Translations under genes and position numbers: made by a program
From: Parascardovia denticolens DSM 10105 = JCM 12538
Lineage (GTDB): Bacteria > Actinomycetota > Actinomycetes > Actinomycetales > Bifidobacteriaceae
Direction: 5' to 3'
Assembly (NCBI RefSeq): GCF_001042675.1
Contig: NZ_AP012333.1
Coordinates: 992,001 to 1,056,000 of the forward strand
DNA: 64,000 nucleotides
Shown: piece after piece, positions 1 through 64,000 of the stretch
How positions within the stretch are numbered: the stretch's first letter is position 1
Layout: every line of letters starts with the position of its first letter
Notes under the pieces: generated by a model
Database searches by the model: none
What the model saw: the letters and a program-made list of their open reading frames with translations, nothing else
Told to the model about the DNA's origin: nothing

Positions 1-665
1 CGGCCATCACCGCCACCCTGGCCAAGGGCATCTCCGTGAACGTCACCCTGATCTTCTCTCTGGAACGCTATGAGCAGGTCATCGACGCCTTCATTGAAGG
101 CATCGCCCAGGCTGACGCCAACGGCCATGACCTGAGCCACATCGGCTCCGTCGCCTCCTTCTTCGTCTCCCGCGTGGACACCGCTGTTGACAAGCTGCTC
201 GAAGCCAATGGCTCCGAAGAGGCCAAGGCTCTGGAAGGCAAGGCCGCTGTGGCCAACGCCCGCCTGGCTTATGAGCTCTTCGAGAAGAAGTTCGCCGAGG
301 ATTCCCGCTGGGCCGCCCTCGAAGCCAAGGGCGCCAAGAAGCAGCGTCCTCTCTGGGCCTCCACCGGCACCAAGAACCCGGCCTACTCCCCTTGCAAGTA
401 TGTGGATGAGCTGGTCGCTCCGAACGTGGTCAACACCATGCCCGAGAAGACTCTCAACGCTCTCGCCAAGCAGGGCAACGGCGCTCCTTCCATCGAAGGC
501 ACCTACGAGGAAAGCCACGAAGTCATGAACAAGCTGGCCGAGCTGGGCATCAACATCAAGGACGTCACCGACAAGCTCGAAGCTGACGGCGTCGCTTCCT
601 TCATTGATTCCTGGAGCTCCGTCCTGGCTGATGTCCAGGCCGGCATCGACCGCGTGAACGCCTAA
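1..665 (+). CDS. tal: Transaldolase, C-terminal part (cut by window edge)
   Basis: The 3' part of a transaldolase gene; the frame is open from base 3 to the TAA at 663-665 and 220 residues are visible, against roughly 360 for the actinobacterial type. Transaldolase moves a dihydroxyacetone unit between sugar phosphates in the cytoplasm, and in bifidobacteria it serves the fructose-6-phosphate shunt. The visible stretch AITATLAKGISVNVTLIFSL is the family signature next to the active site. The Schiff-base lysine should lie just upstream, outside the window. A strong terminator follows at 726-767. The gene points towards secG, which is on the other strand. Confidence 0.95.
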   Translation, partial: AITATLAKGISVNVTLIFSLERYEQVIDAFIEGIAQADANGHDLSHIGSVASFFVSRVDTAVDKLLEANGSEEAKALEGKAAVANARLAYELFEKKFAEDSRWAALEAKGAKKQRPLWASTGTKNPAYSPCKYVDELVAPNVVNTMPEKTLNALAKQGNGAPSIEGTYEESHEVMNKLAELGINIKDVTDKLEADGVASFIDSWSSVLADVQAGIDRVNA

Positions 666-725
666 GGGCTTCGCTCTGAGCGTTTATCAGGCCTGATGAG
701 CGTCTGGTAAACGCCCGATCAAGAA

Positions 726-767
726 AGTTGGTCCCGACCGCATCTTCGCGGTCGGGACCAACTTTTT
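726..767 (+). terminator. Rho-independent terminator of tal
   Basis: A perfect 16-bp stem (726-741 with 748-763) and 6-base loop ATCTTC are followed by a run of T. It lies 60 bases after the tal stop on the same strand. Confidence 0.9.
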
Positions 768-779
768 ATCCGTTGCTAT

Positions 780-862
780 ATGTACCGAATGTACAGAACG
801 TACCGAATGCATCGAACGTATCAAATGCGACTCAATGCGGCTAAACGCAATGAACGCAATGA
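780..862. repeat. Degenerate 9-10 bp tandem repeat
   Basis: Nine consecutive units of 9 or 10 bases share the pattern A(T/C)G....(A), for example ATGTACCGA, ATGTACAGA, ACGTACCGA, ATGCATCGA, and end with two identical ACGCAATGA units. The array fills the spacer between the tal and secG terminators. An open frame across it would give a repetitive peptide with no ribosome site, so it is read as a spacer repeat, not a gene. Confidence 0.8.
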
Positions 863-865
863 ACA

Positions 866-898
866 TAAAAACGGGCCAGCCGCGAACGGCCGGACCGT
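866..898 (-). terminator. Terminator of the secG transcript
   Basis: On the minus strand an interrupted 12-position stem (871-882 with 887-898, two mismatches, loop about 4) is followed by TTTTTATG. It lies about 50 bases after secG. A second short hairpin at 908-930 lacks a T-run. Confidence 0.65.
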
Positions 899-946
899 CA
901 TCTCAGAGGCATCCCTCGGACGGGGATGCCGTAAAAAGCCTAAAAA

Positions 947-1195
947 TCAGCCGACATTGAACTTGGACATGAAGTCAAGAGCGATGATGAGGGTGACCCA
1001 AATCAAAGCGACCACCACGGTGATGCGGTTCAGGTTCTTCTCCGCAACCCCTGAAGTACCGGCGTTCTGGGTGATGCCGCCGCCGAACATGTCGGACAGA
1101 CCGCCGCCTTTACCCTTGTGCATGAGGATAAGCATGGTCAGCAAAAGGCTGAGGATGACGACGACGATTTCAAGAGTGATCTTCAGGGCGTGCAT
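947..1195 (-). CDS. secG: Preprotein translocase subunit SecG
   Basis: An 82-residue membrane protein that fits SecG, the small accessory subunit of the SecYEG channel in the cytoplasmic membrane. There are two hydrophobic segments, about residues 5-25 and 55-75. Between them lies the polar GKGGGLSDMFGG loop typical of the family. The start is fixed by AAAGGAATCGTGT before the ATG at 1195. It is the last gene of the pgk-tpiA-secG run, a common actinobacterial and Gram-positive order, and is followed by its own terminator. Confidence 0.93.
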   Translation of the reverse strand: MHALKITLEIVVVILSLLLTMLILMHKGKGGGLSDMFGGGITQNAGTSGVAEKNLNRITVVVALIWVTLIIALDFMSKFNVG

Positions 1196-1339
1196 ACACG
1201 ATTCCTTTCATGGGTACAGATGCTAATATACACGAGCGCACGGAAAACCCGGTGCCGCAGCCATTCAAAGCAAGCCGGAAAATCTGGACAATCACGAGCA
1301 TCACAGACGGTCACAAGCGTTTCAGACGATCAAGGATGA

Positions 1340-2149
1340 TTACGAGCGGCTGGAGCTGCGTTGATGGGCCGCCTTCTGGGTCAGGCGGATGATGGTGGCG
1401 AATTCCTCCGGATCCAAGGAGGCCCCTCCCACCAGGAAACCATCCACATCGTGGGCTTGGTTCATCAGATCGGTCGCGTTTTTCGAGCTGACCGACCCAC
1501 CGTAGAGAATAGGGACCTTCTGCCCCGTCTGGGCCCCATAGACCGACGTGAAGTGCTGGCGGATGGCGTGGGCGGCGTCCTGGGCCGACTGAGGCGTCGC
1601 CACCAGGCCGGTCCCGATGGCCCAGACAGGTTCATAGGCCACAATCACTTGTTCGGCCTCCTCTTTGCCCAGGTCCCGGGTGATGTCATCCACCTGACCG
1701 ACGGCGTAATTCAGCTCGATGCCGCGGCGGCGTTCGGTGATTCCCTCCCCCACGCAGAGGATCGGTCGCATGCCGGCGGCCAAGACGGCCCTGACCTGAT
1801 CGACCAGATTGGCGTCATCATCAGGATGGTATTTGCGCCGTTCCGAATGGCCGACGATGACGTATTTGCAGCCCATCTCGGACAACATGTCGGCGGAGAT
1901 ATCCCCGGTGAAAGCCCCTTGCGAAGTGACGGAGACTGTCTGCGCCCCATATTGGATCCGCAAATCATCGGCTTTCACTAGGACCTGGACGCTGCGGATG
2001 GAAGTGAAGGGAGGGGTGATGACCACTTCGCAGGAAGAATAATCGAAATGCGCGTCCCGCAGAAGCCAAGCCAGCTTCTGCACGAAGTAGGTGGCCTCTT
2101 TGTAGCCCAGATTCATCTTCCAGTTACCGGCAACAATTGGTGTACGCAT
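1340..2149 (-). CDS. tpiA: Triosephosphate isomerase
   Basis: A 269-residue TIM-barrel enzyme that interconverts dihydroxyacetone phosphate and glyceraldehyde 3-phosphate in the cytoplasm. The N-terminal substrate-binding NWKMN, the catalytic histidine in IVGHSERR, the catalytic glutamate in YEPVWAIGTG and the phosphate-binding LYGGSVS are all present. The frame is open further upstream to a TTG at 2182, but the ATG at 2149 is chosen because AGGCGAGGACG precedes it and family members begin with MRTPIVAGNWKMN. It lies between pgk and secG on the same strand. Confidence 0.96.
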   Translation of the reverse strand: MRTPIVAGNWKMNLGYKEATYFVQKLAWLLRDAHFDYSSCEVVITPPFTSIRSVQVLVKADDLRIQYGAQTVSVTSQGAFTGDISADMLSEMGCKYVIVGHSERRKYHPDDDANLVDQVRAVLAAGMRPILCVGEGITERRRGIELNYAVGQVDDITRDLGKEEAEQVIVAYEPVWAIGTGLVATPQSAQDAAHAIRQHFTSVYGAQTGQKVPILYGGSVSSKNATDLMNQAHDVDGFLVGGASLDPEEFATIIRLTQKAAHQRSSSRS

Positions 2150-2188
2150 CCGTCCTCGCCTCAGGGGTAAAACAACAGTCAATCACAA

Positions 2189-2225
2189 AGATATAACGAC
2201 ATATAGCAGATAAAACGACTATAGC
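2189..2225. repeat. Tandem duplication of an 18-19 bp unit
   Basis: AGATATAACGACATATAGC (2189-2207) is followed directly by AGATAAAACGACTATAGC (2208-2225). The pair sits in the pgk-tpiA spacer. Confidence 0.8.
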
Positions 2226-2231
2226 GACAAA

Positions 2232-2266
2232 CGAGGTGGCCCAGCTCGGAAAGCGGAACCACCTCG
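2232..2266 (-). terminator. Hairpin in the pgk-tpiA spacer, possible attenuator
   Basis: CGAGGTGG (2232-2239) pairs with CCACCTCG (2259-2266) around a 19-base loop. On the minus strand it is followed only by TTTGT, so it may thin read-through from pgk into tpiA or protect the pgk mRNA end. A full terminator is not supported. Confidence 0.4.
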
Positions 2267-2287
2267 CTTTATGAAGAAGGTTAATGG

Positions 2288-3484
2288 TTAGTCCAGGACG
2301 CTCAGACCCGGCAGGGCCTTGCCTTCGAGGAACTCCAAGGAGGCGCCGCCACCGGTGGAGATATGGGAGAACCCGTCCTCATCGAAGCCCAAGCGGCGGA
2401 CGGCAGCGGCGGAATCGCCACCACCGACGATGCTGAAAGCACCGTTCTTGCTGGAATCAATCAGGGCCTGGGCCACAGCGGCCGTACCCTTGGCGAACTC
2501 GGGGAATTCGAAGACCCCCATAGGGCCGTTCCAGACCACGGTCTTGGAATCCACGATCTTGTCGTGGAAGAGCTTCTGGGAACGAGGACCGATGTCGAGC
2601 CCCATCTTGTCCGCGGGGATCTTGTCCGCGTCAACGACCTCATAAGGAGAATCGGCGGCGAAAGCGTCAGCGGCGACGATATCGGCAGGAAGGACGATCT
2701 CGACCCCGTTCTTCTTCGCGGTCTCCAGATATTCCTTGGCCTGAGCCACCATGTCCTCTTCCAAGAGGGACTTGCCGGTCTCGTAACCGAGGGCCTTGAG
2801 GAAGGTGAAGACCATGCCACCGCCGATGACCAGACGATCGGCCTTGTCCAAAAGGTTGGAGATGACACCGAGCTTGTCGGACACCTTGGAACCGCCCAGA
2901 ACGACGGTGAAAGGACGCTCCGGATTCTCCGTCGCCTTAGATAGGGCGGCCACTTCCTTCTCGACCAGACGACCTGCGGCGGACGGCAGGTCGGCGGCCA
3001 CATCGTAATCAGAACCTTGGGCGCGATGGACCACGCCAAAGCCATCGGAGACGAAGACATCGCCCAGCTCGGCGATTTTCTTGGCATAGGCGGAACGTTC
3101 GGCTTCGTCCTTGCTGGTCTCTTCCGGATTGAAACGGACGTTTTCCAAGAGGACCACGTCCCCATCCTGCATGGCGTCCACCTTGGCGTGGGCGTCAGGA
3201 CCGTAGGTGTCCTTGGCCAAAGCCACGGGGGCGTTCAAGAGTTCGCTTAAACGGGAAGCCACCGGGGCCAGGGAAAGCTCGGGGACTACCTGCCCCTTCG
3301 GACGGCCCAAGTGAGCCATGAGGATGACTTTGGCCCCGTCCTTACGCAGTTCGGTGATGGTAGGCAGGGCGGCGCGGATACGGCCATCATCGGTAATGGT
3401 CGTTCCGTCCAGAGGAACGTTGAAGTCCGCGCGCACCAGAACGCGCTTGCCCTTCAAATCGCCCAAATCTTCGAGAGTCTTCAT
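2288..3484 (-). CDS. pgk: Phosphoglycerate kinase
   Basis: A 398-residue glycolytic kinase, the normal family length, that transfers the acyl phosphate of 1,3-bisphosphoglycerate to ADP. The N-terminal domain has [11 protein letters not shown] and the MAHLGRPKG substrate site. The C-terminal nucleotide domain has [23 protein letters not shown] and the GGGDSAAAV loop. AAAGGACATT precedes the ATG at 3484. It lies 60 bases after whiA and ahead of tpiA, so the run couples cell-division regulation genes and glycolysis genes by position only. Confidence 0.97.
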
Positions 3485-3544
3485 AATGTCCTTTCTTAGG
3501 ATTCAACAATATGATTGACTCTCTCATTTTAACGCAGGGAGTGC

Positions 3545-4501
3545 CTACTCGATCTGGCCGACGGCACGCTGCTTTTCCACCTTAGCGCACAGTTGCAGGA
3601 GCCGACGGATGCGGCCGGCGATGGCGTCCTTGGTGATGGGCGGGTCCGCCAGACGCCCCAGCTCCTCCAGGCTCGCCTCCCGGTGGTCCAGGCGCAGCTG
3701 GCCCGCTTGCCGTAGATTCTCGGGTATGTCGTCGCCCAAGACATGGAAGGCATGGGTGACCTTCTCGCTAGCCTCGACGGCCGCCTTGGCCGACCGCCGC
3801 ATGTTGGCGTCGTCGAAGTTGGCCAGACGATTGGTCTTGCCATGATTGTCGGTTTCGCTATGCTTGCCGCTCCACTCCCGGGCGGTGTTGACCGCCCCCA
3901 TCAGGGAGAGCATCCGTTCGATCACATCGGGGTCGCGCAAGGTGACGCGCAAGGAAGACATGACCTTCCTTTTGGAGACGGTGATTCCCAGGCGCCGAGC
4001 CATGTAAATCAAGGCGTCCGCGGCTTCCCCGCTGGGGCAGATGATCTCCAGGAAGGCGGGCTTGCCTGGTTCCGACAGGAACCCCCGGGCCATGAAGGCC
4101 CCTCGCCAGGCCGCCTTGACCTGGGAGATGTTGCCTTGGACCACGTCATCGGGCAGGCCTTTGACCGGGTGCCGACGCCGGTCCAATAGGCCGGACTGGA
4201 GGGCCAGGGCCCCACCCGCATGGAAGACGCGGACCGAATACCAGGTCATGGAATGGCCGTCCGGCAGGTTGCGGGCGGTCTGCACCAATTCGGCCTCATG
4301 CCCATAGACGGTGCGGATGGTCTCATGAAGCCAGGAAGCGACCTTGGCGTTGGAGAATTGGGTGATGACGACGAGGTGCTTCTGCAGGCTGCGAAGGCCG
4401 CCTCCGAAGCGGATAAGAGCGGAAGCTTCAGCCTTCCTGATGTTGATCGCTTCGTCACCGATGCCGGCCAGCTCGTCCTTAACCTCATCGACCAATGCCA
4501 C
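3545..4501 (-). CDS. whiA: WhiA-type DNA-binding regulator
   Basis: A 318-residue protein of the WhiA family, known in actinobacteria and Firmicutes as a regulator tied to cell division and sporulation-type development. The N-terminal part matches the degenerate homing-endonuclease-like domain (EVKDELAGI through the GGLRSLQKH region). The C-terminal part is the helix-turn-helix, with the [17 protein letters not shown] segment near the end. The frame extends to a TTG at 4528, but the GTG at 4501 follows AAAGGGGAG closely and gives the usual [11 protein letters not shown] start. It sits 117 bases downstream of rapZ, where a yvcK/cofD-like gene is often found but is absent here. Confidence 0.92.
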
Positions 4502-4618
4502 GGTCTCCCCCTTTGATACTGCGAACAAAAATCAACACGCCCGACACGCCTACGGACACGCCTGATGACGATTTCTACCTTTCAAACTATGCCATTGTAA
4601 CGGCAAGACTCGAAGAGG

Positions 4619-5557
4619 CTATTTCCCTTTCCCACAATGAGCTGAATCCGCCCCCGGTTTCTTATCCAGCTCGCGGGCGGAGACGGTCACGTTCAGATGA
4701 TGCCGGCGCAGGCGTTTGGCGATCTCCTCGCTCATGGCGACGGACCGATGCTGGCCGCCAGTGCATCCGATGCCGATGGTCACGAAATGCTTGTCCTCCC
4801 GGGAATACCCATCGATGGCGATGAGCAGGGTCCGTACGAAAGCGTCCATGAATTCCTCGGCTCCGCGGGATTGCAGGACGTAATCACTGACCGGCTTGTC
4901 CCGGCCATTGAGGCTGCGCAGGTCGGGGATCCAATAGGGATTCGGCAAGAAGCGGACGTCGGCGATGAAGTCGGCATCGGTCGGGGTCCCATGTTTGAAG
5001 CCGAAAGAGAAGATATGGACGTTGACCGTGCTGGCCCCTTTGCCCAAAAGCTCCTCGTAGATCTGGGTGGAAAGCTGGTGGATGCTCAGACCGGTCGTAT
5101 CGATGACGATGTCCGACCGTTCCTTCAATGAAGCCAGCAGCTCCCTTTCCTCAAGGATGCCGTCGATGAGCCTGCGCCCCTTCTGCAAAGGATGGGGCCG
5201 GCGGACGCTTTCATACCGTTTGATGAGTTCGTCGTCGGAGGCGTCCAGGAAGAGGATGCGGGTCTTGACCCCCAAATCATCCAGGTGGCTGATCACTTCG
5301 GCTATGTCTTCGAAATAATCGCGGGAACGCACGTCAATCACGGCGGCGAGCTTATGGACGTCGCTTCCGGAAGCGGTCATCATATCGACCATGGGGATGA
5401 GGAACTTGGGAGGCATGTTGTCGACCACGTACCAGCCCATGTCTTCCACGCTGTCCGCCGCATGGGTGCGGCCGGCGCCGGACATGCCGGTGATGAGCAG
5501 GACCTGAAAGTCCTTCCGCGGTGTCGGCTGGGGTTCCTGATTCGGTGCTTGGGCCAT
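4619..5557 (-). CDS. rapZ: RapZ/YvcJ-family nucleotide-binding protein
   Basis: A 312-residue P-loop protein of the RapZ (YvcJ) family. The Walker A loop GMSGAGRTHA is at about residues 24-33, and the C-terminal domain has the conserved GIGCTGGQHRSVAMSE stretch. In E. coli RapZ is an RNA-binding adaptor in amino-sugar control; in Gram-positives it binds nucleotides and its role is less clear, so function here is not assigned further. AAGAGGAGCGCAC precedes the ATG. It stands between uvrC and whiA on the same strand, an order widely conserved in high- and low-GC Gram-positives. Confidence 0.93.
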   Translation of the reverse strand: MAQAPNQEPQPTPRKDFQVLLITGMSGAGRTHAADSVEDMGWYVVDNMPPKFLIPMVDMMTASGSDVHKLAAVIDVRSRDYFEDIAEVISHLDDLGVKTRILFLDASDDELIKRYESVRRPHPLQKGRRLIDGILEERELLASLKERSDIVIDTTGLSIHQLSTQIYEELLGKGASTVNVHIFSFGFKHGTPTDADFIADVRFLPNPYWIPDLRSLNGRDKPVSDYVLQSRGAEEFMDAFVRTLLIAIDGYSREDKHFVTIGIGCTGGQHRSVAMSEEIAKRLRRHHLNVTVSARELDKKPGADSAHCGKGK

Positions 5558-5631
5558 GTGCGCTCCTCTTGAGGGAATCTTCCATTCAGCATAACGAACC
5601 CCCCTCTACATATTCATGGCTCTTTTCTCAT

Positions 5632-5702
5632 ATTTTTTTCATAGTATTTTTTTCATAGGGTTTCCCATAGGTTTAAGGTGTAGCCATAGGCTTTTCCATA
5701 GG
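5632..5702. repeat. Degenerate CATAG-ended tandem repeats in the uvrC-rapZ spacer
   Basis: ATTTTTTTCATAG occurs perfectly at 5632-5644 and 5646-5658. It is followed by GGTTTCCCATAGG (5659-5671) and GCTTTTCCATAGG (5690-5702). This fills most of the spacer and is much richer in A+T than the flanking genes. Confidence 0.75.
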
Positions 5703-5703
5703 T

Positions 5704-7890
5704 TCAGGCTCGTCCTCCTTGGTGCAGGGAGCTATAGATGGCCGAAGCCTTGGCCTTCCCGATTCCTTTGACTTCCTGAAGGTCGTCGAGGCTGGCGGCC
5801 TTGATGGCTTTCAGGGAGCCGAAATGGTTGAGGAGCTTGCGTTGATAGGATAAGCCCACCCCGTCGATATCGTCCAAGGCGGAGCGCAGGGATCCTTTGG
5901 ACCGCTTCTTGCGGTGGTAGGTGATGGCGAAACGGTGGGATTCGTCCCGGACCCGCTGCATCAGGTACAGGCCCTCGCTCTGCCTTTTCATGATGACCGG
6001 ATAGTCGTCGTCCGGCAGCCAGATCTCCTCCAGCTTCTTCGCCAGACCGCAGACGGCTATGTCGTCGATTCCCAAGTCCGCCAAGGCCCGGGCGGCCGCT
6101 TTGACCTGGGGCTGCCCCCCATCGACCACGATCAGGCTGGGCCGGTAGGCGAAGCGAGGCCGCGACTGCGCTTCCGGGGAGGGCTCCTCACCGCCTGCCT
6201 TGTCATGGTTGAACCGCCTGGTCAAGGTCTCATACAAGGCGGACAAATCATCCACAGCCCCTTCACCATCGGCGCCACGGATGGAGAAATGCCGGTATTC
6301 CTTCTTTTTCGGGGCCCCATCCTCGAAGACCACCATGGAGGCCACCTGATAACCGCCGCCGGAGGCGTTGGAGATATCGTAAGCCTCGATGCGCAGGGGG
6401 GCCTCCTTCAGCCCCAGGGTCTGGGCGATCTCGTTCAAGGCCTGGGTGCGCAGACCGATATCGGTCATGCGTGAAGCCTTAAGGCGGGAGAAGGATTGCT
6501 GGGCGTTCTGGCTGGCCCGTTCCATCAGCTCCCTCTTCTCCCCCCGGGCCGCCACCCGGATGGTCACGACCGACCCGCGCAGGCCGGTCAGCCATTCCTC
6601 CAAATCGGCCTTGCGATCCGGCTCCCAAGGGATGATGACTTCCCGGGGAACGGGAGACATGGGGGCCACTAGGTCATCGCGGCCGGTCTCCTCTTGACGG
6701 GAGTGGCGTTCGCGGGTGGATTGGGCGCGGGAGGCGGCGTCCCTGGCCGTCGCCTGCTGGCTGGGGGCCAGAGCGTCCCGGCTGCGGGAGACGGCTATGG
6801 ACCCGCTCGCGTCCCGCCGGCTTTCCTCCATCAAGTCGGAGTAGACCTGGGAAATCAGATCCGCGATGAGCTGGGCATCGGACACGTCCTCCACCCTTTC
6901 CACGCTCCAACTGCGCTCTCCCCGGATGGTGCCGGCGCGCACGAAGAAGCAGTGGACGCTGGCTTCCAGCTCGTCCGAAGCCAGGCCGAAGATGTCGGCG
7001 TCCACATCGGCATCAAAGACGACCGAGTTCTGCTCCAGAACCGAAGACAAGGCCGAAATCTGGTCGCGCAGGCGGGCCGCCTTCTCGAAGTCTAGCTTTC
7101 GGCTGGCCTCCAGCATCTCCTCCTTCAAGAAGTCGGCGTAGGTTCGTCCCAACCGGCCGGTCAGGATCCCCACCAGCTGCTCGCACATGGCCCTGTGGTC
7201 TTCAGCTGAAATCCAACCGACGCAAGGGGCGGAGCATTTCCCTATATAGGCCAGAAGGCACGGCCGGCCGGTCACCTGGGCCTTGTGGAAGGTGGAAGGG
7301 GCGCATGTCCGGACCGGGTAGGCGTGCAGGAGGGAATCCAAGGTATGTCTCATGTTCCAGACTTTGGGATAAGGGCCGAAGTAGCGGGTCCCCCTTTTGT
7401 TCCGGTTGCGGGTCACCCAGATCCGGGGGAATTCCTCGCTCAGGGAGATGGCAAGGTAAGGATAGGTCTTGTCATCCCGGAAGACCACGTTGAAACGGGG
7501 GTCGAACTCCTTGATCCAGGTGTACTCCAAAGTCAGCGATTCCAGCTCGGTGGCCACCACCGTCCATTCCAGGCTGCGGGCGGTGAGGACCATGTTCTGG
7601 GTACGCGGATGCAGATTATGCAGGGGCTGGAAGTAGTTGCTCAAGCGGTTGCGCAGGTTCTTGGCTTTTCCCACGTAGATGACCCGGCCCTGACCGTCCC
7701 TCCATTTGTAGACTCCCGGCTGGGTGGGAATGTCCGAAGGCTTGGGGCGGAAGAAGTCGCGGCTGTCCCCCAGGAGGGGGGCTCCGTTTTTATTGACGCC
7801 GCCTTTAAGACCACTCTTGACGCCGCTTTCCCCGCCGGCCTTGATGTCCTCGGCATCCCCGCTCCCGGTTTTGCGGAATCCGCTTGTCAT
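5704..7890 (-). CDS. uvrC: Excinuclease ABC subunit C
   Basis: A 728-residue UvrC that makes both incisions in nucleotide excision repair with UvrB. In order: a low-complexity leader of about 45 residues, the GIY-YIG nuclease domain ([20 protein letters not shown]), a UVR motif ([16 protein letters not shown]) that contacts UvrB, the RNase H-like second nuclease domain ([12 protein letters not shown]), and a C-terminal helix-hairpin-helix. A polar stretch of about 70 residues rich in Arg, Ser, Ala and Gln is inserted before [10 protein letters not shown]. The ATG at 7890 overlaps the uvrA TGA as ATGA, with AAGGAATC just upstream, so the two are translationally coupled. Confidence 0.96.
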
Positions 7891-10862
7891 GATTCCTTCG
7901 CTTTCGAAGAGCGGGCGTGAGCGGGCCGGGCGTGGGGGTCGGCCAACATCGCCTTCAGGTACTGCCCGGTCCAGGACCCTTCGACCTTGGCCACCTCTTC
8001 CGGGATTCCCTGGGCCACGATTCGCCCGCCGGCGTCCCCGCCTTCGGGGCCCAGATCGATGATCCAATCGGCGCATTTGATCACGTCCAGGTTATGCTCG
8101 ATGACCACGATGGTGTTGCCTTTATCCACCAGGCTTTGCAGGACCTGCAGGAGCTTGTTGACGTCATCGAAATGCAGGCCGGTGGTGGGCTCGTCCAGGA
8201 TGTAGATGGTCCGTCCATCGGACCTCTTTTGCAGCTCGGTGGCCAACTTGACCCTTTGGCTTTCCCCGCCGGACAAGGTTGGGGCGGGCTGGCCCAGACG
8301 GATGTAGCCGAGACCCACGTCCACCAGGGTGTCCAGATAGCGGGAGATGGCCGGATAGGCCTTGAAGAAACGGGCCGCCTCCTCGATGGGCATGTCCAGG
8401 ACGTCGGAGACGGTCTTGCCGTTGTAGGTGACTTCCAAGGTCTCGCGGTTGTAGCGTTTGCCATGGCAGACTTCGCAGGGCACGTAGACGTCCGGCAGGA
8501 AATTCATCTCGATCTTGAGGGTCCCATCCCCGTGGCAGGCCTCGCACCGGCCGCCTTTGACATTGAAGGAGAAGCGGCCGGGGCCATAGCCGCGGACCTG
8601 GGCCTCGGGGGTCTTGGCGAAAAGTTGGCGGATCTTGTCCCAGACGCCCGTGTAAGTGGCGGGGTTGGAACGAGGGGTGCGGCCGATGGGGTTCTGATCC
8701 ACATGGATGACCTTGCGCAGCTGGTCGACCCCTTTCACCCGGGTATGCTTGCCGGGGACGATCCGGGCCCCGTTGAGCTTGTCGGCCAGGACGGGGTAAA
8801 GGATCTGGTTGATCAGGGTGGACTTGCCGGACCCGGATACGCCGGTGATGGCGGTCATGACCCCTAGGGGGATGTCCACGGTCAGGTTTTTCAGGTTGTT
8901 CTCCCTGGCTCCGACGACGGTCAGTTCCTTGTCCGGGTCGATCGCGCGACGTCGGGCTGGCAGGAGGATGGCCTTGCGGCCGGCGATATAGTCGGCGGTC
9001 ACGGACCGGGTTGCCTTGGTCAAGCCGGATGCCTTTCCGGAGTAGACGACTTCCCCGCCCTTCTCCCCTGCCCCAGGGCCGATGTCCACCAGCCAATCAG
9101 CGGTTTCGATGGTCTCTTGGTCATGTTCGACCACAATCAGGGTGTTACCCAAGTCACGCAGGTTATGAAGTGTGTGGATGAGCCGGCTGTTATCCCTTTG
9201 ATGAAGACCGATGGAAGGCTCATCCAAGACGTACATGACTCCGACCAGGCCGGAACCGATCTGGGTGGCCAGGCGGATCCGCTGGGCCTCCCCGCCGGAC
9301 AAGGTGGCGGCCGCCCGGGACAGGGTCAGATAGTTCAGACCCACGTCGTTGAGGAAGTCCAGCCGGGCCCGGATCTCCTTGAGCACTTCGGTGGCGATGG
9401 TGGCCGCCGCCCCCTGCAAGGTCAGGTTTTTCATCCACTGGCCGCATTGGGAGACCGGCATGTCGCACAAGTCGATGATCGACTGGCCTTCGATGGTCAC
9501 GGACAGGACCTCGGGCTTGAGCCTCTTGCCTTGGCAGACCGGACAAGGCACTTCCCTCATATAGGACTCGTAATACTGCTTCATCAGATCGGAATCGGTC
9601 TCTTCATGCTTGCGCATGAGGGTGCGGACCACGCCTTCGAAGCCGCTGGAATATTCGACGTTGCGGCCCCAGCGGTTACGGTAGGAGACCTTCACCTTGA
9701 AATCGTGGCCGAAAAGGATGGCATGCCGGGCCTCTTCCGGCAGGTCCTGCCAGGGCTGGTCCAGGGAGAATCCCAATTCTTCGGACAGGCCTTCCAAAAG
9801 GTGGGTGTAGTAGCGTTCCTGGGTCTTGGAAGTGGACCAAGGCTCGATGGCCCCCTCCCGCAAGGTCTTTTCCGGGTCGGAGACGACCAGCTCGGGGTCG
9901 ATTTCCAGCTTGTAGCCGATCCCGGTGCATTCAGGGCAAGCCCCGTAAGGGGCGTTGAAGGAGAAGGTCCGGGGCTCGATCTCATCCAGCTCCAGCTCGT
10001 GGCCGTTGGGGCAGCTGCGTTTCTCCGAGAAGGGCTGGCGACGGTGGGGATCGTCCTGGTCCTTGTCCACGTAGTCGATGACGATGATGCCGTTGCCCAA
10101 GCGCAAAGCGGTCTCCACCGAATCGGTCAGACGTTGGCGGATCCCTTCTTTGATGACCAGACGGTCGACGATGACCTCGATGATGTGCTTCTTCTGCTTG
10201 GCCAGCTTGATCTCTTCCGACAGCTCATGGCGCTCGCCGTCGATGATGGCCCTGGCGTAGCCGTCGGACCGCAAAGTCTCCAGAAGCTCCACGAATTCGC
10301 CTTTGCGCCCTCGGGCCACGGGAGCCAGGATTTGGAACCGGGTGCGCTCCGGCAGTCTCAGAAGGGTGTCCACGATCTGTTGGGGGGTCTGGGCGGAAAC
10401 GGTCAGGCCGCAGACGGGGCAATGGGGCACGCCCACCCGGGCGAAGAGGAGACGGAGATAATCGTAGATCTCGGTGATGGTCCCCACAGTGGAACGGGGG
10501 TTGCGGTTGGTGGTTTTCTGGTCGATGGAGACGGCCGGGCTCAGGCCTTCGATGAAGTCCACGTCCGGTTTGTCCATCTGGCCCAGGAATTGGCGGGCGT
10601 AGGCGGACAGGGATTCCACGTACCTTCTTTGCCCTTCCGCGAAAAGGGTGTCGAAGGCCAAAGACGACTTGCCTGAGCCGGACAGGCCGGTGAAGACGAC
10701 CATCTGATTGCGGGGGATGGCCAGGTCCACGTTCTTCAGGTTATGTTCGCGGGCTCCGTGTATGAGGATCTTCTGGTCGTGGGGCAGGTTTTCCAAAGGA
10801 TCCACGATGGCTCCCGGCGCCACCCTCATGCTTCGGTCGTTATGCTCGATCAATTCAGCCAT
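7887..10862 (-). CDS. uvrA: Excinuclease ABC subunit A
   Basis: A 991-residue UvrA, the damage-sensing ATPase of nucleotide excision repair. There are two ABC modules, with Walker A loops GLSGSGKSS near residue 60 and GVSGSGKST near residue 680, and signature motifs LSGGEAQR and LSGGESQR. The C-terminal zinc finger is CxxC...CxxC (CEAC...CEVC). The first finger reads C-P-N-G-H...C-P-E-C, the variant seen in other actinobacteria. GAGGGGCC precedes the ATG at 10862. The frame is open upstream to 10943, but the added residues do not look like UvrA. It starts an operon with uvrC. Confidence 0.97.
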
Positions 10863-11019
10863 GGCCCCTCGCCTATTCTGCCGGCTTTGCCGTCCGGCGC
10901 CTATTTCGTTTCTTGAAACCGGCTCCCATGGTACAAAAATCATCCCGACAAATTAGAATGAGACCTTTGGAAATCTCATCGCGTCTTTCGGCGCGGTTCA
11001 TGGCAGAAGGATGCACCAG

Positions 11020-12621
11020 ATGGCTATCGAGGCTCACGGTTTGGAAATCCGCATCGGCGCCCGGCTCTTGCTGGCCCCGACCGATTTCATCGTCTCCAGG
11101 GGGGACCGCATCGGCCTGGTTGGGCGCAACGGGGCCGGCAAGACCACCCTGACCCGGGTCATCACCGGACAGGCCCTGCCATCCGCCGGAAGCGTGAAGG
11201 TGTCCGGCAAACTGGGCTACCTGCCTCAGGACACCCATGCAGCCGACCAGGACCAATCCGCTCTGGACCGCATCATGAGCGCCCGGGACCTGGCTTCCAT
11301 CATCTCCCGTATGCGCAAGGCTGAAAAGGATATGACCGACCCGGACTCGTCCATCATGGAAAAGGCCATGAAACGTTATGACAAGGCCACCCAAGATTTC
11401 GAGAACGCCGGAGGTTACGCCGCCCAGTCGGATGCCATCGTCATGGCCGAAAGCCTGGGTATCCCCCAAGATATCCTCAAGAACTCCTTAGGCACCCTGT
11501 CCGGCGGCCAGCGCCGCCGCATCGAATTGGCCCGGATCCTCTTCTCCGACGCTGACACCTTGATTTTGGATGAGCCCACCAACCATCTGGACGCGGATTC
11601 GATCGAATGGCTGCAGAAATATCTGAAATCGTACGAAAAAGGCCTCCTGGTCATCTCCCACTCGACCGAACTGTTGGGCGAGACCGTCAACAAGGTCTGG
11701 CATTTGGACGCCCAGACTGCTCATATTGACATGTATTCCCTGGGCTGGCACGCGTATCTGAAGCAGAGGGCCGTGGACGAGGAGCGCCGCCGGCGCGAGC
11801 GCGAAGTGGCCGAGAAGAAGGCGGAGCGTCTGATGAAGCAGGGGATCCGCCTGCATGCCAAGGCGACCAAGGCCGTGGCCGCCCAGAACATGATGCGCCG
11901 GGCGGAAAAGCTTTTGGAAGGCACCAGCGCCGGACAGAAGAAGGAGAAGGTGGCCGACATCCGCTTCCCCACCCCCCTGCCTTGCGGCCGCACTCCCATC
12001 ATGGCCAAGGACATCTCCAAGGCTTATGGGTCCAACATCGTCTTCGCCGGCATCAACCTGGCGATCGACAAGGGCTCCCGGGTGGTCATCCTGGGATACA
12101 ACGGGGCCGGCAAGACCACGACCTTGCGGATTCTGGCCGGCCAGGATAGTCCCGATACGGGCGAAGTCATCTATGGTCACGGAGCCAAGATCGGCTACTT
12201 CGCTCAGGAACACGACACTTTGGATGAGACGGCCACCGTTTTGGAAAATCTGCGGCACGTGGCCCCGCAACTGGATGACACCCGCACGAGGGCGATCCTG
12301 GGCTCCTTCCTTTTCTCCGGCGATGACGCCTTCAAACTGACTTCCGTCCTCTCCGGCGGGGAAAAGACCCGTCTGGCTTTGGCCACCCTGGTCACGTCCG
12401 GCGCCAACGTCCTTCTCTTGGATGAGCCCACCAACAACCTGGATCCCGCTTCCCGCGAAGAAATCCTCAAGGCCATTGCCAAGTATGAAGGGGCCATCGT
12501 CCTGGTCACCCATGATGAAGGCGCGGTCAAGGCCCTCAATCCTGAACGGGTCCTTCTCCTGCCTGATGGGGATGAGGACCTCTGGGATGACGGCTATCTG
12601 GACCTGGTGGCGGAAGAGTAG
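11020..12621 (+). CDS. ABC-F family ATPase (translation factor or ribosome protection type)
   Basis: A 533-residue protein with two tandem ATP-binding cassettes and no membrane segments, which is the ABC-F layout. Walker A loops GRNGAGKTT and GYNGAGKTT, signatures LSGGQRRRIEL and LSGGEKTRLAL, and Walker B LILDEPTNHLD and LLLDEPTNNLD are intact. A charged linker rich in Arg, Glu and Lys lies between the cassettes. ABC-F proteins act on the ribosome; some give resistance to ribosome-targeting antibiotics, others are housekeeping, and sequence alone does not decide here. The ATG at 11020 has AAGGA 8 bases upstream; an ATG at 11011 abuts that site. It is divergent from uvrA and ends 3 bases before the radical SAM gene on the other strand. 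Confidence 0.92.
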   Translation: MAIEAHGLEIRIGARLLLAPTDFIVSRGDRIGLVGRNGAGKTTLTRVITGQALPSAGSVKVSGKLGYLPQDTHAADQDQSALDRIMSARDLASIISRMRKAEKDMTDPDSSIMEKAMKRYDKATQDFENAGGYAAQSDAIVMAESLGIPQDILKNSLGTLSGGQRRRIELARILFSDADTLILDEPTNHLDADSIEWLQKYLKSYEKGLLVISHSTELLGETVNKVWHLDAQTAHIDMYSLGWHAYLKQRAVDEERRRREREVAEKKAERLMKQGIRLHAKATKAVAAQNMMRRAEKLLEGTSAGQKKEKVADIRFPTPLPCGRTPIMAKDISKAYGSNIVFAGINLAIDKGSRVVILGYNGAGKTTTLRILAGQDSPDTGEVIYGHGAKIGYFAQEHDTLDETATVLENLRHVAPQLDDTRTRAILGSFLFSGDDAFKLTSVLSGGEKTRLALATLVTSGANVLLLDEPTNNLDPASREEILKAIAKYEGAIVLVTHDEGAVKALNPERVLLLPDGDEDLWDDGYLDLVAEE

Positions 12622-12624
12622 CCT

Positions 12625-13779
12625 TCAGCCCCGTCTACTATGGTTCACATTCCAAGCTCCGTCCAAAAGGCCTCTCGTTGCAGCAGCTTCAATATCATTA
12701 AACCAACTGATTGCTTTTGAACCACGATATCCACAATGTTTCCAATTTGAATCAAAGAGTTTTGGATTATAGCCTTTCCTCACATCTCCTACGGCCTGTG
12801 AGATATCGCCAGCCGTATCCCAACAACTATAAAGTTTTCCATCGCTCGCGACAACAAGACCTGCTCTCTCAAAAGGATCCCCACATGTGCCGCAGTGCAT
12901 GCGCATAAATTTGGTTGATGCATGCAGTTCATTTTCTGCAAGCAATTTATAGATATGGTAAATTTGTCTAATCAATTCTCCTTTTTCCCAATTTGAATCA
13001 TGATAGCTGTCAGTATCATCGATAAGTGCAAGGTTAATCCGAGCATGCTTACCTATCATGGTTCTTGATAAATCAATAATTAATTCATCAATGCTCCTGA
13101 GGTTTTGACTCGTTACATTAATTCTTATATTAAGTTTAATTCCACTGCCAACGACTAGTTTACATGCATTCATCACTTGACGATACGTTCCTCTGCCACT
13201 CCGATTTTTTCGGAATTTATTATGAAAATAAGAATTACCATCAAACGTAATCTGTACTTCATTACAGCCAATTTTATCGAGTATCTGCAGCGAATTGGGA
13301 GATATAAGAGTCCCATTTGTAATAACTGACACAGAACGAATTTGTATAAGAGCTCTCAGCTCCTTTACAAAGTCTCCAATATCATCTAAATACATGAGAG
13401 GTTCACCACCTAATAGAGACAAATCAATTTGTTTCATTCTTGCCCGATTCATTTCAGCAAAAATAAAATTTGCTATCTCTCTCTTATCACATATGTCTTT
13501 TTTGTGAATAGTCAGCTTCCAAATTCCTTTCTGCTCTTTTAAACTTTCGTGCTTTTGGTAACAATATGAGCAGGTGAGGTTACATGCGAACCCCGGATGA
13601 TAGGCAACGGCGAATGCCGAGTCCCATGAGGACGAGGGGAAAACACCGCTTAAAGATGCTAAAGCCTCAGCGAATCGTTCATTGCTGAAAAGCCAAGCCA
13701 GTAAGTTTGGACATATCGCCGACATCGTATTCGTCGCAATAAGAGATGTGTGGCGACCCGTAATAACCGTTAGAGACAT
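12625..13779 (-). CDS. Radical SAM peptide-maturase-like enzyme with C-terminal cysteine cluster
   Basis: A 384-residue radical SAM protein. C66, C70 and C73 form CNLTCSYC, the [4Fe-4S] site that cleaves S-adenosylmethionine, and SLLGGEPLMY (about 121-130) is the SAM-contacting GGE motif. The C-terminal part has C296, C299, C319 and C349, with ASDGKLYSCW like SPASM/Twitch domains. Four cysteines suggest one auxiliary cluster, not two. Such enzymes commonly cross-link or epimerise ribosomal peptides. The gene is AT-rich, unlike its neighbours, and follows a 27-codon gene and an ABC exporter on the same strand, so a role in modifying that peptide is inferred. A modest AGGCGG lies before the ATG at 13779. 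The substrate and chemistry are unknown. Confidence 0.9.
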   Translation of the reverse strand: MSLTVITGRHTSLIATNTMSAICPNLLAWLFSNERFAEALASLSGVFPSSSWDSAFAVAYHPGFACNLTCSYCYQKHESLKEQKGIWKLTIHKKDICDKREIANFIFAEMNRARMKQIDLSLLGGEPLMYLDDIGDFVKELRALIQIRSVSVITNGTLISPNSLQILDKIGCNEVQITFDGNSYFHNKFRKNRSGRGTYRQVMNACKLVVGSGIKLNIRINVTSQNLRSIDELIIDLSRTMIGKHARINLALIDDTDSYHDSNWEKGELIRQIYHIYKLLAENELHASTKFMRMHCGTCGDPFERAGLVVASDGKLYSCWDTAGDISQAVGDVRKGYNPKLFDSNWKHCGYRGSKAISWFNDIEAAATRGLLDGAWNVNHSRRG

Positions 13780-13800
13780 ATAATACCGCCTAAATCGTTA

Positions 13801-13848
13801 TAGATTGTCTGGTGACTAGTTATGCCACGTAGTCACCAGACAATTCTA
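13801..13848 (-). other. Long hairpin between the peptide gene and the radical SAM gene
   Basis: Arms 13801-13818 and 13830-13848 pair over 15 perfect bases (ATTGTCTGGTGACTA), extended to 18-19 with one bulge, around an 11-base loop. No T-run follows on either strand, so it is not a typical terminator. Its place after a candidate precursor gene and before its enzyme fits an mRNA-processing or attenuating hairpin that would keep peptide output above enzyme output. Confidence 0.75.
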
Positions 13849-13879
13849 GGGAAAAGACAAAGCAAAGCAATAATCACTG

Positions 13880-13963
13880 CTACCTATGCCTTGCTCCACA
13901 CTTATCATCCCACCGCATCGGCTTAATCTTGATATTTAGAAGTCCAAGCAATTTTTTAATCAT
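13880..13963 (-). CDS. 27-residue candidate RiPP precursor peptide
   Basis: A short gene missed by length cut-offs. AAAGGAGGTGACTCAA, a near-perfect Shine-Dalgarno sequence, precedes ATG at 13963 by 7 bases. The SD itself is made by the exporter's last Lys-Gly-Gly-Asp codons, and the start overlaps the exporter stop (ATGATTAA), so translation is probably coupled. The product begins MIKKLLGLLNIKIKP, an amphipathic basic leader-like half, and ends MRWDDKCGARHR before TAG at 13880. The second half has one Trp, one Cys, two Asp and a basic tail. There is no Gly-Gly processing site. Position between an exporter and a radical SAM/auxiliary-cluster enzyme suggests a modified peptide; the modification is unknown. 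A chance ORF is the alternative, but the ribosome site argues against it. Confidence 0.7.
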   Translation of the reverse strand: MIKKLLGLLNIKIKPMRWDDKCGARHR

Positions 13964-15818
13964 TTGAGTCACCTCCTTTCAGTTGGTAATTAAAGAGACT
14001 ATTGAAGACTGGACTATGTTGAACAAGTTCGTCATATGTACCGCAATCAACAATCGTCCCAGAGTCAAAAATATAAATCATATCAGCAGCTTTGAGTGTC
14101 CAGGCCCGGTGGGTCACCAGGATGGTCAGCTTGTCTTTCCCTCGTTTCTTCAGTTCGTGGATGATCTCCTCTTCGGCGGCGGAATCGACGTTGCTGGTCG
14201 GTTCGTCGAAAACACGGACCGGGGCGTCCTGGACCAGGCTGCGGGCGATGGCCAGCCGCTGCCATTGTCCGCCTGAAAGATCGGCCCCGTCCCATTGAGC
14301 CCCCAACTGAGTGTCCAATCCGTCCGGCAGAGAGCGAACCAGATCTGCTTCACCGACCGATTCCAAGGAATCCCAGAGAAGCCTTTCCCGATCAGTCCGA
14401 TTTCCGCCGCTGTCTGCCCTCCCTCTTCCTAAAGAGAGGTTTTCCCGAACCGTGAATTCGAAGTGGTTGTAATCCTGAACCATGAAGGACATGATCTCCG
14501 ACTTCTTTTTCGGGCTCAGCTGGGACAGGTCGATTGTTTGGCTGATGGGCTTTCCCCGGCTTTGGCCTGATTTGAAAATCATGGAACCAGCCTGGGGCTT
14601 GACTGCCCCGGACAGGCATTTCAAAAGCGTGGTCTTACCGGCTCCGTTGCGCCCGACGAAAGCGATGAACTCGCCTTTCTTCGCCTTGAGGGACACATCA
14701 TGGACGGCGGAGGCGTCAGCCTGTGGATAGGTGAAGGAAAGACCCGACAGGTCCAGTTCGAAATCGGCCTCCGGCGTCAGAAGCACGCCAGAGGAGAGTT
14801 CAGCGACTCCCTGACCCTTTGTCGCTATCCTTGGTATCGGAGGTTTCTCAGCCACCAACTTCTGCAAGCTGGAAATGGAGATGGAGGCCTGGACCATGTT
14901 GCCCAGCTCGTAGGCGACGCTGGCGGTTGCCTGCATGCCGGAGAGGACCCCCACGACCGACCCGGCTATGAGAGAGGGAGAAGCCCCTTCATAGAGGAGG
15001 GAGATGATGGCAAGGATCAGCAAGGCGCCGGAGACGACGCCGGCGACAAGGTCCGATTCCAAGCCAACCCGCTCGATCCCCTGGCTTAGTTCGCGTTGCC
15101 TGCGGTAGCAGGGCCGGGCCTTGCGGGCGACGAATCCCTGGGCTCCCAGAGTCGCCAGCTCGACGGCTGGACGTTCATAAGTGAGCTGGTTCTCCAGATA
15201 TTCCCCATACCGACGGCTGCGCATGACCTTCGGCCATGTTCTTTGATCGAACTCCGCATAGACCATGGTGCCTATGACCGAGGGGAAAAGGCAGAGGAGG
15301 ACGAGGATTGCGGCGACCCAGCTGGCCCGCCAAATCGTCACCATCAAGCTCAGACAAACGATCACGGAGGTGAAGACGGCGTTGATCGCCGCCACCTGCA
15401 GGGTGATGCTTCCCGAATTGACGGCTTCACGCGCCTGCCGCGCCAGATCGCCTTCCTCCTGGCTCCCGATTTCGTCTGGTCGCCTGCGAGACAAGGCCTC
15501 ATTGATGGAGTTACGGCACCATTCGACCATGGGATTCTGGGTCATCCGCCACAAGTCGGAGACCACATTCCTCAATCCCAAATACCCTGCCACCAGGACC
15601 CCGGTGATGACGGACCAGGTCAGAGCCCGTGGACGACCGGGGAGGGAGAGGGCTTCGGTGAGCTTCCCAACCGATACCGTTTGCAGGCTGGGGACCAGGG
15701 ATGCGACCAGACCCAGAATCAAAGCGGGAAGAACAAAACGCCAAGATGATTTAAATGCGACCCGGACGCACCAGGCGCAGGAGGAAAGAACCGTTCGCAT
15801 TCGCTTCATATATGCCAT
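13956..15818 (-). CDS. ABC exporter with fused membrane and ATPase domains
   Basis: A 620-residue exporter: an N-terminal half with about six membrane segments (first at about residues 25-45), then an ATPase domain. Walker A GRNGAGKTT is near residue 388, signature DLSGGQWQRLAI near 512, Walker B VRVFDEPTSNVD near 535, and the H-loop histidine in VTHRAW near 567. There is no C39 peptidase domain, so it would not cleave a leader itself. It heads the operon with the 27-residue peptide and the radical SAM gene and may export or give immunity to the product. The last ~140 bases, from about 14,096 down, switch from GC-rich to AT-rich, a probable recombination junction. GAAAGGAAGGA precedes the ATG at 15818; an ATG at 15809 is also possible. 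Confidence 0.93.
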   Translation of the reverse strand: MAYMKRMRTVLSSCAWCVRVAFKSSWRFVLPALILGLVASLVPSLQTVSVGKLTEALSLPGRPRALTWSVITGVLVAGYLGLRNVVSDLWRMTQNPMVEWCRNSINEALSRRRPDEIGSQEEGDLARQAREAVNSGSITLQVAAINAVFTSVIVCLSLMVTIWRASWVAAILVLLCLFPSVIGTMVYAEFDQRTWPKVMRSRRYGEYLENQLTYERPAVELATLGAQGFVARKARPCYRRQRELSQGIERVGLESDLVAGVVSGALLILAIISLLYEGASPSLIAGSVVGVLSGMQATASVAYELGNMVQASISISSLQKLVAEKPPIPRIATKGQGVAELSSGVLLTPEADFELDLSGLSFTYPQADASAVHDVSLKAKKGEFIAFVGRNGAGKTTLLKCLSGAVKPQAGSMIFKSGQSRGKPISQTIDLSQLSPKKKSEIMSFMVQDYNHFEFTVRENLSLGRGRADSGGNRTDRERLLWDSLESVGEADLVRSLPDGLDTQLGAQWDGADLSGGQWQRLAIARSLVQDAPVRVFDEPTSNVDSAAEEEIIHELKKRGKDKLTILVTHRAWTLKAADMIYIFDSGTIVDCGTYDELVQHSPVFNSLFNYQLKGGDSND

Positions 15819-15876
15819 TCCTTCCTTTCTTCATGGAGCCACTGTGAAGGCAAGTGAATTTCTGATTCGTATTTCT

Positions 15877-15901
15877 TTTATACATCATGATAGCCCTGAT
15901 G
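15877..15901 (-). promoter_or_regulatory. Possible -10 element and LysR-type dyad before the exporter operon
   Basis: On the minus strand TATAAA (15882-15877) lies about 60 bases before the exporter start. Directly upstream is CATCA-N9-TGATG (15883-15901), an interrupted dyad of the kind LysR-type regulators bind. The neighbouring LysR gene is divergent. No convincing -35 was found. Confidence 0.35.
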
Positions 15902-15990
15902 GAATCTGACACGCCGCAGGGCCGGGGAACAAGCCGCCAGCCTTGCTCATATTCCGAAACCGGAAGGGCTTATCGGACCGAGTCGGGGCC

Positions 15991-15996
15991 TAAACT
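15991..15996 (+). promoter_or_regulatory. -10 element placed for a leaderless lysR mRNA
   Basis: TAAACT ends 6 bases before the lysR ATG at 16003 and no Shine-Dalgarno sequence precedes that ATG. This is the spacing of actinobacterial leaderless transcripts, with the start of transcription at the A of ATG. Confidence 0.5.
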
Positions 15997-16002
15997 CGAT
16001 GT

Positions 16003-16929
16003 ATGACACTCCTGCAGCTTAAATACGTGGTCAAGATCGTGGAATGCGGCTCCATGAACGAAGCGTCCAAAGAGCTCTACATCTCCCAGCCCGCGCTCAG
16101 CTCCGCCATCAAGGAGCTGGAGAAGGAGATGAACATCGAGATCTTCACCCGCTCCCCCCAAGGAATCTCCTTGACCGTGGACGGGCAGGAATTCATCACC
16201 TACGCCCGGCAGATCCTGGACCAGACCGCCCTGCTGGAGAACCGATACAAGCACACCCGTCCTCGCAGACAACTTTGCCAGGTGGCCACCCAGCATTACA
16301 TGTTCGCCGTGGAAGCCTTCGTGGAAATGATCAAGAACATGAACGCCGACGAATACGAGTTCGCCATCCGGGAGATGAGGACCAGGGACATCATCAACTC
16401 CGTGGCCAACATGCAGTCGGAGATCGGCATCATCTATACCTCCGATTTCAACCGGGACGTCATCTCCAAGCTCCTGAGGGAGAAAAGGCTGGTCTTCCAC
16501 CCCCTCTTCCGGGCCAATCTCCATGTCTACCTATCCCGGACCAACCCCTTGGCCTCCAAGGAAAAAGTCACCTTGAAAGACTTGGAGCCCTACCCCTTCC
16601 TCCAATACGACCAGGGGGAGGAAGGCAGCTTCTACTTCTATGAAGAGGCGATTTGGCCGAAATACGCCCGCAAACAAATCAATGTGAGCGACCGCGCGAC
16701 CATCTTCAACTTCATCGTCGGTCTGAACGGGTATACCATCTGCACGGGCATCAACAACGAAGACCTGGATAACGAGAAGATCATCGCCGTCCCCCTCGAT
16801 AGCGACGTGACCATGCTCCTGGGCTGGATCGGTATGAGCCGGACCAACCTGTCCAAGGCCGGGGAAGGCTACCTGGCCCAGTTGAAGCAGGTGGTCCTTT
16901 CCCACGGCCTGTCTTTGGCGGAAGAGTAG
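16003..16929 (+). CDS. LysR-type transcriptional regulator
   Basis: A 308-residue LysR-family regulator. Residues 1-60 are the winged helix-turn-helix (QLKYVVKIVECGSMNEASKELYISQPALSSAIKELE). Residues of about 90-300 form the effector-binding domain. It is divergent from the ABC exporter / peptide / radical SAM operon with a 184-base shared promoter region, the usual geometry for control of the divergent operon; this is inference. It converges on pyrE with only 8 bases between stops. No ribosome site precedes the start, while TAAACT is placed for a leaderless message. The effector cannot be predicted. Confidence 0.93.
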   Translation: MTLLQLKYVVKIVECGSMNEASKELYISQPALSSAIKELEKEMNIEIFTRSPQGISLTVDGQEFITYARQILDQTALLENRYKHTRPRRQLCQVATQHYMFAVEAFVEMIKNMNADEYEFAIREMRTRDIINSVANMQSEIGIIYTSDFNRDVISKLLREKRLVFHPLFRANLHVYLSRTNPLASKEKVTLKDLEPYPFLQYDQGEEGSFYFYEEAIWPKYARKQINVSDRATIFNFIVGLNGYTICTGINNEDLDNEKIIAVPLDSDVTMLLGWIGMSRTNLSKAGEGYLAQLKQVVLSHGLSLAEE

Positions 16930-16937
16930 AGGCGACC

Positions 16938-17672
16938 TTATTTCGACGCCCCGTAGAGGGCCAGATAATCCCGGGCGGCCTGATAGCGCTCAGCCGACAG
17001 GACCGGTTTCCCTTCCCCGTCCGTCAAAGTCCGGGCGGCTTCCAGGATCTGACGGATGGTGGCGATGGCGATGACCGGGAAACCGAATTCCCCGCTGACC
17101 GCCCGCACGGCGGATTGGTCGGAATCCTTGGTCTTCTCCATGCGGTCGACGGACAGGACCAAGCCGACGATGTCGACTTCGGCCGCGGCCTTCAGTTTGG
17201 GAACGACTTCATGGACGGCGGTGCCGGCGGTCATGACGTCATCGACCATGAGGACCCCCATGTCATCGGTCAGCTGGGTCCCGACGAAGAGGCCACCGTC
17301 CCCGTGGTCTTTGGCCTCTTTCCGGTCGAAAGTGTAGCCGACCGGACGGCCGGCCGCGGTCAAGGCCATGGAAGTGGATACGGCCAAAGGGATGCCCTTG
17401 TAGGCCGGGCCGAAGACGGTGCCGAAATCCGCCGGAATCTCCCCCTGGCTGATGGCCCTGACGATGGCCCTTTGGTAGAAAGAGCCTAGGCGGGAGATCT
17501 TCCCCCCATCGTCGAAGGCTCCGGCATTGATGAAATAAGGCGACCGTCGGCCGGATTTCAGGGTGAAGTCCCCGAATTTAAGGGCCTGGCAGTCCAAGAG
17601 GAAGGAGGTGAATTCCCGGCTGAGAGGGTCGACCAAGTCCGCCCCCTGATTTCCTTGCTGATTCATGGTCAT
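16938..17672 (-). CDS. pyrE: Orotate phosphoribosyltransferase
   Basis: A 244-residue phosphoribosyltransferase that joins orotate to PRPP to make OMP. The PRPP-binding motif is [16 protein letters not shown], with the two acidic residues and the following TAGTA loop intact. The catalytic-loop and substrate region ([13 protein letters not shown]) is also present. AAAGGACGCC precedes the ATG at 17672; a second ATG two codons on is possible. It is the last gene of the pyrBICFKDE operon. Confidence 0.95.
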
Positions 17673-17684
17673 GGCGTCCTTTCG

Positions 17685-17731
17685 CGGATGAATGGAAAAG
17701 GTTGATGCTCGGATAAATGGTTGGATGGATG
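17685..17731. repeat. Degenerate GGAT.AATGG repeat in the pyrD-pyrE spacer
   Basis: CGGATGAATGG (17685-17695) and CGGATAAATGG (17710-17720) recur at 25 bases, followed by TTGGATGGATG. The repeat spans the spacer between the pyrD stop and the pyrE start. Confidence 0.6.
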
Positions 17732-17734
17732 CCC

Positions 17735-18808
17735 TTAATCCTGGCCCACCGGCCAGGTCTTTCCTTGGGCCAGAAGGGCGGACAGGTCGGGCCGTTCGTC
17801 CAGCAGGGAATCCAGGCCCAGGGCGACCTTCATCGGGGCGGTCGGATCGATCAAGGCCGCCGAGCCGACTTCCACAGCGTTGGCTCCGGCATAAAGGAAT
17901 TCCAAAGCGTCTTCGGCCGTGGCTATGCCCCCGATCCCAATCAGGGGGATATGGGGCAAGGCCTGCCGCACCTTGTAGACCATGGCCAGGGCCATGGGGT
18001 GGATGGCCGGGCCGGACACGCCTCCGGTCACGTTGGCGATGATCGGCCTGCCGGTGCGGATGTCGATCCTCATCCCCACGAAGGTGTTGATCAGGCTGAG
18101 GGCGTCGGCCCCGTTGTCGACGGCCGCCCGGGCCACGGTCGTGATGTCGGTGATGTTGGGGGTCAGTTTGACGATCAGAGGCTTGTCGGCCAATGGGCGA
18201 AGCCTCTTCATGAGGACCTCCAGGGCCGCCGGGTCGGAGCCGACCGCCATGCCACCTGCGGACACGTTCGGACAGGACACGTTGATTTCCAACATGTCAG
18301 CCGGGCTATCCGCCAGCTTCTCCACCACCTGGCAGTAGTCGTCATTGCTATGGCCGGCCACGTTGGTCACCACGGTGGCCCCCAGGTGTTTCAACCGGGG
18401 AAGCTCATCCTGGAGGTAGACGTCCACGCCGGGATTCTGCAGACCGACGGCGTTCACCGTCCCTGCGGGGGATTCGGCCGACCGGGGGGCCGGGTTCCCC
18501 TCCCAGGGGATGGGAGAGACTCCTTTGGTGCTGACCGCTCCCAGCTGGGAGACGTCATAAAAGCGGCCGCAGGCGTCCAGGTTGAAGGTGCCGGAGGCCG
18601 TGCCCACCGGGTTCTTCCAAGGAACTCCGGCCACCACGGTGGGATGGTTCCAGGTCCGGGCCTGGATGCTGGCGGCGAAGAAGCCGTCTTCGTCCTCCCG
18701 GGCCGGGCTGCTTGCCACAGCATCGATCCCTTGGGCCCTGTCCATGTCCGCATCCATGCCCGCCTCGATTCCCATATTCGCATCCACGTCCATCATCCTT
18801 TCAGGCAT
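17735..18808 (-). CDS. pyrD: Dihydroorotate dehydrogenase B, catalytic subunit
   Basis: An FMN enzyme of class 1B that oxidises dihydroorotate to orotate and passes electrons to PyrK. Family blocks seen are [28 protein letters not shown] with the active-site cysteine region, VKLTPNITD and [18 protein letters not shown]. At 357 residues from the first ATG it is longer than the usual ~310. The extra is an N-terminal stretch rich in Met and Asp ([20 protein letters not shown]) coded by a short DNA repeat. The true start is uncertain between 18808 and ATG/GTG codons just downstream, one of which follows GAAAGGA. It starts 7 bases after the pyrK stop. Confidence 0.93.
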
Positions 18809-18815
18809 CGCGCTT

Positions 18816-19667
18816 TCAAACCTCGTTCCAGCCTAATTCCTCGGAGCCGAAGGCCGGTCCATCCATGCAGATCTTCTTATAGCCGTGAATGGTGGGGGTC
18901 ACGCAGGTGAAGCAGGCGCCGAAGCCGCAGCCCATCCGCTCCTCCAAAGAGAACTCGGCCTGTACGCCTTCCGTGGCCGCCCATCGGGCCACGGCCTTCA
19001 TCATGACCGCCGGGCCACAGGAAAGGATGACGACCCGGGACTTGTCCTGTCCGGGGTTCTCTTTCATCCATCGGTCTAGGAGGTCGATGACGTTGCCTTC
19101 AGCGTTATCGATGGAGTATGCCTGAGAGACATACTTACCCACAGATTCATCGGCGAAATGAATGTTTCGATAACCGAAAAGGGAGACGGCCGACGAAGTC
19201 CCCATCCGGTTTATGTCCCTGGCGGCGGCGATGAGCGGAGGAACCCCCAGGCCGCCGCCGACCAGGAGGTAGGTCACCCCTTCTTTCAGGGCGAAAGGCC
19301 GACCAAGGGGGCCGAGGATGTCGATCGTCTCCCCTGCCTTCTTCCGGCTGATCTCCCTGGTCCCCTCACCCACCGTGGCGAAGAGGAAGGAGACCTGGTC
19401 CCCTTCGATGTCGCAGATGCCCAAAGGCCTGGGGAAAAGCCGCTGTGCGTCGCCGGTGAAGAAGTCGACGAATTGCCCCCCGCGGGCGTTGGAAGCCAGG
19501 TAAGGGTCTTCGATGACCATGCGACAGACCCCGCCCGTCAAGGCTTCCATGGAGATCAGGGGGACGGACCGGCGGGAGGGAAGGAACCCGTGTTCATGCC
19601 GCAGATGGGCGCTGGGCGCCGGCTCGGCTGCTGCGGTGCGGGTAGGGCTGAAACGAGGGGCGGTCAT
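18816..19667 (-). CDS. pyrK: Dihydroorotate dehydrogenase electron-transfer subunit
   Basis: A 283-residue iron-sulfur flavoprotein that links PyrD to NAD+. The N-terminal part is the ferredoxin-reductase-like FAD barrel (FPRPLGICDIE). The middle binds NAD (YLLVGGGLGVPPL). The C-terminal 2Fe-2S site is MGCGFGACFTC with a fourth cysteine in KKICMDGP, the PyrK pattern. AAGGAGACGCC precedes the ATG. It lies between pyrF and pyrD. Confidence 0.95.
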   Translation of the reverse strand: MTAPRFSPTRTAAAEPAPSAHLRHEHGFLPSRRSVPLISMEALTGGVCRMVIEDPYLASNARGGQFVDFFTGDAQRLFPRPLGICDIEGDQVSFLFATVGEGTREISRKKAGETIDILGPLGRPFALKEGVTYLLVGGGLGVPPLIAAARDINRMGTSSAVSLFGYRNIHFADESVGKYVSQAYSIDNAEGNVIDLLDRWMKENPGQDKSRVVILSCGPAVMMKAVARWAATEGVQAEFSLEERMGCGFGACFTCVTPTIHGYKKICMDGPAFGSEELGWNEV

Positions 19668-19695
19668 GGCGTCTCCTTGTGTGGATTGTCTGTTT

Positions 19696-20736
19696 TCATC
19701 TTATCAAGTCCGTGGTCGGGTATCCTGACTGACTGCTGGCATCCTGACTGGCTGGCTGGCGAACAAGGTCCGGTTTCCTTCCTCCCCGGCCCAGGATCGA
19801 GGTCAGGTCCTCCTTCATGACGATGACGGCCTTGCGGGCCGAGGAAGCCAAAAGGTCCAAGGCCTGATGGCGGTTCAGATCTTCGCTGTAGGCCGGGTTC
19901 GCCTTCCAAGCGCCGATGATCCCCCGGGAGGAATTGACGATCGCCCCCCGACCTTGACCATCGAAGAGGGCGGCCACGTCCGCAGCCGTGCCTCCTTGGG
20001 CCCCATAGCCGGGAACCAGGAAGAAGGTGCGGGGCATCCTCCGCCGGAAATCCTGTGCCAGCTGGGGATGGGTGGCCCCGATGACCGCGCCCAGGCGGGA
20101 GTATCCCGAATTCCCCTGGCTTTCCTTTCCCCATTCCTCCAAAAGACCGGCCACTTCCTGGCTGACGGTCTTCGCGCTGTCTTCGGCCCCGCTCTGGCCA
20201 GCCGTCCGCAAGTCCTGAAGCTGGCTGGAAGAGGGATTGGAGGTCTTGCAGAGGACGAAAATGTCCTTATCGTCCTGGATACAAGCGTCTAGGAAAGGGC
20301 GGATCCCGTCGATCCCCAGGTAGGGGTTGACCGTCACCGCGTCCTCATGCCAGACATCCTGGGAAGGCAGGCCGGGCAGGGCCGGGCTCCCGGACAGATG
20401 GGCGGCGTAGGCCTGGGCGGTGGAACCGATGTCCCCCCGCTTGACGTCCCCGAGGACGTAGAGGCCTTTGCTCTGGGCGTAGGCGCACGTGCGGGCGTAA
20501 ACGTCCACCCCGGCCGGGCCCAAAGCCTCATACATGGCGATTTGCGGTTTGACCGCGGGGATCAGGTCGCTGACGGAGTCGATGATGGCCTGGTTGAAGA
20601 CCAGATAAGCCTGGGCCAGGTCGTCCAGACCGGCCACCGTCTCTAGAAGCTGCTTGGGCAGGAGGCCTGGCTTAGGGTCCAAACCGACCACGCTGGGATT
20701 GCCGGTCCTTCTGATGGCTTCGATCAATCGGTCCAT
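19696..20736 (-). CDS. pyrF: Orotidine 5'-phosphate decarboxylase (type 2)
   Basis: The last enzyme of UMP synthesis, converting OMP to UMP. The type-2 signature DVKRGDIGSTAQAYA carries the catalytic Asp-Lys-Asp set. FFLVPGYGAQGGTA and AIVNSSRGI form the phosphate site. At 346 residues it is longer than most type-2 enzymes; the extra includes a polar insert in the second half and a C-terminal tail (PASQDASSQSG) that is written by a 19-20 bp DNA tandem repeat at 19722-19760. AAAGGACAACC precedes the ATG at 20736. Confidence 0.94.
   Translation of the reverse strand: MDRLIEAIRRTGNPSVVGLDPKPGLLPKQLLETVAGLDDLAQAYLVFNQAIIDSVSDLIPAVKPQIAMYEALGPAGVDVYARTCAYAQSKGLYVLGDVKRGDIGSTAQAYAAHLSGSPALPGLPSQDVWHEDAVTVNPYLGIDGIRPFLDACIQDDKDIFVLCKTSNPSSSQLQDLRTAGQSGAEDSAKTVSQEVAGLLEEWGKESQGNSGYSRLGAVIGATHPQLAQDFRRRMPRTFFLVPGYGAQGGTAADVAALFDGQGRGAIVNSSRGIIGAWKANPAYSEDLNRHQALDLLASSARKAVIVMKEDLTSILGRGGRKPDLVRQPASQDASSQSGYPTTDLIR
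19722..19760. repeat. 19-20 bp tandem repeat inside the pyrF 3' end
   Basis: ATCCTGACTGACTGCTGGC (19722-19740) is followed directly by ATCCTGACTGGCTGGCTGGC (19741-19760). It codes part of the non-conserved C-terminal tail of PyrF. Confidence 0.75.
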
Positions 20737-20760
20737 GGTTGTCCTTTCCTCTGTCCCTTC

Positions 20761-22221
20761 CTATTCTTCCCATCTCAGGGAATCGGCCTGGGCGCAGGAG
20801 ATCCGGCCTCCCAGGATGGTGGCGACCACCCGGCTTTCGACCGTCCACCCCTGGAAGGGGGTGTTCCTGGCTTTGGACAGCCACCGGTCCGTCTGAATCC
20901 GGGTCTCCTCCCCCGTCTTCAGCAAAACCAGGTCCGGCTGGCCTTGGCCCCAGACGTCCTCGGATTCCGGGCCCTGGCCGGACTTCAAATCCACGCTTGA
21001 CCTTAAATCCACGACGGATCCGGACAGGTGGGCCTCAATCTCGAAGACCTGGTCTTTCATCAACCGGGCAGGATTGACGCTCATCAATTCGATCAGGCGT
21101 CGGTGGGAGATGATGCCGGGGGCCACTAGACAGTGGTAGGCGACCCCGTAAGCCGATTCCAGCCCGATGACCCCGTTGGGGGCCGCGGCCAGACCGGCCG
21201 CCTTCTGCTCGGCTGTATGGGGGGCGTGATCGGTGGCCAGCATGTCGATAGTCCCGTCGGCCACGGCCTGGATGACGGCCTGCCGGTCCTTCGAAGAGCG
21301 CAGGGGGGGATTCATCTTGGCGGCCGGACCATAATCCTCCACAGACTTATCGTCCAAGGCGAGGTAATGAGGGGCCGTCTCGCAGGTGACCGGCAGGCCT
21401 TCGTCCTTGGCTTGGCGGATGGCCGCGCAGGAAGCGGCCGTGGAAATGTGTTGCAGATGGAGACGGACCCCCGTGCGGCGGACCAGGTCGATGTCGCGCG
21501 AGACCACGGCGATCTCCGTCGACTCCGGGATGCCGGGCAGGCCCAGGCGCCGGGCGACCGGGCCTTCGTTGAGGACCCCGGACTCATGATGTTCGCAATG
21601 GTCGATGAAGGGGATACCGGCCTCCAAGGCCATCGTGGCGACTTGGTCCACCAGGGCGGTCGGCACCGTCGCCCCGTCATCGGAGATGGCGATGACCGGG
21701 TGGGAGGGGAAAGCCAGGCCGGAGGCCCAATCCTCCATCCGGGACGGTTCCTGGCCTTGGCGGCCTAGGGAAGCGGCCACGCATAAGGCGTAATGGACCG
21801 GTAAAGGGCAGGAGTTGATCTTCGAGTAAGAGTCGAGATAGTCCAGGCTGGACCGGCAGCCTTGGCAACCGCCGGGGACCGTGGCCCCATCCAAGGCCGG
21901 CAGGGTGTTGGGCATGATGAGCACGCCTGTGTACCCTCCGTGGGCGGCCGCGCGCGAGCCGGTGACCATGTCCTCCTTCTCGGTCTGCCCCGGGTCGCGG
22001 AAATGGACATGGGGGTCGCGGAAACCGGGGGCGATAGTCAAGCCGGAACAATCGAGACGGACCTCCTGGCTTCGGTCCCCCTCCCGCCCCTCTTCCCACC
22101 CACCACTGGCGGGAAGGAGCAGGTCCACGGTCCGGCCGCTGTCCCAGACGGTCAGACCGGCCAACCGAAGAGGGGGATGCGGGGGAAAGATCCGGGGGGA
22201 ATCCTGCCAGTCATGAGTCAT
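20761..22221 (-). CDS. pyrC: Dihydroorotase (class I)
   Basis: A 486-residue amidohydrolase that cyclises carbamoyl-aspartate to dihydroorotate. Metal ligands are in DPHVHFRDPG, in the histidines of FIDHCEH and LQHIST, and in ATDHAPHT. Length is above the usual ~430. An Asp/Ser-rich insert with the internal repeat VVDLRSSVDLKSG lies near residue 410, where the family has a short loop. AGGACCT precedes the ATG. It sits between pyrI and pyrF. Confidence 0.95.
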   Translation of the reverse strand: MTHDWQDSPRIFPPHPPLRLAGLTVWDSGRTVDLLLPASGGWEEGREGDRSQEVRLDCSGLTIAPGFRDPHVHFRDPGQTEKEDMVTGSRAAAHGGYTGVLIMPNTLPALDGATVPGGCQGCRSSLDYLDSYSKINSCPLPVHYALCVAASLGRQGQEPSRMEDWASGLAFPSHPVIAISDDGATVPTALVDQVATMALEAGIPFIDHCEHHESGVLNEGPVARRLGLPGIPESTEIAVVSRDIDLVRRTGVRLHLQHISTAASCAAIRQAKDEGLPVTCETAPHYLALDDKSVEDYGPAAKMNPPLRSSKDRQAVIQAVADGTIDMLATDHAPHTAEQKAAGLAAAPNGVIGLESAYGVAYHCLVAPGIISHRRLIELMSVNPARLMKDQVFEIEAHLSGSVVDLRSSVDLKSGQGPESEDVWGQGQPDLVLLKTGEETRIQTDRWLSKARNTPFQGWTVESRVVATILGGRISCAQADSLRWEE

Positions 22222-22271
22222 AGGTCCTGCCTTTACGCCTGAATCGTTATCGTCGCTTTCAATCCTGGAAC

Positions 22272-22700
22272 TTACAAATGGGCCAGTTCATCGCAATAAT
22301 CGCACCGGTACTCGGTCACCTGGGGGTCGGAAGTCCTCACCAGGTGGAAAAGCTGGTCGAGCCCTCGCTCGCTGGTGGTGATGCACCGAGGGTTATGACA
22401 GGTGAGCACGTTGCGTACCCTCTGGGGAAGGGTGGGCTTGAGCTTCTCGGCGATCTGCCCTTCATGGACCACGTTGACCGTGGCGTCCGGGGCCACTAAG
22501 GCCAAGACGTGGAGGTCGACCTGGGTCCGCCCTTCGATCTTGATGATGTCCTTGGTCCCGTAGGACTGGCTGGCCGCGTTCATAATCAAGGCCAACCGGG
22601 TGGTCTTGGGGTCGATGTGAAGATAATTGAGGACCGTGAAGGACCTGCCCGCTGGCACATGGTCGATGATGATCCCCTCGTTGATGCTGGTCACTTCCAT
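22272..22700 (-). CDS. pyrI: Aspartate carbamoyltransferase regulatory subunit
   Basis: A 142-residue zinc protein that pairs with PyrB and carries nucleotide feedback control of the carbamoyltransferase. The C-terminal zinc site is CHNPRC...CDYC, the four-cysteine PyrI pattern. The N-terminal half is the effector-binding domain. AAGGAGGTCTGACG, which includes the pyrB stop, precedes the ATG at 22700, so it is tightly coupled to pyrB. Its presence points to an E. coli-like allosteric holoenzyme, not a lone PyrB trimer. Confidence 0.96.
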   Translation of the reverse strand: MEVTSINEGIIIDHVPAGRSFTVLNYLHIDPKTTRLALIMNAASQSYGTKDIIKIEGRTQVDLHVLALVAPDATVNVVHEGQIAEKLKPTLPQRVRNVLTCHNPRCITTSERGLDQLFHLVRTSDPQVTEYRCDYCDELAHL

Positions 22701-22702
22701 CG

Positions 22703-23716
22703 TCAGACCTCCTTGATCTCTTGGCGTTGAGCCTCTTCGTCGTCGATGAATCCCGGGGCCGGGTCCCCGATCAGGGAGCTTTCCAAAGCCATGCGCATGA
22801 GCATGCCCATCTTCACTTGCTGGAAGTAGGCCGCCCGGGGGTCCTCGTCCAGGTTGAAGGCAATCTCGTTGACCCGGGGCAGGGGGTGGAGTACGGCCAT
22901 GTCCTTACGGGCGAAGGCCATCTTGTCCTCGTCCAGGATGTAGGTGTCCCGCAGGCGGAGGTAATCGTCCTCGTTGAAGAACCGTTCCTTCTGCACCCGT
23001 GTCATGTACAGCACGTCCAGGTCGCCGATGACGGCCTGCAGGTCGGTCACTTCCCGATAGGAGCAGGACGGGGTCTTGCGGATGAAGTCAAGCACGTAGT
23101 CGGGCGTTTTCAACTCCGGGGGGCTGATGAGGACGAAGTCGATATGGCCGAAACGGCACATGGTCTGGATCAGGGAATGGACCGTACGGCCGAAAGTGAG
23201 GTCCCCGCACAGGCCGATGGTCAGATGGTCCAGACGGCCGAAACGGGCCCGGATGGTGGCGATGTCGGCCAAGGTCTGGGTGGGATGCATATGTCCCCCA
23301 TCCCCTCCGTTGATGACCGGGATGCTGGCCGCTTTGGCGGCCACCAAGGCGGCCCCTTCCTTAGGGTGCCGCATGGCTACCAGGTCGGCGTAATTGGAGA
23401 CCACCTTGACCGTATCCGCCACGGTCTCGCCTTTGGTGGAAGAAGACAGCTGGGCCCCGGCGAAGCCGATGACCTGACCCCCCAGACGCAACATGGCCGT
23501 CTCGAAGCTGAGACGGGTGCGGGTGCTGGGCTCGAAAAAGAGGGTGGCCAGGATGCGGCCAGGGCAGGTCAGGCGGGCCTGGTCGGGATGCTGGCTGAAA
23601 TAATCGGCCTTGCGAAGAAGATAATCAAGCTCGTCCAAGCTGACGGAGTCCAAGGTGACGACGCTTTTGCCGCGCAAGGAGTGGAAAGGGGATGCAGGAG
23701 ATGGTTGAACAGACAT
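22703..23716 (-). CDS. pyrB: Aspartate carbamoyltransferase catalytic subunit
   Basis: A 337-residue enzyme that condenses carbamoyl phosphate and aspartate, the committed step of pyrimidine synthesis. FFEPSTRTRLSFE is the carbamoyl-phosphate site, SSSTKGET the mobile loop, and VLHPLPRVNEI the aspartate-binding block. The ATG at 23716 is chosen over a TTG one codon earlier. It is the first gene of a seven-gene operon pyrB-I-C-F-K-D-E that holds every step to UMP except carbamoyl phosphate synthesis. Confidence 0.96.
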   Translation of the reverse strand: MSVQPSPASPFHSLRGKSVVTLDSVSLDELDYLLRKADYFSQHPDQARLTCPGRILATLFFEPSTRTRLSFETAMLRLGGQVIGFAGAQLSSSTKGETVADTVKVVSNYADLVAMRHPKEGAALVAAKAASIPVINGGDGGHMHPTQTLADIATIRARFGRLDHLTIGLCGDLTFGRTVHSLIQTMCRFGHIDFVLISPPELKTPDYVLDFIRKTPSCSYREVTDLQAVIGDLDVLYMTRVQKERFFNEDDYLRLRDTYILDEDKMAFARKDMAVLHPLPRVNEIAFNLDEDPRAAYFQQVKMGMLMRMALESSLIGDPAPGFIDDEEAQRQEIKEV

Positions 23717-23861
23717 CAACTCGCCTTTCTACGAAAGATCCAGGCGGCCACGGGTGGTGACCTCATCAATGGTAACCAGCCAACGCGACGCCCTGAGCGG
23801 AAAAAACGCCCCTTGTCCGCGGACCAATACGCAGGTCTTCCTTCGCGCATAAAAGAGCGGT

Positions 23862-23875
23862 TATACTCGAAGTAT
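23862..23875. promoter_or_regulatory. Possible -10 and dyad in the pyrB/antiporter divergent region
   Basis: TATACT (23862-23867) lies 42 bases before the antiporter start. It overlaps the perfect dyad ATACT-CGA-AGTAT (23863-23875). The dyad may be an operator for either divergent unit; no clear -35 was found. Confidence 0.35.
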
Positions 23876-23908
23876 CTTACCTGTCCATTTCCGTCCATGG
23901 AGGTGCCG

Positions 23909-25924
23909 ATGCAAGCCTTGAACCTGATCGTCCTCATCATGGTCGCCGTCCTCCTGTCGGCCCTGGTCAGCCCTTACATACCCAAGGTCTCCCTTCCCCT
24001 GGTCCAGATCGCCTTGGGCCTGATCTGGTATTTCCTCCCCATCACCCCTCCCGTCAACCTGGACGACCACCTTTACATGGTCCTCTTCATCGCCCCCCTG
24101 CTTTTCTTCGAAGCCAAGGAGACCTCCCTCAAAGCCATCAGGGAGAACCTAGCCTCCTCCTTGTCCCTGGCCGTCGGCCTGGTCCTTTTCTCCGTCCTGG
24201 CGACCGGCTATTCCGTCCATGCCCTTTGGGCCGCCATCAGCCTGCCCGCAGCCTTCGCCCTCGGGGCCACTTTGGGCCCGACCGACGCCATAGCCGTGTC
24301 CGAACTCAAGAAGGAGGTCAATCTGACCGACCGGCAGCTGTCCATCCTCGGGACGGAAAGCCTTTTCAACGACGCAGCCAGTATCGTCAGCTTCCAATTC
24401 GCCACCACCGCCGCCTTGACCGGCCGCTTCTCCCCGGGAGGATTCACCCGCAGCGTCATCTGGAGCTTCCTGGGAGGGACCCTCATCGGCGCCCTCCTCG
24501 GCCTGGGCCTCAACCGCCTGATGCTGGCCCTGCGCAGGGTCGGGCTGGAAACGACCACCACCCGGATCACCATCGAACTGCTCTTCCCCCTCCTGGCCTA
24601 CGTCTTCGCCGAAGAGATCGGGGCCTCGGGGGTCATCACCGTGGTGGCCGCCGGACTCATGCTGCGTTATGACAAAATCGGGGTGGGCGAAGACATAGCC
24701 CGGACCAATCAGGTCTCCTCTTCGGTCTGGGACTTCGTCACTTTCAGCCTCAACGGAAGCGTCTTCGTCCTCTTGGGATTGGAGTTGCCCTTGGCCATGA
24801 AGACGAGTCTGGCCGGGTCCCCCATCAACCTGCCTTACCTGATCGTCACCGTCGTCCTGGTGGCCCTGGTTCTCCTGACCGCCCGGTTCCTTTGGATCCA
24901 GGTCATGACCTCCTTCAGCAAGGACCCTGAAACCGGCCGGCGGCTGGGTTCCCGGGCCTGGACGGGCGCGGGCCTGAAATCATCCCTGATCATGACCATC
25001 GGCGGGGTCAAAGGCACCATCTCCCTGATCCTGGCCTTCTCCCTGCCCGCCGGAATCGGCCTGGTCCGCGGCTTCCCCATTCGGGAGATCCTCCTCTTCA
25101 TCGCCGCCGGCTACACCCTCCTGTCCCTGGTGACAGCCAACCTCCTCCTCCCCCTCCTCTCCCCCAAGGACGATCAGGAGGAAGAGGCCGACCTGGCTCA
25201 GGCCAATCAGGTCCTGCTGAACCGGACCATGTCGAAGATATCCTCTTTGGAAACGAACGAGAACCGGAGATTGGTCTCCCTGGTCCTCGATTCCTACGCC
25301 CAAAGGTTGACCCGGCAGAAGGATTTCTCCTCTTCCCGCCTTCAGGACGAACAGGTCAAGGACTTGCACATAGCCATGGTGGAATTCCGTCGGCAGTGGC
25401 TGGAAAACTACCGGGTCGAGCATCCCGAATGCTCTTACGCCGTCTCCCGCCTCCTCATCCCCATCGAGGAAGGCCTGGCCATGAACGGGAAAAAGCTCAG
25501 GCAGCGGACCCGGCTGAGGGGGAACCTGTTCGCGGTCAGGTTCAGAATCGGCAAGACCCGCCTCCTGGCCCGGCTCGACCCCAAACATAAGCGGGGTCCG
25601 GCAGTGGCCGAGGGGGATCCGACGGTGGCCGGCATGACCATCCCCCTGGCCCGGATTCAGGAAGAACTGACCGAAGCGACGATCGACGGTCTCTTCTCCA
25701 TGCTCAACCAACCGACCCGCAGCCCTTATTCGCCGGCCGTCATCGCCGCCTTAATCAAGGGATACCAGGCCCTTTTGCTGACCGCGCGCCGGGCGGGGCA
25801 TGGGTCCGGGGTCCGTCCCCTCCCCCTCCCGACGGGAGGATTTCTACGACCGGCTGAGCCATATCAAAGCCCAGGCCTACCAGTTGGAGCTGGACACCAT
25901 CCGGGAGATGCTGGAGGGGAATGA
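23909..25924 (+). CDS. CPA1-family Na+/H+ antiporter, C-terminus shifted out of frame
   Basis: A membrane protein of the monovalent cation:proton antiporter-1 family. About twelve hydrophobic segments span residues 1-410, with the family core blocks GPTDAIAVSELKK and GTESLFNDAASIV. A cytoplasmic tail follows. GGAGGTGCCG precedes the ATG at 23909. The frame is open far upstream, but that part is antisense to pyrB. The final ~35 codons from about 25,800 (GHGSGVRPLPLPTGGF...) do not look like the family, whereas the +1 frame at 25803-25997 continues with a typical antiporter tail. The break lies in a region with C-runs, so a real mutation, programmed shift or sequencing error are all possible. 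Confidence 0.85.
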   Translation: MQALNLIVLIMVAVLLSALVSPYIPKVSLPLVQIALGLIWYFLPITPPVNLDDHLYMVLFIAPLLFFEAKETSLKAIRENLASSLSLAVGLVLFSVLATGYSVHALWAAISLPAAFALGATLGPTDAIAVSELKKEVNLTDRQLSILGTESLFNDAASIVSFQFATTAALTGRFSPGGFTRSVIWSFLGGTLIGALLGLGLNRLMLALRRVGLETTTTRITIELLFPLLAYVFAEEIGASGVITVVAAGLMLRYDKIGVGEDIARTNQVSSSVWDFVTFSLNGSVFVLLGLELPLAMKTSLAGSPINLPYLIVTVVLVALVLLTARFLWIQVMTSFSKDPETGRRLGSRAWTGAGLKSSLIMTIGGVKGTISLILAFSLPAGIGLVRGFPIREILLFIAAGYTLLSLVTANLLLPLLSPKDDQEEEADLAQANQVLLNRTMSKISSLETNENRRLVSLVLDSYAQRLTRQKDFSSSRLQDEQVKDLHIAMVEFRRQWLENYRVEHPECSYAVSRLLIPIEEGLAMNGKKLRQRTRLRGNLFAVRFRIGKTRLLARLDPKHKRGPAVAEGDPTVAGMTIPLARIQEELTEATIDGLFSMLNQPTRSPYSPAVIAALIKGYQALLLTARRAGHGSGVRPLPLPTGGFLRPAEPYQSPGLPVGAGHHPGDAGGE

Positions 25925-25997
25925 GATCTCCTTGGCCCAGGCCCGGACCCTGCGGTCCAACGTCTACATCATGCAATCGGATAATTCCGAGAGGTGA
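25803..25997 (+). pseudogene. Out-of-frame C-terminal tail of the antiporter
   Basis: This frame codes SPSRREDFYDRLSHIKAQ and then a helical segment with DTIREMLEGNEISLAQA, which resembles the last ~60 residues of CPA1 antiporters (amphipathic helix with GEIS motif). It has no ribosome site of its own and joins the antiporter if one base is skipped around 25,800-25,845, near CCCCTCCCCCTCCC. It ends 16 bases before the glnE stop on the other strand. Confidence 0.65.
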
Positions 25998-26013
25998 GGG
26001 GCGCCCCGCTGAA

Positions 26014-29000
26014 TCACTCCCCATAGAAGAGCCGCTCGGTCACCTGCCGGCAAAGGCGCATATCGTGGAGGAGCTCGTTGACGAACTCCTGCCCCTCGTG
26101 GGCCGACCAGCCCATGCAGGCGGCCGTCCCTCCCAAAGAGAAGGAGTCCTCAGGAATCACGTCGGCCTGGGCCACCCGGCCGGACCAGAGGTAGGAGGCG
26201 TTCCGGGCGTCGGTGCACAGCCGCCAGGTGGCCTCGAGGACTTTGGCGTCCGCGGGGGCGATCAGATCCGCCTCTTCCAAGGCTTTCAGGGCCTCTAAAG
26301 TCGATGTGGTCCGCAGCTGGGGATGGGTCCCGGCCTGGGTCAGCTGCAGGAGCTGGATGGTCCATTCCACGTCGGACAGGCCGCCTTTGCCCAGTTTGAG
26401 ATGGCGGTCGCGGCGCAGACCGCGGGGTAGGCGCTCGGCCTCCATTCTCGCTTTGAGGGTGCGGATCTCGGTCAGTTGGGCCTCGGTCAGGTCGGTCCGT
26501 GGGTAGCGCAAAGGATCGGCGACCTCCGTCAGGAAGCGGTCGGCCAGTTTCCGGTCCCCGGCGGCGTACCGAGCCCGCAGCAAGGCCTGATGCTCCCAAG
26601 TCTGGGCCCAGTGGGCGTAATAATCCTTATAGGACGGGTAGGAACGGATCAAAGGACCGTTCTTCCCCTCCGGCCTCAGGTCGAAATCCAGGTCGATCTT
26701 GGCTTCGGTGGTCTGCCCCCCTCCCAGGATGGCCCTCATATCGGCGACCACGGCCTTGGCGAAGGAGGCCGCCTGCCCGTCCGAAGCCTGGGTCCCGGCC
26801 TCCTCGTAAATCATCATCAGGTCGGCGTCGGACGAGAAGTTGACTTCCCTGCCCCCGTAACGTCCCATGGCGATGAGGCAGATGCTGGCCGGGGCCTGGG
26901 TCTCCTCCAAGTCCCTTTGACGGCATTGGTTGCGGATGGCCCACAGGAGGCTGGATTCGATGGCGGCGTCGTAGACGTCCGTCATGGAGCTCAGGCAGTC
27001 CTGGGAGGAGATGACCGAACTCATCCATCCCAGGCCGATCCGTTCGATCTCCCGACGACGCATGGCCCGGATCAGCTGGGAGAAGGCGGGAAGGTCGTGA
27101 TCGAAGCGGAGGTAGGCGCTCAAAGCCCTGGTATCCAATTGGGAACGGGTGTGGGGACGCAGATCCTTGTCGGCCCCCAACCAGGTGACCGATTCAGCCG
27201 ACCGGGTCAGGGCGTCGGACAGATAACGGGAGTTGGACAGGATGTGGCAGAGCCGTTGGGCCGCCATAGGGGAATCCCTGAGGAAACCCAGGAAAGGGCC
27301 TCCCCGGCCGTACTTCTCTACCAGTTTGCGCCATTGAAGCAGGCCCATATCCGGGTTCTGCCCTTGGGAAAGCCATAGGAGGATGGCCGGCAGGAGGATT
27401 TTGTTGATCTTGGCCGCCCGGCTGACCCCCCTGGTCAAGGCCCGCACATGGAGGGAGGCCGCCTGGGGGTCGGAGAAGCCGATTGAATGGAAGCGCTCAC
27501 GCAAAGCCTGATCGGGAAGGCGAATCTCATCGTCGGCCAGGCCGGAAATGTCCCCCAGCATGGGCCGGTAGTAGATGTCCATGTGCAAGGAGCGCACCTG
27601 CCGGCGGGTCCGGTCGAAGCGGGTGACCAAGTCTTCCCCGGACAGGCCGAAGGAACGGGCCAACCGGGTCAGATCCTCGTTGGCGTACAAGCTCGCCTTC
27701 TCCATGTTCCGGGGCCGCTCCAACCCTCCCCTGCTGGCCTGCCCCAGGTCTGGGAAAAGATGGGTCCTCCTCATCTGCCAAAGCTGTTGGCGGTGTTCCA
27801 TGACCCGTTCGAAGCGGTAGTCCTCGGACAGGTCCGCAGCCTGTTTCCGGGAGACGTAGCCTCCTTGGGCCAGGGCCTTCAGGGCCTCCAAAGTGGACCG
27901 CAGGCGCAGGCTTTCATCCGTGCGCCCATGGACCAGCTGGAGCATCTGGACCGTGAACTCCACATCCCTCAAACCGCCTTGCCCCAGCTTGATCTCCAGG
28001 TCCTTCTGCTTGTCGGGGATCAGCTTCTCCACCCGTTCCCGCATGGCCCGGCAGTCGAAGACGAAGTTCTTCCTGGCGGAGGCGGACCAGACCAGGGGGC
28101 GGGTCTGGTCGATATAGCTGCGGCCCAGGTCCTCGTCCCCAGCCACGAAGCGGGCCTTCAGCAAGGCTTGGAATTCCCAGTTCTCCGCCCAGTTGCGGTA
28201 ATAATCCAGGTGGGAGCCGATGGTGCGCACCAGGGGCCCGGCCTTCCCCTCGGGTCGCAAAGCGCAATCGACCTTCCACAAAGGAGGTTCGCCGACCGAA
28301 GGAAGGACATTCTGGCAGGCTTTCTGCAGGCTGGCGCCCAGGGCGGTCCCGATGGAGACCAGGTCGGTCTGGGACAAGGCAGGCGCCTGGTCAGGGCTAT
28401 CTTGAGCTGATGGATTGTGAATTGATGGGTGGCGGGCGGGCTCCGCCACATAGACCAGGTCCACGTCGGATACGTAATTGATCTCCTGGGCCCCCAGCTT
28501 CCCCATGCCGATGATCGCGAAGGAGATTTCGCCCGACCGGGGGACGGCTTCCCGGCTCACCTGCACGGCCGCCTGCAAGGCGCTATCGACCAGATCGGAC
28601 AGGCGGGAGGAGATGGTCGGTTGGATCCGAAAAGGATCGGGATCGCTGACGTCGGACGCGGCGATGGCGATGACCTCTTTCCAGTATTCGTGCCGGAAGG
28701 CCCGTACCCCCCCGGCGAAGCCTTCCTCCGCCTTGGCTAAGGCGGCCTGCATGGCTTTGATCCGTTGGCGTTTCCCCCATGAGTGGGAGTCGTAATCCGT
28801 TCCGATGACCGAGTCCAGATAAGTCGGATCGGCTTCGATCAGACGGGCGATCCGGGGGGAGGACCCCAGGAGGGCGATCAGACGGGAGAAAGAGGATGCG
28901 GCCCCTTCGGACGCGAAAGAACCGCGGCTCCCGTCCAAGCAGGAAAGGATCCTCTGCCTGCAGACATCCTGCTGAATCAAGTCGGACAAGGCCCGTAGGG

Positions 29001-29178
29001 CGGCGTCAGGTGAAGCGGACCCATCCAAGGCCGTCAGCAAGGGTTGATCGAAGACGGCCGGCCAGCCCTTGTCGGTCATGAGCCCATGCTCCTTTTCGGC
29101 CGCCGGCAGGTTGCTGATCCCAATCCGGATAAGGGTGCGTTGGGAGAAGGCCGGTTCCGGCCGGTCGGACGAACCCAT
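26014..29178 (-). CDS. glnE: Glutamine synthetase adenylyltransferase/deadenylylase
   Basis: A 1054-residue bifunctional enzyme that adds and removes AMP on glutamine synthetase to match nitrogen status. It has two nucleotidyltransferase halves. The N-terminal catalytic block GMGKLGAQEINYVSDVDLVY lies near residues 222-241, and the C-terminal one has AMGRYGGREVNFSSDADLMM near 770-790. Both keep the Asp-x-Asp metal residues. The ATG at 29178 overlaps no gene but follows the sixA-like stop by 1 base, with AAGGACTGCTGAC in front. An alternative ATG at 29079 also has AAAGGAG upstream, so the first 33 residues are uncertain. Confidence 0.95.
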   Translation of the reverse strand: MGSSDRPEPAFSQRTLIRIGISNLPAAEKEHGLMTDKGWPAVFDQPLLTALDGSASPDAALRALSDLIQQDVCRQRILSCLDGSRGSFASEGAASSFSRLIALLGSSPRIARLIEADPTYLDSVIGTDYDSHSWGKRQRIKAMQAALAKAEEGFAGGVRAFRHEYWKEVIAIAASDVSDPDPFRIQPTISSRLSDLVDSALQAAVQVSREAVPRSGEISFAIIGMGKLGAQEINYVSDVDLVYVAEPARHPSIHNPSAQDSPDQAPALSQTDLVSIGTALGASLQKACQNVLPSVGEPPLWKVDCALRPEGKAGPLVRTIGSHLDYYRNWAENWEFQALLKARFVAGDEDLGRSYIDQTRPLVWSASARKNFVFDCRAMRERVEKLIPDKQKDLEIKLGQGGLRDVEFTVQMLQLVHGRTDESLRLRSTLEALKALAQGGYVSRKQAADLSEDYRFERVMEHRQQLWQMRRTHLFPDLGQASRGGLERPRNMEKASLYANEDLTRLARSFGLSGEDLVTRFDRTRRQVRSLHMDIYYRPMLGDISGLADDEIRLPDQALRERFHSIGFSDPQAASLHVRALTRGVSRAAKINKILLPAILLWLSQGQNPDMGLLQWRKLVEKYGRGGPFLGFLRDSPMAAQRLCHILSNSRYLSDALTRSAESVTWLGADKDLRPHTRSQLDTRALSAYLRFDHDLPAFSQLIRAMRRREIERIGLGWMSSVISSQDCLSSMTDVYDAAIESSLLWAIRNQCRQRDLEETQAPASICLIAMGRYGGREVNFSSDADLMMIYEEAGTQASDGQAASFAKAVVADMRAILGGGQTTEAKIDLDFDLRPEGKNGPLIRSYPSYKDYYAHWAQTWEHQALLRARYAAGDRKLADRFLTEVADPLRYPRTDLTEAQLTEIRTLKARMEAERLPRGLRRDRHLKLGKGGLSDVEWTIQLLQLTQAGTHPQLRTTSTLEALKALEEADLIAPADAKVLEATWRLCTDARNASYLWSGRVAQADVIPEDSFSLGGTAACMGWSAHEGQEFVNELLHDMRLCRQVTERLFYGE

Positions 29179-29179
29179 G

Positions 29180-29734
29180 TCAGCAGTCCTTAGGACTGAA
29201 GACGCCGATCAGTTTCTGGGAGTCGATGTCCCACTGGTCAAAAGGCTTGTCGGAGCCGAGGATAGCCACGGAAGCCGGGGAGAAACCGAGTTTAACCGCA
29301 TCCAGGAAGGCCCTTTTGGATTCCCCGCTGGAGAGCCATTGGGCCAGGGAGGACATGGTCGGTTCATGGCCGACAATCATAAGAATTCTGGTCTTCCCCG
29401 GAGCCCCCAGGATCTCGTCTATATAACTTTGCATCCCGGGCTCATAAAGGGATTGGCGATAAGCGATCTCGGGCTTGTCCCCGAAGACCTTCAAGAGGCG
29501 TTCCGCCGTCTGCCTGGCCCGAGTGGCCCCGGAACAGGCGATGAGGTCCGGGACCAAGTCCATGGACTTCAAGGCCTTGGCCACTTTTTTGCTGTGCTTC
29601 CTGCCCTTGTCGGTCAGCTCCCTTTCCTCATCACCGTCTTTGTTGGTGGCCTCCGTCTTGGCGTGCCTCATGAGGACCAGGAGGTAAGGATAGTCTTTCG
29701 CCTTCTTGGCGACTTTGGACAGATTGACGCTCAT
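29180..29734 (-). CDS. SixA-like histidine phosphatase
   Basis: A 184-residue member of the histidine phosphatase (phosphoglycerate-mutase-like) superfamily. The catalytic motif LVLMRHAKTEAT is near residue 20, the acidic ELTDKGRKHS follows, and MIVGHEPTM carries the second active-site histidine. It resembles SixA, a phosphohistidine phosphatase, by size and by the RHAK variant of the motif. Its substrate here is unknown. It lies between trmI and glnE in one minus-strand run. An N-terminal Lys-rich stretch precedes the domain. Confidence 0.85.
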   Translation of the reverse strand: MSVNLSKVAKKAKDYPYLLVLMRHAKTEATNKDGDEERELTDKGRKHSKKVAKALKSMDLVPDLIACSGATRARQTAERLLKVFGDKPEIAYRQSLYEPGMQSYIDEILGAPGKTRILMIVGHEPTMSSLAQWLSSGESKRAFLDAVKLGFSPASVAILGSDKPFDQWDIDSQKLIGVFSPKDC

Positions 29735-29748
29735 AGGCTCATTCTAAG

Positions 29749-30756
29749 TCAGGAACCGGAATTCAGGCGGCTCGTTTGCAGATCCAGGTCCCTCAGCACC
29801 TTGCGGGTCTTGCGGTCGGATATGTCCCTCAACTGAAGTTTTTCCATGTCGTCTTTGAGGTCGATGTCGGCATGGGTGTCTTTCGATGGCCGATCCCGTT
29901 TGAACAAAGCGGCGAATCCGGGCGCCATGGCCCGGGTGACCACCATGAAGCCGGTATGGCCGATCATCTGATGGTTGGGACGGACGGCCAATCCGTCCGC
30001 CTTCCACGTCCTCTCCAGGCTTTCACTGATGTCAGGCTCGGTCCAATGACCTGATTCCCTCAGCGTTTCCGACAACCGGCTCAGCTGGGTGGTCGTGGTC
30101 ACGTAAGAGATCAGGACCCCGCCCGGGCGAATCAGCCGATAGGCCTGGTTCAGCCGGTTCCAAGGGTCCAGCATGTCGAGGACGATCCGGTCGAAGGAGT
30201 CATCCTCCCATTCCTCGGCCTTCCGGTCGAAGTCGCCGACCACCATGGTCCACCAGTCGGGCTGATGGCCGTAGAAAAGCTGGGCGTTGGCCCGGCAGAT
30301 CCGTGCGAAATCCTCCCGAAGCTCAATGGTGATCAGCCGTCCTCCTTCACCCACCGCTTCCAACAGGTTGAGGCTCATGGCCCCGCTGCCTCCGCCGGAT
30401 TCCAGGACCTCCATCCCGGGCCGGATGTCCCCCAGCTGAATCACCTGGGCTATGTCTTTGGGGTACATGATCTGCGCCCCTCGAGGCATGGAGAGCACAT
30501 AGTCGGCCAGACGGGGCCGCATGGCGCAATAGGCCCAGCCTCCCATCCGCCGGCCCGAGCCTTCCTGGCCATGCGGGGAAGGGACGGTATTGACGATGGT
30601 CCCTTCCGACCGCCCGATCACCTGGTCGTGGAGGATATGGCCGTGCTCGGTTTGGGTGGAGCCGCCAGGAACCAGCTGGAAGGTGACCTTGTTCATCTTC
30701 CGGTCGGTGAACTGGACCTTCTCCCCCGCCTGGAAGGGACCTCTGACCACAGCCAT
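29749..30756 (-). CDS. trmI: tRNA (adenine-58-N1)-methyltransferase
   Basis: A 335-residue methyltransferase that modifies A58 in the T-loop of tRNA. An N-terminal beta domain (to about residue 80) is followed by PRGAQIMYPKDIAQ, typical of TrmI. The SAM-binding loop is VLESGGGSGAMSL, and FDRIVLDMLDPWN is motif IV. The tail of ~60 residues after AALFKRDRPS is charged and variable. GAGGAGGAATAAACC, formed partly by the preceding exporter's Glu codons, lies before the ATG, so it is coupled to the ABC genes upstream. Confidence 0.94.
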   Translation of the reverse strand: MAVVRGPFQAGEKVQFTDRKMNKVTFQLVPGGSTQTEHGHILHDQVIGRSEGTIVNTVPSPHGQEGSGRRMGGWAYCAMRPRLADYVLSMPRGAQIMYPKDIAQVIQLGDIRPGMEVLESGGGSGAMSLNLLEAVGEGGRLITIELREDFARICRANAQLFYGHQPDWWTMVVGDFDRKAEEWEDDSFDRIVLDMLDPWNRLNQAYRLIRPGGVLISYVTTTTQLSRLSETLRESGHWTEPDISESLERTWKADGLAVRPNHQMIGHTGFMVVTRAMAPGFAALFKRDRPSKDTHADIDLKDDMEKLQLRDISDRKTRKVLRDLDLQTSRLNSGS

Positions 30757-30759
30757 GGT

Positions 30760-32703
30760 TTATTCCTCCTCCTCGCCTTTGGTGAATTGGGAGTTATAAA
30801 GGGCGGCATAGGCGCCGTTCGCCTCCAGAAGCTGCTGGTGGCTGCCCTGTTCAATGATGGACCCATGGTTCACCACCAGGATCACGTCCGCGTCCTGGAT
30901 GGTGGACAGGCGGTGGGCGATGACGAAGCTGGTACGGCCGCTGCGCAAGACGTTCATGGCGTTCTGCACCTTGCTTTCCGTCCGGGTGTCGACCGAGCTG
31001 GTGGCCTCGTCCAGGATGAGGATCTCCGGATCAGACAGGAGGGCCCGGCAGATGGTGAGCAACTGGCGCTCCCCCTGGCTGAGCTCGGACGAATCCTCCT
31101 CCAGGACCGTGTCATAGCCCTGGGGCAGACGGCGGACGAACTCATCCACATGGGTGGCCTTGGCCGCCTCGATCATCCTCTGGTCGGTGCGTCGGTCCGG
31201 GTCATGGACCCCATAGAAGAGGTTGTCCCGGATGGTCCCGTCGAAGAGCCAGGTGTCCTGCAGGACCATGCCGAAATGGGACCTCAGATCTTGCCGGGTG
31301 ATATCCGTGGTCTTGACCCCGTCGATGGAGATGGAGCCGCCATTGACCTCGTAGAAGCGCATGAGGAGGTTGACCAGGGTGGTCTTGCCCGCCCCGGTCG
31401 GCCCCACGATGGCGATGGTCTGGCCTGGCAGGGCGTCCAGACTCAGGTCACGGATGAGGGGGGTGGCCGGATCGTAGGAGAAGTCCACGTGGTGGAAGGT
31501 CACATGCCCCTTGAGGGGGCCGCCGAGCCGCTCTTCCAAGGTGGGCTCGTTCTGGTCTTCCTCTTCCTCCTCATCGGCGTCCAGGAACTCGAAGACCCGG
31601 GAGGTGGAAGCCAGGGCGGACTGGAGGGTGGAGGCCATGGAGGCGATCTGCCCCAAAGGTTGGGATACCTGACGGGAGTACTGGGAGAAGGCCTGGAGGT
31701 CGCCCAGACTCAGGTTCCCGGAAATCACGCGGAGACCGCCGACGATGACGACCAGGACGAAGGACATGTTCCCGAAGAAGGCGGTGGTAGGATTCATGAG
31801 CCCGGACAGGAAGGAGGCCTTGAAGCTGGACTGGTAGAGACCTTCGTTGTACTTCTCGAACCGCTTTTTGGCCTCCTCCTGCTGCCCGTAGGCCCGGATG
31901 ACCATATGGCCGGAGAACATCTCCTCCACGTGGGAGTTGAGCTGGCCGGTTTTGTTCCACTGGGTGACGAACTGGGGCTGGGTCACCCGCAGGATGATGA
32001 CGATGAAGGCCAGGAGGAAGGGGACCACGGCCAGGGCCACCAGGGTCAGGAAGGGCGAGACCCAGATCATCATGGACAGGGTGCCGATGAACTGGAAGAT
32101 GGAGAAGAAGAATTCGCCCAGCATCTGCTGGAGGCTGCCGGTGATGTTGTCCACATCGTTGGTGGTCCGGCTCATGATCTCCCCGCGGGGCACCCGGTCG
32201 AAGTAAGACAAAGGCAGGCGGTCGATCTTGTTTTCGATTTCCTTGCGCATCTTGTAGACGGCGTCCACGACCACCCGAGTGGTGAGGAAGTTCTGGGCCA
32301 GACGCAGAAGGATGGAGATCAGGTAGAGGATGATGACCCCGATGAGAATCTTGCCGAAGGAGGTCCAGTCGATCCCGGCCCCCACCTGGATGTCATACTG
32401 GGAGATGAGGGAGGCGATCTTGCCCTGGCCATGCTGGCTGAGCATGGCCATGATCTGTTCCTTACTGGTCCCGGCCGGCACATGCATGCGGGCCAGCATC
32501 AGGTTCAGGACGCCGGCGAAGAGGATGTTGGTGCCTTTGGCCAGGACTTTGGGGGCGTAGACGATCAGGCCGACCCCGGCCGCCCCGCAGAGGATGATGG
32601 AGAGGAATTTGACTTTGCTGGCCATGAGATAGCCCATAAGGCGGCCCATGACATGCCGGCGGCTGACGCCTTTCATTTCGGGAGACCCTTGCGCGCGTGC
32701 CAT
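30760..32703 (-). CDS. Heterodimeric ABC exporter, second subunit
   Basis: A 647-residue exporter with six membrane segments and a C-terminal ATPase. Walker A GPTGAGKTT, signature ELSQGERQLL, Walker B ILILDEATSSVD with catalytic glutamate, and the H-loop in VIAHRLS are seen. The signature is LSQGE and not LSGGQ, as in many asymmetric heterodimers. An acidic run (DEEEEEDQNE) links the two halves and another ends the protein. Its ATG follows the partner's TGA directly. It probably exports drugs or lipids with the partner; the substrate is not predictable. Confidence 0.94.
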   Translation of the reverse strand: MARAQGSPEMKGVSRRHVMGRLMGYLMASKVKFLSIILCGAAGVGLIVYAPKVLAKGTNILFAGVLNLMLARMHVPAGTSKEQIMAMLSQHGQGKIASLISQYDIQVGAGIDWTSFGKILIGVIILYLISILLRLAQNFLTTRVVVDAVYKMRKEIENKIDRLPLSYFDRVPRGEIMSRTTNDVDNITGSLQQMLGEFFFSIFQFIGTLSMMIWVSPFLTLVALAVVPFLLAFIVIILRVTQPQFVTQWNKTGQLNSHVEEMFSGHMVIRAYGQQEEAKKRFEKYNEGLYQSSFKASFLSGLMNPTTAFFGNMSFVLVVIVGGLRVISGNLSLGDLQAFSQYSRQVSQPLGQIASMASTLQSALASTSRVFEFLDADEEEEEDQNEPTLEERLGGPLKGHVTFHHVDFSYDPATPLIRDLSLDALPGQTIAIVGPTGAGKTTLVNLLMRFYEVNGGSISIDGVKTTDITRQDLRSHFGMVLQDTWLFDGTIRDNLFYGVHDPDRRTDQRMIEAAKATHVDEFVRRLPQGYDTVLEEDSSELSQGERQLLTICRALLSDPEILILDEATSSVDTRTESKVQNAMNVLRSGRTSFVIAHRLSTIQDADVILVVNHGSIIEQGSHQQLLEANGAYAALYNSQFTKGEEEE

Positions 32704-34482
32704 TCAGTCCTCCTTCTTATCGCTGGTGGGGATGCCGTCCAAGGCCAGGGATTCCACGTCCGGCCCCTGACCCCCTTGGGATTCCACGATTTCCTGATAG
32801 GCCGTGCAAGTGCGCATGAGTTCGTCATGGCTCCCCCGGCCCACAATCCGTCCGTCGTCCATGACCAGGATCTGGTCGGCCTGTCTGATAGAGGAAGCGC
32901 GTTGGGTGACGATGATTTGCGTGGCCTGTCTGGTCACCGGGGCCAGGGCGTCCCGGACCCGACGGTCGGTGGCCACGTCCAGGGCGGAGAAGGAATCATC
33001 GAAAGTATAGATCTTGGGGTTCCGCAAGATGGCCCGGGCGATGCAGAGCCTCTGCTTCTGGCCGCCAGAGAAGTTCGTCCCGCCTTCAGCCACCGGGGCA
33101 TCCAGCTTCCCGGGCTCTTCGGCGATGAAATCCCCGGCCTGGGCTATGCGCAAAGCCTCCCAGATCTGTTCGTCCGTCGCCTGAGGGTCGCCGAAAAGCA
33201 TGTTGGAGCGGACGGTACCGGAGAATAGCAGGGCTTTCTGGGGAACGGTCCCGAACAAAGTGTTCAAGCGCGCCGGGTCGTATTCCCGTACGTCATGACC
33301 GTCGATCAGGATCTGCCCTTCGGTCACGTCGAACATGCGGGAAACCAGACGGACGATGGTGGACTTGCCCGAGCCTGTGGAACCGATGATGGCCGTGGTC
33401 CTGCCTGGTTCGGCCGTGAAAGAGATGTGGGACAGGACCGGATCCTTGGCCCCGGCGTAGCGGAAGGAGACGTCCTTGAACTTGATCAATCCTTTGGGCC
33501 GGGCCGGCCAATAGGGATGTTCGGGAGCCTGGACGCTGCTTCTGGCTTCCAGGACCTCATCGATGCGGCCGGCGGCCACGGATGCCCGGGGAAGCATGAC
33601 GGACATCATGGCGGCCATCATGACACCTATGAAGATGACCATGAGGTACTGGATAAAGGCCTGGAGGGAGCCGATCTGCATGTCCCCGGATTCGATCAGC
33701 TTGCCGCCGAACCACATGATGGCCACGTTGGAGAGATTGACGATGAAGAACATGATGGGGATCATGATGCTCATGAGCCGGCCCACGGGAATGAGGATGT
33801 CATAGACGTCCTTATTGGCCTTCTGGAAACGCCCGGCCTCGGTCTTTTCACGGACGAAGGCGCGGATGACGCGCACCCCGGCCACCTGTTCGCGGATCAG
33901 ACGGTTCAAAGTGTCGAGCCCCTTCTGCAGACGCTTGAACAGGGGGCCCATCTGACTGAGCAGGATGCCGGCGACGATGAGGACGACGGGAATGACGATG
34001 ACGATGGACCGGGTCAGGCTGGCGTTCTGCTGGATGGCCATGATGATGCCGCCGATGAGCATGATCGGCGCCTGGAGGATGATCATCAAGGCCATCATGG
34101 TGGCCTGCTGGACCTGCTGGACGTCGTTGGTGGATCGGGTGATGAGGGATCCGACCGAGAACTTCTCCAATTCGTTCAGGGAGAAGTCCTCCACCGAGGA
34201 GAAGAAGTCCCGGCGGGCTTCGTATCCCAGGCGCATGCCCAGGCGGGTGGACAGGTAGGAGGCGATGATGTTGGCGATGATCTGGACGATGGCCACTCCC
34301 ACCATGGCCCAGCCGATGTGGTAGACCTTGCTGGTATCGGCAGTGGCCACACCTTTGTTGATGATATCAGCCTGGAGGTTGGGCAGATAAAGGTTGAGGA
34401 TGGTCTGCGCCACTTGGAAGACCACCAGAATCAGCACCTGCCACCAGTAGGGAGTCAGGTATTTTCTCCATATTCTGAGCAT
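32704..34482 (-). CDS. Heterodimeric ABC exporter, first subunit with degenerate ATPase site
   Basis: A 592-residue exporter: six membrane segments in residues 15-310, then an ATPase domain with Walker A GSTGSGKST and signature NFSGGQKQRL. The Walker B reads IYTFDDSFSALD, with Asp in place of the catalytic Glu, and the H-loop reads IIVTQRASS, with Gln in place of His. These replacements mark the non-hydrolysing site of TM287/288- or BmrCD-type heterodimers. ATGAGGAAAA precedes the ATG at 34482. It heads a run with its partner, trmI, the SixA-like gene and glnE. Confidence 0.94.
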   Translation of the reverse strand: MLRIWRKYLTPYWWQVLILVVFQVAQTILNLYLPNLQADIINKGVATADTSKVYHIGWAMVGVAIVQIIANIIASYLSTRLGMRLGYEARRDFFSSVEDFSLNELEKFSVGSLITRSTNDVQQVQQATMMALMIILQAPIMLIGGIIMAIQQNASLTRSIVIVIPVVLIVAGILLSQMGPLFKRLQKGLDTLNRLIREQVAGVRVIRAFVREKTEAGRFQKANKDVYDILIPVGRLMSIMIPIMFFIVNLSNVAIMWFGGKLIESGDMQIGSLQAFIQYLMVIFIGVMMAAMMSVMLPRASVAAGRIDEVLEARSSVQAPEHPYWPARPKGLIKFKDVSFRYAGAKDPVLSHISFTAEPGRTTAIIGSTGSGKSTIVRLVSRMFDVTEGQILIDGHDVREYDPARLNTLFGTVPQKALLFSGTVRSNMLFGDPQATDEQIWEALRIAQAGDFIAEEPGKLDAPVAEGGTNFSGGQKQRLCIARAILRNPKIYTFDDSFSALDVATDRRVRDALAPVTRQATQIIVTQRASSIRQADQILVMDDGRIVGRGSHDELMRTCTAYQEIVESQGGQGPDVESLALDGIPTSDKKED

Positions 34483-34581
34483 TTTTCCTCATTCGTTCAT
34501 GGTGAGAAATCGACTGTTTTCGTATTCTGAAGAGACTTGTGGTGATTTTAGCCCTAAGGAACGAAAAGAAAATGAGGAAAT

Positions 34582-34613
34582 AACATGGGTGTGTCGCATA
34601 TGCTCCCCATGTT
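34582..34613. other. Inverted repeat upstream of the ABC exporter pair
   Basis: AACATGGG (34582-34589) and CCCATGTT (34606-34613) face each other across 16 bases in the spacer between the glgA stop and the exporter start. It could end the glgA transcript or serve as an operator. A TAAAAT at 34550-34545 on the minus strand may be the exporter -10. Confidence 0.4.
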
Positions 34614-34669
34614 TTCATGCGGATTTCATCAGGCCCGGGATCATTCCGGCCTCAGGACCCGCTCCGCCT

Positions 34670-35914
34670 TCACCCCCGCAGGACCTTCCTGTAGACCTCG
34701 ATCGTGTCATCGGCTATGGTCTCCCAGGAGAAGACGTCCCGGGCCCGCTCATAGCCTGCCTGCCCCATGGCCTTGGCCCGGTCCAGGTCGGAGAACATGG
34801 AGTCGATGGCCGCCGCCATGTCATGGACGAACTTGTGGGGGTCGGTCGGAGTGCCCGTCCCGTCATGGACCTGGTCGAAATGGACCAGAAGCCCGGTCTC
34901 CCCGTCGACCACCACCTCGGGTATGCCGCCGGTGGCGGAACCGACGACCGGCAGACCGCAGGCCATGGCTTCCAGATTGACGATCCCCAAAGGCTCGTAG
35001 ATGCTGGGGCAGATGAAGGCGTCGCATCCATGCTCCAAAGCGTTCAACTCCGGCCGAGGAAGCATCTCTTCGATCCAGACGATGTTCCCCCGCTTTTCAT
35101 CCAGCTTGGCGAAAGACTCCCGCACTTCCTTCAAAATCTCAGGGGTGTCGGGGGCTCCGGCGCAGAGGACCACCTGAATGTCCTTGTCGATCAAAGGCAA
35201 GGCCTTGAGCAGATAAGGAAGCCCCTTCTGGTTGGTGATGCGGCCGACGAAAAGCAAGGTGGGCCTGGACCGGTCGATATGGTAACGGTCGAAGACCTTC
35301 CAGCCGGGATCGTCCTCGGCCGGCGTGGGGAATTCCGACATGGTGATGCCATTGTAGACCACGTGGACCTTATCCGGGTCCACCTGAGGATAGGCCTGGA
35401 GGATGTCCTCTTTCATCCCGCGGGAAACGGCGATGAGGGCGTCGGCATGCTCGTAGGCGTCCTTCTCCGCCCAGGAGGACAGGTGGTATCCCCCGCCCAG
35501 CTGGTCGGCCTTCCAGGGACGGAAGGGCTCCAGACTATGGGCCGTGATGACCAAGGGAATGTCATTGAGCTGGGAGGCCAGGCGCCCGGCCAGGCAGGAA
35601 TACCAGGTGTGGGCGTGAACCAGGTCGGATTTCACATCCTTGGCCATCTGCAGGTCCAGGTCGAAGGTCTGCAAGGCCGCGTTGGCGTCTTTCATGGACG
35701 GGTCCAGGTCATAGCCGACCACGTCCAGGGACCCGGTCGATCCTTCGGACAGAGGGGGAATCTGGTCAGGGGTGCGGGGGCCGTCGAAGGCCCGGACGGT
35801 CACGTCGATCTTGCGGGCCAGGGCGTGAGAGAGCTCTTCCACATGCACACCGGCTCCGCCGTAAACGTGGGGAGGGAATTCCCGGGTCAATAAATCCACA
35901 TGCAGGTCAGCCAT
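34670..35914 (-). CDS. glgA: Actinobacterial glycogen synthase / maltose-1-phosphate synthase (GT4)
   Basis: A 414-residue GT-B glycosyltransferase. The N-terminal LLTREFPPHVYGGAGVHV is the acceptor and donor loop of the corynebacterial GlgA family. The C-terminal half has FVGRITNQKGL and EPLGIVNLEAMACGLPVV, the nucleotide-sugar site. In mycobacteria the homologous GlgM makes maltose-1-phosphate from ADP-glucose, so either glgA or glgM could be the right symbol. The glgC gene that would supply ADP-glucose is at 53.8 kb. A single-gene unit; its start has a weak GGAGCGG upstream. Confidence 0.92.
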   Translation of the reverse strand: MADLHVDLLTREFPPHVYGGAGVHVEELSHALARKIDVTVRAFDGPRTPDQIPPLSEGSTGSLDVVGYDLDPSMKDANAALQTFDLDLQMAKDVKSDLVHAHTWYSCLAGRLASQLNDIPLVITAHSLEPFRPWKADQLGGGYHLSSWAEKDAYEHADALIAVSRGMKEDILQAYPQVDPDKVHVVYNGITMSEFPTPAEDDPGWKVFDRYHIDRSRPTLLFVGRITNQKGLPYLLKALPLIDKDIQVVLCAGAPDTPEILKEVRESFAKLDEKRGNIVWIEEMLPRPELNALEHGCDAFICPSIYEPLGIVNLEAMACGLPVVGSATGGIPEVVVDGETGLLVHFDQVHDGTGTPTDPHKFVHDMAAAIDSMFSDLDRAKAMGQAGYERARDVFSWETIADDTIEVYRKVLRG

Positions 35915-35994
35915 ATCCGCTCCTTTTTACTTCAGACGACATCGTCGAAAATCTCATCTTCCATCTTACGCCCCGGACTTCCGAAAACGCAAAG

Positions 35995-36018
35995 GCCCGG
36001 GGAATTCCCCGGGCCCCT
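35995..36018 (-). terminator. Terminator after the 36-kb membrane protein gene
   Basis: A perfect 9-bp stem GGCCCGGGG (35995-36003) / CCCCGGGCC (36008-36016) with loop AATT. On the minus strand it is followed by TTTGCGTTTT. It lies 30 bases after the stop at 36046. Confidence 0.75.
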
Positions 36019-36045
36019 TATCCGCCTTTCCGGTGGAATCCTTTC

Positions 36046-36630
36046 CTAGATCGCCGTCCCGTATTCGTCCAGGTTCGGGTTCTCCTTGGAAGATCGACCC
36101 AGGAAGAAGAGATTGAAGACTCCCAGGCAGAAAAAGATGGTGATCACTACGACGGAAATCAGCTTGGCCGAATCCCCGAAAGGCAGCCAGATCAAGACCA
36201 CGAAAGCGATGGCGGCGAGGATGATGACCCCCCAATCGATCACCCGCAGCCACCAGCTGATCGGATGCGCGTTCTTGCTGGATTGGCGCCGCCGCCTCAG
36301 CTCCTCCTCGCGGACCGCCTGGAGCCGGGCCTGGGCCCTGGCGTCGCGATCCCTGTTCTTTCTTTTGCCGCCTTTGAACAAGCGATCCGGTTCAGGCAAG
36401 GAAGGATTGGCGGAGGGGACCTCGTCCTCGTCCTCCTCATCCTGACGCTGGACGTTGCTGGACGGGGTCCACTGGCCGGATTTACGCTCTTGCAGATGGA
36501 CGGACTTGTTGTTCAAAGACTGGGGATCCAAAGAACCGGAGACGACCCGGCCCTTCTCTTGGTACTGGGGTTCTTCCTCCCCCCGGCGACGGCGCTTTTC
36601 CGCCGCCCTGCGCTCTTCGCGATTTGCCAT
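36046..36630 (-). CDS. Hypothetical membrane protein with charged N-terminus
   Basis: A 194-residue protein of unknown function. Residues 1-125 are highly charged and low in complexity (Arg/Lys runs, then an acidic QDEEDEDEV), probably disordered or coiled in the cytoplasm. Two hydrophobic segments follow at about 132-150 and 157-176, and a short polar tail ends the protein. AAAGGTAGACC precedes the ATG. It stands alone between a promoter-like region and its own terminator, in front of glgA. No catalytic motif is visible. Confidence 0.8.
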   Translation of the reverse strand: MANREERRAAEKRRRRGEEEPQYQEKGRVVSGSLDPQSLNNKSVHLQERKSGQWTPSSNVQRQDEEDEDEVPSANPSLPEPDRLFKGGKRKNRDRDARAQARLQAVREEELRRRRQSSKNAHPISWWLRVIDWGVIILAAIAFVVLIWLPFGDSAKLISVVVITIFFCLGVFNLFFLGRSSKENPNLDEYGTAI

Positions 36631-36679
36631 GGTCTACCTTTGCTTTTCACTGATGAAGATACAAGTGCACTAGTAAGCA

Positions 36680-36685
36680 AGTATA
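36680..36685 (-). promoter_or_regulatory. Possible -10 of the 36-kb membrane protein gene
   Basis: TATACT on the minus strand lies 50 bases before the ATG at 36630 in an AT-rich spacer. The -35 is not clear. Confidence 0.35.
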
Positions 36686-36738
36686 ACGAGAGCGAGGAAT
36701 TTAGGCCCTCCAAAAGACGCCGGCTTTCACTCACTGGC

Positions 36739-37992
36739 CTACAGACCGTAAGCCTCGAAAAACCTTTCGATGAGCAGATCGTTGAGCATGCGCCCTTCCA
36801 AAGTCGCTGTCAGCGCATCAGCCTGTGGATCATAGACCGCCAATCCTTCCTGGGACAAGGAGGAAACCAGGTCCGTCACCGTCGCTCTCCTTCGGCCCTC
36901 CGGACCAGCCAACCCTTCCGGCCCCTCCGGCCCCTCCACGCCGGCATCAGCCAGGCGGTCGAGCCTGGCCAGGTCCAGTCCATCGCGGATGCGCAGGCCA
37001 AGTATGATGGCCTCTTCCATCTTTTCCTTCCAGCCCAGGGACTCGGAACCCTGCCAGGGGAGACGACCCTCTTCCATGACTTCGGCCCATTTCCTGGGGT
37101 GGGCTATGTCCCAGGCCCGCAAGCCAGACGCTTCGGCCGCGGCGCTGGCCTTGCCCCTCCGGTAATGGGAATGCGCCCCGGGACCGATCCCGACCCAATC
37201 CACGTTATGCCAATAGCCCAGGTTATGGCGGGACTCATGCCCGGGTCTGGCCCAGTTGGAGACCTCGTACCAGTCCAGACCTGCCTGGGTGAAGGCCTGA
37301 TCGGCGGCCCGGTATTTGGCCGCCTGGTCGTCGTCATCCGGTGCCGCGATGATTCCGCGGGAGATCTGCCGGCCCATTCGGGTGTGGGGTTCCACGGTCA
37401 AGGCGTAGGCGGAAATATGGCCGGTTCCCAGATCGATGGCCGCCCGCAGGCTCTTGTCCCAGTCCTGTATGCTCTCCCCTGGAGTCCCGTAGATCAGATC
37501 CACGCTGGTCTCCAGACCCAGGGCTTGGGCGGCTTTCACGCCCGATTCCACGTTGGCCGGGGTATGGGTCCGGTCCAGGGTCGCCAAAACGGAGGGGACG
37601 GCCGATTGCATGCCAAAGGAGACGCGGGTGAACCCGCCGGCCTTGAGCTCTGCCAGATAGGCGTGGTCCACCGTGTCGGGATTGGCCTCGGTGGTGATCT
37701 CTGCCTCCGGTTCGATCCCCCAGACCGCCCTGACGGCGTCCACCATCCGTATCAGGTCGTGGGCAGCCAGAATGGTCGGGGTCCCGCCCCCGAAGAAAAT
37801 CGTCGAGGCGGCCGGCTCCTCGATTCCCTGGCTTTCCTGCCATTGCCTGGCCAGGACCATCTCCCGCACGGCCAGATTGGCGTAATTCCCCCGGCTGGCT
37901 CCCCCGCCCAGATCAGGAGAGGTGTAAGTGTTGAAATCGCAGTAGCCGCAACGCCGTATGCAAAAAGGGACGTGGATATAAACGCTGTACAT
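36739..37992 (-). CDS. hemW: Radical SAM heme chaperone HemW
   Basis: A 417-residue radical SAM protein. The cluster motif is CIRRCGYCDF, followed by FFGGGTPT and FGMQSAVPSVL as in the HemN/HemW family. HNLGYWHNVDW is the HemW-type block, and the first-cysteine region lacks features of true coproporphyrinogen dehydrogenase. HemW is thought to deliver heme to respiratory enzymes, although bifidobacteria usually lack heme synthesis. A collagen-like stretch (EGPEGPEGLAGPEG) near residue 355 is coded by a DNA repeat. CGGAGGGGATCC precedes the ATG, 23 bases after lepA. Confidence 0.93.
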   Translation of the reverse strand: MYSVYIHVPFCIRRCGYCDFNTYTSPDLGGGASRGNYANLAVREMVLARQWQESQGIEEPAASTIFFGGGTPTILAAHDLIRMVDAVRAVWGIEPEAEITTEANPDTVDHAYLAELKAGGFTRVSFGMQSAVPSVLATLDRTHTPANVESGVKAAQALGLETSVDLIYGTPGESIQDWDKSLRAAIDLGTGHISAYALTVEPHTRMGRQISRGIIAAPDDDDQAAKYRAADQAFTQAGLDWYEVSNWARPGHESRHNLGYWHNVDWVGIGPGAHSHYRRGKASAAAEASGLRAWDIAHPRKWAEVMEEGRLPWQGSESLGWKEKMEEAIILGLRIRDGLDLARLDRLADAGVEGPEGPEGLAGPEGRRRATVTDLVSSLSQEGLAVYDPQADALTATLEGRMLNDLLIERFFEAYGL

Positions 37993-38015
37993 GGATCCCC
38001 TCCGTGAGCCGCCGC

Positions 38016-39887
38016 TTACTGGGCCTTCCGGGCGGCCCGGATCTTGTCTTTGGTGTCCTTGTCGGTCGGTTCGTCAGTAGCCAGGGCGGCCACGAAGGCT
38101 TCCTGGGGGACCTCCACATGCCCCAGCATCTTCATCCGCTTCTTACCGGCCTTCTGCTTTTCCAGAAGTTTGCGTTTACGGGTGATGTCTCCCCCGTAGC
38201 ACTTGGCCAGCACGTCCTTGCGCAAGGCCGAAATGGTCTCGCGGGCGATGATGCGCGACCCGATGGCGGCCTGGACGGGGATCTCGAACTGCTGGCGGGG
38301 AATGAGTTTGCGCAGCTTCTTGGTCATCATGACCCCGTAGGAGTAGGCCCTGTCTCTGTGGACGATGGCGGAGAAGGCGTCCACGGTCTCCCCCTGGATG
38401 AGGATGTCCACCTTGACCAGGTCGGCCTCCTGCTCCCCGTCCTCATGATAGTCCAGGCTGGCGTAGCCCCTGGTCCGGCTTTTGAGCTGGTCGAAGAAGT
38501 CGAAAACGATTTCGGCCAAAGGAATCCGGTAATGCATCTCCACTCTTTCCGGGCTCAGGTACTCCATGGTCCCCATCTGACCACGATGGTCCTGGCAAAG
38601 TTCCATGACGGACCCGATGAATTCCCTGGGGGTGATGATGTCGGCGGCCACCATGGGCTCGGTCACCTTGCGGACCTTCCCGTCCGGGAATTCGCTGGGG
38701 TTGGTCACATGATGCAGGCTGAGGTCCTCCATCTCCACGTCGTAGGTGACGTTGGGGGCGGTGGATATCAGGTCCAGGCCGAATTCTCGGCTCAGCCGTT
38801 CGGAGACGATCTCCATATGAAGCAGGCCCAGGAAGCCGCAGCGGAAGCCGAAGCCCAGGGCGACCGAAGTCTCGGGCTCATAGACTAGGGCTGCGTCGTT
38901 GAGCTTGAGCTTGTCCAAGGCGTCGCGCAGGTCGGGGAACTGGGCGTTGTCGATGGGGAAAAGGCCGGAGTAGACCATGGGTTGGGGGTCCCGGTAGCCG
39001 GGTAAGGCTTGGGAGGCCGGGTTGGATTCTTCGGTGATGGTGTCGCCGACCTTCGACTGGCTCACGTCTTTCACCCCGGTGATGATGTAGCCCACTTCCC
39101 CGGCGCACAGCTGCTTGGTCGGTTTCATATCGGGGCTGATCACGCCCAGTTCGATCGGGTCGTGGACGGTCCCCAAGCTCATCATGCGAATCTTCTGCCG
39201 GGAGCGCAGGACCCCGTCGACCATGCGGATGTAAGTGACGATCCCTCGGTAGGAGTCGTAAACGGAATCGAAGATCAGGGCCCGGGCGGGGGCCTTCTTA
39301 TCCCCATGAGGGGCCGGGATGTCGGTGACGATCCTGTCCAGGAGTTCGGGGACCCCTTCCCCGGTCTTGCCTGACACCCGCAGGACGTCGGCCTGGTCGA
39401 TGCCCAGGAGGCCGGCTATCTCTTCGGCATGTTTGTCCGGCTCCGCCGAAGGCAGGTCGATTTTGTTGAGGACGGGGATGATGGTCAGATCATGGTCGAT
39501 GGCCATGAAGAGGTTGGACAGAGTCTGGGCTTCGATGCCCTGGGTGGCGTCCACCAGAAGGACGGCCCCTTCGCAGGCGGCCAGGGACCGAGACACTTCG
39601 TAGGAGAAGTCCACGTGGCCGGGGGTGTCGATCATGCCCAGGGTGTATTCCTGCCCATCGAAAGTCCACGGCACCCGCACGGCCTGGGACTTGATGGTGA
39701 TCCCCCGCTCCTGCTCGATCTCCATCCGGTCCAGGAAGCGGTCGTGCATATCGCGGGCCGCCACGACGCCGGAAAGTTGGAGGATGCGGTCGGCCACGGT
39801 CGATTTGCCATGGTCGATGTGGGCGATGATGCAGAAATTCCGGATGAGGGACTGGTCGGTGAAGCCGGCTTGATTTCTTTCCGCCAT
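38016..39887 (-). CDS. lepA: Elongation factor 4 (LepA)
   Basis: A 623-residue translational GTPase that acts on stalled or initiating ribosomes. G1 is [10 protein letters not shown]2 is near [10 protein letters not shown]3 DTPGHVDF, G4 NKIDLP. The C-terminal half has the LepA-specific domain (to [12 protein letters not shown]). CGGAGACTTC precedes the ATG at 39887. It precedes hemW, as in many bacteria, and is divergent from rpsT, with a 175-base shared region. Confidence 0.97.
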
Positions 39888-40010
39888 GAAGTCTCCGTTC
39901 CTACGCGCGATCAGTCGAACCTGGTCAGATCCCCTGTTGTCGTCAATATCGTAAATTATTGTAACAAGGACGCTGGCAAGGGGCGAGCCCGGTATTTTGT
40001 TGTCGTCTCA

Positions 40011-40019
40011 TGCTACTAT
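40011..40019 (+). promoter_or_regulatory. Extended -10 promoter of rpsT
   Basis: TGCTACTAT is an extended -10 (TGn + TACTAT) 44 bases before the rpsT start codon. The -35 is weak, as is common for extended -10 promoters. Confidence 0.5.
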
Positions 40020-40062
40020 GTGTCCTTGTCTACCGTACAGAACATATCGTTTGGAGATAACA

Positions 40063-40326
40063 TTGGCAAACATTAAGTCGCAGAAGAAGCGCGTTCTCAC
40101 CAATGAGAAAGCGCACCAGCGCAACGTGGCTTTCAAGAGCCAGCTCAAGACTGCCATTCGCACGACTCGCGAAGCCATCGAGTCTGGGGATAAGAAGGCC
40201 GCTCAAGAAGCCTACGCCGTCGCTTCCCAGAAGCTCGACAAGGCCGCCGGCCGCGGTGTCATCCACCGCAACAACGCCGCCAACCGCAAGTCCGCTCTGG
40301 CTCTGGCCATCAACAGCATGGAGTAA
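40063..40326 (+). CDS. rpsT: 30S ribosomal protein S20
   Basis: An 87-residue basic helical protein, the normal S20 length ([15 protein letters not shown]... to ALAINSME), that binds 16S rRNA early in 30S assembly. The only start that gives the family N-terminus is the TTG at 40063, preceded by TTGGAGATAACA. E. coli rpsT also starts with UUG and depends on it for S20 autoregulation; whether that applies here is open. An ATG-like start further up (39997) would add residues not found in S20. A strong terminator follows. Confidence 0.96.
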
Positions 40327-40371
40327 AGCAGGGAGCCGTTCGGTTCGGAACGCCCGCGCTCAAACGCTCAT

Positions 40372-40395
40372 GGGGACCAGCCGGTCCCCTTTTTT
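40372..40395 (+). terminator. Terminator of rpsT
   Basis: GGGGACC (40372-40378), loop AGCC, GGTCCCC (40383-40389), then six T. Confidence 0.9.
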
Positions 40396-40422
40396 CATCC
40401 TTTTTTCACTCTTGGACCACTC

Positions 40423-41253
40423 ATGAATCATCCCATCGCCTTGGAGAGCAATTCCGTCCTCATCGTCATCGAATACCTAGGCATCCTTTTCGCCGGCATC
40501 AACGGAGGGCTGGTAGGCGTCCACAGGAAACTGGACGTCTTCTCCATCCTGGTCTGCTCCTGGGCCACGGCCCTAGGCGGCGGGTTCATCCGGGACATCG
40601 CCATGGGGGACATCCCCCCGGTCGGCATCTCCGATTACGGCTTCATCCTCACCGCTTTCGCCGGCGGCCTCATCGTCATCTTCGCCCATCTGGAGATCGA
40701 CAGCATGAACTGGTCCCTCATCTTCACCGACGCCTTGGCCACCGCCTTGTTCGCCGTGGACGGAACGGCCAAAGGCCTCACCTTCGGCTTCAACGGGGGC
40801 ACCGCCCTCTTCCTAGGCATGCTGACCGCCTTCGGGGGAGGCACCGTCCGCGATCTCCTCCTCAATGACGTCCCCCTGGTCATCCGGGACAAACACTTCT
40901 ACGCCGTCCCCACCATCATCGGCTGCGTCCTCACCATCTTCTGCATGAAGGCCAGCATGAGGCATTGGATCAGTCTCGGCTGGGAGATCGTCTTCGACAT
41001 CTGCATCGTCATCGCCGTGGTCCTGGTCCGCATCCTCTCGGTCAAGTTCAACCTCACCGTTCCCGGGGCCATGCCCCGCAAGAGGAACCAGATCGAAATG
41101 ACCAAGCGCTTCATGACCACGACCACCAAGAAGATGATCGATTACAGCTCCCATTGGTACAGCCGTCCCCAATCCAGCCGGTCGGCCAAAAGGCGCAGAC
41201 GGGGCAAAGACCCTCACAAGCAGCAACAGCATAACCAGCAGCAACGCCCATAA
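40423..41253 (+). CDS. TRIC/UPF0126-family membrane channel protein
   Basis: A 276-residue membrane protein with about seven hydrophobic segments in residues 10-215. It is built of two repeats, each with a GGG-x-x-RD motif (ALGGGFIRDI and AFGGGTVRDLL), the hallmark of the bacterial TRIC (UPF0126, YicG-like) family. Homologues form trimeric cation channels, but the bacterial role is unclear; some relatives are near amino-acid genes. The C-terminal 60 residues are basic and Gln/His-rich, unlike the compact family members. The ATG lies in the rpsT terminator wake with only a weak GGA upstream. Confidence 0.88.
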   Translation: MNHPIALESNSVLIVIEYLGILFAGINGGLVGVHRKLDVFSILVCSWATALGGGFIRDIAMGDIPPVGISDYGFILTAFAGGLIVIFAHLEIDSMNWSLIFTDALATALFAVDGTAKGLTFGFNGGTALFLGMLTAFGGGTVRDLLLNDVPLVIRDKHFYAVPTIIGCVLTIFCMKASMRHWISLGWEIVFDICIVIAVVLVRILSVKFNLTVPGAMPRKRNQIEMTKRFMTTTTKKMIDYSSHWYSRPQSSRSAKRRRRGKDPHKQQQHNQQQRP

Positions 41254-41316
41254 ACGAGCAATGCAGACCTGCCAGCATGGATAGGCGGCCATCGGAACGA
41301 AGCCGGGGCGGCCCAC

Positions 41317-41351
41317 GAAAAAATCCCACCCGATGATGGGTGGGATTTTTC
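41317..41351. terminator. Bidirectional terminator between the channel gene and rplY
   Basis: AAAAATCCCACCC and GGGTGGGATTTTT (arms about 41319-41331 and 41338-41350) form a stem of about 13 bp with T-runs on both strands, between convergent genes. Confidence 0.9.
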
Positions 41352-41435
41352 GAATGCCTGGTCTTGAGCGTTGACCTGTCCTACGAAAGACCCACACAGA
41401 TGTCTGCCTCCGCAGGCAGGCCATCAGGCGGCCAT

Positions 41436-42056
41436 TCACTCGGCCTTGTCGGCCTTCTCAGCGGTGGCGGGGACTTCGGCGGCTTCGGTCGTAGCGGCGG
41501 CGGGAGCCTCGGCCTCTTCCTCAGGAACGGTCACGGAGACCACGGATTCCTCAGGGTCTTCGATGGCCAGCTCGGAGCCTTGGGGAAGCTCCACATCCTT
41601 GGCGAAGACGTGCTCGCCATCGACCATGCCGTCCACGTTGATGGTGATGGACTCGGGCAGATTGCTCACGTCGGCGCGGACCTTGAGGTTCTGGACGTCG
41701 ACGAAGGCCACGGCCGCCCCCTTGGGGGTGCCTTCCACGAAGACGGGGACTTCCACTTCCACCTTTTCGCCGGCGTGCACTTCATAGAAGTCGATGTGCT
41801 CGATGGTTCGCTTGACCGGGTTGTGCTGGACCTCGCGGGCCACGGCCAGCTTGCTTTCCTTGCCGTACTTGATCTCGATCAGGGCGTTCTGATGACGCAT
41901 GGCCAAAGTGGCTTCTTTCTGGGGAAGCTTGATGAAGACGGGCTCCTTGCCCCCCTCGTAGATGCTGGCCGGAATCAGGCCGGCCACGCGCATGCGGCGG
42001 GCAGCCCCTTTGCCGAATTCATCGCGGATTTCGCCTTCGAGCGTGATATCTGCCAT
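41436..42056 (-). CDS. rplY: 50S ribosomal protein L25 (TL5/CTC type)
   Basis: A 206-residue protein of the long L25 (TL5/CTC) type that binds 5S rRNA. The N-terminal L25 domain (ITLEGEIRDEFGKGAARRMR to HIDFYEV) is followed by the beta-rich C-terminal domain. The last ~35 residues are an acidic Ala/Glu tail (EEEAEAPAAATTEAAEVP). AAAGGAGTATATT before ATG 42056 sets the start; an upstream open stretch to 42107 is not L25-like. Confidence 0.95.
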   Translation of the reverse strand: MADITLEGEIRDEFGKGAARRMRVAGLIPASIYEGGKEPVFIKLPQKEATLAMRHQNALIEIKYGKESKLAVAREVQHNPVKRTIEHIDFYEVHAGEKVEVEVPVFVEGTPKGAAVAFVDVQNLKVRADVSNLPESITINVDGMVDGEHVFAKDVELPQGSELAIEDPEESVVSVTVPEEEAEAPAAATTEAAEVPATAEKADKAE

Positions 42057-42257
42057 AATATACTCCTTTACTATCGTCAGCCTTGGAATCGCCGACCCAA
42101 AGAGCATATGGCCATGAATGCCTTACGCACTGGAAGCTGAGTCGATAACGGGTTTCATCCCCTCGCCAAAGCACAGGAACACTATAACCAGCGGCCTGGA
42201 TAAAAGGCGGCCGCACCGGACTGAGGCACCCGGTGGATTTCTAGCAGAGGAATTAAA

Positions 42258-42283
42258 CTTGAAGTGTTTCACCATTTTTCAAG
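42258..42283. promoter_or_regulatory. Inverted repeat in the fadD upstream region
   Basis: CTTGAA (42258-42263) faces TTCAAG (42278-42283), with a smaller dyad TGAA-GTGT-TTCA inside. It abuts a TAAACT (42254-42259) 45 bases before the fadD-like start. A fatty-acid-responsive repressor site is one possibility; this is inference. Confidence 0.3.
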
Positions 42284-42303
42284 GTTTCAGACAAGGAGTC
42301 GGC

Positions 42304-44355
42304 ATGGGTTTTCTAGATGACGTCAAGGAGAAAGTGCAAGGGATCGTTTCCGCTCGTCCCGCCGGCAAGGATGCCGGACAGGATGGATCCGGACAGGCCG
42401 ACGGCCCCGATTACGCCAATCCCACCGATGATTTCGCCACGGAGGAGGAGGCGACCACAGCCATCGCCCTCCCCTACACCGCATACTGGTCGGACAACTA
42501 CCCCACCCATACTTACATCGACGAGACCACCGGCCTGCTCACTTCCACCACGGAGGGCGTGGAGGACATCCCCCACGGCATGACCATCTACTCCCTCTAC
42601 GAGGACCGGGCCCGACGCACCGGGGATGGTCCTCTTTTCCATATCAAGGACAGCGGGCGGTGGATCACCAAAAGCGCCAACCAAGCCTTGGCCGACATCC
42701 GCTCCACCGCCAAAGGCTTCATCCACCAGGGACTCAAGAAGGGCGACTGCGTGGCTTTCATGTGCCGGACCAGCTATGAGTGGGACGTCATCGACGGGGC
42801 CGTCCTGGCCATCGGCGGGGTCCTATCTACGATCTACGAGACCGACTCTGCCGCCCAAATCCGCACGATCGTCAAGAATTCCGACGCCAAGACCCTGGTG
42901 GTCCAGTCCCGGGACATGCTGGAACGGGCCGAAGGGGCCATCGAGGACTGCCCATCGCTGGAAAAGATCTATTGCTTGGAAAACGGGGCCTTGCAGGAGA
43001 TCCAGGCCTATGGCCGCGCCATCTCCGATGAGGAGCTGGACGAAAGGGTCGACGCGGTCACCCTTGACGACCTAGCCACCATCGTCTACACCTCCGGATC
43101 CACCTCGGCCCCCAAGGGGGTGGAACTCACCCACCGCAACCTGGTCGCCTTCGCCCTCAACATCAACGCCTACATCCCGAACCTTTTGGCCGACCCCACC
43201 GGGTCCATCCTCATGTTCCTCCCCCAGGCCCACAATTTCGCCCGGGCCATCAACTACGGCGTGGTTTACTCCTCCATCCAGGTCTACATCGCCACCGGTA
43301 TCTCCACGCTTATCTCCGACCTGCAAGAGGCCAAGCCGACCATCATGATCGGGGTCCCCCGCGTTTTCGAGAAGGTCTACAACGCCGCTTCCCAGCGGGC
43401 CGGCCACGGGGTCAAAGGACGCATCTTCGCCTCCGCCGCCAAGACCGCCCGATCCTACATGAACGCGGTCGCGGAAACCGGTTCCGCTCCTTTGGCCGAA
43501 AGGGCCTTGCACACAGCTTATGGGCCTTTGGTCTACTCGGCTTTGAAGGAAGCCCTGGGCGGGAGGCCCAAATGGCTGGTTTGCGGAGGCGCCCCCCTGG
43601 ACCCCCAGCTGCTCAGCTTCTTCCGCGGCGCCGGCATCCCCGTCTATGAGGGTTATGGCATGACCGAGACCTCCGCCCCGTGCACCTTCAATCCTTTGGG
43701 CACCCCTTTCCGCCCCGGCTCCGTGGGCATCGTCTTCCCCGGCTTCTCCCTGCGCATCAGCGAAGAAGGCGAGATCCAGATGAAGGGGGCCGGCATCTTC
43801 CGCCAGTACCACAAGAACGACGAGGCCACCAAGGAGACCTTCACCGAAGACGGCTGGGTCGCTTCCGGCGACTTGGGGACCTTCACCAACGACGGCTTCC
43901 TTTACATCACCGGTCGTAAGAAGGACCTAATCATCACCGCCGGCGGCAAGAACGTCTCCCCCACCCCGATCGAAGAGGCCATCCGCCGCTGCGGCCTCGT
44001 CTCCCAGGCCGTCGTCTTAGGCGATAAGCGCCCCTTCATCTCCGCCTTGGTCACCCTGGATGAGGAAGGCCTGCGCAGCTGGCTGGAAGCCCAGGGCCTG
44101 GATAAGAACATGCCCCTGACCGAAGCCGCCGAAAACGCCGCCGTGCGCGGCGAAGTCCAGAAATACGTGGATCTGGCCAACGAAGGCGTCTCCCGGGCGG
44201 AATCCGTCCGCAAGTTCATCATCCTACCTGAAGATTTCAGCCAGGAGAACGGCTTGCTGACAGCCTCCATGAAGGTGATCCGCCCCCGGGTCATCAAGCA
44301 TTACCAGCGTCTGCTGGATACCCAGATGTACACCCCCCGTAAGCGGAGCAAGTAG
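42304..44355 (+). CDS. fadD: Long-chain fatty acid--CoA ligase (AMP-forming)
   Basis: A 683-residue adenylate-forming enzyme. The P-loop is VYTSGSTSAPKGVELTH, then GYGMTETSA, ASGDLGTF and GRKKDLIITAGGKNVSP with the hinge and the C-terminal region. It activates long-chain fatty acids to acyl-CoA, probably for membrane lipid remodelling or uptake. The first ~50 residues are a non-conserved leader. The frame is open 62 codons further up, but AAGGAGTCGGC before ATG 42304 sets the start. A single gene with its own promoter region. Confidence 0.94.
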   Translation: MGFLDDVKEKVQGIVSARPAGKDAGQDGSGQADGPDYANPTDDFATEEEATTAIALPYTAYWSDNYPTHTYIDETTGLLTSTTEGVEDIPHGMTIYSLYEDRARRTGDGPLFHIKDSGRWITKSANQALADIRSTAKGFIHQGLKKGDCVAFMCRTSYEWDVIDGAVLAIGGVLSTIYETDSAAQIRTIVKNSDAKTLVVQSRDMLERAEGAIEDCPSLEKIYCLENGALQEIQAYGRAISDEELDERVDAVTLDDLATIVYTSGSTSAPKGVELTHRNLVAFALNINAYIPNLLADPTGSILMFLPQAHNFARAINYGVVYSSIQVYIATGISTLISDLQEAKPTIMIGVPRVFEKVYNAASQRAGHGVKGRIFASAAKTARSYMNAVAETGSAPLAERALHTAYGPLVYSALKEALGGRPKWLVCGGAPLDPQLLSFFRGAGIPVYEGYGMTETSAPCTFNPLGTPFRPGSVGIVFPGFSLRISEEGEIQMKGAGIFRQYHKNDEATKETFTEDGWVASGDLGTFTNDGFLYITGRKKDLIITAGGKNVSPTPIEEAIRRCGLVSQAVVLGDKRPFISALVTLDEEGLRSWLEAQGLDKNMPLTEAAENAAVRGEVQKYVDLANEGVSRAESVRKFIILPEDFSQENGLLTASMKVIRPRVIKHYQRLLDTQMYTPRKRSK

Positions 44356-44365
44356 GCGATTGCCC

Positions 44366-44400
44366 GCCCGGCGCCCCCTCTGACTGGTCTGGCGCCGGGC
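44366..44400. terminator. GC-rich hairpin between convergent fadD and oxidoreductase genes
   Basis: GCCCGGCGCC (44366-44375) and GGCGCCGGGC (44391-44400) form a perfect 10-bp stem around 15 bases, just after the fadD stop. No T-run follows on either strand, so the termination role is probable but not proven. Confidence 0.5.
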
Positions 44401-44410
44401 AAGCCTCGAA

Positions 44411-45466
44411 TCAGTCCTCTTTACCCTTGTCTTCGAAGGGGTACCAGACCCCCCAGTTATGGCGGAGGGCGTCCATGAGCTGCATGATGAAACGGGTCTC
44501 TTCATGAGGCATCTGCTGGCATTCGATCTGCCCGGAACGGATGGCTTCCACGCTGGCCATGACTTCGTACTCGAAGCCGGTGATCTGGTCAGGCGCTTTG
44601 ACGGTCTCCATCAGCTCGTGGTCCTTGTTGTAACGGTCGATTCGCATGGGGTTGTTGACGTTGTCCACGATGATGTAACCATTTTGCCCTTGGATGATCC
44701 CCTGCCTGTCGGAGGCGGAGTTCCTGCCCGAAGTCAGGACGGCCTTGACCCCGTTATCCAGCCAGATGGCGATGATGTTGGATTCATCCACCTTGGTCTC
44801 CGTCAGACGGGCGGTGGTCAGGATGTCATGCGGGCTCACATCGGGGAAGATCATACGCATGAAATTGATCACGTAAACGCCCACGTCCAACAAGGCCCCG
44901 CCGGCCAAGGCCGGATCGGTGACCCGAGGTTTGCCGCTATCCGGGTAAGACAGGTCCGCCCGGATGGATTCGACCGGACCGATCCCCAGCTCGCCGGGGC
45001 GATGGGCCATTTCGTAAATCATCATGCGGCTGGGCTCGTACCGGGTCCAGAGGGCTTCGGTGCACAGCAGGCCCTTCTCCTTGGACAGGTCCAGAACCTC
45101 TTTGGCCTCTTCCTCCGTCGCCGCGAAGGATTTCTCCACCAGGACGTTCTTCCCCTGTTCCAGGCAGGCCTTGGCCTGTTCGGCATGGAAAGAATGGGGG
45201 GTGGCGATGTAGACCAGGTCCACTTCCTCATCGTTCAGCATGTCTTCGTAGGTGCCATAATATTTTTCCGCCCCGTAATCAGAGGCGAATTTCCGTGCCT
45301 TCTCCTCGTCGTTCCGCGAAGCCACTGCATAGAAATGCACGGCGTCCGCATAACGAGGGTCCTTCTCCATGCCGGCCAGGGTCTCCGCCATCTTCGTGGC
45401 GATGGATCCCAGGCCTAGAATAGCCACATTTATCTTGGCATCCTTAACGTCATTACTCTTGCTCAT
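44411..45466 (-). CDS. Gfo/Idh/MocA-family oxidoreductase
   Basis: A 351-residue NAD(P)-dependent dehydrogenase. The N-terminal Rossmann motif is VAILGLGSIATKMAE. VLVEKSFAATEEEA holds the catalytic Glu-Lys, with Ser where Pro is usual. The C-terminal half is the beta-sheet substrate domain (ALAGGALLDVGVY). Family members act on sugars, inositols or related diols; the substrate is not predictable and there is no catabolic neighbour. AAGGAGGATTC precedes the ATG. A TATAAT lies 60 bases upstream. Confidence 0.9.
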   Translation of the reverse strand: MSKSNDVKDAKINVAILGLGSIATKMAETLAGMEKDPRYADAVHFYAVASRNDEEKARKFASDYGAEKYYGTYEDMLNDEEVDLVYIATPHSFHAEQAKACLEQGKNVLVEKSFAATEEEAKEVLDLSKEKGLLCTEALWTRYEPSRMMIYEMAHRPGELGIGPVESIRADLSYPDSGKPRVTDPALAGGALLDVGVYVINFMRMIFPDVSPHDILTTARLTETKVDESNIIAIWLDNGVKAVLTSGRNSASDRQGIIQGQNGYIIVDNVNNPMRIDRYNKDHELMETVKAPDQITGFEYEVMASVEAIRSGQIECQQMPHEETRFIMQLMDALRHNWGVWYPFEDKGKED

Positions 45467-45526
45467 GAATCCTCCTTCATCGGATCAAATCGCAGATTCC
45501 GCAATTATTCAAACGTTAAGTACACA

Positions 45527-45532
45527 ATTATA
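45527..45532 (-). promoter_or_regulatory. Possible -10 of the oxidoreductase gene
   Basis: A consensus TATAAT on the minus strand, 60 bases before the ATG at 45466, in an AT-rich 98-base spacer after era. No good -35 was seen. Confidence 0.45.
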
Positions 45533-45564
45533 CACCTTCGGTCTGGAAATCGGCGAATCCCTCC

Positions 45565-46623
45565 TCAGATGAAGCCCAGGCGCTGGATCTTCTTGGGGTC
45601 AGACTGCCAGTTCTTGGCCACCTTCACATGGAGGTCCAGGACCGACTTGCGGCCGATGATGCGGTTGACCGGGGTGCGCAGCTTCTTCTTGACGTTGACC
45701 AGATGGCAGGCGTGCTTGCCCAAGATGATCGGCTTCTGGGAATCGCGTTCCACGTAGATGGACACATGCACGACCACCTTCTCGTCCTCCCTCTCCTCTT
45801 CGTCCTCGTCTTCCGGATACTCGACCGAGTCCACGACCACGGCCAGGGAGTGAGGAAGCTCGTCATCCAGCTCTTCCAGGAAACTGCCTCGGATCAATTC
45901 GGCTATGGTCTCTTTGGGAGGCTCTTCGGAGATCTGCGCGGTCGGATAAAGCTGGGGCCCTTCGGGGACCAGGGAGGCGAAGACGGACACGACTTCATCC
46001 ACGTTGTCCTTCATCAGGGCGGAGACGAGGACGATCTGGGAGAAGTGCCCGAACTGGTCCAGCTCGATGATCTTGTTGACCAATTCGGCTTTCTTCAGGT
46101 TGTCTATCTTGGTCAGGACGCCGACGACGGGCTTTCTCCAGACCCACTCCCCTTGCTCGTTCTTGTAGGAGAAGTTCTGCTGAAGTCTTTGGAGAATGCG
46201 TTTGTCCCCCGGCCCGATCTCCTGGTCGGCTGGCAGGAGGAAGGCCACGGCGTCCACATCGGCCAAGGATTCATCCACGATGTCGTTCAGCTTCTGCCCC
46301 AGCAAGGTGCGGGGCTTATGAAAACCAGGGGTGTCGACCAAGACCAGTTGGCAGTCGTCCGTGGTGACGATGGCCCGGATGGCCTTCCGGGTGGTCTCCG
46401 GTTTAGAGGAGGTGATGGCCACCTGTTTGCCGACAATGGCGTTGATCAAGGTCGACTTGCCCACATTGGGCCGGCCGACCACGGCGATGAAGCCTGAGCG
46501 GAAGGCCTCCTCTCCAGCCGTCGGGCGAGCCTGACCGGCCCGGCCGGTCTGCTCGGTCTGTTTAGTCTGTTGAGACAAATCAGCCTGCCCAGCCTGATCG
46601 CTTGTCTTATTTTCCTCAGTCAT
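45565..46623 (-). CDS. era: GTPase Era
   Basis: A 352-residue GTPase that aids 16S rRNA maturation and 30S assembly. G1 is GRPNVGKST, G3 DTPGFHKP, G4 TKID, and the C-terminal KH domain binds RNA. The first ~38 residues are a Gln/Thr/Ala repeat-like leader (QQTKQTEQTGRAGQARP). An acidic run (EYPEDEDEEEREDEK) is inserted in the KH region, where most Era proteins have a short loop. The ATG at 46623 overlaps the upstream corC-like stop by 8 bases with GGGGAAGACC in front; upstream codons in the same frame are not Era-like. Confidence 0.95.
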   Translation of the reverse strand: MTEENKTSDQAGQADLSQQTKQTEQTGRAGQARPTAGEEAFRSGFIAVVGRPNVGKSTLINAIVGKQVAITSSKPETTRKAIRAIVTTDDCQLVLVDTPGFHKPRTLLGQKLNDIVDESLADVDAVAFLLPADQEIGPGDKRILQRLQQNFSYKNEQGEWVWRKPVVGVLTKIDNLKKAELVNKIIELDQFGHFSQIVLVSALMKDNVDEVVSVFASLVPEGPQLYPTAQISEEPPKETIAELIRGSFLEELDDELPHSLAVVVDSVEYPEDEDEEEREDEKVVVHVSIYVERDSQKPIILGKHACHLVNVKKKLRTPVNRIIGRKSVLDLHVKVAKNWQSDPKKIQRLGFI

Positions 46624-48007
46624 GGTCTTCCCCGCTTTCCTTATCCTTCGCGTCGTCCTCATCATCCGCTCCCCGCGTGGAATACTGCATATCATCCCTT
46701 TGGACCACGATGGTGGAGACCTTCTTACGCCGGCCGGCCTGGTCCACCGCGGTCAGCTGGAGCCCGTGGATGGAGGCCGTGGAACCGACGATGGGAACGC
46801 TGCCCAAAGCCTTGGTCAGCAGGCCGTAAACGGTGTCCACGTCGTCTTCGTCGATGTCCATCTCGAAAAGCTCTTCGATGTCGGCCAGAGAGGTGCGGGC
46901 CGGGACCTTCCAAGATCCATCCGCCATTTTGACCGGGTCCTGCCTTTGCACCTTGTCGTGCTCATCCTCCATCTCGCCCACGATCTGTTCCAGAGCGTCC
47001 TCGATGGTGACCAGGCCGGCTATGCCCCCGTATTCGTCGACCACCATGGCCACATGCTGACGATGGGTCTGCATGTCATGGAACAGGTCGTCCACCGGCT
47101 TGGATTCGGGGACCAACAGGGGCTCCCGGGCTATGGATTCCACACTCCGGCCGTTGGCGTCGGGGTTGAAGGCCACCGCTTTCACGGCGTCTTTCAGATA
47201 AGCCACGCCGATCAGGTCGTCGATGGACTCGCCCACAATCGGCACGCGGGAGAAGCCCGACCTTGAGCAGGTCTTGAGCAGGTCTCCTAGGCTGGTGTCT
47301 TTGCCGATGCAGAACATATCAGTCCGCGGGACCATGATCTCCCTGGTGAGGGTGTCGGAGAGGGTCAGGACGTTCCGCAGCATCTCGGAGATCTCCTTAT
47401 CGAAAATCCGATTCTCCACCAGGCGTTCGATCGCCGCCTTCCCCTGCTCCAGGTGGGCCTTCTCCACCTCTTCGTCGTCCGACAGGTCCTGGTCGGCCGA
47501 ACGGGGGGAATCGTTCTTCCTGGAATGCAGGGTGAAGGGGGTCAGGGTTAGACAGGCCGCCACCAGACGCGAATGCTGCATCATCACATGGACGGCGTCC
47601 ACGCTGGACGTGCGGGGCCTGACCAGATTGGAGATGATGGCTACGACCAGGGCGACGACCAGGCCGATGGGAATCTGCGCGGACACGGGGGCCCCGGCCA
47701 ACTGGGCCATGGTCGCCACCAGGACCCCTTCGAAGATGTTGGCCACAATCCTCATGAAAGAGCAGGAGGCGGCGGTGGCGTGCCTGTGGGCGACGAAACC
47801 CTGCACCCGGTGAATCCGGGTCAGCTTGCGGTTGCTGACGAAATCGGATTCGTCATTGGTCTGCACCTGGACCACCATGTTGTTGAGGGTGGAGCGCGAG
47901 ATGCGGGTGACGGCCGTTTCGCAAATGGCCATGACGATGGCGAACCAGACGACGAAGACGGCGATGACGGCCAGAATGATCAAAGGGGCCAATGTTCGAG
48001 AGCTCAT
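46616..48007 (-). CDS. CNNM/CorC-type membrane protein with CBS pair
   Basis: A 463-residue protein. The N-terminal membrane domain has about three hydrophobic segments (residues 8-30, 85-105, 112-130) and is a short, diverged DUF21/CNNM domain. Next comes a CBS pair (MVPRTDMFCIG ... VPIVG, then HVAMVVDEYGGIAGLVTIED). The CorC_HlyC C-terminal domain (SLADIEELFEMDID) follows, and an acidic tail ends it. Relatives are linked to magnesium or cobalt efflux, or called hemolysins without proof. It lies between ybeY and era, a classic order (phoH-ybeY-corC-era). Confidence 0.92.
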   Translation of the reverse strand: MSSRTLAPLIILAVIAVFVVWFAIVMAICETAVTRISRSTLNNMVVQVQTNDESDFVSNRKLTRIHRVQGFVAHRHATAASCSFMRIVANIFEGVLVATMAQLAGAPVSAQIPIGLVVALVVAIISNLVRPRTSSVDAVHVMMQHSRLVAACLTLTPFTLHSRKNDSPRSADQDLSDDEEVEKAHLEQGKAAIERLVENRIFDKEISEMLRNVLTLSDTLTREIMVPRTDMFCIGKDTSLGDLLKTCSRSGFSRVPIVGESIDDLIGVAYLKDAVKAVAFNPDANGRSVESIAREPLLVPESKPVDDLFHDMQTHRQHVAMVVDEYGGIAGLVTIEDALEQIVGEMEDEHDKVQRQDPVKMADGSWKVPARTSLADIEELFEMDIDEDDVDTVYGLLTKALGSVPIVGSTASIHGLQLTAVDQAGRRKKVSTIVVQRDDMQYSTRGADDEDDAKDKESGEDHD

Positions 48008-48013
48008 GATGTT

Positions 48014-48532
48014 TTACCGCTTCCCTCCATCCGGATCCCGCCTGGTCCACCCCTGCGGCGGGACCACATCGTCCAAAGCCCCTGGCCGCAAGGAAAGGAA
48101 GGTGAGAAGAAGCTGTCTCTGGATGCCGAACATCCGCTTTTCGTCCTCCGGGGTGGCGTGATCATAGCCCAGAAGATGCAAGACCCCGTGGATGGTCAGA
48201 AGCATCATCTCCTCGATGGTCGAATGTCCGGCGGCGGCGGCTTGGTCGGCGGCCACTTCCGGGCAGAGGATGATATCCCCCAGCATGCCTTCGTCCCGGT
48301 CGGTCTCGGTCCCCGGGCGTAATTCGTCCATGGGGAAGGACATGACGTCCGTTGGCCCTTCCAGGTTCATCCACCGCAGGTGGAGTTCGGCCATGGGGGC
48401 CGGGTCGATGAAGGCGATGGACAGGTCGGACTCGGTGCTGACCCGCATCTGGTCCATGGTCCAGACGGCCAGGTCGGAGAAGACCAAGGGGTTGATTCCC
48501 CACTCGGTCTCGTTGGTGATGTCAACGCTCAT
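48014..48532 (-). CDS. ybeY: Endoribonuclease YbeY
   Basis: A 172-residue metallo-endoribonuclease that matures 16S rRNA 3' ends and serves ribosome quality control. The zinc motif [11 protein letters not shown] (H-x3-H-x5-H) lies near residue 127. [10 protein letters not shown] is the second family block. The start is the ATG at 48532, inside the phoH end (11-base overlap), with AAGGATGGACAGG upstream. The order phoH-ybeY is widespread. Confidence 0.95.
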
Positions 48533-49688
48533 CCTGTCCATCCTTTTCCTGCCGGGCCAGCTCTTCGTCCTGGAACTCCTGATAGGCGTCGACGATCTTG
48601 CCCACCAGGCTGTGGCGGACGATGTCCTGGCTGCCCAGATGGATGAAGGCGACGTCATCCACATGCCCCAGGATCTTCTCGATGTTCTTCAGTCCGGAAT
48701 TGCGGACGGCGAAATCCACCTGGGTGGCGTCGCCGGTGATGATCATGCGGGTGTTGAAACCCAGTCGGGTCAGGAACATCTTCATCTGATGCTGGGTGGT
48801 GTTCTGGGCTTCGTCCAAGATCACATAGGCGTCGTTGAGGGTCCGTCCCCGCATATAAGCCAGAGGGGCCACTTCGATGGTGTTGTCGGCCAGATAGCGC
48901 TGCATGCGCTCGTTGCCCAGCATATCGGCCAGGGCGTCGTAGAGGGGACGGAGGTAGGGGTCCACCTTCTCGTTCAGGGTCCCGGGCAGGAAGCCCAAGG
49001 ATTCGCCCGCTTCCACGGCCGGACGGGTGAGGATGATCCGGCGGACCGCCCCGTCCTCGAAGGCCCTGACGGCTTTGGCGACGGCCAGGTAGGTCTTGCC
49101 TGTTCCGGCCGGGCCTATGGCGAAAGTGATGGTATGGGATTCGATGGCGTTGATGTAGACCATCTGCCCGGCGGTCTTGGCCCTGACCGGGACCCCGTGG
49201 GCCATGGTGATGACCGAGGGGATGCGGCCGCTCAAAGTCTGGGAGGATCCGGAGACGCTGTGCCCCAAGGACCGTTCGTCATGCGGCTGCCCATGGAAGG
49301 TCGGCCTCAGGTCCGACCGCTTTTTCTGGGTCTCCAGATTGTCGGTCAGGCCGAACTGGTCGAAACGGGGGTTCCAGGTGGTGATTTTGCGCTCTTTCCT
49401 ATCCAGTTTGCGGGAAAGGCGGTGATGGAGGAGCCTTTCCACTTCATCGGCTTCCAAGGGCGCGGTGAAGGCCTCGTCGATCAATTCCTGGATGAAGCCT
49501 TCCGCCTCCAGGGCCAAAGGCTCGGTCCTGACGTAAAGGGAGACGATGGAGATCCTGTTCCCCCGCACGCTGATGTCGAGGTCGGGATAGGCTTTCTCCA
49601 CCAAACGGATGATGGAGTCTTCGGAACCGCAGACGGCCACCGGGTTCACTTGGGCTGGGATGATGATGGTTCTTGTCGTTGACGCCAT
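48522..49688 (-). CDS. phoH: PhoH-family ATPase
   Basis: A 388-residue PhoH-like P-loop ATPase. Walker A is [14 protein letters not shown] near residue 193, and [11 protein letters not shown] is Walker B. An N-terminal KH-like region ([21 protein letters not shown]) is joined by a polar linker. The family is implicated in RNA metabolism; exact function is unsettled. GAGGAG lies 12-13 bases before the ATG, farther than usual, so initiation may be weak or coupled to the HIT gene just upstream. Confidence 0.94.
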
Positions 49689-49697
49689 AAAGGGAGG

Positions 49698-50045
49698 CTA
49701 CTCCTCGAATCTCTGTCCCGTCAATACATGGGCGTGCACGTGGAAGACGCTTTGGCCCGCCTCTTCGCCCGTGTTGAAGACCAGGCGGTAGGCTCCGCCG
49801 TAAGTGTCGTCGGCAATCTTCTGGGCCACGGCGACCAGGTCCACTAATTCATCTGGGGCATTTTGGGACAGTTCGTATACGTTTTTGTAATGTTTCTTGG
49901 GGACGACCAAGACATGTACGGCCGCCTTGGGATTGATGTCTTCGAAAGCGTAAGTGGTCTCGTTCTCGAAGACCTTGCGAGAAGGAATCTGACCGGCGAT
50001 GATCTTGCAGAAAAGGCAATCATCGTGCGCGTTTCCAGTGACCAT
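49698..50045 (-). CDS. HIT-family nucleotide hydrolase (HinT-like)
   Basis: A 115-residue histidine-triad protein. CLFCKIIAGQIPS opens the domain and VFHVHAHVLTG is the H-x-H-x-H triad with the active-site histidine. HinT-type enzymes hydrolyse purine nucleoside phosphoramidates; the physiological substrate is unknown. AAGGAGTCCTGTC precedes the ATG. It precedes phoH by 9 bases. Confidence 0.95.
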   Translation of the reverse strand: MVTGNAHDDCLFCKIIAGQIPSRKVFENETTYAFEDINPKAAVHVLVVPKKHYKNVYELSQNAPDELVDLVAVAQKIADDTYGGAYRLVFNTGEEAGQSVFHVHAHVLTGQRFEE

Positions 50046-50108
50046 GACAGGACTCCTTATGATTCGTTCATCATCTGTAATCGGTTTCCGCCTTTTTCCG
50101 CTTTCATC

Positions 50109-50981
50109 TTACTGGATTCGCCCTATAATCCGGGTCAGAAGAGTCAAGGCCACGGGGCCTGCGCTGGACGCCCTCAGGATATTCCTCCCGATCAGAGCCA
50201 AGGTCGCTCCCGCCTCTTTGAAAAGGCCGATTTCCTCATCGCTGATGCCCCCTTCCGGGCCGACGATCACGAAGATGGTCGGAGCCTCCTCCCCCCTTGT
50301 CTCCCCTTGCCCAGCTGTTTCGATGGCCATCCTGTATTTCTCGGCCAACCGGTCGGAAATCGAGCCCCAGCTTTCCGACGCGTCCTGATGGAGGACGATG
50401 ACCGTATCCCCGAATCCGACGACTTGGGAAATCCAGGCCGCCAGTTGTTTGGAATTCATGACCGGATCCAATTGAGGAAGCCAGGACCGGCGCGACTGCT
50501 CGGTGGCCGCGATCAGCTGGTCCCGCCACTTCTCCCGGCCTTTCCCGGCCTTGCTCCCCTTCCACAGGACGATGGACCGCTGGGCCTGCCAGGGAATCAC
50601 GCGATCGACCCCAATCTCGGTGGCCATCTCGATGGCCTGCTCATCCCTGCCTGATTTGGCCAAGGCTTGGATCAGACCCAACTTGACAGCGGGGGCCGGT
50701 TCAAGACCGATTTTTTCAACCATGACGGCTCCCGCTTGGGGGTCAGTGATCCGCGCTTGGACCTTCAACCCCCGTCCGTCGGACAGGAGCAGGCCATCGC
50801 CCTGGCCCAGCCTCATGGCTTTGACCGCATGCCGCCTCACGGAGGCCGGAAGGAGGAAGGTCATCCCTTCGGACAACGAGTCACGGGAAAAGCCGGCCTC
50901 AGCTGAGGAAGAGGCCTGGCGATCGACGGGAGAATCGGCTGGGAAGCCGGCGCCAGTCAGAAGGAAAAGAGGAAGGGTCAT
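50109..50981 (-). CDS. rsmE: 16S rRNA (uracil-1498-N3)-methyltransferase RsmE
   Basis: A 290-residue SPOUT-fold methyltransferase. The knot region IFVIVGPEGGISDEEI and ILRASSAGPVAL binds SAM; an N-terminal PUA-like domain precedes it. The length exceeds the usual ~245 because of a Ser/Asp-rich insert near residue 25 and a Gly/Glu stretch near residue 230. AAAGGACGAGC precedes the ATG at 50981, which overlaps the upstream methylase stop as ATGA. Confidence 0.94.
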   Translation of the reverse strand: MTLPLFLLTGAGFPADSPVDRQASSSAEAGFSRDSLSEGMTFLLPASVRRHAVKAMRLGQGDGLLLSDGRGLKVQARITDPQAGAVMVEKIGLEPAPAVKLGLIQALAKSGRDEQAIEMATEIGVDRVIPWQAQRSIVLWKGSKAGKGREKWRDQLIAATEQSRRSWLPQLDPVMNSKQLAAWISQVVGFGDTVIVLHQDASESWGSISDRLAEKYRMAIETAGQGETRGEEAPTIFVIVGPEGGISDEEIGLFKEAGATLALIGRNILRASSAGPVALTLLTRIIGRIQ

Positions 50982-51886
50982 GCTCGTCCTTTCAGAGAAA
51001 GAAAGCGGCCTGGCATGGTAGCGTAAAAAGCGACGGCGCTGGAAGCGGCTACATTCAAGGAATCGACCTGATGGCTCATAGGGATCTTCACCGTCAGATC
51101 CGTGGAAGCCAGGGTCTTCCGACTCAAACCATCCCCTTCGGTGCCGAAGATGAGCGCCACCTTGTCCACCCGCTGGTCTCTGGTCGCATCCGCAGCAGCA
51201 TCCGGATCGTATATCCTGCGGACCAGGTCGTCCAGACCGATGGAATCATCAATCAAGGCCATGGCGACCGTAGTGAAACCCAGCCGATGAAGCAGGTCGA
51301 TCCCCGGGTGGGGCCAGGCGTGGCTGTCATCCCCTCCGATGCGGGTCCAGGGGACTTGGAAAACGGTGCCCATGGAGACTCTGGCCGCGCGCCGATACAG
51401 GGGATCGGCGCAGGAAGGCGTGACCAGGACCGCATCCACATCCAAAGCGGCGGCGGACCGCATGATCGCCCCTACGTTGGTGTAATCGACGATGTTCTCC
51501 AAGACCGCCACCCGCCGGGCCTCCTTGCAGACCTCCTCCACAGTGGGCAGGACCCAGCGGTGCATGGCGGACAGAGCCCCACGGTGAAGACGGTACCCGG
51601 TCAAGCGGTGAAGAAGCTCGGCGGAAGCCACGAAAACAGGGACGGTGCTCCCCCAGGCCCGATCCACCTGGTCGAATTCAGCCTTCATCCCATCCAGCCA
51701 CGCTTCCTCCACCAGGAAGGAAACCGGTTCCACCCCAGCGGCCAAAGCCCGGTCGATGACTTTAGGGCTTTCGGCTATGAAGATACCCTTGTCCGGCTCC
51801 AAACGGTTGCGCAGCTGTATCTCCGTCAGCTGGGTGTACAGGGCCAAGCGCCCGTCGTCCAGGGAATCCACCCGAATTATCTGCAT
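50978..51886 (-). CDS. SpoU/TrmH-family RNA 2'-O-methyltransferase
   Basis: A 302-residue SPOUT methyltransferase. NVGAIMRSAAALDVDAVL is motif 1, ALIFGTEGDGLS motif 2 and IPM...SLNVAASSAVAFY motif 3. The target (rRNA or tRNA ribose) is not predictable from sequence. The start is ATG 51886 (MQIIRVDSLDDG) after GTAGGGGAC; an upstream in-frame ATG at 51952 adds residues that look random. It is coupled to rsmE by an ATGA overlap. Confidence 0.92.
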   Translation of the reverse strand: MQIIRVDSLDDGRLALYTQLTEIQLRNRLEPDKGIFIAESPKVIDRALAAGVEPVSFLVEEAWLDGMKAEFDQVDRAWGSTVPVFVASAELLHRLTGYRLHRGALSAMHRWVLPTVEEVCKEARRVAVLENIVDYTNVGAIMRSAAALDVDAVLVTPSCADPLYRRAARVSMGTVFQVPWTRIGGDDSHAWPHPGIDLLHRLGFTTVAMALIDDSIGLDDLVRRIYDPDAAADATRDQRVDKVALIFGTEGDGLSRKTLASTDLTVKIPMSHQVDSLNVAASSAVAFYATMPGRFLSLKGRA

Positions 51887-51985
51887 GTCCCCTACTTTAT
51901 CCTGTATCCCGCCAAGGGGCATCCGCGGGGAACCCGCGTCGATGACAGCCATCGCCCGGCTGAAGCTTGCAATCGGCGGATACGA

Positions 51986-52015
51986 AGAGACCCCCGCGGG
52001 AATGCGGGGGTCTCT
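51986..52015 (-). terminator. Hairpin after tRNA-Leu
   Basis: AGAGACCCCCGC (51986-51997) pairs with GCGGGGGTCTCT (52004-52015), a perfect 12-bp stem with a 6-base loop. It lies 5 bases after the tRNA 3' end. No T-run follows. Confidence 0.6.
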
Positions 52016-52019
52016 GCCG

Positions 52020-52107
52020 TGTCCGGAACGGGAGTCGAACCCGTACGCCCGTACAAGATGGGCACCAGCACCTCAAGCTAGCGCGTCTACCATTCCGCCA
52101 CCCGGAC
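52020..52107 (-). tRNA. tRNA-Leu (anticodon GAG)
   Basis: An 88-base class II tRNA read on the minus strand. The acceptor stem GTCCGGG pairs with TCCGGAC plus discriminator A. The D-arm is GCGGAATGGTAGACGC, and the anticodon arm CTAGC-TTGAGGT-GCTGG has anticodon GAG for CUC/CUU. A long variable arm and the T-arm GGGTTCGACTCC follow. The CCA end is not encoded. Confidence 0.96.
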
Positions 52108-52181
52108 AGATGCTTATCGCAACAGTTGAATACTGTACCACGTTCTCTGCCCGAGCGGGAACAAGCGTGTCACTCGCCCGG

Positions 52182-53537
52182 CTAAGCCGCGACCTGCCCG
52201 GAGGCGGAAGCCGGCTGAGCCGGCCCTTGCCCGGAATCGTCTTCGATGTAATCGGAGTCGGAGGTGATGACGCCGGTCACCTTACCCAAAGCCTTGAGGC
52301 CATGATACGCGACCAGGGCCACGACGGTGCCGATGGCGATGCCATTGAAGGAAGTGTTGTTCAGGGCGAAGGTGAAATCGGCGATGCCAATGATCATGGT
52401 GACAGCGGCCACGCTCATGTTGACGGGTTTGGCGAAATCGACCTTGTTCTCCACCCAGATGCGAACGCCCAGCATACCGATCATGCCGTAAAGCAAGGTT
52501 GTCACGCCGCCCAGCACGCCGGCGGGAATCGTGTTGATGATGGCGCCGAACTTGGGGCAGAGGGAAAGAATGAGGGCGAAAAGGGCGGCGAACCAGTAAG
52601 CCGCCGTGGAATAGACCTTGGTCGCCGCCATGACGCCGATGTTCTCGGCGTAAGTGGTGGTGCCGGAGCCTCCGCCCAGTCCGGCGAAGACGGTGCCCAG
52701 ACCATCGGCGAAGAGGGAGCGGCCGATGCGGTCGTCGTAATTCTTGCCGGTCATGAGGGAGACCGATTTGACATGGCCGATGTTCTCGGCGATCAGGACC
52801 AGGACCACAGGCAGGAACATGGTCAGGACGTTGAAATTGGCCACAGGGGCGTGGAAATGCGGCAGGCCGATCCAGGCGGCCTTGCCGATGGCCGAGAAGT
52901 CCACCTTACCCCGAGCGCAGGCCACGATGTAGCCGACGACCACGCCCAGAAGGATGTTCAGACGACCGATAAGCCCCTTAAAGAGGACGGAGATGAGCAT
53001 GACGGCCAGGAGGGTGACCACGGCGGTGATGGGGTCGGATTTGAAGTTCTTCCAAGCCGAAGGGGCCAGGTTGAAGCCGATGATGGCCACGATGGACCCG
53101 TTGACCACAGGGGGCATGACGATGTCGATCCATTTGGCGCCGGCGAAATGGACGATCACGCCGACCAGGGCCAGGGTCAGACCGGTGCAGAGGATGCCGA
53201 AGGAGGCCATCTGCAAGCCGGCCATGCCTTTATTGGCCGCCGTGACGGCTCCGATGGGGGCTATAAAAGCAAAAGAGCTACCCAGATAGCTAGGTAGCGC
53301 ATTGTTGTTGATGAGGAGGAAAAGAGCCGTCGACATAGCCGTGAAGAAAAGCGTGGTCGAGGGGTCGAATCCTGTCAGGATCGGGACCAGGAAGGTGGAG
53401 CCGAACATGGCGATCACATGCTGGGCGCCAATCCCCGTCGTCCGAGGCCAGGTCAAGCGCTCGTTGGGTTCGATCACTTCCCCTGGTTCGATATGTTTGC
53501 CGTCTCCATGCAGTTTCCAGGCAAGATTCATTGCCAT
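52182..53537 (-). CDS. uraA: Uracil permease (NCS2 family)
   Basis: A 451-residue membrane transporter with about 14 hydrophobic segments. FGSTFLVPILTGFDPSTTLF begins the transport domain. IAENIGHVKSVS and GGGSGTTTYAENIG are the NCS2 motifs, with the substrate-binding glutamates in AENIG. It imports uracil with protons, matching the pyrimidine theme of the window. The start is ATG 53537 after GGAAGGAGAATCAG; an in-frame extension to 53585 is not needed. A polar tail of ~30 residues ends it. Confidence 0.94.
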   Translation of the reverse strand: MAMNLAWKLHGDGKHIEPGEVIEPNERLTWPRTTGIGAQHVIAMFGSTFLVPILTGFDPSTTLFFTAMSTALFLLINNNALPSYLGSSFAFIAPIGAVTAANKGMAGLQMASFGILCTGLTLALVGVIVHFAGAKWIDIVMPPVVNGSIVAIIGFNLAPSAWKNFKSDPITAVVTLLAVMLISVLFKGLIGRLNILLGVVVGYIVACARGKVDFSAIGKAAWIGLPHFHAPVANFNVLTMFLPVVLVLIAENIGHVKSVSLMTGKNYDDRIGRSLFADGLGTVFAGLGGGSGTTTYAENIGVMAATKVYSTAAYWFAALFALILSLCPKFGAIINTIPAGVLGGVTTLLYGMIGMLGVRIWVENKVDFAKPVNMSVAAVTMIIGIADFTFALNNTSFNGIAIGTVVALVAYHGLKALGKVTGVITSDSDYIEDDSGQGPAQPASASGQVAA

Positions 53538-53778
53538 CTGATTCTCCTTCCGCATGCTCCAGCCTGGGCCAGGTCTCATAAGCATGCATGATGTCGTGAA
53601 TAGCGAAAATTCTTTCTCACTGTACCGTCACCGCGTCCCAAAGAAGGGGGAAGGAGGAATTCTTTGTTCACAAAATGAGATTTTTCATCCTCCTCGACAT
53701 GGCGGACGGCAAAATGTGCGAGAATGAAAAAGGAGCCTGTCCAGCGAGGATGCTTAAGGCTCAAGGAGGAATTTCTAT

Positions 53779-55026
53779 ATGTCTAAGAGGAACCCAAAGA
53801 TTCTTTCCATCGTCCTGGCCGGCGGCGAGGGAACCCGCCTAATGCCTTTGACCCGGGATCGCGCCAAACCGGCCGTCCCCTTCGGCGGCATGTACCGCCT
53901 GATCGATTTCCCGCTGAGCAATCTGGTGAATTCCGAATACCGCCAGGTGATCGTGCTCACCCAATACAAGTCCCATTCCTTGGATCGCCATATCTCCCGC
54001 ATGTGGCATTTCTCTTCCCTGCTCAATAATTACGTTTCCACCGTCCCCGCCCAGCAGCGCCTGGGCAAGCGCTGGTACTTGGGCAGCGCCGACGCCATCG
54101 CGCAGACGGTGAACATCATCGAAGACGTCCGGCCCGACATCGTGGTGATTCTCGGGGCCGACCACGTCTACCGCATGGATTACCGCCAGATGGTCCAATC
54201 CCATATCGAGACCGGGGCCGAATTCACCGTGGCCGGCATCCGCCAGCCCGTCTCCCAATCCAACCAGTTCGGAGTTATCAACACCGACCCCAACGACCAC
54301 AGGCTCATCACCAACTTCGAAGAGAAGCCGGCCACCGCCCAGGGCCTGCCCGACGCCCCTGACATGATGCTGGCTTCCATGGGCAACTACGTCGCCAATA
54401 CCGACGCCCTTTTCGAAGTGCTGAAGAAGGACGCCGAAGACGAGAACTCCAAGCACGACATGGGTACCAACATCGCCCCCTATTTCGCCTCCCGTCGCGA
54501 GGCCGGCGTCTATGACTTCCACGACAACGACGTTCCCGGCACTAACGAGCATGACCGCGATTATTGGCGCGACGTGGGAACCCTCAAGCAGTTCTACGAC
54601 GCCCACATGGACCTGATCGCCCATGTGCCCGAGTTCGACCTGTACAACACCGAGTGGCCGATCTACAGCAACGTCGGTTCCCTGCCGCCGGCCAAGTTCG
54701 TCCATGCCGACGCCGACCGTCTGGGTCACGCCACCGAATCCATGGTCTGCCCCGGGGTCATCGTCTCCGGGGCCGAAGTGAACCATTCGGTCATCGCCCC
54801 CAACGTGCGCGTCCATTCCTGGTCCCAGGTGGTGGATTCGGTCATCATGGATAATTGCGCCATTCACCGCAACGCCCGCGTATACCGCGCCGTCCTGGAC
54901 AAGGACGTGGTCATCGCCGAGAACGCCACCGTCGGCCTCGACCGCGAAAAGGATCTGGCCCACGGTCTGACGGTTACTCCGGAAGGCATCACCGTGGTGC
55001 CTAAGGGCATGGTGGTCGAGCCCTGA
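53779..55026 (+). CDS. glgC: Glucose-1-phosphate adenylyltransferase
   Basis: A 415-residue enzyme that makes ADP-glucose for glycogen. [26 protein letters not shown] is the nucleotide site (split here: [11 protein letters not shown] and AKPAVPFGG). Also seen are [12 protein letters not shown] and FEEKPA of the glucose-1-phosphate site, and a C-terminal left-handed beta-helix. AAGGAGG lies 9 bases before the ATG. It supplies the glycogen synthase at 34.7 kb and stands alone before a strong terminator. Confidence 0.97.
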
Positions 55027-55065
55027 TCCACGTCGTGGATTCAATCCCTGTTAAGGAATCTTCTT

Positions 55066-55108
55066 AAGGAGCCTCCTTCGACAATTCGCCGAAGGAGGCT
55101 CCTTTTTT
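55066..55108 (+). terminator. Terminator of glgC
   Basis: A perfect 15-bp stem (55066-55080 with 55090-55104), 9-base loop, then a run of six T. Confidence 0.93.
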
Positions 55109-55499
55109 GTCATCAATGAGGTCATCATAATTAATCATGCCGTAATCCGTCCTAAATCAGACCTTTTCTCCCTTAATCGGACCCTTTTCCATCCTTCTCG
55201 CCCTTTAATTCGTCTTTTCCGTCTTAAATCCCCCTCTCTCACTCCCCCCCTGTGGACTAAGTCGAAGTTCAAAAAAAGATCGGCCTAAAAAGCGGGGTCA
55301 AAAAACGAACATCGACTTAGTCCACAGCCAAGGACAGAGAAAACGCAAATCACGGCCACAAGGCCACAAAAACTCGTAACTCAATCAAAAGGAGGAAGAC
55401 ATAAGGCAAAGAAAAGGAAAGGGCAGGCAGAAAAGGCCCCAAGAGGAATAGGCACGGGAAGGAAATTTCTAGGAGGAAAGGCCCAATCAGCAGGAAATG
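55109..55499. other. Convergent glgC/HAD spacer with mirrored C-rich tracts
   Basis: No gene is seen here. On the plus strand 55140-55260 is pyrimidine-rich with many C and few G, and contains a degenerate unit (TTAATCGGACCCTTTTC and variants). From about 55,330 to 55,495 the plus strand turns purine-rich, so the minus strand is again C-rich and G-poor. A 21-bp inverted repeat stands at the centre. Both incoming transcripts would thus carry C-rich, G-poor 3' ends, a property of Rho-loading sites. Confidence 0.5.
55250..55327. repeat. 21-bp inverted repeat with 36-base loop
   Basis: Arms 55250-55270 and 55307-55327 match over 20 of 21 bases, with the core CTGTGGACTAAGTCGA perfect. The loop is A-rich. 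It may be a terminator-like fold or a copy of a small repeat element. Confidence 0.8.
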
Positions 55500-56237
55500 C
55501 TAGTCGGCGGAAAAACCGCTGAAAACCTGGCCAACAGCCGCGGGAATCTGGGAAACCCGGTCAATGATAAGGTCGGCCCCATGCGCTTCCAATTCGCCTG
55601 CCGGAGCGTACCCCCAACGGACGCCAATGGCCTTGATTCCCACCTCATGGCCACCGTCGATGTCGGTCCACCGGTCACCGATGATCAGCGCCCTATCCCC
55701 CAGACCTGCGTCAAAGCCCAAGGAAGAGAAGGCGTAGCGGATGACATCGGCCTTATGAAGGCGGGACATGTCCATGGAAGCCCCGAAGAGGGCGTCCACT
55801 TCATCCATGAGCCCGAAATACCGGCAGATGTCAAGGGCCTGCGGCTCAGGCTTGGCCGTCGCGATGACCAGCGGATAGCCCTGGGAACGGAGCTGGCGGA
55901 GGGAAGGGACGATCCCCGCATAGACCTGGTTCAGGTACATGGAGGGGATCTTCTCACCTGGGTGAAGAGGGTCGTCGAACATAGGTTGCCCCATGTAGGC
56001 ACGGCGGTAATCGGCCACGGCCTGCGGCAACTCATCCTGGCTGAACCCGTATTTCGAGAAAGACTCGACCAGGGCGGGGCCGACGAAGGTCTGGAGGGTC
56101 TCAGGATCGGGGATCGACTTGCCTGCGCACTTGTAAGCGTACCGGGCGGCGGCCAGGATCCCTTCTTCCGACTTGGTCAGGGTGCCATCCAGGTCGAGGA
56201 GAACGACCTGGTCGGGATGGGTCAGGGTAAAAGTCAC
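55500..56237 (-). CDS. HAD-family phosphatase (phosphoglycolate phosphatase-like)
   Basis: A 245-residue haloacid-dehalogenase hydrolase. Motif I is VVLLDLDGTLTKS with the nucleophilic Asp, motif II VIATAKP, and motif IV IIGDRWTDIDGG. A helical cap lies at about residues 25-95. The layout matches the Gph/PpaX subgroup, but the substrate is unknown. It is the last gene on the minus strand before the convergent spacer and follows sufT after a 107-base repeat-rich gap. Confidence 0.9.
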   Translation of the reverse strand: MTFTLTHPDQVVLLDLDGTLTKSEEGILAAARYAYKCAGKSIPDPETLQTFVGPALVESFSKYGFSQDELPQAVADYRRAYMGQPMFDDPLHPGEKIPSMYLNQVYAGIVPSLRQLRSQGYPLVIATAKPEPQALDICRYFGLMDEVDALFGASMDMSRLHKADVIRYAFSSLGFDAGLGDRALIIGDRWTDIDGGHEVGIKAIGVRWGYAPAGELEAHGADLIIDRVSQIPAAVGQVFSGFSAD

Positions 56238-56290
56238 GATGCCGCCTTCCTGATTTTCGAGCTTGAACTTGCTGGGCTTGAGTTTTAAGA

Positions 56291-56340
56291 CTTGATCTTA
56301 TGGGACTTGGTCTTGAGAAGCCTGAGCTTGGTCTTATGGG
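56291..56340. repeat. CTTG-based repeats between sufT and the HAD gene
   Basis: CTTGATCTTATGGG (56291-56304) and CTTGGTCTTATGGG (56327-56340) differ by one base. Several CTTGA/CTTGG words lie between and before them from about 56,260. Confidence 0.65.
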
Positions 56341-56344
56341 CCGC

Positions 56345-56836
56345 TCAGCCATGGACGGCGTAGGCCCGGGGAAGATTGTTGATGTTGAAGCCCAGGGCGG
56401 CCAGCTGCTCGGCCCCCTCCGGGGTGATCATATCGATGGTCCACGGCGGGGTCCAGGTCCAATCGACCCGGAACTCGTCCACCAGCCCTGCCAAGGCGGA
56501 AGCGCATTCGTCTTCAATCAGGTCGGTCAAGGGACAGGCGGGGGTGGTCAAGGTCATGGTGATGATGCAACGCCCCAGGTGGTCGATCTCGATCCCGTAT
56601 ACGAGGCCAAGATCGATGACGTCAATGCCCAGCTCAGGGTCCATGACCTGGTGAAGGGCCTCCCGGATGTCTTCCGCCGTGGCGCGGCCGATGTCATCCA
56701 AGGAGGTGATGGTGATCCCCTTGTAATCGGTCTGCCGCTTCCGCCTCTGGTCGGAGGAATCGCCTCGGGAGGAATGATCGCGAGGAGAATCACTCTCGTG
56801 GGAATCACTCGAAGGGTTGGTCGTGCTATCTGCCAT
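56345..56836 (-). CDS. sufT: SufT-like MIP18/DUF59 iron-sulfur assembly factor
   Basis: A 163-residue protein. After a Ser/Asp/Arg-rich leader of ~35 residues comes the DUF59 domain: EALHQVMDPELGIDVIDLGLVY, then TTPACPLTD with the conserved cysteine. SufT-type proteins help mature or deliver Fe-S clusters. The family core is ~105 residues, so the leader is an addition and is coded by low-complexity DNA. It ends the suf run B-D-C-S-U-T. Confidence 0.92.
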   Translation of the reverse strand: MADSTTNPSSDSHESDSPRDHSSRGDSSDQRRKRQTDYKGITITSLDDIGRATAEDIREALHQVMDPELGIDVIDLGLVYGIEIDHLGRCIITMTLTTPACPLTDLIEDECASALAGLVDEFRVDWTWTPPWTIDMITPEGAEQLAALGFNINNLPRAYAVHG

Positions 56837-56960
56837 GAAAATTCCTGTCTGTTCTATCTTTTTACCGGTTCTGCCCTTTACGGTTCTGCCTGTTCTTGAC
56901 CTGTTTATCTGTGTTCTATCTCAGCGCCTGATAACCGTCAAATCGTTGACCTATTTTCGG

Positions 56961-57611
56961 CTATCCTGCTGTCTTCCCCTGCTGGGCCAAGGCTGCCGCG
57001 GCTGAATCCTTGAAGCCTTCCCAGCCTAAAAGCGCGCACTTGATGCGCATCGGATACTGCGAAGCCCCTTGAAAAACGATGGCGTCCTCCAGGGAATCAG
57101 CCTCCGCCTCATCATCCAGGCCTTTGCCGCGGGAATTCATAAGCTGATGGAAGGTCTTATCCAATTGCAGGGCCTGGTCCATAGTCTTTCCCTGCAGAAG
57201 ATCATACATGATGGACAGGCTGGCTTGCGAGATGGAACAGCCTTGGCCGTCCCATTCCAGCTTCCGGATGCGGATAGGCTGGCCATCCGACCCATCGGTC
57301 AGCTCAAGGCGGATGGTCACTTCGTCGCCGCAGGCGGGGTTGAATTGATGGGACTGCCCGGTCAGGCAATAGTCATGATGGACCGACTGGGTAGAAGATC
57401 CGGTGAGAACCGACTGGCTGTCCCTGCCTGCCTGATCACCGATGGTCTTTTTGGCGGAGGCTTGATCGGCGGAGGCCTCCCCCTCTTCCGCGTCAGCAGA
57501 TGTGATGTCAGGGGCGAAGGAAGCCTTGCCATGAGGATGCTTGGACGCCTCCAAGATCACTTCCTGATACATCTGTTCCAGGTCAGCGTCGCTCAAATCG
57601 TAATCAGCCAC
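56961..57611 (-). CDS. sufU: SufU-type sulfur acceptor with ~50-residue insert
   Basis: A 216-residue SufU, the zinc protein that takes the persulfide from SufS. Ligand blocks are NPACGDEV (C94, D96), GQGCSISQAS (C125) and RIKCALLGW (C192), all intact. Residues of about 31-80 form a polar Ala/Ser/Gln/Asp insert between the N-terminal helix (MYQEVILEASKHP) and the first zinc block, where most SufU proteins have only ~10 residues. It is downstream of sufS after a repeat-filled spacer. Confidence 0.93.
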   Translation of the reverse strand: MADYDLSDADLEQMYQEVILEASKHPHGKASFAPDITSADAEEGEASADQASAKKTIGDQAGRDSQSVLTGSSTQSVHHDYCLTGQSHQFNPACGDEVTIRLELTDGSDGQPIRIRKLEWDGQGCSISQASLSIMYDLLQGKTMDQALQLDKTFHQLMNSRGKGLDDEAEADSLEDAIVFQGASQYPMRIKCALLGWEGFKDSAAAALAQQGKTAG

Positions 57612-57680
57612 GAATGTCCTTTCTGTCTATGCACAGTTTAGCCAAAGGCCTGCTTAGAGCACCAGCTTCTCAGCTAGCGG

Positions 57681-57751
57681 CCGACTCAGCACCAGACTGG
57701 AATCCAGGCGCAGACCGAAATCCCGACTCAGCACCAAACCGGAGTTCAAGC
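57681..57751. repeat. 29-bp direct repeat between sufS and sufU
   Basis: The 29-base units at 57681-57709 and 57723-57751 share 24 positions and both begin CCGACTCAGCACCA. They fill most of the 176-base spacer. Confidence 0.75.
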
Positions 57752-57787
57752 CCGATTTCGAATCCAGCCATAACCTCGAATCTCGGC

Positions 57788-59071
57788 TCATCGTCGGACC
57801 CCGAAGAAGGAGCGGACCGAAGAGACGGCGTCCAGAAGGCGGTCGATGTCGTCTTTGGTGTTGTAGACGCCCACCGAAGCGCGGTTGGAGGCGTAAAGGC
57901 CAAAATGCCGGTGGACGGGTTGGGCGCAATGATGGCCCACCCGGATAGCGATTCCGCGAGAGTCGATATACTGGCCGACGTCATGAGGATGCACGCCTTC
58001 CACGTCAAAGGCGACGGTGGCGATGCGGTTTTCCCTGTCGACCGGCCCGAGAACACGCACCCCTTCGATCTGATTCAGCTTGAGCAGTTCGGGCAGAAGC
58101 CGGGCCTCGTGCTCTCCGAAAGCGGGCAGGCCAATCTTCTGCATCCATTGGGCCGCGACCCCGGCCGCCACCACCTGGGCCACCGGCTGGGTCCCGGCTT
58201 CGAAGCGGGCGGGGGGCTCCATATACTGGGCCGGTTTGTTCATCCAAGCCAGCTCTACCATGGATCCGCCGAAAAAGGCCGGCGGCAAGGCCTCCAAGAG
58301 GTGACGCTTGCCATAGAGGAAGCCGACCCCGGTCGGCCCATACATCTTATGGGCGGAAAAGGCGGCGAAGTCGACATCCAGGGCGTGGAAATCCACGGCC
58401 ATATGCGGCACCGACTGGCAGGCGTCCAAAATGGCCAGAGCGCCCACCTGATGGGCCCTCTTCACGATGGCCGCTACATCGGTGACCGCCCCGGTCACAT
58501 TCGACACATGGGTGAAGGCCACGACCTTGGTCCGTGGGGTGATGACCGATTCCAGCTCCTGCTGATCGGTACGGACCCGCCCGTCTTCGGTCAGGTCCAA
58601 CCAGCGCAAGGCGGCTCCCGTCCGGAAGGCCAGCTCCTGGAAAGGCAGCAAAACCGAATGATGTTCAGCGCGGGTGACGACTATCTCATCGCCTGTTTTC
58701 AGGGCGAAATGGCGGGCCCGCTCTCCCCCACACCCGGCCGAGGCGTTGCCGAAAGCGGTGGCCAGCAGATTAAGGCTGGCCGTGGCCCCTGCAGTCACCA
58801 CCAGCTCCTCGGCGCCAGGCTCACAGTCGGCACCGACCAAGGAAGCCACCTGGGCGCGGGCGGCTTCGAAAGCCTCCGTGCTGCGGGCGGCAAGCTCATG
58901 GGCCCCCCGGTGCACGCCGGCGTTGATAGTCTGGTAGAAATCGGCCTCAGCCTCAATCACCTTCCGCGGCTTTTGCGCTGTTGCGGCGGAATCCAAATAG
59001 ACCAGCGGATTCCCATGAATCTCTTGGTTCAGAATGGGGAACTGCTCGCGTATGGCGGCAAAATCAGTCAT
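57788..59071 (-). CDS. sufS: Cysteine desulfurase SufS
   Basis: A 427-residue PLP enzyme that takes sulfur from cysteine for Fe-S cluster assembly. The PLP lysine is in FSAHKMYGPTG near residue 235. The persulfide cysteine is in RVGHHCAQP near residue 380, the SufS (group II) form. LVYLDSAATAQKP opens the fold. ATG 59071 (MTDFAAIREQFP) has AAAGGTG upstream; the frame is open to 59113 but adds a non-family leader. Confidence 0.96.
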   Translation of the reverse strand: MTDFAAIREQFPILNQEIHGNPLVYLDSAATAQKPRKVIEAEADFYQTINAGVHRGAHELAARSTEAFEAARAQVASLVGADCEPGAEELVVTAGATASLNLLATAFGNASAGCGGERARHFALKTGDEIVVTRAEHHSVLLPFQELAFRTGAALRWLDLTEDGRVRTDQQELESVITPRTKVVAFTHVSNVTGAVTDVAAIVKRAHQVGALAILDACQSVPHMAVDFHALDVDFAAFSAHKMYGPTGVGFLYGKRHLLEALPPAFFGGSMVELAWMNKPAQYMEPPARFEAGTQPVAQVVAAGVAAQWMQKIGLPAFGEHEARLLPELLKLNQIEGVRVLGPVDRENRIATVAFDVEGVHPHDVGQYIDSRGIAIRVGHHCAQPVHRHFGLYASNRASVGVYNTKDDIDRLLDAVSSVRSFFGVRR

Positions 59072-59110
59072 GAAACCAGCACCTTTTTCTATGCTTGAGG
59101 CCAAAGCTCG

Positions 59111-59209
59111 CATACCTTGACATACCTTGGATCCAAGCCCGTATTCCTTAGGATGAAGTTCGTATCTCTGAAGCTAAGCTCAAGCCCATATTCCTTGGGA
59201 TGGAATTCG
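59111..59209. repeat. Two direct repeats in the sufC-sufS spacer
   Basis: CATACCTTGA/CATACCTTGG is tandem at 59111-59130. A 29-base unit starting CAAGCCC recurs at 59134-59162 and 59181-59209 with 25 of 29 matches. Confidence 0.75.
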
Positions 59210-59215
59210 CACGCC

Positions 59216-59995
59216 CTAGGCCAGGGCGGACTCGGAATCGGCTCCTTCAGGCAGATAAGCGTCATAGCCCTCTTCTTCCAGCTTATCGGCCAGCTCGGGA
59301 CCGCCGGTTTCCACCACGCGACCTTGTGCGAAGACGTGGACGATATCAGGCTTGATGTACTTGAGGATGCGGGTGTAATGGGTGATGAGCATAATGCCCA
59401 GACCGGTATTGGCCTTGGCCCGGTTGACCCCTTCCGAGACGATGCGCAAAGCGTCCACGTCCAGGCCGGAATCGGTCTCATCCATGACGGCGAACTTAGG
59501 CTTGAGCAGTTCCAGCTGCAGGACTTCGGCCCGCTTCTTCTCGCCACCGGAGAAGCCTTCGTTGACGGACCTCTGGGCGAACTTGGGATCCATGCGCAGG
59601 TTCTTCATGGCCGCGGACAGGTCCTTGGTCCACTGGCGGATGTTGGGAGCCTGGCCGTCGATCTCGGTCTTGGCCGTCCTCAGGAAGTTGGTCATGGAGA
59701 CACCAGGCACCTCCACCGGGTACTGCATGGCCAGGAAAAGGCCGGCTTTGGCCCGCTCGTCCGGGGTCATGGTCAGCAGGTCCTGACCGTCCAGCAGGGC
59801 CTGGCCGCTGTCCACGAAATAGGTTGGATGCCCGGCCAGGGTGTAGGCTAGGGTGGATTTGCCGGAACCGTTGGGACCCATGATGGCGTGGGTCTCATTG
59901 GAGTCCAGGGTCAGATTGACACCTTTGAGGATCTGTTTGCGCCCTTCCTTGGTCTCCACGGACGCGTACAGATCTTTGATTTCGAGAGTGGACAT
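59216..59995 (-). CDS. sufC: Fe-S assembly ATPase SufC
   Basis: A 259-residue ABC ATPase that powers the SufBD scaffold. Walker A is GPNGSGKST, the signature GFSGGEKKRAEV, Walker B FAVMDETDSGLD with Glu-Thr-Asp as in SufC, and the H-loop ITHYTRI. It is soluble. It lies between sufD and sufS. Confidence 0.97.
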   Translation of the reverse strand: MSTLEIKDLYASVETKEGRKQILKGVNLTLDSNETHAIMGPNGSGKSTLAYTLAGHPTYFVDSGQALLDGQDLLTMTPDERAKAGLFLAMQYPVEVPGVSMTNFLRTAKTEIDGQAPNIRQWTKDLSAAMKNLRMDPKFAQRSVNEGFSGGEKKRAEVLQLELLKPKFAVMDETDSGLDVDALRIVSEGVNRAKANTGLGIMLITHYTRILKYIKPDIVHVFAQGRVVETGGPELADKLEEEGYDAYLPEGADSESALA

Positions 59996-60041
59996 GTTTC
60001 CTCGCTTTGTTTCGCTTCTTTGTCGTGATTTATTTCGTTAG

Positions 60042-60067
60042 TTCGTTGATTCGTTTCGTTGATTCGT
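60042..60067. repeat. Perfect 13-bp tandem repeat between sufD and sufC
   Basis: TTCGTTGATTCGT occurs twice in direct succession (60042-60054, 60055-60067). Related TTTCGTT words precede it from about 60,007. Confidence 0.85.
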
Positions 60068-60094
60068 GCCGATCTCTGCCGGGCGAAGCGCTGC

Positions 60095-61336
60095 TTATTG
60101 ATTTCCGTCCTTGCCGGTCTTCTCAGTCAGGGCGACGCTCTTTTCCAAACGTCGATTGACCGCGTCAATCAGGTGCTGGGAGATGGAAGGAATGCCGATT
60201 TCCTCGATCAGGTCGACGAAGAAGCCGGAAACGACCAGTTTGCGGGCCTGGGCTTCCGATATTCCACGAGACTGCAGGTAGAAAAGCTCCTCATCGTCGA
60301 AACGACCGACGGAAGAGGCATGGCCTGCCCCTACGATGTCTCCGTTCTCGATCTCCAGGTTGGGCTCGGAATCAGCTATAGCGCCGGGAATGAGGACCAG
60401 GTTGCGGTTGAGCTCGTAGGAATCGGTCCCCGGTGCCTGCGGCTGAATCAAGGCGTTGCCCACCCAGGTGGAGTGGGCCTTATTGCCCTCCAAAGCCCCC
60501 TTATAAATGACCCGGGACTTACAGCGGGGCTGATTATGCACCACCATGGTCCGGTGCTCGATGTGCTGACCAGGCTCCACGAAGTAGATGCCCAGCATAT
60601 TGAGGTCGCCTTCTTCGCCGGCGAAATCCTGATCCATCCGGATGCGGACCAGGTCGCCGCCCAAGGTCACCATGCAATGCCGCAAGGTGGCATGGGCCCC
60701 CAGATGGATCCGGTGGTTGCCCACATGTTTGGAGCCGGGATTCCATTCCTGAATGGAGGCCAGGCAGGTATGGGAATCGGCCCCGGTGACGATCTCCACC
60801 CCTTCGGCCAAGCGGGCGTCGCCGGTGTGGGAGATGATGATGTCCCCGGCAGCCTTGTCCGCGGCCTTGATGATCAGATGAAGGGCGTCCAGGTCCAGGC
60901 TGGTCCCTTCCACTTTCACCAGGATGGGGGTCGACCATTGGCCTTGCAGGTCGACCACGAAAACGCGGTTGGCCGAGCTGGCCCATTCCACGCTGGACAC
61001 GCGGTCATTGGGCTGGGAGACGATCCCCGCTTCGGGGTCAGCCGTGGTCGTTTCGCGGATGCTGGCGACTCCAGCCGGCAAGGGGGACCCGTCCACCGTG
61101 GTCAAAGAGACATGAGTGCTTCCCGAAGGTTGGAAAACTTGGAAGAACTCACCCATCCGCTCCAAAGGCGTATAGCGCCAATCCTCCTGTTTGCGGGTAG
61201 GCAGGGGGAAATCATCCGGATTGAAGGAGCGGGGCTCCCGGTCGGCGCTGGAAGGCATGGTGGCCGGGAAGGCGTAGGGGTCTTTCGGATTGGCCACAGG
61301 CAGGGAGATTTCTTTCATCTTATTCATTTCAGTCAT
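60095..61336 (-). CDS. sufD: Fe-S assembly scaffold protein SufD
   Basis: A 413-residue SufBD-family scaffold protein. The right-handed beta-helix middle part and the C-terminal SQSRGI-type block (FYLQSRGISEAQARKLVVSGFF) are typical. RKQEDWRYTPLERM is the N-terminal SufD motif. It pairs with SufB and SufC in cluster assembly. Its ATG lies 3 bases after the sufB stop, with strong coupling likely. Confidence 0.95.
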   Translation of the reverse strand: MTEMNKMKEISLPVANPKDPYAFPATMPSSADREPRSFNPDDFPLPTRKQEDWRYTPLERMGEFFQVFQPSGSTHVSLTTVDGSPLPAGVASIRETTTADPEAGIVSQPNDRVSSVEWASSANRVFVVDLQGQWSTPILVKVEGTSLDLDALHLIIKAADKAAGDIIISHTGDARLAEGVEIVTGADSHTCLASIQEWNPGSKHVGNHRIHLGAHATLRHCMVTLGGDLVRIRMDQDFAGEEGDLNMLGIYFVEPGQHIEHRTMVVHNQPRCKSRVIYKGALEGNKAHSTWVGNALIQPQAPGTDSYELNRNLVLIPGAIADSEPNLEIENGDIVGAGHASSVGRFDDEELFYLQSRGISEAQARKLVVSGFFVDLIEEIGIPSISQHLIDAVNRRLEKSVALTEKTGKDGNQ

Positions 61337-61339
61337 TTT

Positions 61340-62851
61340 TTAACCAACGGATCCTTCCATCTGCAATTCGACCAAACGATTGAGCTCCAGGGCGTACTCC
61401 ATAGGCAGCTCCCGGGATATGGGCTCCACGAAGCCGCGGACGATCATGCCCATGGCTTCCTTCTCTTCGATGCCCCGGCTCATCAGATAGAAGAGCTGAT
61501 CTTCGGAGACCTTGGAAACAGTGGCTTCGTGGGCCATGGAGACGTCGTCCTCGCGCACGTCCACATGAGGGTAGGTATCGGAGCGGGAATAGTCATCCAC
61601 CAGGAGGGCGTCGCAGACCACGCTGGAGGAAGAGCCTTTGGCCCCGTCCACGATCTTGACCAGGCCTCGATAGGCCGAGCGTCCGCCTCCGCGGGAGATG
61701 GACTTGGCCACGATGGTGGAGGACGTATGGGGGGCCAGATGGATCATCTTGGCGCCCGTGTCCTGGTACTGCCCGCGGCCGGCGAAGCCCAAGGAGAGGG
61801 TCTCGGCCTTGGCGTAAGGCTCGGCCAGGATGCAGGCCGGATACTTCATGGTGGCCTTGGAACCGATGTTCCCGTCCACCCATTCCATGGTGCCCCCTTC
61901 GCGCACGTAAGCCCGCTGGGTCACCAGGTTGTAGACGTTGTTGGACCAGTTTTGCACGGTGGTGTAACGCACGCGGGCGTTTTTCTCCACGATGATCTCC
62001 ACGTTGGCCGCATGCAGGGAATCCTCCGACCAGATAGGGGCCGTGCATCCTTCCACGTAATGCACATAGGAGCCTTCATCAGCGATGATCAGGGTCCGCT
62101 CGAACTGGCCCATGGCCGGCGTATTGATGCGGAAATAAGCCTGCAGGGGGATGTCCACATGGACCCCTTTGGGCACGTAGACGAAGGAGCCGCCGGACCA
62201 GGCCGCCGTATTCAAGGCAGCGAACTTGTTATCGTCCGGAGGGATGACCGTGGCGAAATACTTCTTGACGAGGTCGGGATAATCGCGGACGGCCGTGTCG
62301 GTATCGACGAAGATGACCCCTTGCTTCTTCAGGTCTTCCCGGATCGAGTTGTAAATGACCTCGGATTCGTACTGGGCGGCCACACCGGAGACCAGACGCT
62401 TCTTCTCGGCTCCCGGGATCCCCAGACGGTCGTAAGTGTTGCGGATATCGGTGGGAAGCTCATCCCATGACTTGGCCTGCTTATCGATCGGCTTGACGTA
62501 ATACTTGAAGTCATCCGCATGAAAGCCGCTCAGGTCCACCCCCCAAGTGGGCATGGGCTTCTCCAGGAAGGCCTGATAACCCCGCAGGCGGTAGTCCAAC
62601 ATCCACTGGGGCTCCCCCTTGTCCGCGGAGATGTCCCTGACGACCTGTTCGTCGATGCCTTTCTTGGCCGCTTCGCCGGCGACGTCGGAATCATGCCATC
62701 CGTAGTTGTATTCGCCGAATTGGGCGATGATGTCGTCGTCCTGTTTAAGTTTTTCCTCGTTGACCCTTTCGCGGTCGGCCACATAGCGGCTCATCTCCAC
62801 GTCGGATGAGTCGGGCTGGAGCTTCTCGGTTCGTTCCACGAAACCTCCCAT
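61340..62851 (-). CDS. sufB: Fe-S assembly scaffold protein SufB
   Basis: A 503-residue scaffold on which the nascent Fe-S cluster is built. [30 protein letters not shown] with a conserved cysteine, and [21 protein letters not shown] are family blocks. The start is ATG 62851 with GGAGGG upstream; further in-frame codons up to 62962 are not SufB-like. First gene of sufBDCSUT. No SufR or Rrf2-type regulator gene is visible upstream; pyrG lies there. Confidence 0.96.
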
Positions 62852-62952
62852 AGTTTTGTACCCTCCCATCCTAAACCAGAGGGCTTTCAAAGGGAAGAGC
62901 CATTGTGTCAGATTTCTCACAAAGACTAGAAGAAGAAAGTCCATGGACAAGG

Positions 62953-62987
62953 GAAAAGGCACCGGCCAGAAAACTGGCTCAGTGCCT
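62953..62987 (-). terminator. Terminator of pyrG
   Basis: On the minus strand a two-part stem (AGGCAC with GTGCCT and GCCAG with CTGGC, small internal loop) with loop TTTT is followed by TTTTCCC. It separates pyrG from sufB. Confidence 0.65.
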
Positions 62988-63037
62988 GTGCTCCCGATTG
63001 AATACTAATGGAATGGGATTCCGGTTGAATCCGAATC

Positions 63038-64000
63038 CTACTTGCTGGATTTGCCTGCCCGGGCCTTCTTATAGTCCAAAGCGGCCTTGACCAGACCATT
63101 GAAGAGAGGATGGGGCTTGGTCGGGCGGGACTTGAATTCAGGATGAGCCTGGGTCCCGATGTAGAAGGGATGCGCGCTCTGAGGCAGCTCCACGAATTCG
63201 GTCAGTTCGCCGTCGGGCGAGGTGCCGGAAATGACCAGGCCGGCCTCTTCCAGCTGCTGCTTGTAGGCTACGTTCACTTCATAACGATGGCGATGGCGTT
63301 CGGAGATATTGGTGGAACCATAGAGCTTGGCGGCCAGGGACCCTTCCTTGAGGACGGCCGGGTAAGCGCCTAGGCGCATGGTATGGCCCATGTCTCCGCC
63401 GTCTTCCACGAATTGACGCTGCTCTTCCATGGTGGCGATGACGGGGTGGGCGCAATCGGGGTCGAACTCGGAGGAATTGGCGTCCGTGATCCCCATCACG
63501 TCGCGCGCGTACTCGATGACCATGGACTGCAGGCCCAGGCAGAGGCCCAAAGCGGGGACCTTGTTCTCACGGGCCCAACGCAAGGCGCCCAGCTTGCCTT
63601 CAATGCCACGGATCCCGAAGCCGCCTGGGATGACAATGCCGTCCACGTCGCTCAAGTAGCGCTCGGCCCCCTCGGTGGTCTCACAGGTGTCGGCGGCGAT
63701 CCAACGGACGTCGGCCTTCGCCCAGTTGCCGAAGCCGCCGGCTTTGATGGCCTCGGTCACAGACAGGTAGGCGTCGGGCAGGTCGATGTACTTGCCGACG
63801 ATGGCGATGGTCACCTCGGCCTTGGGATGATGCACGCGCTCGGTCAGGTCGGCCCAGTCCCCCCAAGCCACTTCGTGGGCCTTGTTCAGACCTAGGAACT
63901 TGACCACGTACTCATCCAGACCTTCGTCGTTGAGCATGCGAGGGATGTCATAGATGCTGGGCACGTCCACGCAGTTGACCACGGCCTCCGGCTCCACGTC
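63038..64000 (-). CDS. pyrG: CTP synthase, C-terminal part (cut by window edge)
   Basis: The last 320 or so residues of CTP synthase, which aminates UTP with glutamine nitrogen. The glutaminase domain is complete: [16 protein letters not shown] holds the nucleophilic cysteine, and [19 protein letters not shown] carries the His-Glu pair. [22 protein letters not shown] is the end of the synthetase domain (given in part). The frame is open to the right edge and the start lies outside. It completes the pyrimidine theme after the UMP operon. Confidence 0.96.

Follow-up and report, generated by a model that had tools for sequence, protein, structure and literature searches.

The question raised by this locus is whether a 27-codon reading frame in Parascardovia denticolens, which lies between an ABC exporter gene and a radical SAM gene, encodes the substrate of the neighboring enzyme. 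The genome is a single contig of 1,890,857 bases, and the window analyzed here is a stretch of 64,000 nucleotides, to which all coordinates refer. We consider it very probable that the three genes make up a RiPP cassette of precursor, maturase, and exporter, a reading that rests on the gene layout, conservation across three genera, sequence motifs, and relatedness to peptide maturases.

The three genes run in one direction on the minus strand, in the order exporter, peptide, radical SAM enzyme, as the preliminary description had it. The exporter (13956..15818, 620 residues) has fused membrane and ATPase domains. Its ABC ATPase domain was detected and neither NCBIfam nor Pfam gave a peptidase match, in agreement with the earlier view that it lacks a peptidase domain; relatives of it occur in both of the other peptide/radical SAM loci described below. 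The peptide gene (13880..13963), encoding MIKKLLGLLNIKIKPMRWDDKCGARHR, does overlap the exporter gene: its ATG lies within the 3' end of the latter, whose stop codon is at 13958-13956. The Shine-Dalgarno sequence AAGGAGGTGA (13978-13969, also on the minus strand), inside the exporter gene and upstream of the peptide ATG, had been called near-perfect, and it complements the 16S tail (anti-Shine-Dalgarno) at 10 of 10 positions with good spacing. The candidate radical SAM peptide maturase (384 residues) occupies 12625..13779. At a distance of about 185 bp from the start of the exporter gene, a divergent gene on the plus strand (16003..16929), assigned to the LysR families, encodes a possible regulator of the cassette; no LysR-type regulator was seen beside the other peptide/enzyme loci.

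Three exporter sequences, used as queries, retrieved 80 loci, and scoring the P. denticolens peptide against their short frames led to one of them, L027 in Rothia sp. RSM386, with an enzyme 38% identical to that in the window (tblastn E value of 6e-63). A profile of these two enzymes found a third in the genome designated G633 (E value of 2.7e-94). Relatives surfaced only by this route, through the exporter scan and then enzyme profiles; single-sequence enzyme scans of genome and viral collections gave no match. The homologous radical SAM genes belong to two other actinobacterial genera (34-38% identity), and the three enzymes form one clade, with support of 91/95. Both relatives (loci L027 and L110) have a short peptide gene and a hairpin directly upstream of the enzyme gene and exporters downstream of it, an exporter position that differs from that in the window. 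The Rothia locus encodes MVKFMCNLFGIEIVPAGGGRCADHCGGRMPIPGQKPL behind a GAGGAG ribosome site, followed by the hairpin, the enzyme, and two exporters, and the G633 locus has GGAGAGGAGG, then the peptide MFRKIAEALGIDVVIRWDDKCPAYRR, the hairpin, the enzyme, and one exporter. The position and number of the exporters vary, but the order peptide-hairpin-radical SAM is common to the three genera, and because it recurs in two genera other than that of the window, the association of the three genes is more than chance.

The preliminary description had also predicted that homologous enzymes would be preceded by a short peptide with WDDKC-like positions, and this was borne out. The six core residues RWDDKC are identical in the P. 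denticolens and G633 peptides, none of 20,000 shuffles scored as high as this pair, and among the 469 six-frame segments of its locus the G633 peptide scores best. The peptide from Rothia has a related leader and a D-x-C-G-x-R core, reading RCADHC in place of RWDDKC and containing no Trp. Its likeness to the P. denticolens peptide was equaled by 1 of 20,000 shuffles, and it ranks second of 431 six-frame segments in its locus, behind a Trp/Arg-rich frame. As the Rothia and G633 peptides are only weakly alike (278 of 20,000 shuffles), the evidence tying Rothia to the family comes from position, the leader, and D-x-C-G-x-R. Precursor lengths across the family are 26-37 residues, and no NCBIfam model matches the peptides. 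That the short frame arose by chance, as its length would allow, is contradicted by this comparison: the perfect Shine-Dalgarno sequence, conservation at the same position in two further genera, and the shuffle scores for the G633 pair leave a chance frame next to no probability.

The hairpin between the peptide and enzyme genes (13804..13844, minus strand) is built from an inverted repeat with arms at 13804-13818 and 13830-13844. Of the 18-19 bp first attributed to it, 15 pairs are perfect and about 18 form, with bulges, when it is folded as RNA. The fold has an energy of -34.3 kcal/mol (z = -5.0), with no shuffle as low, and hairpins are found at the same place in L027 and L110 and also after the peptide of a further locus, G111. 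We rejected an intrinsic terminator, as there is no U-run and the terminator scan has no entry for the hairpin; because the U-run is absent, it is probably an mRNA-stabilizing or partial termination element. A short frame followed by a strong hairpin at every locus might also suggest an attenuator, a leader that regulates the radical SAM gene. We regard this as improbable, since it is the amino acids that are conserved, including RWDDKC across genera, the gene orders differ, there is no Rfam match, and the G111 peptide follows an exporter at a locus where no radical SAM gene lies downstream as a target.

The enzyme matches the Pfam family PF04055 (Radical_SAM) at 2.7e-17, and Pfam assigns it general radical SAM and iron-sulfur domains only. 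The CX3CX2C motif and four C-terminal cysteines noted at the outset correspond to C66-x3-C70-x2-C73 and to C296, C299, C319, and C349, and an alignment of the three enzymes showed all seven to be invariant in the two closest relatives. The radical SAM enzymes invoked as background in the preliminary description carry SPASM or Twitch domains. The seven-cysteine SPASM motif is CX9-15GX4C-gap-CX2CX5CX3C-gap-C, and the Twitch domain is a shortened SPASM that has a single auxiliary cluster (PMC6231123). In the P. denticolens enzyme, CX14GX4C is present and the second half, CX2CX5CX3C, is absent; the four invariant late cysteines, which include the GX4C element, point to a putative auxiliary cluster. 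Because only one auxiliary-cluster motif is present, the auxiliary domain, judged from its motifs, is of the Twitch type rather than SPASM.

None of the three enzymes reaches an NCBIfam cutoff, and their scores are far below. Most of the nearest models describe peptide maturases, many acting on Cys-rich or thioether peptides. CefB (NF038107), TIGR04463, and Clo7bot (TIGR04334), the closest profile models for the three enzymes, gave 78-131 bits (at best 108, 131, and 116 bits, against cutoffs of 600, 525, and 600), and precursors of the Cys-rich or Cys-every-fifth type, implied by their names, are absent here. The model for the ranthipeptide maturase PapB (NF047865) gave 90.7, 92.8, and 83.7 bits against a cutoff of 340, with an E value of 1e-25. 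The best solved-structure match by sequence profile is CteB (PDB 5wgg/5why, 2.4e-14), a radical SAM protein from work on a thioether bond; CteB differs in that its SPASM domain carries two auxiliary clusters and its N terminus a leader-binding domain (PMC6231123), whereas the P. denticolens enzyme has one auxiliary motif. The AlphaFold model of the enzyme is weak (mean pLDDT of 52, from two sequences), so the fold matches confirm the radical SAM barrel only, and since the N-terminal region has no confident model, a leader-binding domain is unproven.

If the 27-residue peptide is the substrate, residues 1 to about 15 would form the leader, in the N-terminal half of the peptide (MIKKLLGLLNIKIKP, with the pattern [LF]x[IV][KED][IV]), and the core would be approximately RWDDKCGARHR. 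The Cys and the Asp at -2 are invariant in all four peptides (P. denticolens, G633, Rothia, and G111); of the three peptides encoded beside an enzyme, two contain Trp, and only that of P. denticolens contains KxxxW. Because Cys and Asp(-2) are invariant and Trp and KxxxW are not, a single Cys-Asp thioether is the most economical proposal. Such a bond in the conserved D-x-C/DxxC core would be the most likely one, at a probability that we place slightly short of even. With three loci only, and RCADHC in Rothia against RWDDKC, it is not certain that the chemistry is shared.

There are precedents for both the residues and the spacing. In the ranthipeptide NxxcA of Streptococcus orisratti, the substrate of the radical SAM maturase NxxcB, a single thioether joins Cys23 to Asn20, three residues before it (PMC8326336), the same spacing as Cys22-Asp19 here. 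The P. denticolens core, DDKC, has no Asn at -3, and the acceptor would be Asp rather than Asn; the Rothia member has Ala at this position. The enzyme further differs from NxxcB in its Twitch-like character, with four late cysteines, and in its actinobacterial host. In freyrasin, Cys is joined to Asp (PMC8326336), the chemistry proposed here, and PapB is among the best NCBIfam matches. However, PapB acts on Cys-Xn-Asp, with the Cys first (PMC9413430); its substrate has six Cys-X3-Asp motifs, whereas the P. denticolens peptide has one Cys, after the Asp, and this opposite order counts against the Cys-Asp reading.

The same system might instead make a carbon-carbon crosslink at Trp18, like the Lys-Trp bond of streptide, which is also a short peptide with a radical SAM enzyme (StrB, SuiB) and which has related short streptococcal peptides (PMC8326336). 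The P. denticolens peptide reads K-P-M-R-W, fitting KxxxW, and WDDK is kept in G633. Nevertheless, KxxxW is lost in G633 (VVIRW) and in the Trp-free Rothia peptide, maturases of thioether or Cys-rich peptides predominate among the nearest enzyme models, the enzyme is not closest to the StrB/SuiB family, and no Rgg-type regulator was noticed beside the cassette. With Cys and Asp(-2) invariant, we give the Trp18 crosslink a minor share of the probability, clearly behind the thioether.

At the locus G111, MILRVKVTQPICGDDKCTQRR, a DDKC peptide, comes after an exporter (37% identity) and before a strong hairpin. No enzyme of this clade is present; the sole match is sulfatase-maturase-like and adjoins a sulfatase-like gene. 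The peptide scored such that 5 of 20,000 shuffles did as well, before allowing for its choice by eye among six loci, and its weight is moderate for that reason. An exporter and a DDKC peptide with no more closely related radical SAM gene would be expected if the peptide were an unmodified exported pheromone or bacteriocin and the radical SAM enzyme acted on another target. This we think unlikely, given that the peptide gene directly precedes the enzyme in all three enzyme-bearing loci despite the exporter changes, and given that the G111 frame has no clear ribosome site. The lack of such a site suggests that the G111 peptide may be exported or used unmodified or that the locus may have decayed. 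In P. denticolens, modification by the adjacent enzyme remains our preferred reading.

The cassette is rare. The enzyme was found in none of 150 other Bifidobacteriaceae genomes searched, and beyond the three members none appeared among 151 Bifidobacteriaceae, 396 phylum, and 375 class genomes, nor among 245 genomes of the Micrococcaceae group, 35 of the genus Rothia, and 47 of the G633 family. These samples, with one genome per species, share members and represent a minority of actinobacteria, and for other phyla the scans used single sequences or short patterns only. Plasmid and phage records gave distant radical SAM proteins only, and the class matches L116-L121, which are more distant and are preceded by different reading frames (e.g., EVVAH...WCGVHQE), were set aside. 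A D-x-C peptide is missing beside most relatives of the exporter, and membership of the exporter family is thus no predictor of the system by itself.

The window has a GC content of 60%, against 33-49% for the radical SAM gene, the peptide gene, and the last ~60 exporter codons (35-45% for the last of these). This AT-richness suggests that the peptide and enzyme genes, with a piece of the exporter end, were acquired by recombination from a low-GC source. The cassette was apparently acquired horizontally and, being both rare and AT-rich, is probably mobile. The congener G001 has a deleted exporter remnant (63% identity over 170 residues), with no intact peptide gene after it.

The claim that the peptide belongs to no named family agrees with our searches, in which no named family matched either the peptide or the enzyme. 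The cassette is of a known broad kind, the radical SAM RiPPs, with members below all named cutoffs, and the family of putatively enzyme-modified peptides is real and apparently unnamed. Searches of open-access text turned up neither WDDKC nor Parascardovia together with radical SAM RiPPs, and an earlier description in subscription papers or preprints is possible.

In the mechanism that we propose, the 27-residue peptide would be the precursor, and the enzyme, with one SAM-binding [4Fe-4S] cluster and one auxiliary cluster, would abstract a hydrogen from a residue in the core and close the crosslink, as a thioether from Cys22 to the Asp at -2 or -3. The exporter would then release the product. 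Because no peptidase is encoded, the leader would be removed elsewhere or not at all. The perfect Shine-Dalgarno sequence and hairpin of the peptide gene and the weaker start of the enzyme gene would suit the making of many precursor copies per enzyme. We infer from the sequence that the enzyme modifies the 27-mer and that export is outward, presumably for secretion or self-protection, with a putative role as a signal or antimicrobial. Only tentatively would we combine into one novel type the unusually short precursors, the Twitch enzyme with a single auxiliary cluster, a previously undescribed Asp-Cys crosslink, a mobile AT-rich actinobacterial cassette, and at least one enzyme-free lineage of exporter and peptide.

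Through this analysis an unannotated 27-codon frame becomes a natural-product family open to testing, with a proposed substrate, enzyme, and exporter. With its short precursors and one enzyme, this small system would be a convenient model for crosslinking by Twitch radical SAM enzymes with one auxiliary cluster, and it suggests that a member of the Bifidobacteriaceae secretes a modified peptide.

The congener G001 carries an exporter remnant (L017:5995-6600) with a big internal deletion; the ribosome site, AAAGGAGG, is retained there and is followed by no intact peptide. The exporter of an Arcanobacterium sp. metagenome-assembled genome (L071:5965-7798) is split into two frames, shares 42% identity with the window exporter over the best segment, and has uvrA-uvrC-like genes immediately downstream. 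The uvrA-uvrC genes also lie close to the cassette in the window.

The Boudabousia liubingyangii locus (L026:5935-9822) is arranged as an exporter akin to that of the window, a 225-residue ORF of unknown function, and a radical SAM gene with a GC content of 39%. A precursor unlike the window peptide must be sought at this locus.

The genome that holds the window contains an additional radical SAM gene, which is AT-rich at 41% GC (L020:5313-6584, C1:1745312-1746583) and clusters with a gene from Boudabousia. Before it lies a 237-residue ORF that matches no family, and after it comes an ABC ATPase gene; the top model for the radical SAM product is the maturase CefB, with a score far under the cut-off.

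Upstream of the more distant actinobacterial sister radical SAM genes (L118-L121) are frames such as EVVAH...NVAWCGVHQE, which is repeated, or DVVAH...PCLWFSGQCA. These frames look like a separate precursor family with cysteines in the core.

Follow-up and report, generated by a model that had tools for sequence, protein, structure and literature searches.

Streptide-type streptococcal RiPPs are specified by a three-gene cassette in which a very short precursor stands with a radical SAM (rSAM) enzyme and an exporter, and the enzyme of this type, SuiB, is a SPASM protein that joins Lys to Trp. The sactipeptide/ranthipeptide maturases CteB, SkfB and PapB are rSAM enzymes with an N-terminal peptide-binding domain and act on Cys-bearing substrates. 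PapB is described as linking Cys to Asp or Glu (PMC9413430). SkfB is described as an RRE-bearing thioether synthase that carries a Twitch domain only, and so sets a precedent for enzymes of the Twitch type (PMC6231123).

Here we describe a locus of Parascardovia denticolens DSM 10105 = JCM 12538 that lies in a stretch of 64,000 nucleotides (NZ_AP012333.1, positions 992,001 to 1,056,000), hereafter called the window. Like the streptide cassette, it places a very short precursor beside an rSAM enzyme and an exporter; as in CteB, SkfB and PapB, the enzyme appears to have an N-terminal peptide-binding domain and to act on a Cys-bearing substrate. In contrast to these three systems, the substrates of the window enzyme and its closest relatives, the window clade, are only 22-37 aa long and usually hold one core Cys, with an Asp ahead of it (DDKC). 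We put at roughly 80% the probability that the following reading holds as a whole: a minimal RiPP precursor has its leader bound by the rSAM enzyme and its core cross-linked, the product leaves through the ABC exporter, and an RNA hairpin has a role in the locus. The features are collected in Table 1.

Table 1. Features of the exporter-peptide-rSAM locus (positions of the window)
Feature	Position	Strand	Basis
Radical SAM peptide maturase, 384 aa	12625..13779	(-)	Pfam PF04055; alignments; AlphaFold2 model and PDB comparison
A+T-rich patch: rSAM gene, peptide gene and last ~130 nt of the exporter gene	12650..14090		Composition; neighbourhood ~60% G+C
Perfect 15-bp inverted repeat with 11-nt spacer, RNA hairpin without T-tract	13804..13844	(-)	Repeat search and folding; lies between peptide and rSAM genes
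27-aa peptide gene, predicted precursor, MIKKLLGLLNIKIKPMRWDDKCGARHR	13880..13963	(-)	ORF; homologous peptides adjoining related rSAM genes
Putative core RWDDKCGARHR	13883..13915	(-)	RWDDKC common to the G918 peptide; cleavage site predicted
Shine-Dalgarno AAAGGAGGTGA	13969..13979	(-)	Sequence; inside the exporter's Lys-Gly-Gly-Asp codons
ABC exporter with fused ATPase, 620 aa, end ...QLKGGDSND	13956..15818	(-)	Pfam/NCBIfam profiles and alignment

Results

The peptide gene and its ribosome-binding site

An earlier note on this DNA had placed a 27-residue ORF at 13880-13963, overlapping the exporter stop, with its Shine-Dalgarno (SD) sequence within the last exporter codons, and our analysis recovered all three elements. 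The minus strand reads CAA CTG AAA GGA GGT GAC TCA AAT GAT TAA AAA; the peptide ATG, at 13963, comes 8 nt after GGAGG, the ORF of 84 bp (27 codons) ends at 13880, and its overlap with the exporter end is 8 nt, as ATGATTAA across the exporter stop. Pairing of the SD with an assumed 16S 3' tail sequence gave a duplex energy of -21.3 kcal/mol, the strongest of all 2360 ATGs when both strands of the window are counted (runner-up, -18.8 kcal/mol). The decamer AAGGAGGTGA occurs without mismatch at three places in the window, the peptide SD among them. A length of 27 codons is by itself unremarkable; the strength of the ribosome-binding site is remarkable. The N-terminal ~15 residues of the peptide are amphipathic, basic and rich in leucine and lysine, and the peptide had no match in Pfam or NCBIfam. 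As the earlier note had pointed out, the 27 residues contain no Gly-Gly site; moreover, the exporter gave no C39 peptidase match in Pfam up to E 1, so neither mark of double-glycine leader processing was found. The published annotation of the JCM 12538 chromosome removed genes shorter than 120 bp (PMC4432353), and an 84-bp gene could therefore not appear in it.

Homologous peptides beside related rSAM genes

Four other loci, in Rothia (L192) and in the genomes G918 (L276), G1077 and G1207 (L282), carry in this order a short ORF, a hairpin, an rSAM relative and an exporter of the window type. The exporter comes first only in the window locus, which is why the SD lies inside the exporter gene there; since the other four precursors stand ahead of the rSAM gene, the overlap of exporter and peptide is peculiar to the window. 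In Rothia, a 37-aa ORF, MVKFMCNLFGIEIVPAGGGRCADHCGGRMPIPGQKPL, directly precedes the rSAM gene, which is followed by two ABC exporters. Of the 75 short ORFs in its locus, this one matched the window peptide best, with a score of 41 that none of 20000 and none of 5000 shuffles equalled. The best of 1392 short ORFs from unrelated loci reached 38, so the Rothia score alone is no proof. The G918 peptide, MFRKIAEALGIDVVIRWDDKCPAYRR, which also precedes its rSAM gene, scored 55 against the window peptide (0/5000 shuffles as good); RWDDKC is identical in the two, and this core is better kept than the leader. The G1077 peptide, MLLALLRKLGFGTFTPMDDKCP, is close to that of G918 (0/5000 shuffles), weakly similar to the window peptide (51/5000) and not significantly similar to the Rothia one (4114/5000). 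The rSAM and exporter genes of G1077 are broken, each being split across two frames. In G1207 the leader resembles that of G1077 and the rSAM gene is open; the short ORF, which has no Cys, shifts out of the core frame behind a run of G. The frame departs at seven consecutive G (L282 5463-5579), which may reflect an assembly error, phase variation or decay. The earlier note had named an rSAM gene kept beside a broken ORF in other strains as evidence against a precursor; the one such pair seen here belongs to another species, G1207, rather than to another strain.

Overall, a short precursor gene and its modifying enzyme are kept together across species at five loci, with the core out of frame in one (G1207). 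The Cys is retained in four of the five precursors, in these always with an Asp as the second residue ahead of it (DDKC; ADHC in Rothia), and Trp occurs in only two, being absent from the Rothia and G1077 peptides. The SDs of the four other precursors gave -8.2 (Rothia), -20.3 (G918), -21.7 (G1077) and -19.4 kcal/mol (G1207). One could argue that the short ORF is not a gene and that the KGGD codons spell an SD by accident, since a broken exporter in the sister species G001 keeps AAAGGAGGCGA and KGGD with no comparable peptide behind them, and since the G1207 ORF loses its core. We consider this extremely improbable, given that the SD is the strongest among 2360 ATGs and that homologous peptides occupy the corresponding position next to related rSAM genes. 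The latter is the strongest evidence against chance, and on it we take the peptide ORF to be a real gene. The same homology supports the proposal, made earlier from the window alone, of a short precursor for the neighbouring enzyme, and with high confidence we regard the peptide as the predicted substrate of the adjacent rSAM enzyme.

A hairpin separates the precursor and rSAM genes

A hairpin lies between precursor and rSAM gene in all five loci, and the five sequences are unrelated. Stretches of 100-102 nt (125 nt in G1207, starting inside the ORF) folded with energies of -33.7 (window), -39.3 (Rothia), -41.7 (G918), -33.2 (G1077) and -47.8 kcal/mol (G1207). Compared with shuffled sequences, the respective z values were -5.3, -3.6, -1.6, -2.1 and -3.9, so that two of the five hairpins, with -1.6 and -2.1, are weak. 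A scan of 13700-14300 found neither a terminator nor an internal promoter, and the window hairpin is thus not a plain terminator. An Rfam search gave only two matches, far below threshold.

The rSAM enzyme is Twitch-like

The enzyme matched the radical SAM core in Pfam together with a single-cluster Fer4 model. We aligned it with 38 of the best 80 of 329 relatives (see below). The CxxxCxxC motif (C66, C70 and C73 in the window) is present in all 39 rows, as are the auxiliary Cys296, Cys299 and Cys349; Cys319 is kept in 35 rows and replaced by Ser in four. The SPASM motif is given as CX9-15GX4C-gap-CX2CX5CX3C-gap-C (PMC6231123). Its seven Cys are found in none of the 39 rows, and the window enzyme has one Cys after C319; unlike SPASM maturases, the window clade thus lacks the second Cys set. 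The arrangement C299-x14-G314-x4-C319 followed by C349 is of the Twitch type, and its CX9-15GX4C half was found in 34 of the 39 rows. From these motifs, the enzyme is Twitch-like, with one predicted auxiliary cluster. Truncation of its 3' end against the ABC-F gene was considered and rejected, as relatives from Streptomyces and Rothia have the same C-terminal region; the rSAM protein of genome G404 likewise ends like the window enzyme, which is therefore not cut short.

The best NCBIfam models were CefB, TIGR04463, Clo7bot and PapB, at 90-108 bits against cut-offs of 340-600 (PapB, 90.7 against 340), so that in contrast to the sactipeptide/ranthipeptide maturases all scores fall far below the curated limits. 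An AlphaFold2 model (mean pLDDT 80.3, pTM 0.82; residues 71-90, including part of the cluster loop, below 50) matched CteB best in the PDB (Z 21.5, rmsd 4.6, 334 aligned, residues 1-377), then anSME, ChlB and SkfB; SuiB scored lower (Z 14.7). The N-terminal strands and helices of the model resemble an RRE, as judged by the CteB rows and the order of strands and helices, since the PDB list barely tests residues outside 49-376. The enzyme is 37% identical to that of G918 and 35% identical to that of Rothia. Window, Rothia, G918 and G1207 form one group, with 99/98 support, in a tree whose branches are long and for which the program issued a warning.

Which bond would such an enzyme make? A Cys-centred cross-link fits, because four of the five precursors retain the Cys and, in fold, the enzyme comes nearest to CteB, a thioether synthase; the thioether had been one of two guesses in the earlier note. 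We give a Cys thioether about even odds, and a thioether from the Cys to the Asp before it would be a bolder guess than the thioether itself. The PapB substrate motif is Cys-X3-Asp/Glu, whereas the window core has Asp before Cys and none after. The other guess, a three-residue cyclophane at Trp-Asp-Asp, would make the peptide an rSAM substrate with a carbon-carbon bond. WDD is indeed present in window and G918, wider-family precursors commonly have Trp beside Cys, and the cyclophane formers FxsB, YhhB and DynA show weak profile similarity to the window enzyme over the rSAM core. However, an aromatic residue is not kept in the window-clade precursors and the conserved aromatic-X-X of triceptides was not found, the Rothia core having no Trp, Tyr or Phe and the G1077 peptide no Trp, and the best enzyme models are maturases of Cys-bearing peptides. 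The cyclophane is therefore left without support and appears distinctly unlikely.

A wider actinobacterial family

A search of 189 genomes of the same family at E 1e-15 matched two, P. denticolens itself and G043 (30% identity), and no close relative. A phylum sample of 396 genomes at E 1e-22 added one relative, G404 (E 1e-29), whose rSAM gene is preceded by an ORF with three WCGVHQ repeats; in the genus of G404, 18 of 295 genomes carry the family. The window enzyme alone drew 32 stretches and no relative from genome contigs, and an alignment of it with three such enzymes drew 329 relatives, with Rothia sp. RSM386 at the top (38%). At the order level, the Rothia enzyme matched four of 347 genomes (P. 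denticolens, Rothia (G913), G918 and G1077), and family-level searches matched 1/47, 2/131 and 1/120 genomes, adding G1207. The 100 plasmid records listed were all below 60% identity, and among the matches listed from viral contigs, searched with a mixed alignment, there were only distant rSAM proteins.

A leader-motif regular expression picked out candidate EVVAH-type precursors, some of them chance ORFs, in 51 of 80 loci (the best 80 of the 329) and none in the other 29. These candidates typically end in WCGVHQE, ICGVYDKE, CIVNNSSDL or WCVINN. No NCBIfam match was obtained for six precursors taken from the window clade and the wider family, and four of them, also compared with Pfam, had none there; core and leader strings of the family were not found in open-licence papers, which is weak evidence. 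According to these comparisons, the window enzyme belongs to an actinobacterial family that we find named in neither Pfam nor NCBIfam. Enzymes of this wider family, from Streptomyces, Micromonospora and others, share with the window the C-terminal region CxxC...CW[DE]T...W..C, and their precursors share a core Cys, often as CG[AV]. The wider-family precursors are ~40-100 aa long with an acidic EVVAH leader and some repeated cores, whereas those of the window clade measure 22-37 aa, and several wider-family loci have MFS exporters where the window clade has ABC exporters.

Several individual loci may be mentioned. Precursors that combine an EVVAH leader with a Cys core, at times repeated or present as several copies, were seen in L160, L189, L214, L212, L257 and others. 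Several Streptomyces members (L185-L187) lie near an MFS-like exporter and what we take, from their sequences, to be a prolyl-oligopeptidase-like gene, the exporter being named in the same way; in L185 a tail that resembles a precursor, EVVAH...ACVINRSNDL, forms the end of the MFS-like protein. A different type of cluster was found in Streptococcus pseudopneumoniae (L262 3785-6513), where an rSAM protein with a SPASM-like tail is directly followed by an ABC transporter.

These distributions also bear on the idea that the peptide is an unmodified signal or a small membrane-active peptide and that the rSAM enzyme acts on another target. Its amphipathic, basic N-terminus and an exporter that could carry a plain peptide speak for this idea. 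Against it, the short ORF travels with the window rSAM clade at five loci, EVVAH-type ORFs with Cys-bearing tails accompany 51 of 80 wider-family enzymes (by regular expression, some spurious), and RWDDKC is better kept than the leader between window and G918; we judge it very improbable.

Genomic setting of the cassette

The exporter-peptide-rSAM cassette is absent from the equivalent site in both sister species, G001 and G002, where an empty gap of ~110 bp separates the ABC-F gene from the LysR gene; in P. denticolens the cassette fills this gap. It was thus gained or lost as a unit. The LysR gene was rejected as a cassette member: it stands between ABC-F and pyrE in both sisters without the cassette, and is therefore a native neighbour. 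Measured over 200-nt sections, G+C content is 33-49% in the rSAM gene, the peptide gene and the final ~130 nt of the exporter gene, and 53-65% in most of the exporter body.

Exporters of the window type adjoin the related rSAM genes in G918, Rothia, G1077 and G1207, and the exporter encoded immediately after the G918 rSAM gene shares 38% identity with that of the window. Nevertheless, an exporter tree (from which row G078, mis-framed with 14 stops, was left out) groups the window exporter with Scardovia and Bifidobacterium (Bifidobacteriaceae) exporters that have no rSAM gene, at a support of 99/99. The exporter may therefore be a local recruit, and its role is less certain. A simple reading of this history would be that a peptide-rSAM pair from elsewhere joined a resident exporter type. 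Exporter relatives in the family were considered as further rSAM carriers and rejected, no rSAM gene being seen in the stretches examined around the exporters of G001, G002, G060, G131, G159, G101, G103 and G167 or around the paralogues in the P. denticolens genome. Short ORFs hidden behind exporter relatives were looked for by eye at six exporter ends.

The earlier note had suggested comparing the KGGDSND end among relatives, uniqueness to peptide loci being taken as a sign of selection. The outcome was mixed: two of nine aligned exporters have a KGG(D) tail, that of the window and the broken remnant in G001, which has no adjacent rSAM gene, and in the other four loci the precursor does not lie in the exporter end. 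The remnant (L052 6995-7668) has a large internal deletion, and no rSAM gene was found in genome G001; it can be read as the trace of a lost copy of the cassette. P. denticolens itself has another exporter of the window type (L047 7327-9168), whose gene is disrupted into several frames and adjoins what looks, from its sequence, like rpoB. It also carries a second A+T-rich rSAM gene (L048 5575-7584, contig 1744574-1746583) whose 423-aa product has the full seven-Cys SPASM motif; a 237-aa ORF without Pfam match precedes it, possibly as part of another peptide cluster.

One may ask whether the peptide and rSAM genes, once active, are now a decaying acquisition in P. denticolens. The strong composition contrast, the broken copies in the relatives G1077 and G001 and the absence from the equivalent site of the sister species would agree with this. 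However, none of the three cassette genes in the window is interrupted, no cluster Cys is missing and both SD and hairpin are intact, and we regard decay as unlikely.

Discussion

We favour the view that the window encodes a working precursor, maturase and exporter. In this scenario, ribosomes that finish the exporter, or that load on the embedded SD, would translate the 27-aa peptide. Its N-terminal ~15 residues would form the leader, bound by the N-terminal domain of the rSAM enzyme, which would then cross-link the C-terminal RWDDKCGARHR. The likeliest bond would be a thioether that connects the only Cys with a residue close by, for instance one of the Asp. The ABC exporter would send the product out, and the leader would be removed by a protease encoded elsewhere. 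The hairpin probably acts either by stabilising the message of the precursor or by keeping rSAM expression low in comparison with it.

More tentatively, these loci might represent a new RiPP class of actinobacteria, whose Twitch-only rSAM enzymes would close a tight ring between the core Cys and the preceding acidic residue (DDKC), the reverse of the PapB order. The window clade would then have shrunk to a precursor of 22-37 aa, a hairpin, a maturase and an exporter, moving between species, with the window locus among the smallest. We hold this extension to be possible, though doubtful.

An 84-bp ORF beyond the reach of annotation becomes a testable gene through these comparisons. They define a Twitch-like maturase clade whose precursors are minimal and which is named in neither Pfam nor NCBIfam, and connect the window locus with an actinobacterial family of several hundred loci (one scan gave 329 relatives). 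Moreover, with so short a substrate, in vitro reconstitution with synthetic peptides would be simple.
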